From a virus: a stretch of DNA of 40,162 bases. Both the position numbers and the translations under genes were made by a program. Positions 1-40,162 of the stretch are shown one piece after another. Every line of letters begins with the position of its first letter. The stretch's first letter is position 1. Location of the stretch: positions 1-40,162 of the IMG/VR virus record IMGVR_UViG_3300013006_000062, one strand, 5' to 3'. The notes beneath the pieces are model-generated. The model made no database searches. It worked only from the letters and a program-made list of their open reading frames with translations, and had not been told where the DNA came from.

Positions 1-1137
1 GGCAGTGCTGCTAGGGCATCTTACCAAGATGCAAATCGTCAAAAAGAAAAAACTCAACCTCCCGCAGTAGATACCCCCCCGCCGGATCCACCTCCTGCTA
101 CACCACCTCCTACCACAGTTCTTGCTCCTGCCACAGAGACTACACCGCCAGCCACAGAGACTCCCCCGCCAGCTACAGAGACTCCCCCGCCAGCTACAGA
201 GACTCCCCCGCCATCAACTGAACAGGCCGAAGCTGTTGTTGCTGCCCAAGTGCAGACTGATGTTGCTACTACGACTAATCCATCACAGTCTGAATTAGAT
301 TCGAAGGCTAAACTTGAAACGGCAGATATTGTAGATACCTCAAATCAGGTCGTTGATGAACGGGCTGAAAATCGTGCAAAAAATGTACAACCCTATGTAG
401 ATGAATCTACATCCAGGGCAGCCGCCGCCGGGTTATCTGCCGGGGCTGAAAAAGCTGCTCCGCCCCCTACCAGTGTCACAGTTGTTAACCGCCGAGGTAG
501 TAAAATGGGGAAAGATCTCAGAGTTAAACTGCGTGTGCCTGCCAAATATCTAGAGCCTGGCGGCATGACTGCACCATTGATATCGCTTGGTGGTATAATT
601 TTTCCTTATACTCCTACGATCAGTTATGAAGCCAAAGCAGATTATGGAGCTAGTAACCCTATGCACAGCAATTTTGCTGTTAATTTCTATCAGCGTAGTA
701 GCATAAGTGCTATTTCCATTACTGGAAAATTTTCGGTTCAAAACACCAAAGATGCCGAAATTTATTTGGCCACAATGCATTTGCTAAAAGCATTAATTAG
801 AATGAGATCGGGAGGTGCCAATAATGGAGATAAGGATAGCGGTGCTCCTCCTCCAGTATGCAGATTAGATGGATATGGTACTATGATGCTAGAAAATGCA
901 CCTGTAGTTATTACAAGTTATCGAGCTGAATTTCCTGATTCAGTTGATTATTTTACAATAGCAACAAATCTAGTAGACCCTATAAGCGGGCTGCAATATG
1001 CTTCTGAAAAGGCTAGTGTTCCAACCTTGTCCACTATTGCTATTACCTGTTTGCCTATGTACAGCAGAGAAGAAATGCAGAAATTTTCTGTCACTGGGTA
1101 TCTCAATGGATCATATAAAGGTAGAGGGTTTATCTAA
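1..1137 (+). CDS. baseplate tail-tube-junction protein (gp48/gp54-like), 5' truncated
   Basis: The frame is open from base 1, so the gene starts left of the window; 378 codons are visible. A GTG at 250 could be read as a start, but the open frame upstream encodes a clearly structured Pro-rich repeat, so it is internal. Residues 1 to about 155 are low-complexity (Pro/Ala/Thr/Glu), including four tandem ATETPPP units. The folded part starts near residue 158 (KMGKDLRVKLRVP) and ends with a region resembling the T4 gp48 C-terminus in layout (VVITSYRAEFP, then VPTLSTIAIT and PMYSREEMQKFSV). In T4, gp48 and gp54 cap the baseplate and nucleate the tail tube. The gene overlaps the gp53 start by one base (TAATG), which fits translational coupling inside a baseplate operon. 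The family call is inferred from position and weak motif similarity; another baseplate-tube protein is possible. Confidence 0.5.
   Translation, partial: GSAARASYQDANRQKEKTQPPAVDTPPPDPPPATPPPTTVLAPATETTPPATETPPPATETPPPATETPPPSTEQAEAVVAAQVQTDVATTTNPSQSELDSKAKLETADIVDTSNQVVDERAENRAKNVQPYVDESTSRAAAAGLSAGAEKAAPPPTSVTVVNRRGSKMGKDLRVKLRVPAKYLEPGGMTAPLISLGGIIFPYTPTISYEAKADYGASNPMHSNFAVNFYQRSSISAISITGKFSVQNTKDAEIYLATMHLLKALIRMRSGGANNGDKDSGAPPPVCRLDGYGTMMLENAPVVITSYRAEFPDSVDYFTIATNLVDPISGLQYASEKASVPTLSTIAITCLPMYSREEMQKFSVTGYLNGSYKGRGFI
130..213 (+). repeat. 4 x 21-bp in-frame tandem repeat (ATETPPP)
   Basis: Four adjacent 21-base units start at 130, 151, 172 and 193. Each has the form GC(C/T)ACAGAGACT followed by CCCCCGCCA; the first unit has ACACCGCCA instead. 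The last two units are identical. They encode Ala-Thr-Glu-Thr-Pro-Pro-Pro, with Thr for the first Pro in unit 1. The repeat keeps the frame and lies in the disordered N-terminal tail of the junction protein. Confidence 0.9.
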
Positions 1138-1436
1138 TGTCTGAATACAATTCATTTAGTCCGTACTATACAACTTCCTTGGTCAACGGTTATTTAGATG
1201 TTATGACCTTTAGGGATATTCCTGGTCAAACTGACGATACTTTATTTGAAATAGTTTCTACTTATGAATTTCGCCCTGATTTATTAGCCTATGACCTTTA
1301 TCAAGAAACTAAATTATGGTGGGTATTTGCCATGCGTAATAAGGAAATTCTCAAAGATCCTATTTACGACATGACAGCAGGAACAAAGATCTATCTTCCT
1401 AAATTATCTGTAATAAAACGAGTATTGGGAGTATAA
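1137..1436 (+). CDS. 53: baseplate wedge protein gp53 (LysM-like)
   Basis: This 99-residue protein matches the core of T4-like gp53, a wedge component that clamps neighbouring wedges when the baseplate assembles. The recognisable block is LWWVFAMRNKEILKDPI, then DMTAGTKIYLP near residues 60-90, a LysM-type fold signature in this family. T4 gp53 is about 196 residues, so this is a short, core-only version. The ATG at 1137 overlaps the TAA of the upstream gene by one base and the next gene begins three bases after its stop, so it is embedded in a tightly coupled baseplate operon. Assignment is good because motif and neighbours (junction protein before, gp5 and gp25 after) agree. Confidence 0.8.
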   Translation: MSEYNSFSPYYTTSLVNGYLDVMTFRDIPGQTDDTLFEIVSTYEFRPDLLAYDLYQETKLWWVFAMRNKEILKDPIYDMTAGTKIYLPKLSVIKRVLGV

Positions 1437-1439
1437 CGC

Positions 1440-4400
1440 ATGCCTGAAAATGCTGTAGTGGAAAGAAAAACCAACGATCCCGAAAGTACCAAAACAACCA
1501 ATCAACCAACAAAAGATGCCGATGCTGTACAAATTTATTCATCGTCGGGCAAACAAAATGTACTAAACAAATATCGATCGTATACCTACAATTTTACATT
1601 GTCTGCACTTACCACCCAGGAATCTAATTCACCTGCATCATATAGGAGCAGTGAATTAAATTTAGTAATACTGAAGTCTGGGGGTAAGGGGAATGTCGAT
1701 TGGGTACCTCCTGCCAGTCCTGCTAAATTTGACATGTTTATAGAAAATGTTGAAATAGAAACAATTATGGCATTCACTCCCGAGGGCGGTCTTACCCAGC
1801 CGTTACAGATTAAATTTGATGTTATTGAACCTTACAGTATTAATGGATTTATAGAAGCAATACATTTAGCTGCTGTAAAAGCTGGATATGACAGTTATTC
1901 TAATGCCAGTTTTCTGTTAAAAATGGAATTTGTTGGATATCCTGATAATGTAGATTTGCCTGAACCTGAAATTGTTGAAAAATCTACTAGATATTTTGTT
2001 TTTCGTTTTACAGGAATGACGGTTGAGGTTACTGAGCGTGGTACAAAATATGCCTGCTCAGGTGTTCCGTTTGGGGACATGGCATTTGGTCAGGCGGGAA
2101 AATTAAAAAAACCAATAAAGATGTCAGGCGAAACTGTCAAAGATATATTAAAAGCATTAATGAAAGGACTCAGCGAGCAGGAAGCATATTCAGATGATAA
2201 ATCTAAAACTCAATCTCTTGATTCTGATTCATATGCAATAAGTTTTCGAAGTTTTATGGGTGGTAGTTTTGTAGAAGATGAGAATGGGGCGATACCCAAG
2301 AGTAAATTAATTGAACTCGGCAAAGATAATTCTCTTTATAAAATAGTAGATCCCGCCGATACTACTAAACCTAATGCTTATCAGGTTGACAGTGCCACTC
2401 AACCTACCGCTGGTAATAATCCTGGAACCATCAAATATAATCCTAAAGAAACTGTAGTACAATTTCCTGAAGGAGCTAATATTCATGAAGTTATTTCAGC
2501 AGTCGTTAGGGATAGTCAATATGTTAGAAACATTATCAAAACTTTGCCTATTGATTCTTATGGAATGGTAAACTATTTTAGTGTTAGGGCAGAAATTACA
2601 AATAAAACACAAATTAATCCTGATACTAAAAAGCCCTATCAAATTTTTACCTATGTAGTTAGTCCTTTTAAGATTCATTATACAGCTATACCTACTTATG
2701 AAGCCAATAAGATAGATGAAAAAAAATTAAAAAAACTAACAAATAGAGAATACAACTACATATATACAGGAAAAAATGTAGATGTCCTACATTTTAGATT
2801 GAATTTTAATAATTTATATTTTGAGGCTTTGCCCACAGCTTTGGGAAACAAAGAAACTCCGGGGACTAAAACAGCCGCCTCCCCTGGAAAGCAGCCGGAA
2901 ATTAAATATACAAGTTCAGCACCCAGCGGCGGTTCTGTTCCTGCAGTTCCAAAAAATGTAGATCCTGGGGTAACATCTGTAAGACCTCCTAGTGGGTATA
3001 ATGCCAGCCAGCCACTCAACGATCCCTATAGTATTCTAGCCAAGAGCATGCATGAAAAAGTTCTCAATAGTGTTAGTCTATTGACTGGAGAGCTAGAGAT
3101 TATAGGAGATCCTTTTTATCTAGTTACTGGAGGAGTAGGTAATTACAATCCGTCATCTAGCGGTGGGCTTACACAAGACGGCGAGGCCGCCCATACTGTT
3201 GGCCAGGTATTGATAACAATAAATTTTAGAAATCCTATAGATATTAAACCTGATGGTATGATGTACTTTGATGCCAATCGAGTTCCCTTTAGTGGAGTCT
3301 ATATGGTACAGCAGGCTAACAGTACATTCAAAGATGGAATTTTTAAACAGGTATTGAAAATTATTCGAGTACCTGGACAAATTATTGATCAAGACCTATC
3401 ACCTAGCGACCCCAAGGATGGTATGGTGTTATCACCTAATCCTTTAGATTCTCAAGTGGAAGATACTACTTTTGCGGTACCTAGAGGCGAGAGATTGGAC
3501 GCATCTAGTGTTCAGGAACAGTTTGGTAGAGGAATACCGGTTCCTGGTTTACCTGGTTCACCGGTAAATGCTGTAGCGGCACCGGGCGGATTAGGAGGAA
3601 ATTCTACATCATTACTGAATCAAACTTTGGGATCTTTTCCTTCTGCAGGTTCATTATTGGCTAAATCTGCACAGATAGGACTGCCTTTGCCCAACGATGT
3701 TGCAACCAATATCAGACTAAGTTCATCTGGACTGGCCGATCTCAGCCAATATTCTTTGGCCAACGCGGCTAAGGTTGTATCAACTGTGAAAAATTTACCA
3801 GGTGCCCTAAGTCTAGACAACGCTAAAACATTAGCCGGAAATCTTTCTTCAAATGCCATTAGTAGGGCATTAACAACAATTAATCCCGGCTCGGGAATAG
3901 GGCAAGGAGCAACATCTTTATTGTTCTCAGCAGCCGATCTAGCACTTACAGGAGGTACTTTGAGTCTATTAACTAACGGACCTATGGGCAGTATAGCTAC
4001 TTCTGTTATGGGAAAAGTAGTAGGACTTGGTGCAGATCAAATAAGTGGACTAGTTGGAAATGCTTCCAGCAAAGTAGGTGCATTGTTAGGATCAGCTGCT
4101 GATCCTAAAGCATTGGCCGCTAAGGTAGGACTTGACCCTAGCAAGCTATCTGGTCTAGGCGGAAATCTGCAGAGTAAACTTTTAGGATCAATAGGTAAAT
4201 TTAAAACATTACCAGAAAATGTCAATCTAACTCAGGCTGCTGCCAATGGCCTAGTTTTAGATTACATTCCTGCTAACAAATTGGCCAATATTCCGGCCAC
4301 GGCTCCGTATGCAACTGCACCACCTCCAGATGTTGATGCCGCTTATCTCAAAGAAGTTGCCGGTAAAGGTGGGCCAAGGGCATTGGCCAATCTCTATGGC

Positions 4401-4778
4401 GTCAGCAGTGTAGATAAAATTTCATCTAACATACTGCCTAAAGATCTAGCAAACACCGCACTAAGTAGTATTTCAGCGGGGCAGTTTAACCCACTATCTA
4501 ACCTACGATCGGTTGGAAATTTAACTGATATTAAATCTTTTACAGATAAAGTTGCTGGAGCTAATTCACAGTTATCTTCATTGACCGGTCTTCCTTTTAT
4601 CAAAGATCAAAACATAGTAGGGTCTGTTGCAGCAAAATTCGGAAGTGCTGCATTAGGGCAGAGCCCTTTGACTAAATTAGTTAATAACATAGGAAACCCT
4701 AATGCTGCTCCATATACAGGCGGTGATTCTAATATTAGATCAAAATTAGGGATACCTCCACTTCCTGGAATTGGTTAA
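1440..4778 (+). CDS. large baseplate structural protein in hub (gp27-like) position
   Basis: 1112 residues, between gp53 and gp5, where a hub partner of gp5 would be expected. The N-terminal 30 residues are polar. From about residue 45 (KYRSYTYNFTLSAL) to about 680 the sequence looks like folded beta-rich structural protein, including PYSINGFIEAIHLAAVKAGY and FLLKMEFVGYP. A Pro/Gly-rich stretch near 495-520 (PSGGSVPAVPKNVDPG) is a likely hinge. Residues from about 700 to the end change character: Ala/Gly/Leu/Ser-rich, short amphipathic segments, repeatedly of the type LGGNLxSxLLGS. No catalytic motif was seen. T4 gp27 is only about 391 residues, so if this is a hub it carries a long extra tail. 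The assignment to the hub is positional inference; the structural role is more certain than the exact gp number. Confidence 0.5.
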   Translation: MPENAVVERKTNDPESTKTTNQPTKDADAVQIYSSSGKQNVLNKYRSYTYNFTLSALTTQESNSPASYRSSELNLVILKSGGKGNVDWVPPASPAKFDMFIENVEIETIMAFTPEGGLTQPLQIKFDVIEPYSINGFIEAIHLAAVKAGYDSYSNASFLLKMEFVGYPDNVDLPEPEIVEKSTRYFVFRFTGMTVEVTERGTKYACSGVPFGDMAFGQAGKLKKPIKMSGETVKDILKALMKGLSEQEAYSDDKSKTQSLDSDSYAISFRSFMGGSFVEDENGAIPKSKLIELGKDNSLYKIVDPADTTKPNAYQVDSATQPTAGNNPGTIKYNPKETVVQFPEGANIHEVISAVVRDSQYVRNIIKTLPIDSYGMVNYFSVRAEITNKTQINPDTKKPYQIFTYVVSPFKIHYTAIPTYEANKIDEKKLKKLTNREYNYIYTGKNVDVLHFRLNFNNLYFEALPTALGNKETPGTKTAASPGKQPEIKYTSSAPSGGSVPAVPKNVDPGVTSVRPPSGYNASQPLNDPYSILAKSMHEKVLNSVSLLTGELEIIGDPFYLVTGGVGNYNPSSSGGLTQDGEAAHTVGQVLITINFRNPIDIKPDGMMYFDANRVPFSGVYMVQQANSTFKDGIFKQVLKIIRVPGQIIDQDLSPSDPKDGMVLSPNPLDSQVEDTTFAVPRGERLDASSVQEQFGRGIPVPGLPGSPVNAVAAPGGLGGNSTSLLNQTLGSFPSAGSLLAKSAQIGLPLPNDVATNIRLSSSGLADLSQYSLANAAKVVSTVKNLPGALSLDNAKTLAGNLSSNAISRALTTINPGSGIGQGATSLLFSAADLALTGGTLSLLTNGPMGSIATSVMGKVVGLGADQISGLVGNASSKVGALLGSAADPKALAAKVGLDPSKLSGLGGNLQSKLLGSIGKFKTLPENVNLTQAAANGLVLDYIPANKLANIPATAPYATAPPPDVDAAYLKEVAGKGGPRALANLYGVSSVDKISSNILPKDLANTALSSISAGQFNPLSNLRSVGNLTDIKSFTDKVAGANSQLSSLTGLPFIKDQNIVGSVAAKFGSAALGQSPLTKLVNNIGNPNAAPYTGGDSNIRSKLGIPPLPGIG

Positions 4779-4789
4779 TAGGAATTATT

Positions 4790-7210
4790 ATGGCTTTTGA
4801 CGAAAGAAAACGATCACCTCCTCCATCAGCCGGACCTTTTCTAGCTGAAGTTAGGAGTCATCTTGATCCGATCTATATGGGTAAATTAGAAGTTTCTATA
4901 GTTAAAAACATGCCGGGTTGGATAAAAACTCAAGCTGAAACTTACATTGCTAGTTATTGCAGCCCATTTATGGGGTCTACCTCTGTTAGATATGAGGGAA
5001 ATAATAGTAGTGATTTTAATGACGTGCAAAAAACTTATGGATTTTGGGCAATACCTCCCGACATAGGTAATACCGTTATGATAATGTTTATTGAAGGTGA
5101 TGCTAACCAATGTTATTGGTTTGGTTGTGTACAAGATCCATTTCAAAATCATATGATCCCTGGAATAGCAGCCAGTAAAAATGTAGCAATGACTGGTGAA
5201 CAACGTAGAAAGTACGGTACAGATTTTTTACCTGTAGCAGAAGGTCATAAATCCTCTCTTAGTGAAAGCGAAACTCCGGCAGGAAAGGCTAAACCGGTAC
5301 ATCCATTTGCTGAAAGATTACTGCAACAGGGGCTATTGCTTGATAATATCAGGGGAGTGACTACCAGTGGTGCCAGAAGAGAAGTTCCTAGTGGAGTTTT
5401 TGGTATTTCAACTCCGGGGCCGCTAGACACCAGTTCTGGAGCTAAAAGAGGAAAAATCGGCTACGGTGACGGAAAAGAAGCTCCTGTCAGTAGATTGGGC
5501 GGTAGTACCTTTGTTATGGATGACGGTGATGTCAATGGGCAAAATGAATTAGTCAGAATTAGGACTAGGACAGGTCATCAAATTTTAATGCATAACAGTT
5601 ATGATCTAATTTATATTGGTAATAGTAAAGGCACCGCATGGGTTGAATTAACCAGTAATGGTAAAATAGATATTTTTGCTCATGATTCAGTTTCTATTCA
5701 TAGTGAACACGATTTTAATTTTCGTGCAGACAGGGATATAAATTTTGAAGCAGGCAGAAATATTCACATCAGTGCCGGTAAAAATATGGAAACCAATGTT
5801 GGTGGATACTATTTTCTTTTAGTTGATGATAATTCTAAAATTTCGGTCAGGGGTACACAGGACTATAGCGTCGGCGAAACTGCAAAACTTACTGTAGGTG
5901 GTAATCACGAAATATTAACAGGCAAAAGTTTTGTAGCCAGTGCCGATGGTGGGATTGATTTAAGTGGTGAAAGCCATGTCAGCATAGGTAGTGCAGCTAA
6001 TTTAAATGTTGGAGCAAATGGGAATATACTAGTATCTGGTGGTAGAATTGACTTAAATGGGCCTGCTGCTGCCGCCCCTGCTGTTGCCAGTCAGGCTGAG
6101 ACTCCACCGGTTCTTACATTGTTTTCGTTGCCCAACAGACAGGTCTCTAAAGGATGGCCCAACAGTGTTTTTTACAAGGCTGATGATATTAAAAGTATCA
6201 TGCAGCGAGTTCCTACTCATGAGCCTTGGGATCAACATGAGAGTGTTAATCCTCAAAAATTTAGTCCTCAAGCGACAGATGTTACTTCGGCACCAAGGCC
6301 AGGAATACCTCCCCCGCCAGTTACCCTAGGTGGTGAATTAGATGGAGGCGGAGGTGCTGCTGGAGGCGGAGGTGCTGCTGGAGGCGGAGGTGCTGCTGGA
6401 GGCGGAGGTGCTGCTGGAGGCGGTCAGGGAAATACACCTCCTCCAAAAGCCCAGGAGCCTGCTAATCAACCGGCTGTTGTACCGGGGACCTGTTCTCCTA
6501 ACTATGCTAAAGAAATTAATTCTAGTGCAGCACAAACTGGTATTGCTGCCTTGAAGAAAGCCGCAGCAGAAATGGGGTTAACAAGTCCTTATGCCGTTGC
6601 TTCTTTACTTGGAGTTGCTGGAGGGGAAAGCCATTGGGAAATCGTTGAAGAAAAGTTTGGATATAGTGCAGATAGATTATTACAGGTATTTCCTAGTGTG
6701 TTTAAAGGTGATAGAGAGTTAGCACAAAAATATGCAGGAAATCCAAATAATAGTTTACCAGAATTTTTGTACGGATATGATACCGCAAAGGGTAAAGGAT
6801 TAGGAAATACAGAGCCTGGTGATGGTGCTAAATTTATAGGTAGAGGGTATATAGGATTAACTGGTCGTGCAAACTATACCAATTTTAGTAAATGGATGTA
6901 CGAGGCACGCAAATTACCTACTCCTACAGCCCTAGTCGACAATCCTAAAATGATCAACGACCCAAAAATTGCAGCAGAGGTCAGTGTTTTATACTTTTTA
7001 AAATTGGTAAAAACTGCTCAAACAGATCCTGGTTATTTTGAAGCTGCTTATAGAAGGGTCGGTTTCTGTACTCAAGACATTTACACTCGAAAAAAAGGGT
7101 ATTACGAGTGTTTTCTTGCACAACTGAAAGGTACCACTGTAAGTAGTGGGTCTGGCGGAATAGTGACTGATGGCAGCGGAAACCCAATTAAAACTGGGTC
7201 TGCTAACTAA
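4790..7210 (+). CDS. 5: gp5-like baseplate hub/spike with C-terminal GH19 lysozyme domain
   Basis: 806 residues; AGGAAT lies ahead of the ATG. Residues 1-140 resemble the gp5 OB-fold (AEVRSHLDPIYMGKLEVSIV, then FWAIPPDIGNTVMIMFIEGD). Residues about 245-425 form short repeats (RDINFEAGRNIHISAGKN) typical of the triple-stranded beta-helix of tail spikes. A Pro-rich stretch and a GGGGAA-repeat linker (about 519-545) lead to residues about 570-790, a GH19 glycoside hydrolase domain. Its signs are GGESHWE with candidate acid Glu613, VEEKFGYSADRLL carrying the candidate second Glu (620/621), and GDGAKFIGRGYIGLTGRANY. In T4 gp5 the lysozyme lies between OB fold and helix and is of another family; here it is C-terminal and chitinase-like. 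It should cut peptidoglycan during tail penetration. The first and last domains are confident; exact catalytic residues are inferred. Confidence 0.88.
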   Translation: MAFDERKRSPPPSAGPFLAEVRSHLDPIYMGKLEVSIVKNMPGWIKTQAETYIASYCSPFMGSTSVRYEGNNSSDFNDVQKTYGFWAIPPDIGNTVMIMFIEGDANQCYWFGCVQDPFQNHMIPGIAASKNVAMTGEQRRKYGTDFLPVAEGHKSSLSESETPAGKAKPVHPFAERLLQQGLLLDNIRGVTTSGARREVPSGVFGISTPGPLDTSSGAKRGKIGYGDGKEAPVSRLGGSTFVMDDGDVNGQNELVRIRTRTGHQILMHNSYDLIYIGNSKGTAWVELTSNGKIDIFAHDSVSIHSEHDFNFRADRDINFEAGRNIHISAGKNMETNVGGYYFLLVDDNSKISVRGTQDYSVGETAKLTVGGNHEILTGKSFVASADGGIDLSGESHVSIGSAANLNVGANGNILVSGGRIDLNGPAAAAPAVASQAETPPVLTLFSLPNRQVSKGWPNSVFYKADDIKSIMQRVPTHEPWDQHESVNPQKFSPQATDVTSAPRPGIPPPPVTLGGELDGGGGAAGGGGAAGGGGAAGGGGAAGGGQGNTPPPKAQEPANQPAVVPGTCSPNYAKEINSSAAQTGIAALKKAAAEMGLTSPYAVASLLGVAGGESHWEIVEEKFGYSADRLLQVFPSVFKGDRELAQKYAGNPNNSLPEFLYGYDTAKGKGLGNTEPGDGAKFIGRGYIGLTGRANYTNFSKWMYEARKLPTPTALVDNPKMINDPKIAAEVSVLYFLKLVKTAQTDPGYFEAAYRRVGFCTQDIYTRKKGYYECFLAQLKGTTVSSGSGGIVTDGSGNPIKTGSAN
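6344..6424 (+). repeat. 18-bp tandem repeat encoding (GGGGAA)n linker
   Basis: Four perfect copies of GGAGGCGGAGGTGCTGCT start at 6344, 6362, 6380 and 6398, followed by a half copy (to 6424). They encode Gly-Gly-Gly-Gly-Ala-Ala and form a flexible linker between the spike and the GH19 domain of the gp5-like protein. Copy number is likely variable by slippage, and any whole-unit change preserves the frame. Confidence 0.95.
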
Positions 7211-7218
7211 TAAATACC
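7209..7218 (+). promoter_or_regulatory. candidate T4-type late promoter before gp25
   Basis: AATAAATACC overlaps the TAA of the gp5 gene. It carries the ATAAATA core of T4-like late promoters with A for the first T. Only five bases separate the core from the gp25 ATG at 7222, so a transcript starting in the usual place would be leaderless or nearly so. Confidence 0.4.
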
Positions 7219-7221
7219 ACT

Positions 7222-7659
7222 ATGCCATATAAAAATTTAGAAATAACTAATCTTAACTATAATAATCAACATCCTAAATCTAGGAATCATATCTATAAAG
7301 GATTTAGCACAGTTGATCCTACTAACTATGGTGGAAAACTTTTTGATTTTGATTTAATTAAGCAAGACATAATTAATCATTTTAACACCAGGAAAGGTGA
7401 ACGTGTAATGAACCCCACATTTGGAACCATCATATGGGATCTAATTATGGAGCCATTAACTGATCAAATCACACGGTTATTAACCGATGATATAACTACA
7501 ATATGTAATTTTGATCCTAGAGTCAGTCCTTTGGAAATAAAAATCAACGAATATGATCAGGGTTATCTGGTCGAGTTAACCCTATTGATGAAAAGCACAG
7601 ACGAAACATCTACACTAAGATTGGCCTTTGATCAAGCCGTGGGTCTTAGGGTTCAATAA
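7222..7659 (+). CDS. 25: baseplate wedge protein gp25
   Basis: 145 residues (T4 gp25 is 132), of the GPW/gp25 family that joins the inner wedge to the sheath and is conserved across contractile injection systems. Visible hallmarks are DLIKQDIINHFNTRKGERVM around residues 46-65, followed by NPTFGTIIWDLIMEPL. The C-terminal strand region includes INEYDQGYLVELTLLM. In contractile tails gp25 partners gp6 and gp53, and both are present here, so the inner-wedge set of gp25, gp53 and gp6 is complete in this window. The ATG at 7222 has no clear Shine-Dalgarno; expression may rely on coupling to gp5 or on a short late transcript from the ATAAATA motif just upstream. Confidence 0.92.
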   Translation: MPYKNLEITNLNYNNQHPKSRNHIYKGFSTVDPTNYGGKLFDFDLIKQDIINHFNTRKGERVMNPTFGTIIWDLIMEPLTDQITRLLTDDITTICNFDPRVSPLEIKINEYDQGYLVELTLLMKSTDETSTLRLAFDQAVGLRVQ

Positions 7660-7679
7660 TATACCGGGTTTATTTTTGC

Positions 7680-7688
7680 TATAAATAC
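7680..7688 (+). promoter_or_regulatory. T4-type late promoter before gp6
   Basis: TATAAATAC is an exact match to the T4 late -10 consensus (recognised by the gp55-type sigma). It lies in the 54-base gap between gp25 and gp6 and is 26 bases upstream of the gp6 ATG, leaving room for a short leader. The motif is flanked by an inverted repeat, TTGCTAT at 7676-7682 and ATAGCAA at 7697-7703, which could form a hairpin around the start region. Confidence 0.75.
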
Positions 7689-7713
7689 TCTATAGAATAG
7701 CAACTGTAAAACA

Positions 7714-10700
7714 ATGATCCCATCAACTACTAGCCAACTATTAATCACTGAAGATTGGAAAAAGATATACCAATCTTTTCGTAATGCTGATTTTAAAAGC
7801 TACGATTTTGAAACCCTAAGACGTACTATGATTCAATATCTTCAGGAAAATTTTCCTGAAGACTTTAATGACTTTATTGAATCTAGCGAATACATTGCAC
7901 TAATAGATCTAATTGCTTATCTTGGACAAAATTTAAGTTTTAGAATTGATCTAAACGCTAGGGAAAATTTTTTAGAAACAGCACAGCGTAGGGATAGTGT
8001 TTTAAGATTAGCACAATTAATCAGTTATAACCCATCGAGAAATGTTCCTGCACATGGATTTTTAAAAGTCACCGCAGTATCTACTACAGATACGGTGTTG
8101 GATTCTAATGGAACTAATCTAGCAGATACTAATATTCTTTGGAATGACGCTACTAATCCGGATTGGTATCAGCAGTTCATTAATATCATGAACTCGGCAA
8201 TGACCACTTATTTTGGTAAATCATTAGCTAAAAAAACCATTAACGGAATTACCACTGAGCAGTATAGAGTAAACAGTATAAATCGTGACGTATCTATTTT
8301 TAATCTTATTAAAACAATCAACGGAACTAACATGTCGTTTGAGGTTGTTCCTTGTACATTTTTAGGTAAAGATTATGTTTATGAAGAAGCTCCTGTGCCT
8401 GGTAATACCTTTGGTTTCATCTATAAAGATGATCTTCAAGGAGCAGGTAGTGCCAATACTGGATTTTTCACACACTTTAAACAAGGAACATTAACTGTTT
8501 CGGAGTTCAGTGTTACAAATCCTGTACCTAATGAAATTATCGGAGTTAATACCCCTGACATCAATAATACAGATGTATGGTTGTGGCAGTTAAACAAGCA
8601 AGGCAATTATGATACCTTGTGGACGCAGATTCCTTCATTAGTCGGAAATAATATTATCTATAACAGTGTTAATAAAAGCATAAGATCTGTATATTCTGTA
8701 AGTTCACGAGCCAATGATCAAATTGATTTGAATTTTGCAGATGGAGTTTTTGGTGATTTGCCCAAAGGCGAATTTAGATTATTTTATAGGCAAAGTAATG
8801 GACTGTCCTATAGTATTAAACCTGATCAATTAAGTGGGATTGTCATATCCGTTCCGTATATCAATGCATCTGGGCAGATTCACACTTTGCAAATGACATT
8901 GACTTTGCAGTATTCAGTTGATAACAGTGCTGGTACTGAATCAAATGCTGTTATACAAAACAAAGCACCTCAGACCTATTATACTCAAAATAGAATGATC
9001 ACAGGCGAAGACTATAATATAGCACCATTGAATGCCGGATCTGATATTTTAAAAGTTAAGAGTGTAAATCGAGTATCTAGTGGTATTAGCAAATATTTTG
9101 ATCTCAGTGACGTCACTGGCAAATATAGTAAAACAAATATTTTTGCCACTGACGGAATTCTTTATAAAGATACTAATGAAGACATATTTGAATTTGAATT
9201 TACTGGTAAAAATCAGGTACTGGCTGTAATTAAAAATTCAATAGCTCCTATTGTTAATAGCACAGGAGTACGTTCGTTTTATTTTGAAAATTACATTAGG
9301 CCTGAGTTAACTAGTTTAGCATTAAAATGGAAGGAGGTTAATAAAACTCCTGGGCAAAGTAGAGGTTATTTTTACAATGCCAATGGTACATTTGCAGTCG
9401 GTCCAGCATACACTGATACTAATCTTCGTTATGTAACTCCTGGTGCTTTAATTAAATTTGTTGCTCCTGCGGGCAAATATTTCGATAATAAAAACAACAT
9501 TAAAATCCTTCCAACGTCTGGTTTGCCTGGCTCAGGATCACTGTTTATCTGGGCCGCGATTAGCCAGGTGATTAATAATGGTGCGGGATTATTAGATGAC
9601 GGAACCGGTCCTGTTATCCTCGGATCTAGGCTGCCTAGCGATGCTATTCCTACAGAAATTTTATGTAGATATGTTGATCTTTTAGGTTATCCTATTGAAA
9701 CTGAGATTGCTAATATCTGCATGACTTATAAAAATTTCGGGCTGACTATAGATACAGAAACAAGAGAATGGAGTATTATTACTAATACTAATTTAAACAC
9801 TGTTGATAATTTCAGTTTGAATTATCAAAATAATCTTGAAGATCAAGGATTAGATGCTAGTTGGTTAATATCATTCACTTGGACTGGCAAATATTATAAA
9901 GTTAGATCTAGAATACTAAATTATATCTTTGAAAGCGAGCAAGAAACAGCTTTTTATGTTGACAAGACTTCTGTAAATTATGATTTCACTAGTAATACTG
10001 TAATCAAAGACAAAATTGATATATTATCTATTAATACAGTTCCTTCAGCATTGTCTACTGCTACAGCCACCATTGGCAGTGATCATAATTGGCAAATTGA
10101 CGGAGCAATAGTCGAGTCTGATGGATATGTTGATCCTAAACGAGTTAAAGTTAGCTTCTATGATTATAACAATTCGGGGAGAGTTACTAATCCCAATTCT
10201 TTTGATGAAGTGGTTGGTAGTGAATATGTCTATTTCAAAAAAACATTTGACGGTTTAAATTATACATTAACTAGAGACGATATTATACCTTTGCCTAACG
10301 AACAAAGTGTAACTAACGCACTGAAAATTGACAATCAGTTGTTTTATTTCTACGATAGTTCTTTAGGTGTGGTTAAATATTGGTCCACTACTACAGCTAC
10401 TTTAATTTATACTGATCAGTATCTAGGTAAAAGTGGCAGATCTGATCTCAAGTTTCATTATGTACACAACAGCGGAGATCAAAGAAGAATTGATCCCAGT
10501 AAATCCAATATCATTGACATCTATGTGTTGACTACAGTGTATGATACCAGTTATAGAAGTTGGTTAATTGGTAATACTACAACAGAGCCATTAGCACCGA
10601 CTAGCCAAAGTTTAGAACAAAATTACAGTGAATTTTTAAACAATATCAAGGCTATTAGTGATGAAATTGTATATCATCCTGTAAAATATAAAGTTTTATT

Positions 10701-11076
10701 TGGAGAAAAAGCAACTGCATCCTTGCAAGGAACATTTAAAGCGGTTAGAAATCTTAATAAAATTACCAATGACAATAATTTAAAAACAAGAATATTAACG
10801 GCCATTAATGAGTTTTTTGCTTTAGAAAATTGGGAGTTTGGACAAACGTTTTATTTCAGCGAATTGTCCACTTATGTTATGAATAATTTGACCCCAGATA
10901 TTACCAATTTTGTGTTAGTTCCTAAAACAGACACAGGTTTTGGCAGTCTATATGAGGTTAGTTGTTTATCTAACGAGCTATTAGTTAGCGGAGCAGGAAT
11001 TGCTGATATAGAAATTATTGATGCAGTTACGGCGTCGCAATTGAAAGCATCTTCATCTATTATTACTACAACTTAA
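7714..11076 (+). CDS. 6: baseplate wedge protein gp6
   Basis: 1120 residues. The N-terminus is a clear T4-like gp6 signature: FETLRRTMIQYLQENFPEDF, then FIESSEYIALIDLIAYLGQN and LSFRIDLNARENFLETAQRR (residues about 28-95). In T4, gp6 dimers form the continuous inner ring of the baseplate together with gp25 and gp53. T4 gp6 is 660 residues, so this protein has several hundred extra residues, mostly beta-rich sequence between the conserved N-terminal block and the C-terminal block near residues 970-1090 (LNKITNDNNLKTRILTAINE, then WEFGQTFYFSELSTYVMNNL), which is also gp6/gpJ-like. An exact late promoter lies upstream. The next gene starts one base after its stop, arguing for coupled translation with the giant protein in the gp7 position. 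Confidence 0.88.
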   Translation: MIPSTTSQLLITEDWKKIYQSFRNADFKSYDFETLRRTMIQYLQENFPEDFNDFIESSEYIALIDLIAYLGQNLSFRIDLNARENFLETAQRRDSVLRLAQLISYNPSRNVPAHGFLKVTAVSTTDTVLDSNGTNLADTNILWNDATNPDWYQQFINIMNSAMTTYFGKSLAKKTINGITTEQYRVNSINRDVSIFNLIKTINGTNMSFEVVPCTFLGKDYVYEEAPVPGNTFGFIYKDDLQGAGSANTGFFTHFKQGTLTVSEFSVTNPVPNEIIGVNTPDINNTDVWLWQLNKQGNYDTLWTQIPSLVGNNIIYNSVNKSIRSVYSVSSRANDQIDLNFADGVFGDLPKGEFRLFYRQSNGLSYSIKPDQLSGIVISVPYINASGQIHTLQMTLTLQYSVDNSAGTESNAVIQNKAPQTYYTQNRMITGEDYNIAPLNAGSDILKVKSVNRVSSGISKYFDLSDVTGKYSKTNIFATDGILYKDTNEDIFEFEFTGKNQVLAVIKNSIAPIVNSTGVRSFYFENYIRPELTSLALKWKEVNKTPGQSRGYFYNANGTFAVGPAYTDTNLRYVTPGALIKFVAPAGKYFDNKNNIKILPTSGLPGSGSLFIWAAISQVINNGAGLLDDGTGPVILGSRLPSDAIPTEILCRYVDLLGYPIETEIANICMTYKNFGLTIDTETREWSIITNTNLNTVDNFSLNYQNNLEDQGLDASWLISFTWTGKYYKVRSRILNYIFESEQETAFYVDKTSVNYDFTSNTVIKDKIDILSINTVPSALSTATATIGSDHNWQIDGAIVESDGYVDPKRVKVSFYDYNNSGRVTNPNSFDEVVGSEYVYFKKTFDGLNYTLTRDDIIPLPNEQSVTNALKIDNQLFYFYDSSLGVVKYWSTTTATLIYTDQYLGKSGRSDLKFHYVHNSGDQRRIDPSKSNIIDIYVLTTVYDTSYRSWLIGNTTTEPLAPTSQSLEQNYSEFLNNIKAISDEIVYHPVKYKVLFGEKATASLQGTFKAVRNLNKITNDNNLKTRILTAINEFFALENWEFGQTFYFSELSTYVMNNLTPDITNFVLVPKTDTGFGSLYEVSCLSNELLVSGAGIADIEIIDAVTASQLKASSSIITTT

Positions 11077-11077
11077 T

Positions 11078-14000
11078 ATGGCTGAACAAAATAAAAAATC
11101 AGTAAATTTTTTACCAGCATACATCAGATCAGATAAAAATTCAAAATTTTTATCTAGCACAATTGATCAGCTGATACAGACACCGAAGCTAGAAAGAATA
11201 GACGGATTTGTTGGATCTAACATAACTCCTAATTTTGATCCATCAGTCGACAACTATATTACGTCTCTTTCACCTTTAAGAAATTCCTATCAATTAGAGC
11301 CGGCAATGGTCTTCCGCGACTCTGTGTCTAACATCACGGATGTAGTCAGCTATGACGATTTAATAAATGAAATTTCAGTACAAGGTGGTAATGCTGATAA
11401 TTTAGATAGGGTTTTTAGGACAAAATTTTATTCTTATGATCCCTTAATTGATTGGGACAAGTTGATTAATTACAATCAATACTATTGGTTACCTAATGGT
11501 CCTGATGCCATAACAGTATCGGTACCTCCGGGATTTGGTAATTTTAATTTATTAAATAGTTCTACCTTCACAATGTCTAATGGTTATAAATTCAGTAATG
11601 GAATGAAGGTTATTTTTACAAATCCATTTAAATTACAAGGTAAAAATATTTCTTCGGGGACTGAATATATTGTTGAGGGTATAGGGTCTGGTATTAAATT
11701 AATAGATCTAAATTTATTAGAAGTCAACGGATCTTTAGCTACAATTTATAATGAAACTTTTGATAATTCAAAATTCGACCAGTATGGTTTTGATTCCGAT
11801 GAAAAATTGGCGTTAGTTCCAGAATATATTACAATTAACAGGGCAAGTAAAGATCTAAATCCATGGTCTAGATACAATAGATGGGTACATCAAGATGTAA
11901 TTAATACAACGGCTATAATAAACAATGTTGATCCGGTTTATCAATTTAAATACAAAGCCAAGAGACCCATTGTAGAATTTAAAGCAGATATTCAATTATA
12001 TCGATTTGGTAATAACGGAATTGAAAATATAGATCTTATTGATAATTCTACCACAGATATAAGCATAATAGAAGGAGCACTTGGTTATTATGTAGATGGA
12101 GAATTATTACAAAACGGATACAGAATAGTATTCAACAATGCTGATGATCTCACTATTAGAAATAAAATTTATAAAGTTAGATTCACTACTAGCACCTTTG
12201 TCATTCATCTTAGTGAAACTGTTGACTCTGGAGTTAGTGATCTAGATAGTGTATCTGTAAATTATGGAACTAATTATTCTGGAAAAAGTTTTTATTACTC
12301 TGTAGACGATGATAAATGGTTACTTGCCCAGCAACACGAATCTTTAAATGAGTTTCCTCTATTTGATCTTTTCAATAGCGATGGAATAAGTTACACTAAA
12401 AACGAAAACGAAAACAATTTCAGCGGCAACAAAATTTTTGGTTATGAATTAGGATCTAGTGTTGCAGACTCCGTGCTGGGATTTTCAGTTAAGCAAGATC
12501 AAAATGCCATAGGAATTGGTAGCTATCTGTTTAAAAATTATTTTATGACAGATTCTTTTTCTATTGTTATAGATAACATTAAACAAACACAATCAGCTGC
12601 TACAACATTCCTTAAAATTAACGATATTGACAATGGTGTGTATTCTTTAGCTAATGTTTGGACATCAGCTGAAAATTATCAAATTCCAATTTTAGAAACT
12701 CAAATAATAGGCACATCAACATCTACAGTATCTGTACTATCTTTAGACGCTCCATTAACTAGTACAGTTACTTCTTATCTATCATTTGTTAATTCAAAGA
12801 TAACACAAACTTCTGCAACTATTAATGCAACTTCCTTTTCTGTATCTTTTAATAATAGCTTGACTGAAAACGATGTTGTACTATTAAAAATCAACACTAA
12901 TCAAATTCCTAATAGTAATGGATGTTATGAGCCTACTTTAAGTTTAACCAACAACCCCCTTAATGGACCGATAGCTAGTGTAACGCTCAGTCAGTTAACT
13001 GATCATGTGGCCAGTATGGTTTATAGATCTTCTAATTTTGTTGGAGAATTTCCCGGTTCGAGCAATCTACGAGATTTATATGGTTACGAAAAATATGGGA
13101 CTCAATTAATTACTAACGAAAATCCTATTAGTTTTTCACATATTTTCTTAGGAAAAAAAGAACATAATGTTGTTGATTCGATTAGATTTGCAGCAGAAAA
13201 ATATAATCAATTTAAATTGAATTTCCTTAGAACGTTAGACACTATTACTGATCAAGTTGATACTGTGTCTATAGTAGATACAATACTATTGGAAATTAGC
13301 CAAAATAATACTCCTTCTTCATCTTTTTTTAGATCTGACATGGCAGGATATGGTCCTAGTAAAATCATTAGAGAAATTACAGTTACAAATTCTTATATAT
13401 CAGAGTATCCTATCGGTGTTGAGTTTGATCTCAGCAAACTAAGTTTCAAATCGGTACTGATTTATGTCAACAACGTTCAATTGATTTCAGGTCAAGATTA
13501 TGAATTTATATTGGCTAATGGATCAGTAAAATTTTTAACAACATTATCTGTGGGCGCAGTCATAAAAATTCACTACTATGAAAGCACTCTTAGCGGTTAT
13601 ATTCCTTCTACTCCTACAAAATTAGGACTTTATCCAAAATTTGTTCCTGCACGTATTACTGATGATAGATATGCTGACAGTTCTCAGTTGATGATACAGG
13701 GACACGATGGCAGTTTAACAAAGGCCTACGGGGATTTTAGAGACGATGTAATTCTTGAGTTTGAAAAAAGAATTTTTAACAATATTAAGGTAGAATGTAA
13801 TCGCACAATATATGATATACTATCGGTTATTCCTGGTGCTTTTAGAGAATCAGAGTACACCATTAATCAAGCTAATGATCTATTGGTTTACGATTACGCT
13901 AAATGGGCATCAATTTATAATGTAGATATTTTTACTAACGATACTTATGATGCTGGGACATATAGAACATGGAATTATACAAATACTGTTGACACATTAT

Positions 14001-17000
14001 TAGGTAAACCAGCATTTGGGACATGGAGAGCTGTATTTAAATATTTTTATGATACAGACCGTCCCCATACCCATCCTTGGGAGATGTTGGGTTTTACCAC
14101 TAAACCTTCTTGGTGGAATTCTAAATATGGGGTGTCTTATACACCTTTAAATGCTCCATTAATGTGGACTCATTTAGAAAATGGATATATTGCAGATGGA
14201 GAATTTAAAGGAACATGGGACAAATACAAAAGGCCTGGATTATCGAATATTATACCTGTAAATTCTAGCGGAGCATTACGAGATCTTAATTCGTTTTTGG
14301 TTGTAGGTGCAGGTCCTTCGAGTCAAAGAGAAGATTGGGTTTTTGGAGATTATAGTCCTGCTGAGGTTGCTTGGAGAAATAGTAGCTATTGGCCGTTTGC
14401 ATTAAATGTAGCTGCTGCCCTTTTATATCCTAGTAATTACACTTCTAAATTATTTGATGTCAGCAGGACTACTATTAATGCAATAGGACAAGTTGTTTAT
14501 AAAGAAGATAATCTTTATCTCGATCCTAGAAAACTGCTAATTGATGGTATAAATGATTCACAGACTTCTGGGTTTGGAAATTTTGTAATAGAGAAAGGAC
14601 AAACAAATTATCAAGATTATGTAACAAAATTAGCACAAGATTTAACCTACTTAGATTTAAATTTATTTCATAAGCTAGGTGGATTTACCAGTAAAGAAAA
14701 GATTCAAGTAAAGATCAATGCGGTTGATCCTCAGTCGACTAAACCTGGTATAATTTTACCTCCTGAAGATTACAGTCTAATACTAAATGTCAGCAATCCA
14801 ATAAAATCAGCAAGAATATCGGGTGTAATAGTACAAAAGGACAATGGAAATTTTGTTCTAAAAGGTTATGATAGAAATTATCCATTTTTTAATATCTACC
14901 AACCGATTAAAAGTGCTATAGACGGTGCAGTTGTTGTTGGCGGAAAACAAGAACATTATAATTTATGGCAACCAGCTACTAGTGACGGCAACAGCGGGCT
15001 AAGTGCCATTGATATTACTACAGCCGGCACCTATTCTATTAAATTTTATAAACAAGGTCAGATTGTTCTTTATAATGGAAGATATTATAGAGTTAAAACC
15101 AGTCATAACGCACAGACTGTATTTGATCCTAATTTATTTCAGCAATTGCCGAGATTGCCTAGTACTGGTGGTGCAAGGGCTCAAACATCTAATAGATTTG
15201 AAAATGTTGTCACTAAAGTAATCTACGGGACAATTTTTAGCACAATTCAAGAAGTTTACGATGTCCTAATTGGCTATGGGGCATGGTTAGAGGACCAGGG
15301 ATTTATTTTTGATCAATACAATGCTGATTTGGCTGAAATGGTGGATTGGAAATTTAGTGGCAAAGAATTCCTTTACTGGAGTACACAAAAATGGGCAGAA
15401 GGTAATCTAATAACTCTGTCTCCCTTTGCTGACTATTTAAAATATAAATTTAAAGATTCTGTTGTAGATAATTTGTTTGCTAAAAATTATGAATACAGTT
15501 TACAGAAAGCAGATGGACAGGGATTCCCTACAGATAATTTTGACATTATTAGAGAAGACAGCGGCTGTGTAATACAGACTAAAGATACACAAGAAGGAAT
15601 ATTTTTTGCAGTACTAAATTCGGTACAAAAAGAACATGGCATGGTATTCAATAATACCACTATATTTAATGACACTATCTATGATCCCGATTCTGGTTAC
15701 AGACAAAAAAGAATAAGATTGTATGGATTTAGGACCAGGGGGTGGAATGGTGATCTAACCAGTCCTGGATTTGTCTATGATAATGTAGAGATAACCGAGT
15801 GGCAATCTTACAAGGGGTATATTCCCGGAAAAGTGGTAAGATACAATGGAGTCTATTACGAAGCCAATCAACCGATTATCAGTGATGAAACTTTTGATTT
15901 TAACAAATGGGATATTTTGGCATCAAAACCAACTCCCCAATTTGTTCCTAATTTTGATTATAAGATTTCTCAGTTTGATGATTTTTATAGCTTAGACATA
16001 GATAATTTTGACTACACTCAACAAAAGTTAGCTCAACACCTTATAGGGTATACACCTAGAAAGTATTTGAATAAAATTTTTACAGATCCTATTGCCCAGT
16101 ATAAATTCTATCAAGGTTTTATTAGAGAAAAGGGAACTAAAAATCCACTGACTAAGATATTAAAGGCTAGTCAAAACAGAGATCAAGGATCAATTGAAAT
16201 TACTGAAGAATGGGCTATTAGAGTTGGTAGTTATGGCGGCTTTGAAACCTATAACGAAATTGAATTTACATTACAGGAAGGGCTGTATGTAGAAAATCCT
16301 TATGTTATTGAATTTATTGATAAGATCCCCTCTGATCCATTAGCTTTAGTTCACTATACTAGCTCGACTAATTTATTGATAACACCGTCAAATTATATTG
16401 CCACGGCAACTTTTGCGACAATTGAAGGAACATTTGATGACAATAATCTAGAATTAACTACGGCCGGATATGTAAGAACAGATGATGTAACTGCCACGGC
16501 ATATAATAAAAATAGCCTATTAGATATAGCTAACAATAGTATACTACAAAACGGTGACACCATCTGGTTAGGGTTCTTAGAAAATGGTGATTGGGATGTT
16601 TATAGATATACACACCAGCGAGCAAAAATAGCCGGAGTTTATGTCAGCAGTCCTGGCACTGAGATTACTTTTGTCACCAATATTCACCATAATCTACAGA
16701 TAGGGGACATAGTTTCTGTAGTTCGATTTAATGCTCAAGTTGATGGTATCCACATAGTGACGGCCATTCCTGAAGTAGGACAGTTCACAGTAGCTTCGGC
16801 TCTTGCAGGAATAGTTAACGAACCGTTATTGGCTTATGGTAGTCTTTATAGATTTGAATCGGCTAGGCACAGTGATTTTCCAGCACTTGCTGCTGCATCT
16901 GATTTGTTTAATCTTCCAGAAAATAGCAAGGTCTGGATTGATCAAGATACTGATCAAAAATGGGTAGCTTATGAAAAAATAAAAAATTATAATACAGGGA

Positions 17001-20000
17001 CAGTTTATTCTAGTATTTCAATCCCATCTGGCCAACACATGGGGGCTGCTATTGTTGCGGATAAAGATTCCAATACTGTATTGGTTTCTTTACCGGGATA
17101 TAAATCAGCAACATCGATTAATTATGGAAAAATTTCAGTTTATGATAAATCTACCAATGAAAATCTTGTTAAGAAATTTGATTATGCTTTAAACACAGGC
17201 GGTAAGATCTATTGCCAATTAAACACTTCAACAGATTTTGGTTATTCATTAGCATTAGATGATGCAAAAGATTTATTTTTAGCCGGGGCTCCAGTTGCCT
17301 CGGCTATTAGAGCAACAACTGCTACTAACAGGTTATTGGTATTATCTACAGGTACGGGTGTTATTAGACCTTCATATAAAGAGGGGTTAGTTAAAATAAG
17401 CAGCAGAAATGATCGAGATACCGCTGAGGTTACTTCGGCAGTATTAGCACAGCCTTATTCTACAGCAACTAATGCTAATTCTAGATTTGGACATTCTCTG
17501 TATGTTAATAAGGTTGCAGCATCTACTTCAACCTTATTGTTAGTTGGTGCCCCAGGTAGTAGTGCGTATCTTGGTACTGGAACAGTATATGCATACAATA
17601 TTGACAAATTTGGTACAACCGTTACAGTGACTAATCATCCTGCAGGAATCACAATAAATAGTACCTCTACCATATTGTTAAATCGTGGAAGCCGGTGGGG
17701 GTACGCTATTTCGGGTAGCAGTTCAGGGGACATAATAGCAATTAGTGCTCCTAAGTTTTATAGCTCGGGCTCGGCTGGAATTGTTCAGATATTTGATAAA
17801 AATTTAAATTGGAAGCAGAATCTTTCTTCGCCGTTTGATGTAAATGATGAATTTGGGCACGAAGTAAAAGTTTCTCCAAGTGGTGATTTTATATTTGTTT
17901 CTTCAATTAAATCACAATCTTATATAGGTACTATGGGTAAAGTTGCAGTCTACACCGTAAACGATTCCGGTACATATGTATTATCTCAGATTCTGAAGAA
18001 TCCTTTAGAAAATACTAATTTAAAATTTGGAGTATCTCTATCCATTAGCCAAGATGAACAAAATTTAATCATTGGTTCATTAGGAACTAACAGATCTAGG
18101 ATTTTAAAATTTTATCAAAATGCAAATAAAAAATTAGGCGAAACTACATTCGACAACAATGAAACACGATTCTTGTCATCAGTTGCTGATTCGGGTGCAG
18201 TCTATGTTTATAATAATTTTGACAATTTCTTTATACAGGCAGATGAGCTGTTACCTGATGAAATATTAGAAGGTGGCAGATACGGTTTAGCACTGGCATC
18301 CACTGACAACAGCATATTTGTTGGAGCTCCGTTTAATGATATTACACAATCTGCACAAGATAAATCTAAAGTCTATCAATTTAAGAAAAAGGATTCTACC
18401 AAAAATTCTTGGTACAGATTAAGAAGTCAAGGACCGTTAGTTGATGTTAAGCCATTTCAGCGAATTGCATTAATTGATACATTTAATGAAGAAGTTCTTG
18501 ATTATTTAGATATAGTAGACCCATTAAAAAATAAAATAGTAGGAATTGCAGAACAAGAATTAAAATATAAATTGGCGGCAGATCCTGCAATATACTCTGT
18601 TGGTCTAGCTGCAACTAATAACGATACAGAAACCAATTGGTTAGATGAGCATGTTGGAGAGTTATGGTGGGATTTAAGCACAGCCAAATATATTTGGTAT
18701 GAGCAAGGCAATGATATATTTAGAAAAAACAATTGGGGTAAATTATTCCCTGGAGCCAGCATTGATGTTTATGAATGGGTTAAATCTGACCTACTGCCTA
18801 ATGAATGGGCAGCTCAGGCAGACACTAGTCGCGGATTGATTAAGGGTATTAGTGGTCAACCTAGATATCCTGATAATACCGTAATATCAGTTAAACAAAT
18901 TTTTAACACAGTAACTGGATCATTTGAGAATGTCTATTATTTCTGGGTAAAAAATAAAACAATTGTACCTGGGCTAGTTAATAGACGAATAAGTTCTCTC
19001 CAGGTTGCCAACTTAATTGCAGATCCCTTAGCTAATGGATTAAAATTTGTTGAAGTTCTTTCGGCTAATTCCATAGCATTTGCCAATGTGCAGACTTCGT
19101 TAGTAGGTGATAGAATATCCGCCAACATAGCATTTGACACAATTGATAATCAAATTCCTAGACATACTGAATGGATGCTGATGCAAGAGGGCAGTTCACA
19201 TTCAATGCCTAATGAATTGTTAGATAAAAAACTAATAGACAGCCTGTTAGGTAGGGACCTATATGGAAGATCTGTTCCGGCCCCTGAATTAACATTTAGA
19301 AATAGATACGGGTTAGGTATAAGGCCACAACAGACCCTGTTTAAAAACAGATTTGAAGCATTGAGAAACTTAATAGAGTTTTCTAATTATATTTTAGAAA
19401 ATAATCAAACCACTAGTAATTATTATAGTTTTGACAAATTAAATTCTTATGAATCAATACCTGACGAGTTTCAACGAGAATACGATCAAATAGTTGATGA
19501 TATAGAAGAACTTGATACTATTGACACAACTTCTTATAGACAAGGACAGTTAACCTGTATAGTTAGAAATGGTAAAATTTACAGTGTATCTATAATTGAT
19601 TCGGGATATGGATATCTATTACCCCCCAAAGTTTCTGTTGCTTCTTCTAATGATGCAGAAATTTTAACCACAATTGACAATCAAGGTCAGATTATTTCTG
19701 TCAAATTGCAAAATGCAGGTAGCGGATTTGTTCAAGCTCCGGCACTAACAGTAAGACCCCAGGCAGTTGTAGTGGCTAATAATGTTAATGCTGGTGGCAG
19801 ATGGACGCTGCATACATTTAATTATCAACAGACTCTTTGGGATAAAGTTAGAACTCAGTTGTATAATACTCCGTTATTTTGGAATTATATAAACTGGGTA
19901 TCGACAGAATATGATCAATATAAATCTATAAAATATATCATAGATAATGTGTATGAATTAAATTTAATCAGTAATCCCCAACCTGGCGATTATGTTAAAA

Positions 20001-22828
20001 TTAAAAATATTGGAGACAATAGATCCGCTATATTGGAAAGAATAAGTCAGCAATTAGGAAACTTTACCGATTATTACAATATTGTTTTTAGTGAAAACGG
20101 AACTATTCAAATTAAAAATAGTATATGGGATTACAGTAATGTAAACTATTCTTATGATTCTAGTCCATTGGATGAAGCTCTATTTGATCAGGTACCTGAT
20201 TTAGAATTATATTATATTTTGACAGCATTAAAAGATGATTTATTTGTTAATGATCTCAAGGCCAATTGGAATTTATTTTTCTTTAAGGCTGTGCGGTACG
20301 CATTGACTGAGCAAAAATTACTAGATTGGGCATTTAAGACCAGTTTTATCAGCATAAAAAATACTACTGATATATTAAGCCAGCCAGTGGCCTATAGTTT
20401 AGATACTAGTCAATATTACGAGGAATTTATTAAAGAGATAAAACCCTATCACTCTCAGATTAGAGAATTTGTTGCTGCCTACAGTAATTTAGAAAACACC
20501 AGAATTAACACAACTGATTTTGATTTTCCTCCTTACTACAATGCGGAAATTAAAGATTTTGATGTTGCAGAATTACCGGTTAATTCAATTAATTCTGCAA
20601 CATTAACTAGTACACCTTTAGATCAATATCCGTGGAAATCATGGGCTGATAATTTTACCTACACTTTGGAAGACATATTAGTTGCCGATCCAGGCAAAGG
20701 GTATACTCAAGATCCGATTGTTTCAATTGGTGGTGGTGCCACTGCTAAGGCTTATATTCGAAACGGCGGAGTTTATCGAATTGTAGTCACAAATCCTGGA
20801 ATTGGGTACACACAGAGGCCTCAAATAAGCATTAGCGGTGGCGGACCTTATGTTACTGACATTGCTACCGCCTCAGCTGTGCTTTCTAATTCTACGGTGC
20901 GTAAAAATATCGTAGGAATAAAATTTGATAGATATAGTGTAAATGCTGAAATAAGCAACATTGAAGTAACCGAAACATTTATCTGTGATGGAAAGAAAAT
21001 TGAATTTGAATTAGAATGGCTGGCAGATCCTGATAAGTTAAAAATATTCCCAACTCTTGACAAGAAATTAATTTTAGCTGCTGACTATAAGATTGTTCAA
21101 TTTTCTAAAAGTGACGACCTTGAAAAATTTAACAAATATTCTAAATTTGTTTTCCTTAACACATTACCTAAAGAAAATCAAATTTTTAAGATTACCTATA
21201 GTAAAAATATCAGCCTGTTCAATGCAGTAGATAGAATAGACAATTATTATAATCCTAGCTCAACAATGCCAGGAAAATACTATCCATTATTAATGACCGG
21301 ATTTGAGTACCCTGGAACGGCGATTCAAGGGTTAAGATTTAATTATTCTACACCGCTAGGTAATGAATATGGAAATTATGGAGGTGGTGGGTGGGATGAT
21401 TTTGTTGATTACTATGCTAAGGCTAAGGTAGTTAGAAATGTTACCACCAGCACTACAACGCTGTTTCTAAGCACTACTACTGGTATTATTCCGGGACAGG
21501 TTATAAATTTCTTAAATTCTTCCACCCTGAGAGTAAGAACAGACACGGTAGTTGTTTCTGTTAATACCGCAACTCGATCTATTCAAATCAGTTCTCCTCA
21601 GTACAGTATTTTAAGAGCCAGATCAACTGCTACTGCGGTTGGCTCTGCTATGACTATAGAAACCCTAACAGAATTTCATGGAGATTATAGAATAGGAGAC
21701 AGAATATTAATCTCTGGAATAATCACCAGCGGATATAATGGCGAGTACACTCTTGACACCATTTACAGCAACAGTATGTTTGGTGTTACAGCATATCAAG
21801 TATTGGGAAATACGGTGGCTACTCTTATCACGGCCACTGTTAGGGCCTATAGTATAATATCTCCGGTGTATGCTCAAACAAAATTGTTAGGCAAGTATAG
21901 TTTTAATGCAGGTTATTGCCCAGTTCCAGCATCAACACTTACTGCTGGTACGTATGCAATTTCAGTAGCACCGTCTGAATACACATGGTATTTAGGAGTA
22001 CCGTATTATTCTTTTGGAACTATCCCATCGAGCATTAATGAAGGTGGTAGTGGCACATTTAATATTATTACGGCTAATGTTTCAAATGGAACTACAGTAT
22101 ATTGGACCATAGGAAATGTTAGCACTACGGCCACTGACTTTTCTGCATCATACGGTTCGTTTACTGTTAACAATAACACTGGATCGTTTACAGTATCTCC
22201 TACCGCTGATACTACAACAGAAGGTTTTGAGACATTTGTAGTTTATCTTAGAACTTTGAGCACTTCGGGATCTATTGTGTCAACTAGCACCTCGGTGACA
22301 ATTAATGATACAAGTCAAGGAGGTGGTGGAGGTGGAGGTATCGAGGTTGCAGCATTTGCAGGCGGAACAGCTTACGTTAATACTTTCTCTTACTGGAGTT
22401 CTAACCAAATGAATGCTGTGCCGGCTAGTTATGCCGAATTCCAATTCAATACAAACGGCACGATATCTGTTGCTTATTCTAGTCCAGACAGTCCGTTGTA
22501 CGGTTATGTAACTCGATATGTTAGTACATTTACTAACACCGGTACCAATTATGATATTAAAGTAGACATGAGAATTGGTGATGGGGTACAAAGAAGTTCG
22601 GCCGCTAGAACCGACTATTATGTTTTAGGTAACTTTGAATCTCCTACTAGTGGAAATTCCACAGGCTGGGTCAATTTAGGAACACAGAGGACTATTCGTG
22701 TTGAACTGTCCTCTGGAGCAACCTCAGGAGATTATGTAGCACTAGCAACAACAGTATCTATAGGACCTACAGGAACAGCTACTACTAGCACATCGTCGTA
22801 CTTTGGTATAGATATAGGGGAAATATAA
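11078..22828 (+). CDS. giant baseplate/tail structural protein (gp7 position) with FG-GAP propeller and Calx-beta domain
   Basis: 3916 residues in one open frame, one base after gp6, where T4 has gp7 (1032 residues). The N-terminus (KSVNFLPAYIRSDKNSKFLS, then FDPSVDNYITSLSPLRNSY) resembles large structural proteins of marine T4-like phages. Residues about 1985-2445 hold seven repeats, each an aromatic/Met-Gly start followed 10-20 residues later by a GAP-like motif: VSLPGY, LAGAPVA, VGAPGS, ISAPKF, VSSIKS, IGSLGT, VGAPFN. This is the FG-GAP pattern and fits a seven-bladed propeller. Near 2841, 2878, 3203 and 3239 are four GxGYxxxP-type beta repeats. Residues about 3646-3747 are Calx-beta-like (INEGGSGTF, then TTTEGFETFVVYL), followed by a six-Gly linker and a terminal beta domain. 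Likely an outer-wedge or adhesion component; the wedge role is inferred from position. Confidence 0.65.
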   Translation: MAEQNKKSVNFLPAYIRSDKNSKFLSSTIDQLIQTPKLERIDGFVGSNITPNFDPSVDNYITSLSPLRNSYQLEPAMVFRDSVSNITDVVSYDDLINEISVQGGNADNLDRVFRTKFYSYDPLIDWDKLINYNQYYWLPNGPDAITVSVPPGFGNFNLLNSSTFTMSNGYKFSNGMKVIFTNPFKLQGKNISSGTEYIVEGIGSGIKLIDLNLLEVNGSLATIYNETFDNSKFDQYGFDSDEKLALVPEYITINRASKDLNPWSRYNRWVHQDVINTTAIINNVDPVYQFKYKAKRPIVEFKADIQLYRFGNNGIENIDLIDNSTTDISIIEGALGYYVDGELLQNGYRIVFNNADDLTIRNKIYKVRFTTSTFVIHLSETVDSGVSDLDSVSVNYGTNYSGKSFYYSVDDDKWLLAQQHESLNEFPLFDLFNSDGISYTKNENENNFSGNKIFGYELGSSVADSVLGFSVKQDQNAIGIGSYLFKNYFMTDSFSIVIDNIKQTQSAATTFLKINDIDNGVYSLANVWTSAENYQIPILETQIIGTSTSTVSVLSLDAPLTSTVTSYLSFVNSKITQTSATINATSFSVSFNNSLTENDVVLLKINTNQIPNSNGCYEPTLSLTNNPLNGPIASVTLSQLTDHVASMVYRSSNFVGEFPGSSNLRDLYGYEKYGTQLITNENPISFSHIFLGKKEHNVVDSIRFAAEKYNQFKLNFLRTLDTITDQVDTVSIVDTILLEISQNNTPSSSFFRSDMAGYGPSKIIREITVTNSYISEYPIGVEFDLSKLSFKSVLIYVNNVQLISGQDYEFILANGSVKFLTTLSVGAVIKIHYYESTLSGYIPSTPTKLGLYPKFVPARITDDRYADSSQLMIQGHDGSLTKAYGDFRDDVILEFEKRIFNNIKVECNRTIYDILSVIPGAFRESEYTINQANDLLVYDYAKWASIYNVDIFTNDTYDAGTYRTWNYTNTVDTLLGKPAFGTWRAVFKYFYDTDRPHTHPWEMLGFTTKPSWWNSKYGVSYTPLNAPLMWTHLENGYIADGEFKGTWDKYKRPGLSNIIPVNSSGALRDLNSFLVVGAGPSSQREDWVFGDYSPAEVAWRNSSYWPFALNVAAALLYPSNYTSKLFDVSRTTINAIGQVVYKEDNLYLDPRKLLIDGINDSQTSGFGNFVIEKGQTNYQDYVTKLAQDLTYLDLNLFHKLGGFTSKEKIQVKINAVDPQSTKPGIILPPEDYSLILNVSNPIKSARISGVIVQKDNGNFVLKGYDRNYPFFNIYQPIKSAIDGAVVVGGKQEHYNLWQPATSDGNSGLSAIDITTAGTYSIKFYKQGQIVLYNGRYYRVKTSHNAQTVFDPNLFQQLPRLPSTGGARAQTSNRFENVVTKVIYGTIFSTIQEVYDVLIGYGAWLEDQGFIFDQYNADLAEMVDWKFSGKEFLYWSTQKWAEGNLITLSPFADYLKYKFKDSVVDNLFAKNYEYSLQKADGQGFPTDNFDIIREDSGCVIQTKDTQEGIFFAVLNSVQKEHGMVFNNTTIFNDTIYDPDSGYRQKRIRLYGFRTRGWNGDLTSPGFVYDNVEITEWQSYKGYIPGKVVRYNGVYYEANQPIISDETFDFNKWDILASKPTPQFVPNFDYKISQFDDFYSLDIDNFDYTQQKLAQHLIGYTPRKYLNKIFTDPIAQYKFYQGFIREKGTKNPLTKILKASQNRDQGSIEITEEWAIRVGSYGGFETYNEIEFTLQEGLYVENPYVIEFIDKIPSDPLALVHYTSSTNLLITPSNYIATATFATIEGTFDDNNLELTTAGYVRTDDVTATAYNKNSLLDIANNSILQNGDTIWLGFLENGDWDVYRYTHQRAKIAGVYVSSPGTEITFVTNIHHNLQIGDIVSVVRFNAQVDGIHIVTAIPEVGQFTVASALAGIVNEPLLAYGSLYRFESARHSDFPALAAASDLFNLPENSKVWIDQDTDQKWVAYEKIKNYNTGTVYSSISIPSGQHMGAAIVADKDSNTVLVSLPGYKSATSINYGKISVYDKSTNENLVKKFDYALNTGGKIYCQLNTSTDFGYSLALDDAKDLFLAGAPVASAIRATTATNRLLVLSTGTGVIRPSYKEGLVKISSRNDRDTAEVTSAVLAQPYSTATNANSRFGHSLYVNKVAASTSTLLLVGAPGSSAYLGTGTVYAYNIDKFGTTVTVTNHPAGITINSTSTILLNRGSRWGYAISGSSSGDIIAISAPKFYSSGSAGIVQIFDKNLNWKQNLSSPFDVNDEFGHEVKVSPSGDFIFVSSIKSQSYIGTMGKVAVYTVNDSGTYVLSQILKNPLENTNLKFGVSLSISQDEQNLIIGSLGTNRSRILKFYQNANKKLGETTFDNNETRFLSSVADSGAVYVYNNFDNFFIQADELLPDEILEGGRYGLALASTDNSIFVGAPFNDITQSAQDKSKVYQFKKKDSTKNSWYRLRSQGPLVDVKPFQRIALIDTFNEEVLDYLDIVDPLKNKIVGIAEQELKYKLAADPAIYSVGLAATNNDTETNWLDEHVGELWWDLSTAKYIWYEQGNDIFRKNNWGKLFPGASIDVYEWVKSDLLPNEWAAQADTSRGLIKGISGQPRYPDNTVISVKQIFNTVTGSFENVYYFWVKNKTIVPGLVNRRISSLQVANLIADPLANGLKFVEVLSANSIAFANVQTSLVGDRISANIAFDTIDNQIPRHTEWMLMQEGSSHSMPNELLDKKLIDSLLGRDLYGRSVPAPELTFRNRYGLGIRPQQTLFKNRFEALRNLIEFSNYILENNQTTSNYYSFDKLNSYESIPDEFQREYDQIVDDIEELDTIDTTSYRQGQLTCIVRNGKIYSVSIIDSGYGYLLPPKVSVASSNDAEILTTIDNQGQIISVKLQNAGSGFVQAPALTVRPQAVVVANNVNAGGRWTLHTFNYQQTLWDKVRTQLYNTPLFWNYINWVSTEYDQYKSIKYIIDNVYELNLISNPQPGDYVKIKNIGDNRSAILERISQQLGNFTDYYNIVFSENGTIQIKNSIWDYSNVNYSYDSSPLDEALFDQVPDLELYYILTALKDDLFVNDLKANWNLFFFKAVRYALTEQKLLDWAFKTSFISIKNTTDILSQPVAYSLDTSQYYEEFIKEIKPYHSQIREFVAAYSNLENTRINTTDFDFPPYYNAEIKDFDVAELPVNSINSATLTSTPLDQYPWKSWADNFTYTLEDILVADPGKGYTQDPIVSIGGGATAKAYIRNGGVYRIVVTNPGIGYTQRPQISISGGGPYVTDIATASAVLSNSTVRKNIVGIKFDRYSVNAEISNIEVTETFICDGKKIEFELEWLADPDKLKIFPTLDKKLILAADYKIVQFSKSDDLEKFNKYSKFVFLNTLPKENQIFKITYSKNISLFNAVDRIDNYYNPSSTMPGKYYPLLMTGFEYPGTAIQGLRFNYSTPLGNEYGNYGGGGWDDFVDYYAKAKVVRNVTTSTTTLFLSTTTGIIPGQVINFLNSSTLRVRTDTVVVSVNTATRSIQISSPQYSILRARSTATAVGSAMTIETLTEFHGDYRIGDRILISGIITSGYNGEYTLDTIYSNSMFGVTAYQVLGNTVATLITATVRAYSIISPVYAQTKLLGKYSFNAGYCPVPASTLTAGTYAISVAPSEYTWYLGVPYYSFGTIPSSINEGGSGTFNIITANVSNGTTVYWTIGNVSTTATDFSASYGSFTVNNNTGSFTVSPTADTTTEGFETFVVYLRTLSTSGSIVSTSTSVTINDTSQGGGGGGGIEVAAFAGGTAYVNTFSYWSSNQMNAVPASYAEFQFNTNGTISVAYSSPDSPLYGYVTRYVSTFTNTGTNYDIKVDMRIGDGVQRSSAARTDYYVLGNFESPTSGNSTGWVNLGTQRTIRVELSSGATSGDYVALATTVSIGPTGTATTSTSSYFGIDIGEI

Positions 22829-22844
22829 AGGTCATCTAACACCT

Positions 22845-22853
22845 CATAAATAT
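22845..22853 (+). promoter_or_regulatory. candidate late promoter-like ATAAATA before adhesin gene
   Basis: CATAAATAT lies in the 29-base gap after the giant gene, with the ATAAATA core ending five bases before the ATG at 22858. The core matches T4-like late promoters, but the spacing would put the transcription start at the start codon, so it may drive a leaderless mRNA or be coincidental. Confidence 0.35.
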
Positions 22854-22857
22854 TAGC

Positions 22858-24441
22858 ATGTCAACAGCAACCTTTACAATATCTAACATAGGTGACAATC
22901 CTGTTACCATAACTGGCATTACATTTAATACGCCTAGTGGTATTTCTCACGTTGCTGATTTGACAAATCTAGGTGGAAGTGCTGCATTTACAGGTTCAAT
23001 AGCCACCCTATCCTACAGTCTAAATTACCCACTCAGTCAAACTTTCACAGTTAATCATACTACAAATACCGGTGTAACAATCGCTTCAACATTGGCTAGT
23101 ACTATAGTTATTAATGGTTCGAGTGGTACTTCGGCCACTATCACTGTAACTGATGTTGTAACAACATCCACAGATTTAATAATTCCTACTACTGCTACAT
23201 TTTATTCTTATACAATCCCAGGTACCTATTATCTTGTACCACCTTATCGATATGCCACCGCAACAATAATTGGAGCTGGTGGAGGAGGTGGCGGTAATGA
23301 TGGTGGGGGAGATAATTGGGCAGGCGGCGGTGGAGGTTCTGGTGCCTATACGGTCAGCTATCTAGATTTCAACAACACAGGAAGTCTAGAGATTGTTGTC
23401 GGAGCAGGAGGATTACCCGCTAGTGTAACTTATAATGGTTATGCTTTTCCTGGAATAGAGGGTAAAACTAGAACAGGTACCAAGGCCGGAGGAACCGGCG
23501 GCACTTCTTTTGTTTTTTGGACTACTTCAGGTTATTATTATTCATCATTTGCTACTGGTGGCAGCGGCGGTAGTGGTAATACTAGCGATTACCGATACAC
23601 TGTTACTGGCGGATCGGGAGGATCTACCTCCGGTACCGGATTATCAAAAAATGGAGTCAAAGGCGAAGATGTAAATAGACCCACTTTTGAAAGAAATAGT
23701 TACAGAGCTGCATATGGTGGGGCTATTTCAGGAATTACTACAGGTACAGGCGGCAACAGCCATGATAGCAATTTTGGTACTAACTTAGATATTCATTTGC
23801 CTAATGGAGGAGGAGATGGTGCTGTTTTTCTTCTTTTTAGCAATACAAATCCCACAGGAACTACTACGGCAACTGTTGTTGCAAATTTTGGACAATCTGG
23901 ATCTAGCATAACCTCTCTCAATGGTAGATCAAAACCTTCATACACTATGGTGCAGATAACTTCTGCTGGCGGATTCAATTTTGATATTAGTTCACTATCG
24001 AGTCAAGCAGGTTCTGGAATTGATGTATATCCAGCTCCTGCTAGCAATCAAAGATGGGCTACAGAACCGTTAATTGGAGGTACCCCGGTTAGCAGTACCG
24101 GATATTATGTAAGGGCTAGAGTCGATCCATTAACCGCTTGGTTAGGTGATGCTGCATTTACAGGGCCAGGATTTGCTGCAGCACTTGATAACAGCTATTT
24201 TGCTACTTATGGTTATAGTTCGGTGCAAGGTAGTTGGGTAACTGTAACTACCGCAACTAATTATGTTAATGGGTTTGGAAAATCAGGATGGCGTTTATAT
24301 GGAATATATGATCCTTCGTCGGGGGATGATTCTTCTGCTCTATGTAATTTAACTATAGAAGTTTCGAATACGACGACCGGAGTTATATTAGCATCTGGCT
24401 CTTATCAATGCTACATGTACTCCAATAATTCTTACGCATAA
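22858..24441 (+). CDS. glycine-rich tail adhesin-like protein
   Basis: 527 residues, not assignable to a named T4 protein. Residues 1-100 look like an immunoglobulin-like beta domain (FTISNIGDNPVTITGITFN, resembling ASPM/SPD-2/Hydin-type repeats). Near residue 123 YSYTIPGTYYLVPPY leads into a glycine-rich domain (about 135-325) with Gly runs in IIGAGGGGGG, WAGGGGGSGAYT, GGTGGTSF, GGSGGSGN and GGGDGAVF. This pattern occurs in phage tail tip adhesins; in the S16-type gp38 adhesin such Gly motifs form a polyglycine-II core displaying receptor-binding loops. Residues 390-527 form another beta-rich domain (GYYVRARVDPL, then WRLYGIYDPSSGDDS). No Shine-Dalgarno precedes the ATG. It lies between the giant protein and the 841-residue protein, in the same frame as the latter. 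Receptor binding is inference. Confidence 0.55.
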   Translation: MSTATFTISNIGDNPVTITGITFNTPSGISHVADLTNLGGSAAFTGSIATLSYSLNYPLSQTFTVNHTTNTGVTIASTLASTIVINGSSGTSATITVTDVVTTSTDLIIPTTATFYSYTIPGTYYLVPPYRYATATIIGAGGGGGGNDGGGDNWAGGGGGSGAYTVSYLDFNNTGSLEIVVGAGGLPASVTYNGYAFPGIEGKTRTGTKAGGTGGTSFVFWTTSGYYYSSFATGGSGGSGNTSDYRYTVTGGSGGSTSGTGLSKNGVKGEDVNRPTFERNSYRAAYGGAISGITTGTGGNSHDSNFGTNLDIHLPNGGGDGAVFLLFSNTNPTGTTTATVVANFGQSGSSITSLNGRSKPSYTMVQITSAGGFNFDISSLSSQAGSGIDVYPAPASNQRWATEPLIGGTPVSSTGYYVRARVDPLTAWLGDAAFTGPGFAAALDNSYFATYGYSSVQGSWVTVTTATNYVNGFGKSGWRLYGIYDPSSGDDSSALCNLTIEVSNTTTGVILASGSYQCYMYSNNSYA

Positions 24442-24447
24442 TCTAAT

Positions 24448-26973
24448 ATGAACACTATTGACAATATATCTACAGCACAATCTGTAACATTAATTACAGA
24501 CAATCCTTTCACGGATGTCACTAAGGCTATAGTTATAGTCGATAACACTGTCATCACTACGGCTACTACCACCACAATCTATTATGAGCTAGTAGCAGAC
24601 TCAGTGGGCCGAGCGGTTATAAACATCAAAAACGTAACAAATAGTGCCACATGTTATACAGTTACAGCCACTATATACGGTGATCCTGCGGTCGAATTTT
24701 GGAAATATGATTTTGACGCCGCTGGTCTAGATACTGCTATATCGGGCGGAAATTGGAATAATTCTGGAAACTTGGTAGGAGCCTTGGGATATGCACCGGA
24801 AGATTTGATCATAGATGGCGATGCTTTTATGTCACCTAATGTCAGCTATGCTCCTGAAGAATTAGTTCCTGGTCATACCACAGACAGCCTTGGCATAAAT
24901 GTCTATACCAAAGACAGTCAATCATACGGTACAATAATAACTGGCGCATTTCCGGTAATTGCAGGTACTACAACATCTGCATATCTTTCGATCCTGCCAG
25001 AAGCTGATGCAGGCATCATGGTCTACTATAATAATACAATATTTCAAAGATCTACATCGTTGTATTCATTAACAGGTAATCAATTTTTTATCGAAGGAGA
25101 TAGATTAATCCTTCCTCCGCAGGCCGTTGGTGGACGTGGAGGATATACTATAGTAAGGATTGGCGGGACTGGGTTGATTGATAGCAATGTATTATCTGTA
25201 GAAAATACGTCTACTGGTGTTGTAGATAGTCTATTAAGTTATACAGATGTTAGGGCTGTATATGTATTAGTCAACGGACAAGAGGTTAGTCAAATAACTA
25301 CTACAACCGATTACGGTTATATGGTTCAACCTGATTTTACAGATAATAAAAGGGCCAGTGTTTGGTTGTACAATTTGCCTTATGACTCTAATACCATAGA
25401 AGCATGGTTCTTTGATACTCCTTACATAAAATTTAATAGAATGAATGAAGAGTATTTTTCCGTACCAGGAACCACATCTACTGTTATTTTGTCTCGTCCG
25501 CCCGGAGATTGGGGACCCTATAGCGACAAGGCCATAGTTGAAACTGGGTTTGGTGCAACTAGTACTGTACGTACAAGATTGACCCCTCCTCCGGTTAGTA
25601 ACTATACCGTTTCTGGGGGTGCTACTGTTTTTGCTATCGATAGCAAAAACAGTCATCCTGCAAATTATTATATTGCTGCTCAGATTATGGTTTATGCAGA
25701 CGGAGTTCGGCTACAGTCGGGATTTGATTTTATATTTGACTTGCCTAACAATAATATCATATTGACTACTGGCCAATTCCTTAATGGCACTTATATTTCT
25801 ATTGCTAGGTTAGAAGATTACGAGTATGTGATCAGTGGAAATATTTTACAGTTTGTAACACCTGTTTCTAATACCACAATTAAAGTCACTACATTTAACA
25901 ATCACGATGCTATGTTTATGCAAACTGAAAAATTTGCATATACCCCCATAAAACGATTCACACTTCTTAAGCCTGTGATTAACGAGAATTATGTATGGGT
26001 ATATCTCAACGGAATTCCTTTGATACATCGTTATGATTTTGAAATATTAGAAGATCAAAGAACAATTCAGTTAGACGAATGGTTTGTGGTAGAAGATCTT
26101 AATAGTACACTATTAATTACATCAATTATGATGCCAGAGTACACTGGTAGAATTTTAGGATTTAGGGTTTTCAATGATTTTTTTGATAGATCTCATTACA
26201 AAAGATTGTCAGCTTATCACACTACCTTTTTAATTGAACCTTTGAAATATACTGACAATAAAATAGTAGTCCATGACGGAGATGCTAGATTATCTCCATT
26301 TAATGCTCAAAGAAATATACCGGGGGTTGTACTCATTGACAGGGAAAGAATTGAATATAATGAAATGGATGGTAATGTTCTAACGTATCTAAGAAGAGGA
26401 ACCTTAGGAACAGGTCCTGCATTTTATATAGACGAAGCTAGTAAGGTTATAGATCAAGGAATTCAACAAACTATCCCGTATTCGGACACTGTGTATATTC
26501 AAAATTTTACATCAACAAACACCACTACCTATATTATAACAGCTACTAGTACCTCAACGATCGGTGACGGTATAACATTAACTAGCGGAATTGATGCCAT
26601 TGATCAAGTGTTGGTATACTACAGTGGAAGGCAACTACGTAAACATTCAGTAGACATGTACGAATCGGTAACCAGTACCAATTTGATCACTATGCCTAGT
26701 GAATTTACTATTTCCACTTCAAGTCAGGCATTGACGTTAAATATTAATGGCGGAATAGAATCTGGTGTTTTAATTTCTATTATACAGAAAAAAGGATACG
26801 TGTGGACAGGAACAGAGTCATTATTGATTAGTAATGTTCGTCAGGCACAGTTCTTAAGATCCGAGGGAGCAGAGCTACCTGATACATATTACTACGGTGG
26901 AGATCCTAGGCTTCTTGACAGTAATAACATTCCGCTCACTGATGATAGCGGAGTTTCTTTAACAAGGTACTAA
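24448..26973 (+). CDS. large structural protein, possible detached C-terminal part of the giant protein
   Basis: 841 residues. Residues 1-80 are a Thr/Val-rich beta domain. From about residue 88 (FWKYDFDAAGLDTAISGGNW) the sequence resembles the C-terminal part of giant T4-like structural proteins, including DLIIDGDAFMSPNVSYAPEE, the APEELVPG motif near residue 137 and INVYTK. Later blocks repeat the layout 'VYVLVNGQEV / VYADGVRLQSGFDF / VYLNGIPLIHRYDF / VYYSGRQLRKHSV', each a short strand with a Gly turn, suggesting four or so copies of one beta module. It starts in the same frame as the upstream adhesin, separated only by one TAA and two codons, and has no Shine-Dalgarno, so coupled translation is likely. 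A perfect 30-base palindrome falls at about residues 393-402. Structural role is likely; exact function unknown. Confidence 0.55.
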   Translation: MNTIDNISTAQSVTLITDNPFTDVTKAIVIVDNTVITTATTTTIYYELVADSVGRAVINIKNVTNSATCYTVTATIYGDPAVEFWKYDFDAAGLDTAISGGNWNNSGNLVGALGYAPEDLIIDGDAFMSPNVSYAPEELVPGHTTDSLGINVYTKDSQSYGTIITGAFPVIAGTTTSAYLSILPEADAGIMVYYNNTIFQRSTSLYSLTGNQFFIEGDRLILPPQAVGGRGGYTIVRIGGTGLIDSNVLSVENTSTGVVDSLLSYTDVRAVYVLVNGQEVSQITTTTDYGYMVQPDFTDNKRASVWLYNLPYDSNTIEAWFFDTPYIKFNRMNEEYFSVPGTTSTVILSRPPGDWGPYSDKAIVETGFGATSTVRTRLTPPPVSNYTVSGGATVFAIDSKNSHPANYYIAAQIMVYADGVRLQSGFDFIFDLPNNNIILTTGQFLNGTYISIARLEDYEYVISGNILQFVTPVSNTTIKVTTFNNHDAMFMQTEKFAYTPIKRFTLLKPVINENYVWVYLNGIPLIHRYDFEILEDQRTIQLDEWFVVEDLNSTLLITSIMMPEYTGRILGFRVFNDFFDRSHYKRLSAYHTTFLIEPLKYTDNKIVVHDGDARLSPFNAQRNIPGVVLIDRERIEYNEMDGNVLTYLRRGTLGTGPAFYIDEASKVIDQGIQQTIPYSDTVYIQNFTSTNTTTYIITATSTSTIGDGITLTSGIDAIDQVLVYYSGRQLRKHSVDMYESVTSTNLITMPSEFTISTSSQALTLNINGGIESGVLISIIQKKGYVWTGTESLLISNVRQAQFLRSEGAELPDTYYYGGDPRLLDSNNIPLTDDSGVSLTRY
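25624..25653. repeat. perfect 30-bp palindrome inside a structural gene
   Basis: ACTGTTTTTGCTATC is followed without a gap by its exact reverse complement, with ATCGAT at the centre. Flanking bases (T at 25623, C at 25654) break the symmetry. Both strands therefore read the same, and both can encode VFAIDSKNS. It has T-runs before and A-runs after the centre on either strand, the reverse of an intrinsic terminator. Confidence 0.95.
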
Positions 26974-26974
26974 T

Positions 26975-28312
26975 ATGACAAAAGTAACTGAATTACCATT
27001 TTTAGGAGAAGCTGGGTCAAATACCAGCTTCATAGTAGTTGATAATAAGTTAACCAGGAGAATAGGTTATAATAGTTTAAAAATTCAATTAGGTCGTGAT
27101 CTTTCCCTATTTTTTGATCAAGCTCTTTATACAACTAGTTCGGTGGTCTTTAACACCATAACAGCTACTAATAATATTGTATCACTAGGTACTATATTTG
27201 CTAACAGAAGAATACAGATTGGTGGACTAACTAACCAGTATGCGTTCGATCAAGGGGACCCTATGTTGATTCTTGGTAATCGTTTTACAGGACCTGTACC
27301 CACTATACTCCTGCAGGGGTATAAATTAAATTTTAACTCAAATTTCTCTTTTCTAAATAGGTCTCCTTATCCAATAATTAGAGGAGAGGTATCGGGCGGC
27401 ACATTTAATGCACCGACAGCAGTTTCGGCTGATGATGGTATTTTCTCATTGAGTATTGGAGGACACGATGGTATTACTTGGATCTCGACGCGAGGATTCG
27501 GTAACCCAGGAAGAATGTTTTTTGCAAGCCAAGAAAACTGGGGCGGCACCTTTGAGGATACCACTAATGCCGGCATACGATTTAGTTTTCAATTGCAACC
27601 ACCTAGTGTATATCTTTCAACTAGTAGTCGACAGACAATTATTCATCAATATTGGTCTGAATTTGGTAATGGGCAACTGCCAAAAAATAACATAGGATTC
27701 GGTGGAGGTGCTGACGGTGTAAATCCTAGTCTCCGTATCTCAAATGACACTTATTATACTGGTTACGGCTCGACTAATGTATTCTTAAATAATTCTACTT
27801 TCAGTTTGTATGGAGTTCCTCGAGAAGATTCTAACCCTGATAATTACACTTTACCAGATACATTGTCTATAGCATTTTATGCAAGCCAAGGCAGCGGAAG
27901 CTCCGCTAGAAGAAATCGAATTCAGAAAGGGAATACCTTGGGAAGAATTCAATTTTTTGGAGAAACAGGTGTACAATCTACCTCTACTGTAACTCAAATT
28001 AAAACCGCTGAACTTTTTGTTAAATCTTTGAACACTTTTACCTCTACTGCTACTGGTGGTGCTGTAGTAGTTTTAACTACATTAAACAGTGGAACCAATA
28101 TTGAAAGCCCGCGGCTCAGTTTATCAAATGTTGAACATATCTACTCCAGCGATATTCATTCATTTAAGACAGCCAATAGTTCAACAATTGTAACAATCAA
28201 TACTACTAGTTTTGTTGTTAAATCAGTTAGGGCTGTTCGAGGTACAGTTCCGGCAGGATTTAGCCCTATGTACTATAACACCTCAACGGGTGAAATTATA
28301 GTAGTATACTAG
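26975..28312 (+). CDS. tail fibre-like structural protein
   Basis: 445 residues. The N-terminal stretch TKVTELPFLGEAGSNTSFIV followed by VDNKLTRRIGYNSLKIQLG is a short attachment-like module seen at the start of many marine phage fibre and structural proteins. The rest is Ser/Thr/Gly/Asn-rich beta sequence with no catalytic motif, including several segments on repeated themes of LSISNDTYYTG-like strands. The end (VRGTVPAGFSPMYYNTSTGE) resembles a fibre tip strand. The ATG follows the previous stop after one base; AAGG lies about nine bases upstream. Position between the giant-protein block and the fibre paralogues supports a baseplate-rim or short-fibre role. No specific T4 homologue was recognised. 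Confidence 0.5.
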   Translation: MTKVTELPFLGEAGSNTSFIVVDNKLTRRIGYNSLKIQLGRDLSLFFDQALYTTSSVVFNTITATNNIVSLGTIFANRRIQIGGLTNQYAFDQGDPMLILGNRFTGPVPTILLQGYKLNFNSNFSFLNRSPYPIIRGEVSGGTFNAPTAVSADDGIFSLSIGGHDGITWISTRGFGNPGRMFFASQENWGGTFEDTTNAGIRFSFQLQPPSVYLSTSSRQTIIHQYWSEFGNGQLPKNNIGFGGGADGVNPSLRISNDTYYTGYGSTNVFLNNSTFSLYGVPREDSNPDNYTLPDTLSIAFYASQGSGSSARRNRIQKGNTLGRIQFFGETGVQSTSTVTQIKTAELFVKSLNTFTSTATGGAVVVLTTLNSGTNIESPRLSLSNVEHIYSSDIHSFKTANSSTIVTINTTSFVVKSVRAVRGTVPAGFSPMYYNTSTGEIIVVY

Positions 28313-28340
28313 AGAATGATAACTGCTCAGTAAATATATT

Positions 28341-28350
28341 GATAAATACC
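28341..28350 (+). promoter_or_regulatory. candidate T4-type late promoter before 203-aa structural gene
   Basis: GATAAATACC contains ATAAATAC, shared with the promoter before gp6. It lies in the 58-base gap after the 445-residue fibre-like gene and 22 bases upstream of the next ATG, a spacing like that at gp6. Confidence 0.6.
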
Positions 28351-28370
28351 ATACGGAATATAGACAAATT

Positions 28371-28982
28371 ATGAATTCATTAAAAGATCGAGGCTTTATC
28401 AACATCGAAGGCCATATAAAAATTTATGATCCCATTTCTAAAGAAGTCTTTATTGACAAGAGAAATGCGATTCATTATGAAAATTTTAGTATTGCACTGG
28501 CCAGCAGTATGAGTAATCAAGATTCGGGAATGATTTCGGAAATGGTATTCGGCAGTGGTGGAACTAGGATTGATCCTACAGGTATTATCACTTATCTAAC
28601 TCCTAACACCGTCGGCAGTGAAGCCGGCCTATATAATTTGACTTACTTTAAGGTAGTCGATGCCAAAAGGCCCTCCAGCTTAGATCCTGCAAGAAATTAT
28701 ATGGAAGTTAGACACCGAGCAGGTACTTATTATAGCGACATTTTAGTCAGTTGTTTATTAGATTTTGGAGAACCTTACGATCAATTGGCATTTGATAATT
28801 CAACCAACAATGATGGAAGATATGTATTTGATGAGTTAGGATTAAAATCCTATGCCCCAGAAGGTCAAGGGCAAGGTATGTTATTGACTCATGTAGTATT
28901 TCATCCTGTCCAAAAATCTTTAAATAGAATGATACAGGTTGATTATACTGTGAGAGTGCAAAGTCTTAGCTCAGGAACCTAA
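28371..28982 (+). CDS. conserved T4-like structural protein
   Basis: 203 residues. The sequence GHIKIYDPISKEVFIDKRNA, then IHYENFSIALASSM, EMVFGSGGTRIDPTGIITYL and HVVFHPVQKSLNRMIQVDYT matches the style of a conserved small structural protein of T4-like marine phages, encoded just ahead of the fibre genes. It has no enzyme motif. The protein is compact with a single predicted beta-rich domain, no signal peptide or membrane segment. It has its own candidate late promoter 22 bases upstream, and the first tail-fibre paralogue starts two bases after its stop, so it may be a fibre adaptor at the baseplate rim. That role is inference from order; the structural category is more secure. Confidence 0.55.
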   Translation: MNSLKDRGFINIEGHIKIYDPISKEVFIDKRNAIHYENFSIALASSMSNQDSGMISEMVFGSGGTRIDPTGIITYLTPNTVGSEAGLYNLTYFKVVDAKRPSSLDPARNYMEVRHRAGTYYSDILVSCLLDFGEPYDQLAFDNSTNNDGRYVFDELGLKSYAPEGQGQGMLLTHVVFHPVQKSLNRMIQVDYTVRVQSLSSGT

Positions 28983-28984
28983 CT

Positions 28985-30856
28985 ATGGCGTTATCATATA
29001 CCTTAACCTTTTCGAATCCTTATAAAACAGATACGGTGGTTGTACCTAGTGCTAATGGCGGCTCTGGAAAGAATAACTATGATACCAGTTTAGAATTAGT
29101 CGGACCTGGTTACACCAATTATGGTCAATCTTATGCACAGAATTTTCTTAAACTTTTAGAAAACTCTGCTAGCCCTTACCCTCCGGAAAGCCCTATCGAA
29201 GGACAGTTGTGGTATGACACCAGTGATCCTACTAGGAAAGTGTTAAGGATCAACAATGGAACTGACATCAGTTCTAGATGGCCTACTGCTAGTGGTGTAT
29301 TTCAACAGCCTAATGATCCTGCTGTTCAATTTGGCCAGACATTAAAAGAAGGCGATATTTGGGTTGATACTGCTAACAGTCAATTAAAAATTAGATTTGG
29401 TCTTGGATGGACCTTGGTAGGACCTACTCTTGGATCAGGAACCGGCAAAACTGGGTCAGAGTTTGTAAATATTGAAAGCAATTCTGGTGCTACTTATCCT
29501 GTTATATTAAATTGGATAGGTGGTAAAGTGGTTGAAATCATTTCTTATAATGCATTTACCCCTAGATTAGTTATTGAGGGATTTTCTACCTTAGGAACAG
29601 GTACAAATTTAACTTCGAAAGTTTCCGCACAATATAATGGTACAGCAGAAAAAGCGGCCAGTTTAGTGCTTACTAATAGTACAACATTAAGGGCAACTGA
29701 TCTACTGCGAAACAATGTGACATCCCAAACACATACAGGAACACTAACAGTTAATTCTGTCAATGGGTTGTATGTTCAGAATTCTAATTATAATCAAACG
29801 GTACAAATTTATAGTGGTGTATCTGGAGGTTTTGTTACTTTTAGTAACGTAAGCAAGCCTTTTAATTTAGGGTACACTAATGGAACTTATATAAAGTTGG
29901 ATCCAGTCAACGGAGTGATGGGTATAAACACTTCAACAACCGCTCTTAGTCCAACTTTAGATGTTTATGGTAGTGGTAGATTTACAGGTGCTTTATCTTT
30001 GACATCAACAGGTCCTTCGGCATTATCTGTTAGTGGCGGAATATCAGTTACTAATAGTGCAACTATTGGGGGATCGATTGCTATATCGGGAACAACTACA
30101 GCAACTGGTAAATTAACTGTAGGATCTAATGTTAGTTCGGGCATAATTATTCAGCCGGGGCGACATGATACCTATGACATAGGCAGTACATCTACTAGAT
30201 TTAGAAGTATATATGCTGCAACAGTTGGATATTCTATTGGTGTAGGTGATGCTAGCACGGCAACAACTGTGTTCTACGGCCGGTTGGTTGGTACAGCAAC
30301 AAGATTAGAAACTAATAGAAATTTTTCAATAACTGGTCAAATATCTGCCGGTGCAGTTGCGTTTAATGGTACATCAAATGTTAATTTAATAACTACTCTT
30401 GCAAGAGGGGCGATCGCTGATCAATTAACGACATCAACTGCATTTCCAACACATACACTTTTGGTTCTTAACACATCAACATCGACTAGCAGTTTGGAGC
30501 AGATATCTAAGATTAATTTCTTAGCAGATGTTTATTCGTCGATAACTGTTATTAATTCATCATTAACTAATATTAATTCCTCATTAACTAGTATTGTTTC
30601 ATCACTGACTACTGTTTATAGTTATATGCCTACTGGGGCAATAATGGGTTTTGCAAACAATGTAACACCTACTGGATTTTTAATATGTGATGGTAGTTCG
30701 GTGTCTACATCCACGTATACTGCATTATACTCGCTTATTGGTTATACCTATGGTGGTAGTGGAGCAACTTTTAAGGTGCCAAATATGTCTACTTCTACAT
30801 ATGTTTCTACAGGAACAAGTACAGGGACATTTATAAAATATATCATAAAGACGTAA
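28985..30856 (+). CDS. tail fibre with C-terminal tail-collar domain (fibre paralogue 1)
   Basis: 623 residues. Residues 1-160 are the N-terminal module shared with the proteins at 30861 and 33423: a YGQSYAQNFLKLLENSA-type segment, PIEGQLWYDT, then EGDIWVDTANSQL and a final TLVGP. The middle is a Ser/Thr-rich shaft. Around residue 310 (NGVMGINTSTTALSPTLDVY) it has the pattern of fibres with beta-prism shafts. Residues about 523-543 are a heptad repeat (INSSLTN, INSSLTS, IVSSLTT), probably a trimeric coiled-coil neck. The C-terminus (from about residue 548: PTGAIMGFANNVTPTGFLIC, then DGSSVSTSTYTALYSLIG, FKVPNM) is a Phage Tail Collar domain as in T4 gp12-type fibres. It starts two bases after the upstream stop with no clear Shine-Dalgarno. 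Host binding is expected. Confidence 0.8.
   Translation: MALSYTLTFSNPYKTDTVVVPSANGGSGKNNYDTSLELVGPGYTNYGQSYAQNFLKLLENSASPYPPESPIEGQLWYDTSDPTRKVLRINNGTDISSRWPTASGVFQQPNDPAVQFGQTLKEGDIWVDTANSQLKIRFGLGWTLVGPTLGSGTGKTGSEFVNIESNSGATYPVILNWIGGKVVEIISYNAFTPRLVIEGFSTLGTGTNLTSKVSAQYNGTAEKAASLVLTNSTTLRATDLLRNNVTSQTHTGTLTVNSVNGLYVQNSNYNQTVQIYSGVSGGFVTFSNVSKPFNLGYTNGTYIKLDPVNGVMGINTSTTALSPTLDVYGSGRFTGALSLTSTGPSALSVSGGISVTNSATIGGSIAISGTTTATGKLTVGSNVSSGIIIQPGRHDTYDIGSTSTRFRSIYAATVGYSIGVGDASTATTVFYGRLVGTATRLETNRNFSITGQISAGAVAFNGTSNVNLITTLARGAIADQLTTSTAFPTHTLLVLNTSTSTSSLEQISKINFLADVYSSITVINSSLTNINSSLTSIVSSLTTVYSYMPTGAIMGFANNVTPTGFLICDGSSVSTSTYTALYSLIGYTYGGSGATFKVPNMSTSTYVSTGTSTGTFIKYIIKT
30551..30613 (+). 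repeat. 3 x 21-bp repeat encoding a heptad coiled-coil neck
   Basis: Three 21-base units (starts 30551, 30572, 30593) encode INSSLTN, INSSLTS and IVSSLTT. Units 1 and 2 differ mainly at synonymous sites. Ile and Leu fall at positions 1 and 5 of each heptad, as expected for a trimeric coiled coil just before the collar domain. Confidence 0.75.
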
Positions 30857-30860
30857 CATC

Positions 30861-32111
30861 ATGGCCTACACTATATACAATAATGATGGAACAATTTTAT
30901 TAAATTTACCAGATTCTGAGATTGACGATGTTACCACCAGTTTAACTTTAATTGGTAAAAATGTCAATAATTATGGAGAATATGTTAACAATAATTTGGT
31001 AAAGTTACTGACATCTTTTGCTAATTCTGGCGTAAACGAACCAGCAAACCCCCAAACAGGACAACTATTTTTTAATAAATCTACGGGCAGACTAACAGTA
31101 TATAACGGAATTACATTTCTTCCAACAAACGGTACTTGGCTATCACTGCCATTAACACCAGTCTCTGGAGATTTCTACTTTAATACTTCAGAAGAACAAT
31201 TGTTTATTTGGACAGGTACCAATTATAAACTAGTCGGTCCTGCATTGCCTAGATCGGCTGGAAAATTTGGAATCGAACCATCAACTTCTACAGTTACCGC
31301 TGATGTGACATATGCACCTCAACCTGGTGTAGGACTCATATATACCCGTAATAGTGTTGTGGGTATGATTTCTACCACCTCGTTTAAGATGAGTACCACT
31401 ACCTCGATTCTATATTTGAGCACTAGTACAGCGACTCAATTACTTGCAGGCCTTACATTATTTCAAAATTTAGATGTCAAAGGCAGTGTTAATGTTAATG
31501 GTGTTGTAACGGCTACTAATATGTTTATAGGTACATGGACAGTTAATACTGGCACTAACGGAGGCATATCTAGTCCGTTCTCTGGAATATTTACAATTAC
31601 TAATACCACTGCTGCATCATCTACAACTACAGGTGCTCTGAAGGTAGTTGGTGGTGCTGGAATTGGCGGTAGTTTGTATGTTGGTGGAAGTTTATATGTT
31701 AATGGCGTATTAACCAGCGGAAGTGGTGGTGTTAGTTCTAGAACATCTGTTTCGACTACAACTGTTACTCTAGTAGACGGAGCAAGTACAACTTCAACGG
31801 TTACAGCCGCTAAGGGTTATGCACTATACAGCGTTCAGGTTAGTGCAGGAGCTTGGGTAACTGTTTATTCTAGTTCTGTTGCACTATTGGCAGATAGCAG
31901 CAGATTGATTACCACAGATCCATCACCGGGCAGCGGCGTAATAGCAGAAGCAATATCAACTTTGACAACAACTACATATTTTACTCCTGCTGTAATTGGT
32001 TTTAATTCTGATGCTAGTCCAAGTTCAAAAGCCTATTTAAAAATTGCCAATAACAGTGGCGGTACAAGGCCTATTGACGTTACTTTAACATACCTACCGA
32101 TAGAGAATTAA
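30861..32111 (+). CDS. tail fibre-like protein (fibre paralogue 2)
   Basis: 416 residues. Residues 1-135 repeat the shared fibre module: LTLIGKNVNNYGEYVNNNLV, KLLTSFAN, TGQLFFNKSTGRLTVYNG, SGDFYFNTSEEQLFIWTG and YKLVGPALP. The centre includes VKGSVNVNGVVTATNMFIG and a Gly-rich turn region (VVGGAGIGGSLYVGG), a common shaft pattern in phage fibres. The end (residues about 295-416) is a beta domain ending in PIDVTLTYLPIEN. There is no collar domain, so the receptor tip must differ from paralogue 1. It starts four bases after the previous stop, and its own TAA is one base from the GTG start of the sedolisin gene. Anchoring to the same baseplate site as the other two paralogues is inferred from the shared N-terminus. 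Confidence 0.7.
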   Translation: MAYTIYNNDGTILLNLPDSEIDDVTTSLTLIGKNVNNYGEYVNNNLVKLLTSFANSGVNEPANPQTGQLFFNKSTGRLTVYNGITFLPTNGTWLSLPLTPVSGDFYFNTSEEQLFIWTGTNYKLVGPALPRSAGKFGIEPSTSTVTADVTYAPQPGVGLIYTRNSVVGMISTTSFKMSTTTSILYLSTSTATQLLAGLTLFQNLDVKGSVNVNGVVTATNMFIGTWTVNTGTNGGISSPFSGIFTITNTTAASSTTTGALKVVGGAGIGGSLYVGGSLYVNGVLTSGSGGVSSRTSVSTTTVTLVDGASTTSTVTAAKGYALYSVQVSAGAWVTVYSSSVALLADSSRLITTDPSPGSGVIAEAISTLTTTTYFTPAVIGFNSDASPSSKAYLKIANNSGGTRPIDVTLTYLPIEN

Positions 32112-32112
32112 T

Positions 32113-33354
32113 GTGGATGAAATAACCCCGGTAGAATTATTCTTACATGATCTAATAGATCCGGCAACAGGGGCAACACCGGCAGGAATTGTTACATCTG
32201 GATATTTGACTCCGCCTCAGATTGTAAAAGCATATGGTATTCCATCTAGTACAGGACTAGGGGTAAAAATTGGAATTATCGGTTTAGGAGGAGGATTTTA
32301 CCAATCGGACCTTAATAGTTCATTTACAGATCTTCGTACAGCCGGATTAATTCCGTCTACTACACCTGCACCTACAATTAAACAAGTATTACTAGATGGA
32401 GCGACCGGTGACTATAGTTCATCCAATGCCAGTACGGAAAATACTGTGGATATTTATTGTGTAGCCACAACAGTGCCCGCAGCTGATATTACTATGTATA
32501 TTGGTGTGAACAGTTTCGCCAGTTTTAAAAATCTTATTGATAGGGCTATTTCTGATGGGTGCCATATTATTACCATTAGTTGGGGCACCAACGAATCTAA
32601 CATTGGTACGTTCTTAGAATCATCTTTGGCCAATGCTGCTAATGCAAAAATCGCAGTATGTGTAGCTTCAGGTGATTGGGGGTCTAGCTTCTCTGGATTA
32701 AATTCATTGCAGATTTACTATCCAACATCGAGTCCGAATGTTATATCCGTTGGGGGGACAAAACTTACCTTAGGTGCCGGTGATAGTCGATCAGCCGAGT
32801 CAGATGATAATAGAAATCCAAATTTTCCGTACGGCTGGGGCGGTGGTGGTGGCCTAAGCACATTATTTTCATTGCCGTCTTGGCAATCTGGTCTTTACTA
32901 TACTCCAATCATCAATAGTAATATCGGCAGCCCAACAGCACTGACTGTGCGTGGTGTTCCAGATATTTCGGCTCCGATGAATGCATATGCTGTATATCTT
33001 AACGGTACTATAGGCGGAATAGGTGGTACAAGTCTTGCAGCTCCATTAATGGCAGGAATACTGGCAAGATATCAGCAATTAACCGGGATTCGAAGATCAA
33101 GTGCCGAATATAATGCAATATTTTATGCTAATCCTGGTGCTTTTTATGACATAACTGTGGGCACAAATAATACCCGAGCCGTAGACGGGTATGCTGGCAC
33201 CTCAGGATGGGATTGTGTAACTGGATTAGGACCACCAACCGGATCTACACTTTATAAGTCTTTAAGACCCAAAGTAACATTTCCTAAACATAACCATAGT
33301 TCTAGACCAGCAGCTGGAGCCGTTTATCCGAGACGAACTGTCGGTGCAAGATAA
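32113..33354 (+). CDS. sedolisin-family (S53) serine-carboxyl peptidase without propeptide
   Basis: 413 residues. The catalytic set of S53 is complete: Glu109 and Asp113 (STENTVDIY, spacing ExxxD), Asp188 of SGDWG (oxyanion), and Ser307 of GGTSLAAP. The family calcium-site end is present (FYDITVGTN with Asp346, then SGWDCVTGLGPPTG with Asp367), as is the GVPDISAP block. It begins almost directly at the mature catalytic domain (LTPPQIVKAYGIPS at about 32), without the roughly 170-200-residue inhibitory propeptide usual for sedolisins, and has no signal peptide. The last 25 residues are a basic tail. The start must be GTG 32113: in-frame TAG lies 12 bases upstream, and the overlapping ATG at 32111 reads only four codons to a stop. 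It lies between two fibre paralogues on the late strand, so it is probably a virion or assembly protease; substrate unknown. Confidence 0.88.
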   Translation: MDEITPVELFLHDLIDPATGATPAGIVTSGYLTPPQIVKAYGIPSSTGLGVKIGIIGLGGGFYQSDLNSSFTDLRTAGLIPSTTPAPTIKQVLLDGATGDYSSSNASTENTVDIYCVATTVPAADITMYIGVNSFASFKNLIDRAISDGCHIITISWGTNESNIGTFLESSLANAANAKIAVCVASGDWGSSFSGLNSLQIYYPTSSPNVISVGGTKLTLGAGDSRSAESDDNRNPNFPYGWGGGGGLSTLFSLPSWQSGLYYTPIINSNIGSPTALTVRGVPDISAPMNAYAVYLNGTIGGIGGTSLAAPLMAGILARYQQLTGIRRSSAEYNAIFYANPGAFYDITVGTNNTRAVDGYAGTSGWDCVTGLGPPTGSTLYKSLRPKVTFPKHNHSSRPAAGAVYPRRTVGAR

Positions 33355-33383
33355 AATGAATTAAATAACAAAAAGGATATTTG

Positions 33384-33413
33384 ATGTTATTATTTCTGCA
33401 AAACATTAAATAG
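33384..33413 (+). CDS. possible 9-codon leader ORF
   Basis: In the 68-base gap between the sedolisin and the third fibre gene, AAAAGGAT precedes an ATG that opens MLLFLQNIK and then TAG. The TAG overlaps the TAGGAT that should serve as ribosome site for the fibre gene at 33423, an arrangement that would allow coupling. This may be coincidence; no homology can be judged at this length. Confidence 0.2.
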   Translation: MLLFLQNIK

Positions 33414-33422
33414 GATAAAAAA

Positions 33423-34571
33423 ATGGCATATATTGTAAACAAAACCAATGGAGTGATTGTTGCTACTGTGCAAGATGCAGCATTAGATAACAGCACTAGT
33501 CTAACCTTTATTGGAAGAAATTATGCAGGGTATGGTGAAATTCAAAATGAAAATTTTGTTAAATTATTAGAAAATTTTGCCAATACCGCAGCCCCATCGA
33601 AACCTATAGAAGGACAGCTATGGTTTGATACCTTAAATCGTAATGCCAATGTCTATGATGGAATTACATGGAAGCCTTTGGCTATCAGCAATGTTACTAC
33701 AGATTCATCGCAGCCTAATAATCCTAAATTAGGTGATCTCTGGTACGATGCGGCGGCACAGCAATTATATGCTTATAATGGCTCATCATTTGCTCTAATT
33801 GGTCCTGCAAGTGGAGCAGACCTATTATCTAGTTGGAAAGGATCGTATGAATATAGTTTAGAGGCGGCTGATAATGTTCCTGTTTATAATGCCAAAGCAG
33901 TAGTAGGAACAGATGAAACTGTAATTGCTGTAGTCAGTGATCGAACCTATACAATTCAAACATCCCCTGGTAGCGAAAGCTATCCTATGGCAGGGCAGAC
34001 TCAAAAAATATATAAAGGCATAACCCTAGCAGGAGCCGATCCTATAACAGGATCTTCAATATCAGCAGGAAATTATTTTTGGGGAACAGCAGCAGAAGCA
34101 TTGTCGGCTCAGACTGCAGGAGGTTTTACGTTTTCTACAACAACAGCCACTCAAAAATTTAATGTTTTATTTGCAAGCACTGGTACCTCGGGATTATGTT
34201 ATGTAAACACTGGATTGCAGTATAATCCAGGAAATCAAACACTGTATGTTCCAAATTTAGTGGTAAGCGGAACATTTACCAGCGGCGGCGGCGGCGGTTC
34301 AGGTCTTGGAGTAGGACAAACTTGGTCAAACCCTACTCGATCAGGAGGAAGCACTTCATATCAAAATACTACTGGTGCTCCTATATTTGTTGTAATTACC
34401 GATGCCGGCCCGGGGGGTAATTTACAAGTAAGTACTGATAATGTCACGTGGATAGGTATCGGGGGTGCTGATTCAGGAACAGGTACTACTGCTTCTGTAG
34501 GTGGAATAGTTCCGAATAACAGTTATTATCGATATACCGGTACGCCTGCTGGTTGGGCGGAATTAAGATAA
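33423..34571 (+). CDS. tail fibre-like protein (fibre paralogue 3)
   Basis: 382 residues, preceded by AGGAT with good spacing. Residues 1-140 are the third copy of the shared fibre module: LTFIGRNYAGYGEIQNENFV, KLLENFAN, PIEGQLWFDTLNRNANVYDG, LGDLWYDAAAQQLYAYNGS and FALIGPASG. The rest is beta-rich, with VVGTDETVIAVVSDRTYTIQ in the middle and a six-Gly linker at about residue 288 that leads to a compact C-terminal domain (about 296-382) with FVVITDAGPGGNLQVSTDNV and WAELR at the end. It is the last gene of the + strand block and converges with thyA, with only seven bases between the two stops. Receptor binding or decoration of the fibre network is inferred. Confidence 0.7.
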   Translation: MAYIVNKTNGVIVATVQDAALDNSTSLTFIGRNYAGYGEIQNENFVKLLENFANTAAPSKPIEGQLWFDTLNRNANVYDGITWKPLAISNVTTDSSQPNNPKLGDLWYDAAAQQLYAYNGSSFALIGPASGADLLSSWKGSYEYSLEAADNVPVYNAKAVVGTDETVIAVVSDRTYTIQTSPGSESYPMAGQTQKIYKGITLAGADPITGSSISAGNYFWGTAAEALSAQTAGGFTFSTTTATQKFNVLFASTGTSGLCYVNTGLQYNPGNQTLYVPNLVVSGTFTSGGGGGSGLGVGQTWSNPTRSGGSTSYQNTTGAPIFVVITDAGPGGNLQVSTDNVTWIGIGGADSGTGTTASVGGIVPNNSYYRYTGTPAGWAELR

Positions 34572-34578
34572 CAGACCG

Positions 34579-35466
34579 TTAAACGGCCATATCAGCACGT
34601 ATTGTACCGTGACTTTGATAATCTATCAGTTCAATGTCTTCCATACTGAAGTCAGTAATGGTAGTGATTTCTAGATTTAATTTCAGTTTTGGTAGTGCTA
34701 ACGGTTCTCTAGACAGTTGTTCTTTAACTTGGGCGATGTGATTATTGTAGATATGAGCATCGCCAAATGTAATAATCAGGTCGCCCGCAGTTAAATCGCA
34801 AACCTGAGCTATCATATGCGTGAACAGTGCATAACTGGCAATGTTAAACGGCACTCCTAAAAACATGTCCGCACTTCGTTGATACATATGACAATGCAGT
34901 GAGCCGTTTTTGCTAACGTAAAACTGAGCCATCATATGACAAGGAGGTAGGGCCATTAGGTCGAGTTCGCCTGGATTCCAAGCTGAAATAATGTGCCTAC
35001 GACTGTAAGGATCTGACTTTAGCCCCGCAATCAGTTCTAGCAATTGATCGTAGTTAGCTAGCACAACCTTGTTGATCCTGATCAGAGGCTTACGCCACCG
35101 ACGCCATTGAACTCCATATACACGACCTAGGTCTCCGGGATGACGTTGAAGTTTTTTATTGACCCAATATGGAGCAGTAGCATTATCAGTCCAAATGGTA
35201 GTTTTTTCACTGTATCGTTCGCCATGAAGTATTTCACGCAGGCGAAATTCATCACCGCTGCCTTCAATAAACCAAAGCAGCTCACTGACTACACTACGCC
35301 ATGCCAGTTTTTTAGTTGTGACAGCAGGAAATCCCTGTGCAAGATCAAAGCGTAACTGTGGACCGAACAGGCTTCGAGTGCCTACACCTGTACGATCCGA
35401 TCGATCTTCACCTTTATCTAATATTTCTTTGAGTAGATTTAGATAGGCGATTTCTGGATGATTCAT
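34579..35466 (-). CDS. thyA: thymidylate synthase
   Basis: About 295 residues. It converts dUMP to dTMP with methylene-tetrahydrofolate. Family blocks seen in order: EDRSDRTGVGTRSLFG near residue 21, GFPAVTTKKLAWRSVVSELL, the LGRVYGVQWRRW block, catalytic Cys176 in LPPCH, then SLHCHMYQRSADMFLGVPFN and ITFGDAHIYNNH. Length is near T4 Td (286) and no intron is present. I place the start at ATG 35466, one base of overlap with the upstream TGA, with AAGAGG four bases away; the TTG at 35469 would be too close to this site. It is the last gene of the - strand operon and supplies thymine nucleotides for phage DNA replication. Confidence is high. Confidence 0.96.
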   Translation of the reverse strand: MNHPEIAYLNLLKEILDKGEDRSDRTGVGTRSLFGPQLRFDLAQGFPAVTTKKLAWRSVVSELLWFIEGSGDEFRLREILHGERYSEKTTIWTDNATAPYWVNKKLQRHPGDLGRVYGVQWRRWRKPLIRINKVVLANYDQLLELIAGLKSDPYSRRHIISAWNPGELDLMALPPCHMMAQFYVSKNGSLHCHMYQRSADMFLGVPFNIASYALFTHMIAQVCDLTAGDLIITFGDAHIYNNHIAQVKEQLSREPLALPKLKLNLEITTITDFSMEDIELIDYQSHGTIRADMAV

Positions 35467-36092
35467 CAAGCCTCTTCAGCCTTGGCTTTTACAGTTTTTT
35501 TCTTAGGAGGATCAAGTTCATCTGCTTTTTTACGCAGAGCCTGTGCTTCTTTGAACAGCTTGTCAGCCATGGATCGAAGGTCTGAAACGGTGACTGGTTT
35601 TTCTTCTGTTACTGGTACTTTTACAGGTTCAGGTTTAACTGAGACCTCTTGATCTACAATAATTTTTTCTTGAAATCTAGTCTCGGAAGTTTTCTTTGCA
35701 GGTTTAGCACCATCTTCGGTCACTGCTAGATCTTCTAAGGCAACTCCTTTTTGATCTGCAATTATTTGATTAAGTTCAGCTAATGGCAGTGATGTCTGTG
35801 AGTTTGGAGTCATCAACACTCCAGTAGTGGGGACTTTTTTGAGATGACCGTTAGTATGCAGATAGTTCAACATGACATTGCCATCTGGGAAACGTCTAAC
35901 CGATATGATATCTGCTAGCTCGTTGGCCTGCTGTCCTGCATCACTTTCAATCAGTGACATCAGTGTATCATGGTAAGCATCTGATAATCCATTAGTTCCT
36001 ACTACTAAGGCACTGTTAGGATCTCCAGGTAGCGTTCTATACACAACCGCTACCTTAGCAGAGTTGTTTTTCATTTTGCCCACGTGTTTCAT
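35466..36092 (-). CDS. conserved T4-like hypothetical protein
   Basis: 208 residues, not recognised as a known enzyme. Residues about 14-120 appear folded (VVYRTLPGDPNSALVVGTNG, then SDAYHDTLMSLIESDAGQQA, MLNYLHTNGHLKKVPTTGVL). From about 130 it becomes a charged, Pro/Lys/Glu-rich linker, ending in a predicted helix (LRSMADKLFKEAQALRKKAD, heptad-like) and a basic tail (KKKTVKAKAEEA). The start is well supported by AAAAGGAG eight bases before ATG. It sits between the 70-residue gene and thyA, and its TGA overlaps the thyA ATG. A nucleic-acid or protein-binding role would fit the tail but is a guess. Confidence 0.6.
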   Translation of the reverse strand: MKHVGKMKNNSAKVAVVYRTLPGDPNSALVVGTNGLSDAYHDTLMSLIESDAGQQANELADIISVRRFPDGNVMLNYLHTNGHLKKVPTTGVLMTPNSQTSLPLAELNQIIADQKGVALEDLAVTEDGAKPAKKTSETRFQEKIIVDQEVSVKPEPVKVPVTEEKPVTVSDLRSMADKLFKEAQALRKKADELDPPKKKTVKAKAEEA

Positions 36093-36108
36093 GGGTTACT
36101 CCTTTTTA

Positions 36109-36321
36109 TTATTCTGGACTGCCTTCAGGCTTTGAAGCAGCAATGGCGTTTAGAAAAGCGTTCAGCTTGTCATAGGCTACTCCTACACCAGAGATCTCAG
36201 CGGCTCCAAATGCTCCGCGACGAACAGCAACATCAATGATTGATCTGATGTTGGTCAAATCAGTAACAGACAAATCTGGTTGAGCAGCAGTTTCTGAATT
36301 AGTTTGTTCTTGGTTTTCCAT
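36109..36321 (-). CDS. small conserved T4-like hypothetical protein
   Basis: 70 residues. The core VTDLTNIRSIIDVAVRRGAF then GAAEISGVGVAYDKLNAFLN resembles a short protein frequent in marine T4-like phages, in which an acidic N-terminal tail precedes a two-helix domain. There is a good ribosome site (AAAGGAT) about eight bases before the ATG. It lies between the 94-residue and 208-residue genes, with gaps of 5 and 16 bases, in the same operon. No catalytic residue is visible; function unknown. Confidence 0.65.
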   Translation of the reverse strand: MENQEQTNSETAAQPDLSVTDLTNIRSIIDVAVRRGAFGAAEISGVGVAYDKLNAFLNAIAASKPEGSPE

Positions 36322-36326
36322 TTATT

Positions 36327-36611
36327 TTATCCTTTTTTGTGTAAATGTTGGCACCCTAGACTCATCATGGTTAATTCTCTAGGATCTTCGAACCCAATTT
36401 GCAATACAGAGATTACTTTTTTATTAGAATTTAAGATAAACCCTGCTTTAATTGCATATCGACTATTTAAGTTATATTCAATCCACTGTTCTATTTTTTT
36501 GATATCAAGTGATGCCTCAATAGAAATTTTAGCAAAGTGTTCTGGGATAAAAGATAATTTTCTAAACCCCAGAACACTCAGCGGATTAACTTGTCCTCTA
36601 CTGAGACTCAT
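36327..36611 (-). CDS. small hypothetical protein
   Basis: 94 residues, no recognised family. Features visible: MSLSRGQVNPLSVLGFRKLS at the start, a helix (ASLDIKKIEQWIEYNLNSRY) at about residues 33-52, and the segment ISVLQIGFEDPRELTMMSLG near the C-terminus. There is an AGGTAG ribosome site seven bases before the ATG, and the gene lies 11 bases after the VWA gene stop. A TATAAATA on this strand overlaps that stop, so it could be separately expressed late in infection. Function unknown. Confidence 0.55.
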   Translation of the reverse strand: MSLSRGQVNPLSVLGFRKLSFIPEHFAKISIEASLDIKKIEQWIEYNLNSRYAIKAGFILNSNKKVISVLQIGFEDPRELTMMSLGCQHLHKKG

Positions 36612-36622
36612 TAACTACCTAC

Positions 36623-37897
36623 TTATTTATAATAAGCGTATTGACCAAACGGAGGAACTGTGGTTTCGCTTCCGTGAATAACAAACAGAGTATCGCAATA
36701 GTCTTCGTCACCCCAACTGTCAAATGGTAATCCATCTGTAAACATGATAAACTTCTTAGGAGTAATTCCTTCGTTTTTCATAAACCTCCAGTTGGCCTCA
36801 AAGTCTGTTCCGCCACCACCTTTGCATTCGTACGCGGTAATGTCATCGGCATTGTCACCGGTAAATTGAGCATAACTATAGACCTCGGTGTCAAAGCACC
36901 ACAGATCTAATTTGAATTCTTTGTATTCTTCCATAATACCTTTGACTTCACTGACCATGTCCTTGCCCATTGCATCAGTAATACTGCCACTCATGTCGAT
37001 ACCTACAGCAACTTCGATGGTTTCCTCGTTCATCAATCCTGGAAGAATGGCTCCGCAGTGCTGACTTTTACGATTAGGACGATTGAAACTAAAGTTGCTT
37101 TTGAGGATGCTTTGGATATTCATACGTAGCATCTGCCGCCAATCCATTTTAGGCTCGGTAAAGTCACGAATCATACGAGCAATGCCTGCTGGCACTTTGC
37201 CGGCACCTGCGGCCTGTGCCGCGGCCACCATGGCCTCTTTGATTTCATCACGGATCTTTTTCTTTTCTTCGGCAGTCAGCTTTGGACGACCTTTGCCCTT
37301 GCCATTACCGTCAATCTCCTCCCCATCTTCTTCACCCTCGCCTCCTTCCTTATCACCATCATCGAGGTGATCGTCCAATAGCTCTCCTAATTCTTCAAGG
37401 CTGATTTTAGGAGCATCTTCGTAGAGCTTGTCATAAATTTGTTCATAACTCCAGCCACGATATTTGTCATCTTGGTAAATTTTGATAAAGCTAGGTGCAA
37501 TACCGATACGTTCATCTTTCAAGATTTGATTGGCGGCATAATCAGCGGCAATGTTGCTGAGAACAGGATTTCGAGATTCTCGTCGGCCCATATGGTCAAA
37601 CACATTGTGCAGGACCTCATGACCAAATCCAAACTCACATTCTTTAGGAGTTAGGGCATTGACAAAACTGTTGTTGTAGTAGAAGCGACGTCCATCGGTA
37701 GCCAGGGTCTGGCACCAATCACTGGCATCGACTAGCGTAAGACGAGTGGCTAAATTTCCAAAGAATGGATGCCGTAATAGGAGCCCAACACGGGCAGTGA
37801 TCAATTTGTCAAGGATCTTGTTCTTTTCTGCTTGGGTGAATTGTTTCTCGACCCACTTTTTCTTTTTGATCTTTTCGGCTTTCATTACTGACGACAT
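36623..37897 (-). CDS. VWA-domain protein with HExxH metallopeptidase-like N-domain (DUF2201-like)
   Basis: 424 residues. The start is fixed by AAGGAG seven bases before ATG. The N-terminal half has HEVLH (93-97) in ECEFGFGHEVLHNVFDHMGR, the zinc-binding HExxH of the putative metallopeptidase domain of DUF2201. Residues about 170-215 are an acidic linker (DDHLDDGDKEGGEGEEDGEE), then a Lys/Glu-rich helix. The C-terminal half is a VWA fold with the MIDAS DMSGS (Asp301, Ser303, Ser305) and GGGGTDF supplying the Thr. Such proteins pair with MoxR AAA+ ATPases, as here: the MoxR gene lies 1.1 kb upstream. Together they probably remodel or activate a client protein; the client is unknown. It has its own sigma70 promoter. 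Confidence 0.87.
   Translation of the reverse strand: MSSVMKAEKIKKKKWVEKQFTQAEKNKILDKLITARVGLLLRHPFFGNLATRLTLVDASDWCQTLATDGRRFYYNNSFVNALTPKECEFGFGHEVLHNVFDHMGRRESRNPVLSNIAADYAANQILKDERIGIAPSFIKIYQDDKYRGWSYEQIYDKLYEDAPKISLEELGELLDDHLDDGDKEGGEGEEDGEEIDGNGKGKGRPKLTAEEKKKIRDEIKEAMVAAAQAAGAGKVPAGIARMIRDFTEPKMDWRQMLRMNIQSILKSNFSFNRPNRKSQHCGAILPGLMNEETIEVAVGIDMSGSITDAMGKDMVSEVKGIMEEYKEFKLDLWCFDTEVYSYAQFTGDNADDITAYECKGGGGTDFEANWRFMKNEGITPKKFIMFTDGLPFDSWGDEDYCDTLFVIHGSETTVPPFGQYAYYK
36624..36631 (-). promoter_or_regulatory. candidate late promoter on - strand
   Basis: TATAAATA (- strand) overlaps the last codons of the VWA gene (Tyr-Lys-stop), 13 bases or so before the 94-residue ATG. It would give a short leader that still contains AGGTAG. 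The bases are also constrained by coding, so the match may be chance. Confidence 0.3.
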
Positions 37898-37930
37898 GTT
37901 GAACTCCTTACAATTTACAGGTTATACGTA

Positions 37931-37959
37931 ATTATATAGTCACTCTAGCAAAAAGTCAA
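37931..37959 (-). promoter_or_regulatory. sigma70 promoter for the VWA-thyA operon
   Basis: On the - strand, TTGACT at 37959-37954, 17 bases, then TATAAT at 37936-37931. The -35 box contains the TGA stop codon of the radical SAM gene. Transcription would start about 25-30 bases before the VWA gene ATG, which has an AAGGAG site. The near-consensus boxes suggest unmodified host polymerase. Confidence 0.8.
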
Positions 37960-38966
37960 CCGTCTATCCTTCTTTTTGGTTCTTGAATATCTATTCCGCA
38001 GTTACAGTTCTCTTTTTGGCAAAAAATACTATCTTTCATCCATGATATATTTTCTTCTAGACTCTTGAAAATTGGCCCACCTTCTCTGCAGACGCCTCTA
38101 AAAACCTCATCAATTTCGATAATCATTAGATCTTTTCCTATGTCGCACTCCCATCCTTTGAATTCATTTAAGCCGTGATCTATGAAATATTGAGCTCTTC
38201 CGATCTTTTCACTACCATTGTTGAATTCCAATATTAGTTCCGAATCATACCATGGTATATTTTTTACCGATTTAAATTTTTCTAGGGATTGTAATTTCCA
38301 TTTTTGACTTCTAATATAAAGATTTTTCTGAATAACAGCTAGTTGTGCATCTGTATAAGGTTGTAGTGATGTTGACCCTGTGATAACTTTTAATGTTGAT
38401 ATTGCTGTTGCTTCTGCTAATATCCTATAATGCCCTATTAGGGCCTTTTGAAAAAGACTTTCGTCTGATTGAGTAGTTACAAATATAGTAACCAGGGTAT
38501 TAGTATTCTGCACGATTTCATTAACTTCGATTACATGATCTGGAGTTTCTTCTTGTTCTGGATGATAACTTAAGAAGAGCCTATTCAATACATTTTTTTC
38601 AGCCAATTCTTTCCAAAATCGGATGGTTCTAGAACCATTACTAATCATACTGGTATAACCACCCTTATTTCGAATATAGGTTAATAAGTCAATTAGTTTT
38701 GGATATAAGGTAGGTTCCCCTCCAGAAAATTGAAACCAAACTTTCTTACCGTTTGATTGATCAATTAGATTATCGACAATTTTTATATATTTGCTAATAT
38801 CCAAAGGACGCTTACTACCGTCTTTAAATCCTGTCGGACAAAAACTGCAATTAAAATTACAGACGTTACTTAGTCTCCATTCTATAATTTTTGTAGTCCT
38901 GGGAACGGTTGCTCTTTTTAATTTAATAGGAATTATATTCATACCATATTTAAATAAATTAGCCAT
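37956..38966 (-). CDS. radical SAM enzyme with extra C-terminal cysteines
   Basis: 336 residues. CNFNCSFC (Cys36, Cys40, Cys43) is the CX3CX2C cluster motif that reduces S-adenosylmethionine, and FSGGEPTLYP at about 80-89 is the GGEP motif that binds the methionine amino group. Further cysteines near the C-terminus (GWEC, FRGVC, IFCQKENCNCG) suggest a SPASM- or twitch-type auxiliary iron-sulfur cluster, found in peptide- or protein-modifying members. The substrate cannot be told. The start is uncertain: ATG 38966 directly follows the T-tract of a terminator and lacks a good ribosome site; Met9 (38942) is the alternative. It sits between MoxR and VWA genes and seems more AT-rich than they are, so it may be a later insertion. 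Confidence 0.85.
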   Translation of the reverse strand: MANLFKYGMNIIPIKLKRATVPRTTKIIEWRLSNVCNFNCSFCPTGFKDGSKRPLDISKYIKIVDNLIDQSNGKKVWFQFSGGEPTLYPKLIDLLTYIRNKGGYTSMISNGSRTIRFWKELAEKNVLNRLFLSYHPEQEETPDHVIEVNEIVQNTNTLVTIFVTTQSDESLFQKALIGHYRILAEATAISTLKVITGSTSLQPYTDAQLAVIQKNLYIRSQKWKLQSLEKFKSVKNIPWYDSELILEFNNGSEKIGRAQYFIDHGLNEFKGWECDIGKDLMIIEIDEVFRGVCREGGPIFKSLEENISWMKDSIFCQKENCNCGIDIQEPKRRIDG

Positions 38967-38967
38967 T

Positions 38968-38988
38968 AAAAAAGGCTCTTTCGAGCCT
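38968..38988 (-). terminator. intrinsic terminator after the MoxR gene
   Basis: On the - strand AGGCTC-GAAA-GAGCCT, a six-base-pair stem with a GNRA tetraloop, is followed by a six-T run (the first T pairs with the stem). It lies four bases past the MoxR stop and ends one base before the radical SAM ATG at 38966. It should end the MoxR transcript. Confidence 0.85.
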
Positions 38989-38992
38989 AATT

Positions 38993-40075
38993 TTATCCCT
39001 CCATTGCTTGGATAATGTACTTGCCATACCGCTCGTGGAAGCGGTCAAAGTTCTTGAGTTTAGAAGCATCGAACGGCAACTGATATTGAGTAAGAGCCAC
39101 TTTGGCACCCATCACAACCAACTCAGTTGGGAAATTGTCCATCATAAAGCCAAAGAAGCAGTCTGCCATTGAATCCCAATTCTTAGACTTTTTGCGATCT
39201 GCTTCTTGAAGTTCGTAGCAAAGGCTAATAGTCAAAGAATACATTGCAGAGATTTCTTTGATGGCAAAGTCTTTGACCTTACCATGAAGAATTTCTGTTG
39301 GGTCAGGCATCTGCTTGGCTACCTTACGATGAGCCATAAACTTGACTGCCAGGCCTTCGCCAACTGCACCTGCAACCAAATCAGTTAGGGTGTTTTCGCT
39401 AATGTCATCGTCTTCAAGAAGTTCGCTGACAAAACTCCAAGAGCGAGGAGTAGCAAAACTACGGCTAAGGCTCTTTGGATCAAAATCGTAGAGGTCCTGT
39501 TTGGCAAATCCCACATAGCCTACCACCTGCTCATGGATGCGATTTTTCACGGCCCATTGTTGCCAATCTTCATAATCAACTCGCAGTTCCAAATGGATAA
39601 AGCGATTGGCCAACGGAGCAGGCATACGATAAGTAACGCCTTTATCACCATCACGGTTACCTGCTGCCACAATGCTGACACCTTTGGGCAATTGATAAGT
39701 ACCAACGCGGCGGTTCAGTACCAATTGAAATGCTGCCGCCTGGGTAGCTGGTGCCGCACTGTTCAGCTCGTCGAGAAACAGGATAGCGGTACTGTCTGGA
39801 TCAGTAGGCAATTCTGCAGGAGGTGCCCAAGTCATAGTCTTACTGTCGGAATTGTAGTAGGGAATACCTTTGATATCGGTGGGTTCCCAAAGGCTCAATC
39901 GAACGTCAATGACCTCGCGATCTTGTTCGTCTCCGATCTGTTTAACAGTGTCACTCTTACCAATGCCCGGAGGACCCCACAGGAATATAGGACGGTTTTT
40001 CTTCATGGCCTTACGAATAGCGGCTTTGGCTTCGTTGGGGCTAACGGTGCGATTTGCGGAAATTTTGTCACTCAT
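38993..40075 (-). CDS. MoxR-type AAA+ ATPase
   Basis: 360 residues. Walker A is GPPGIGKS (34-41), Walker B is ILFLDELN with Asp102-Glu103, sensor 1 is AAGN (137-140), and the MPAPLANRF block holds the arginine finger candidate. This is the MoxR/RavA/CbbQ branch of AAA+ ATPases, hexameric remodellers that act with VWA proteins; a VWA/HExxH protein lies downstream. Phage members of this pair occur in T4-like marine phages, but their client is unknown. The start ATG at 40075 has AAGAGAT about eight bases upstream, and a consensus sigma70 promoter lies 47 bases before it, so it should be expressed by unmodified host polymerase. A terminator follows the stop, so its transcript probably ends there and the rest of the - strand genes use other promoters. 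Confidence 0.92.
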   Translation of the reverse strand: MSDKISANRTVSPNEAKAAIRKAMKKNRPIFLWGPPGIGKSDTVKQIGDEQDREVIDVRLSLWEPTDIKGIPYYNSDSKTMTWAPPAELPTDPDSTAILFLDELNSAAPATQAAAFQLVLNRRVGTYQLPKGVSIVAAGNRDGDKGVTYRMPAPLANRFIHLELRVDYEDWQQWAVKNRIHEQVVGYVGFAKQDLYDFDPKSLSRSFATPRSWSFVSELLEDDDISENTLTDLVAGAVGEGLAVKFMAHRKVAKQMPDPTEILHGKVKDFAIKEISAMYSLTISLCYELQEADRKKSKNWDSMADCFFGFMMDNFPTELVVMGAKVALTQYQLPFDASKLKNFDRFHERYGKYIIQAMEG

Positions 40076-40121
40076 TTTTGAATCTCTTTAAGGTTGATAC
40101 AAACTCGTCTAACGTGTTGCT

Positions 40122-40150
40122 ATTATAAGGCAACCTAGACAATGTGTCAA
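40122..40150 (-). promoter_or_regulatory. consensus sigma70 promoter for the MoxR gene
   Basis: On the - strand: TTGACA at 40150-40145, a 17-base spacer, then TATAAT at 40127-40122. This is an exact match to the bacterial housekeeping consensus, with predicted start near 40115 and a leader of about 40 bases before the ATG at 40075. T4-like phages use such promoters early, before the polymerase is modified. Confidence 0.9.
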
Positions 40151-40162
40151 GCGGTGTTGAGA

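Follow-up and report, generated by a model that had tools for sequence, protein, structure and literature searches.

Sedolisins (peptidase family S53) are normally secreted enzymes that are made as zymogens with an N-terminal inhibitory domain. The DNA analysed here, a 40,162-nt stretch of a virus genome (the window), encodes a sedolisin-like protein amid tail-fibre genes, which raises the question of what such an enzyme would do for a phage. The window phage is a large freshwater phage, whose baseplate gp6-like protein is 33–35% identical to those of large T4-like phages (Phosso, Atu_ph07, CBB). Baseplate genes with tail matches in PHROG lie on the same strand as the protease gene. The fibre cassette is composed as follows:

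28371..28982, + strand: 203-aa protein of phrog_11259, conserved (58–64%) beside the S53 pair in close relatives
28985..30856, + strand: fibre protein with a phage tail collar domain
30861..32111, + strand: tail-fibre protein directly upstream of the protease, with an N-terminal domain shared with its paralogue and a C-terminal fibCT module
32113..33354, + strand: S53 (kumamolisin-like) peptidase without propeptide, 413 aa, GTG start (assigned by phmmer, AF2 fold and residues)
33423..34571, + strand: second fibre paralogue, sharing the N-terminal domain; no fibCT match

The products of 30861–32111 and 33423–34571 have their N-terminal domain in common (39% over ~128 aa), so that the protease gene does sit between two fibre paralogues, as had been read from the sequence alone.

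Three proteins of 527, 841 and 445 aa are encoded in the region (window 22858–28312) that separates the fibre cassette from the giant baseplate gene. None of them had a PHROG match, and the 841- and 445-aa proteins had no Pfam match either; in relatives, the match of the 841-aa protein and that of the giant baseplate protein share one chain. On the minus strand (window 36623–40075), genes for a DUF2201/VWA metallopeptidase-like protein, a radical SAM protein and an ATPase (phrog_1297) stand in a row, of which the ATPase and the VWA protein may form a pair.

The window protein is an S53 peptidase without a propeptide

A phmmer search against PDB chains matched the 32113–33354 protein to kumamolisin with an E value of 2.4e-39, and to sedolisin and tripeptidyl-peptidase 1 (TPP1) at about 1e-12. 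Pfam returned the Peptidase_S8 model only (E 7e-14), a clan-level match to a related model. The AF2 model of the protein (pLDDT 88) was compared with known structures using VIA-align, giving Z scores of 49.6 for pro-kumamolisin, 42 for sedolisin and ~27 for the best subtilases. The active-site residues are encoded at the following positions:

32437..32439, + strand: catalytic Glu109 codon
32449..32451, + strand: catalytic Asp113 codon
32674..32676, + strand: oxyanion Asp188 codon
33031..33033, + strand: catalytic Ser307 codon (GGTSLAAP)

These four residues stand at S53 spacing, align with the kumamolisin Glu/Asp/Asp/Ser and do not vary in any of the 37 phage sequences aligned. The Asp-His-Ser triad of S8 enzymes was not found in the window protein. 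Structure and residues thus decide for S53 over S8, despite the Pfam result, and the window protein belongs to the sedolisins. The full catalytic set that the sequence-only reading had reported is therefore borne out by profile and structure, and the predicted active site does not hold its residues apart. Its calcium-site motifs also hold at the sequence level, where the largely conserved region FYDITVG...GYAGTSGWD lines up with FHDITEG...GWD in kumamolisin.

Kumamolisin and kumamolisin-As (MEROPS S53) share with the window protein the catalytic-domain fold (Z 46–50), 34–35% identity and the Glu/Asp/Asp/Ser set. Whereas kumamolisin is a secreted zymogen, the window protein has no propeptide, carries a phage-specific C-terminal tail and is encoded in a tail-fibre cassette. 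Its alignment with kumamolisin begins only at residue 32 (phmmer), Pfam found no match to Pro-kuma_activ, and the protein lacks a hydrophobic signal-like start. The short N-terminus is common to about 20 relatives, which makes the start codon credible.

Scanning viral contigs with the window protein and its alignment yielded about 40 viral loci with S53 relatives. The window S53 is 36–66% identical to these and about 35–40% identical to its nearest cellular matches. None of the named phages in INPHARED had an S53 match; one bacterial genome did (Sinomonas, with propeptide). Contamination, which homologues confined to bacteria would have suggested, was rejected as the source of the gene, given the phage tail cassette, the viral relatives and the greater distance of the cellular matches. 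Two of the relatives have unusual architectures. At locus L036 (7989–9255) the S53 falls into two ORFs, whereas it is whole in the closely similar L030, indicating a broken gene or an assembly error. At locus L001 (7971–12212), a 1413-aa protein that contains tandem-95-type repeats begins with the S53; it adjoins a collagen-like 918-aa protein.

A conserved fibre end precedes the protease gene

Comparison of the fibres upstream of the proteases showed that only their last ~120 residues are conserved, while the remainder is variable. We refer to this module as fibCT. In the window, it abuts the protease gene:

31740..32108, + strand: fibCT, a conserved 123-aa C-terminal module and proposed docking domain; predicted beta-sandwich (pLDDT 97)
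32109..32115, + strand: junction TAA-T-GTG, with the protease start one base past the fibre stop

FibCT is 66–71% identical in close relatives and 42–58% identical in most phages whose other neighbouring genes differ from those of the window. Its predicted fold had no clear match in the PDB (best Z 7.2; Foldseek E 1.6e-3), and we therefore draw no function from it. The top BFVD matches of the fold were cyanophage proteins, several of them tail fibres.

The protease starts one base beyond the fibre stop at most S53 loci, and a 1-nt gap separates 92 of the 119 fibCT–protease pairs in all sets. Because the fibre stop lies so close to the protease start, the two proteins are probably made together, in proportionate amounts. 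The tight junction also suggested a programmed frameshift joining fibre and protease, which was rejected because the protease frame, in the relatives that were read, is closed by stops only a few codons further upstream. No natural fibCT–protease fusion was found; the single internal fibCT (L138, 825 aa) is in a chain without a protease domain.

S53 and S8 proteases exchange behind the same fibre end

For a census blind to the protease, viral contigs were scanned with fibCT alone. At least 594 stretches encode a fibCT end; 80 loci were fetched, giving 79 usable pairs. A serine protease lies directly behind the fibCT gene in 73 of these (51 S8 subtilases and 22 S53 enzymes, the latter 13 with and 9 without a pro-kumamolisin propeptide), and the other six have something else or a cut-off gene in this slot. 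The order fibre–protease is thus conserved and resembles the T4-type gp37/gp38 arrangement, in which the small gene that comes right after the fibre gene encodes the fibre-tip adhesin gp38.

Among 78 aligned slot proteins, Pfam matched Pro-kuma_activ in 11 and Peptidase_S8, a model that also matches S53 enzymes, in 67. The absence of a propeptide, noted from the sequence, consequently stands for the window protein but does not extend to a general rule, since sister phage S53s in the same slot retain Pro-kuma_activ. The idea that fibCT stands in for the missing propeptide was rejected because propeptide-bearing S53s and S8s use the same slot. Phage S53s without a propeptide group in a single clade (100/100) and those with one fall outside it, on a tree weakly rooted on one bacterial sequence.

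FibCT occurs in 49 records of named phages, nearly all of them Synechococcus phages. S8 proteases follow it, mostly after a 1-nt gap, in S-H9-1, ACG-2014h, S-CAM1, S-CREM1, S-RSM4, S-WAM2, S-CAM4, ACG-2014e, ACG-2014i and S-H38. Those of S-H9-1, S-WAM2, S-CREM1, S-RSM4 and S-H38 are subtilisin-like and share the slot, mostly the 1-nt gap, and the tail type with the window S53; they differ from it in their S8 catalytic domain and in an extra N-terminal region that, by eye, resembles an I9-type propeptide. The slot S8 subtilases also have extra C-terminal domains. In S-MbCM7/ACG-2014h (L047 5338–8262), the slot protease continues, within a single 974-aa chain, into regions that weakly match esterase/hydrolase and copper-binding-like Pfam models.

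Seven INPHARED fibCT loci have no downstream protease, and six of these have a large non-protease protein. In S-H9-1 (L046 438–4218, 4479–7344), fibCT occurs in two genes; behind one lies an S8 protease, behind the other a large non-protease protein ending in AFCARTT. S-SCSM1, Sf-CH1b, S-BM3 and ACG-2014i have similar non-protease partners, so that the slot has a third class of occupant. On a fibCT tree built on 123 columns, the partner class (S53, S8 or other) switches at least seven times, including several exchanges between S53 and S8. Enzymes have thus been exchanged on one fibre end.

The slot proteases share a C-terminal tail

The window protease ends in a tail of a type that it shares with the S8 proteases of the slot:

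33277..33351, + strand: protease C-terminal tail TFPKHNHSSRPAAGAVYPRRTVGAR; low-confidence, probably disordered, in the model

Slot S53s end in FPKxNYGxRPxxGxxYPRxTTGxR and slot S8s end alike (for example S-CREM1, SPKVTYRQRPTTGHIFPRIRNRR); the ~24-residue form found in both families reads FPK.NYG.RP..G..YPR. When a profile of the S53 tails only was run against 932 ORFs, the S8 tails were the best non-S53 matches, with E values down to 3e-9, and one match fell outside the proteases. Of 84 slot proteases, 56 have the tail motif within their last 60 residues and 68 have it anywhere in the chain; among 346 other ORFs the corresponding counts are 0 and 3. All of these counts ignore relatedness. Several slot S8s have a further domain C-terminal to the motif, and 15 of 49 lack the strict pattern anywhere. 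A tblastn search for the tail peptide in named phages returned no match, the query being too short to be informative. Residues 391–413 of the window protease, which form the tail, have low confidence in the AF2 model, which fits a free docking peptide.

S53s without a fibCT neighbour (L001, L032–34, L038, L039 and the bacterial L045) also lack the tail, suggesting that protease tail and fibre end go together. In L001, a 1,000-aa repeat region continues the chain; in L032–34 and L038, VKT..W repeats take the place of the tail. The fibres upstream of the S53 in L032–34, L038, L039 and L043 end in GxxGDxW, and this end and its S53 are possibly a second docking pair.

Indirect evidence for virion association of slot proteins

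The records of S-SCSM1 label both the slot protein and the fibCT fibre as 'virion protein', and virion proteins of this phage were identified by mass spectrometry (PMC9602691). In S-TIM54, S-SCSM1 and S-CAM1, annotations class S8 relatives as virion structural proteins or tail fibre proteins. For S-CREM1, a study detected 14 proteins of the virion, and its text does not name the peptidase of this phage among them (PMC9964418). We found no virion proteomics of S53-bearing phages. In the open-access library searched, which does not extend to subscription journals, we found no paper on phage S53 enzymes and nothing on fibre-borne proteases; the cyanophage slot S8s are annotated in their records, and no paper found in the same library describes them as a fibre-borne system.

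A virion-borne or assembly protease, which either processes fibre or baseplate proteins or trims proteins of the host surface, had been proposed from the sequence. The fixed pairing with fibCT across unrelated phages and the tail shared with slot S8s support the virion association well, while the processing of fibre or baseplate proteins fits less well. Action on the host surface fits better, because the slot takes S8s with extra C-terminal domains and sometimes non-proteases, and the conserved partner is the fibre end.

Discussion

We consider it probable that the window S53 is a virion-borne enzyme of the fibre tip, docked by its tail on fibCT and cutting host surface proteins at adsorption. 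The 30861–32111 fibre would be anchored, probably, by the N-terminal domain it shares with the 33423–34571 paralogue, and would present fibCT as a docking domain at its distal end. The protease, probably co-translated with the fibre in proportion, would be made in the cytoplasm and dock on fibCT through its ~24-residue tail. The fibre would then carry it to the host surface at adsorption, where it would cut surface proteins such as a receptor, S-layer or masking proteins. We infer the docking, the presence in the window phage virion and the activity, as well as a surface-protein substrate, which is itself a guess from position. The slot is modular, accepting S8 subtilases or S53s with or without propeptide, all with the same kind of tail.

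Alternatively, the enzyme could be a maturation protease: during assembly it would trim the adjacent fibre or the giant baseplate proteins, and it would not have to remain with the particle. Its gene lies among fibre and baseplate genes and is translated beside the fibre, and tail and fibCT end could be substrate and recognition elements. We think this unlikely, since fibCT is conserved whether its neighbour is an S53, an S8 or a non-protease, and two peptidase families would need to process the same site. Moreover, we identified no conserved motif for cleavage in the fibre, and the extra C-terminal domains of slot S8s are as expected of surface-facing proteins. That the subtilase-like fold is mainly an adhesin, with catalysis secondary or lost, is suggested by the gp38-like place downstream of a fibre gene and by the non-protease occupants of the slot; the invariance of the tetrad in 37 of 37 sequences, which an adhesin does not need, makes this reading likewise unlikely.

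Phage proteins acting inside the cell are common, and the window protease, with neither a signal peptide-like start nor a propeptide, could act there in lysis, takeover or counter-defence, its pairing with fibCT reflecting only transport as a gene pair. This we regard as very improbable, because junction, fibCT and tail stay associated in unrelated phages, and where fibCT is missing, the tail has disappeared or been exchanged for something else. Each of these three alternatives accounts less well than an enzyme at the fibre tip for the exchange of two peptidase families with a common tail.

The proposed fibre-tip enzyme resembles gp38 in arrangement, with a small gene right behind the fibre gene and a product proposed at the fibre's distal end; unlike gp38, it is an enzyme with an intact active site, and we claim no sequence relation. 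Tailspike depolymerases, which degrade polysaccharides and mostly belong to the fibre polypeptide itself, are likewise virion-borne enzymes that meet the host surface at adsorption. The window protease, in contrast, is a separate peptidase. The surface-stripping enzymes known from phages act mainly on sugars, and the fibCT–protease pairing points to an undescribed kind of surface-attacking phage protease. There is perhaps an even chance that docking between fibCT and the YPR tail is general, and that many tailed phages of aquatic habitats thereby bear exchangeable serine proteases (S8, and S53 whether or not it has a propeptide) at the tips of their fibres, where these would destroy receptors or clear the surface. 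A set of this kind would also provide a clean system for tests, in which two distinct peptidase families alternate on a single docking domain and the short tail can be assayed for recruitment. If the proposal is true, many unannotated genes of marine and freshwater phages would become interpretable, and host surface proteins would join the enzymatic targets of phages, attacked by a protease counterpart of the polysaccharide depolymerases.
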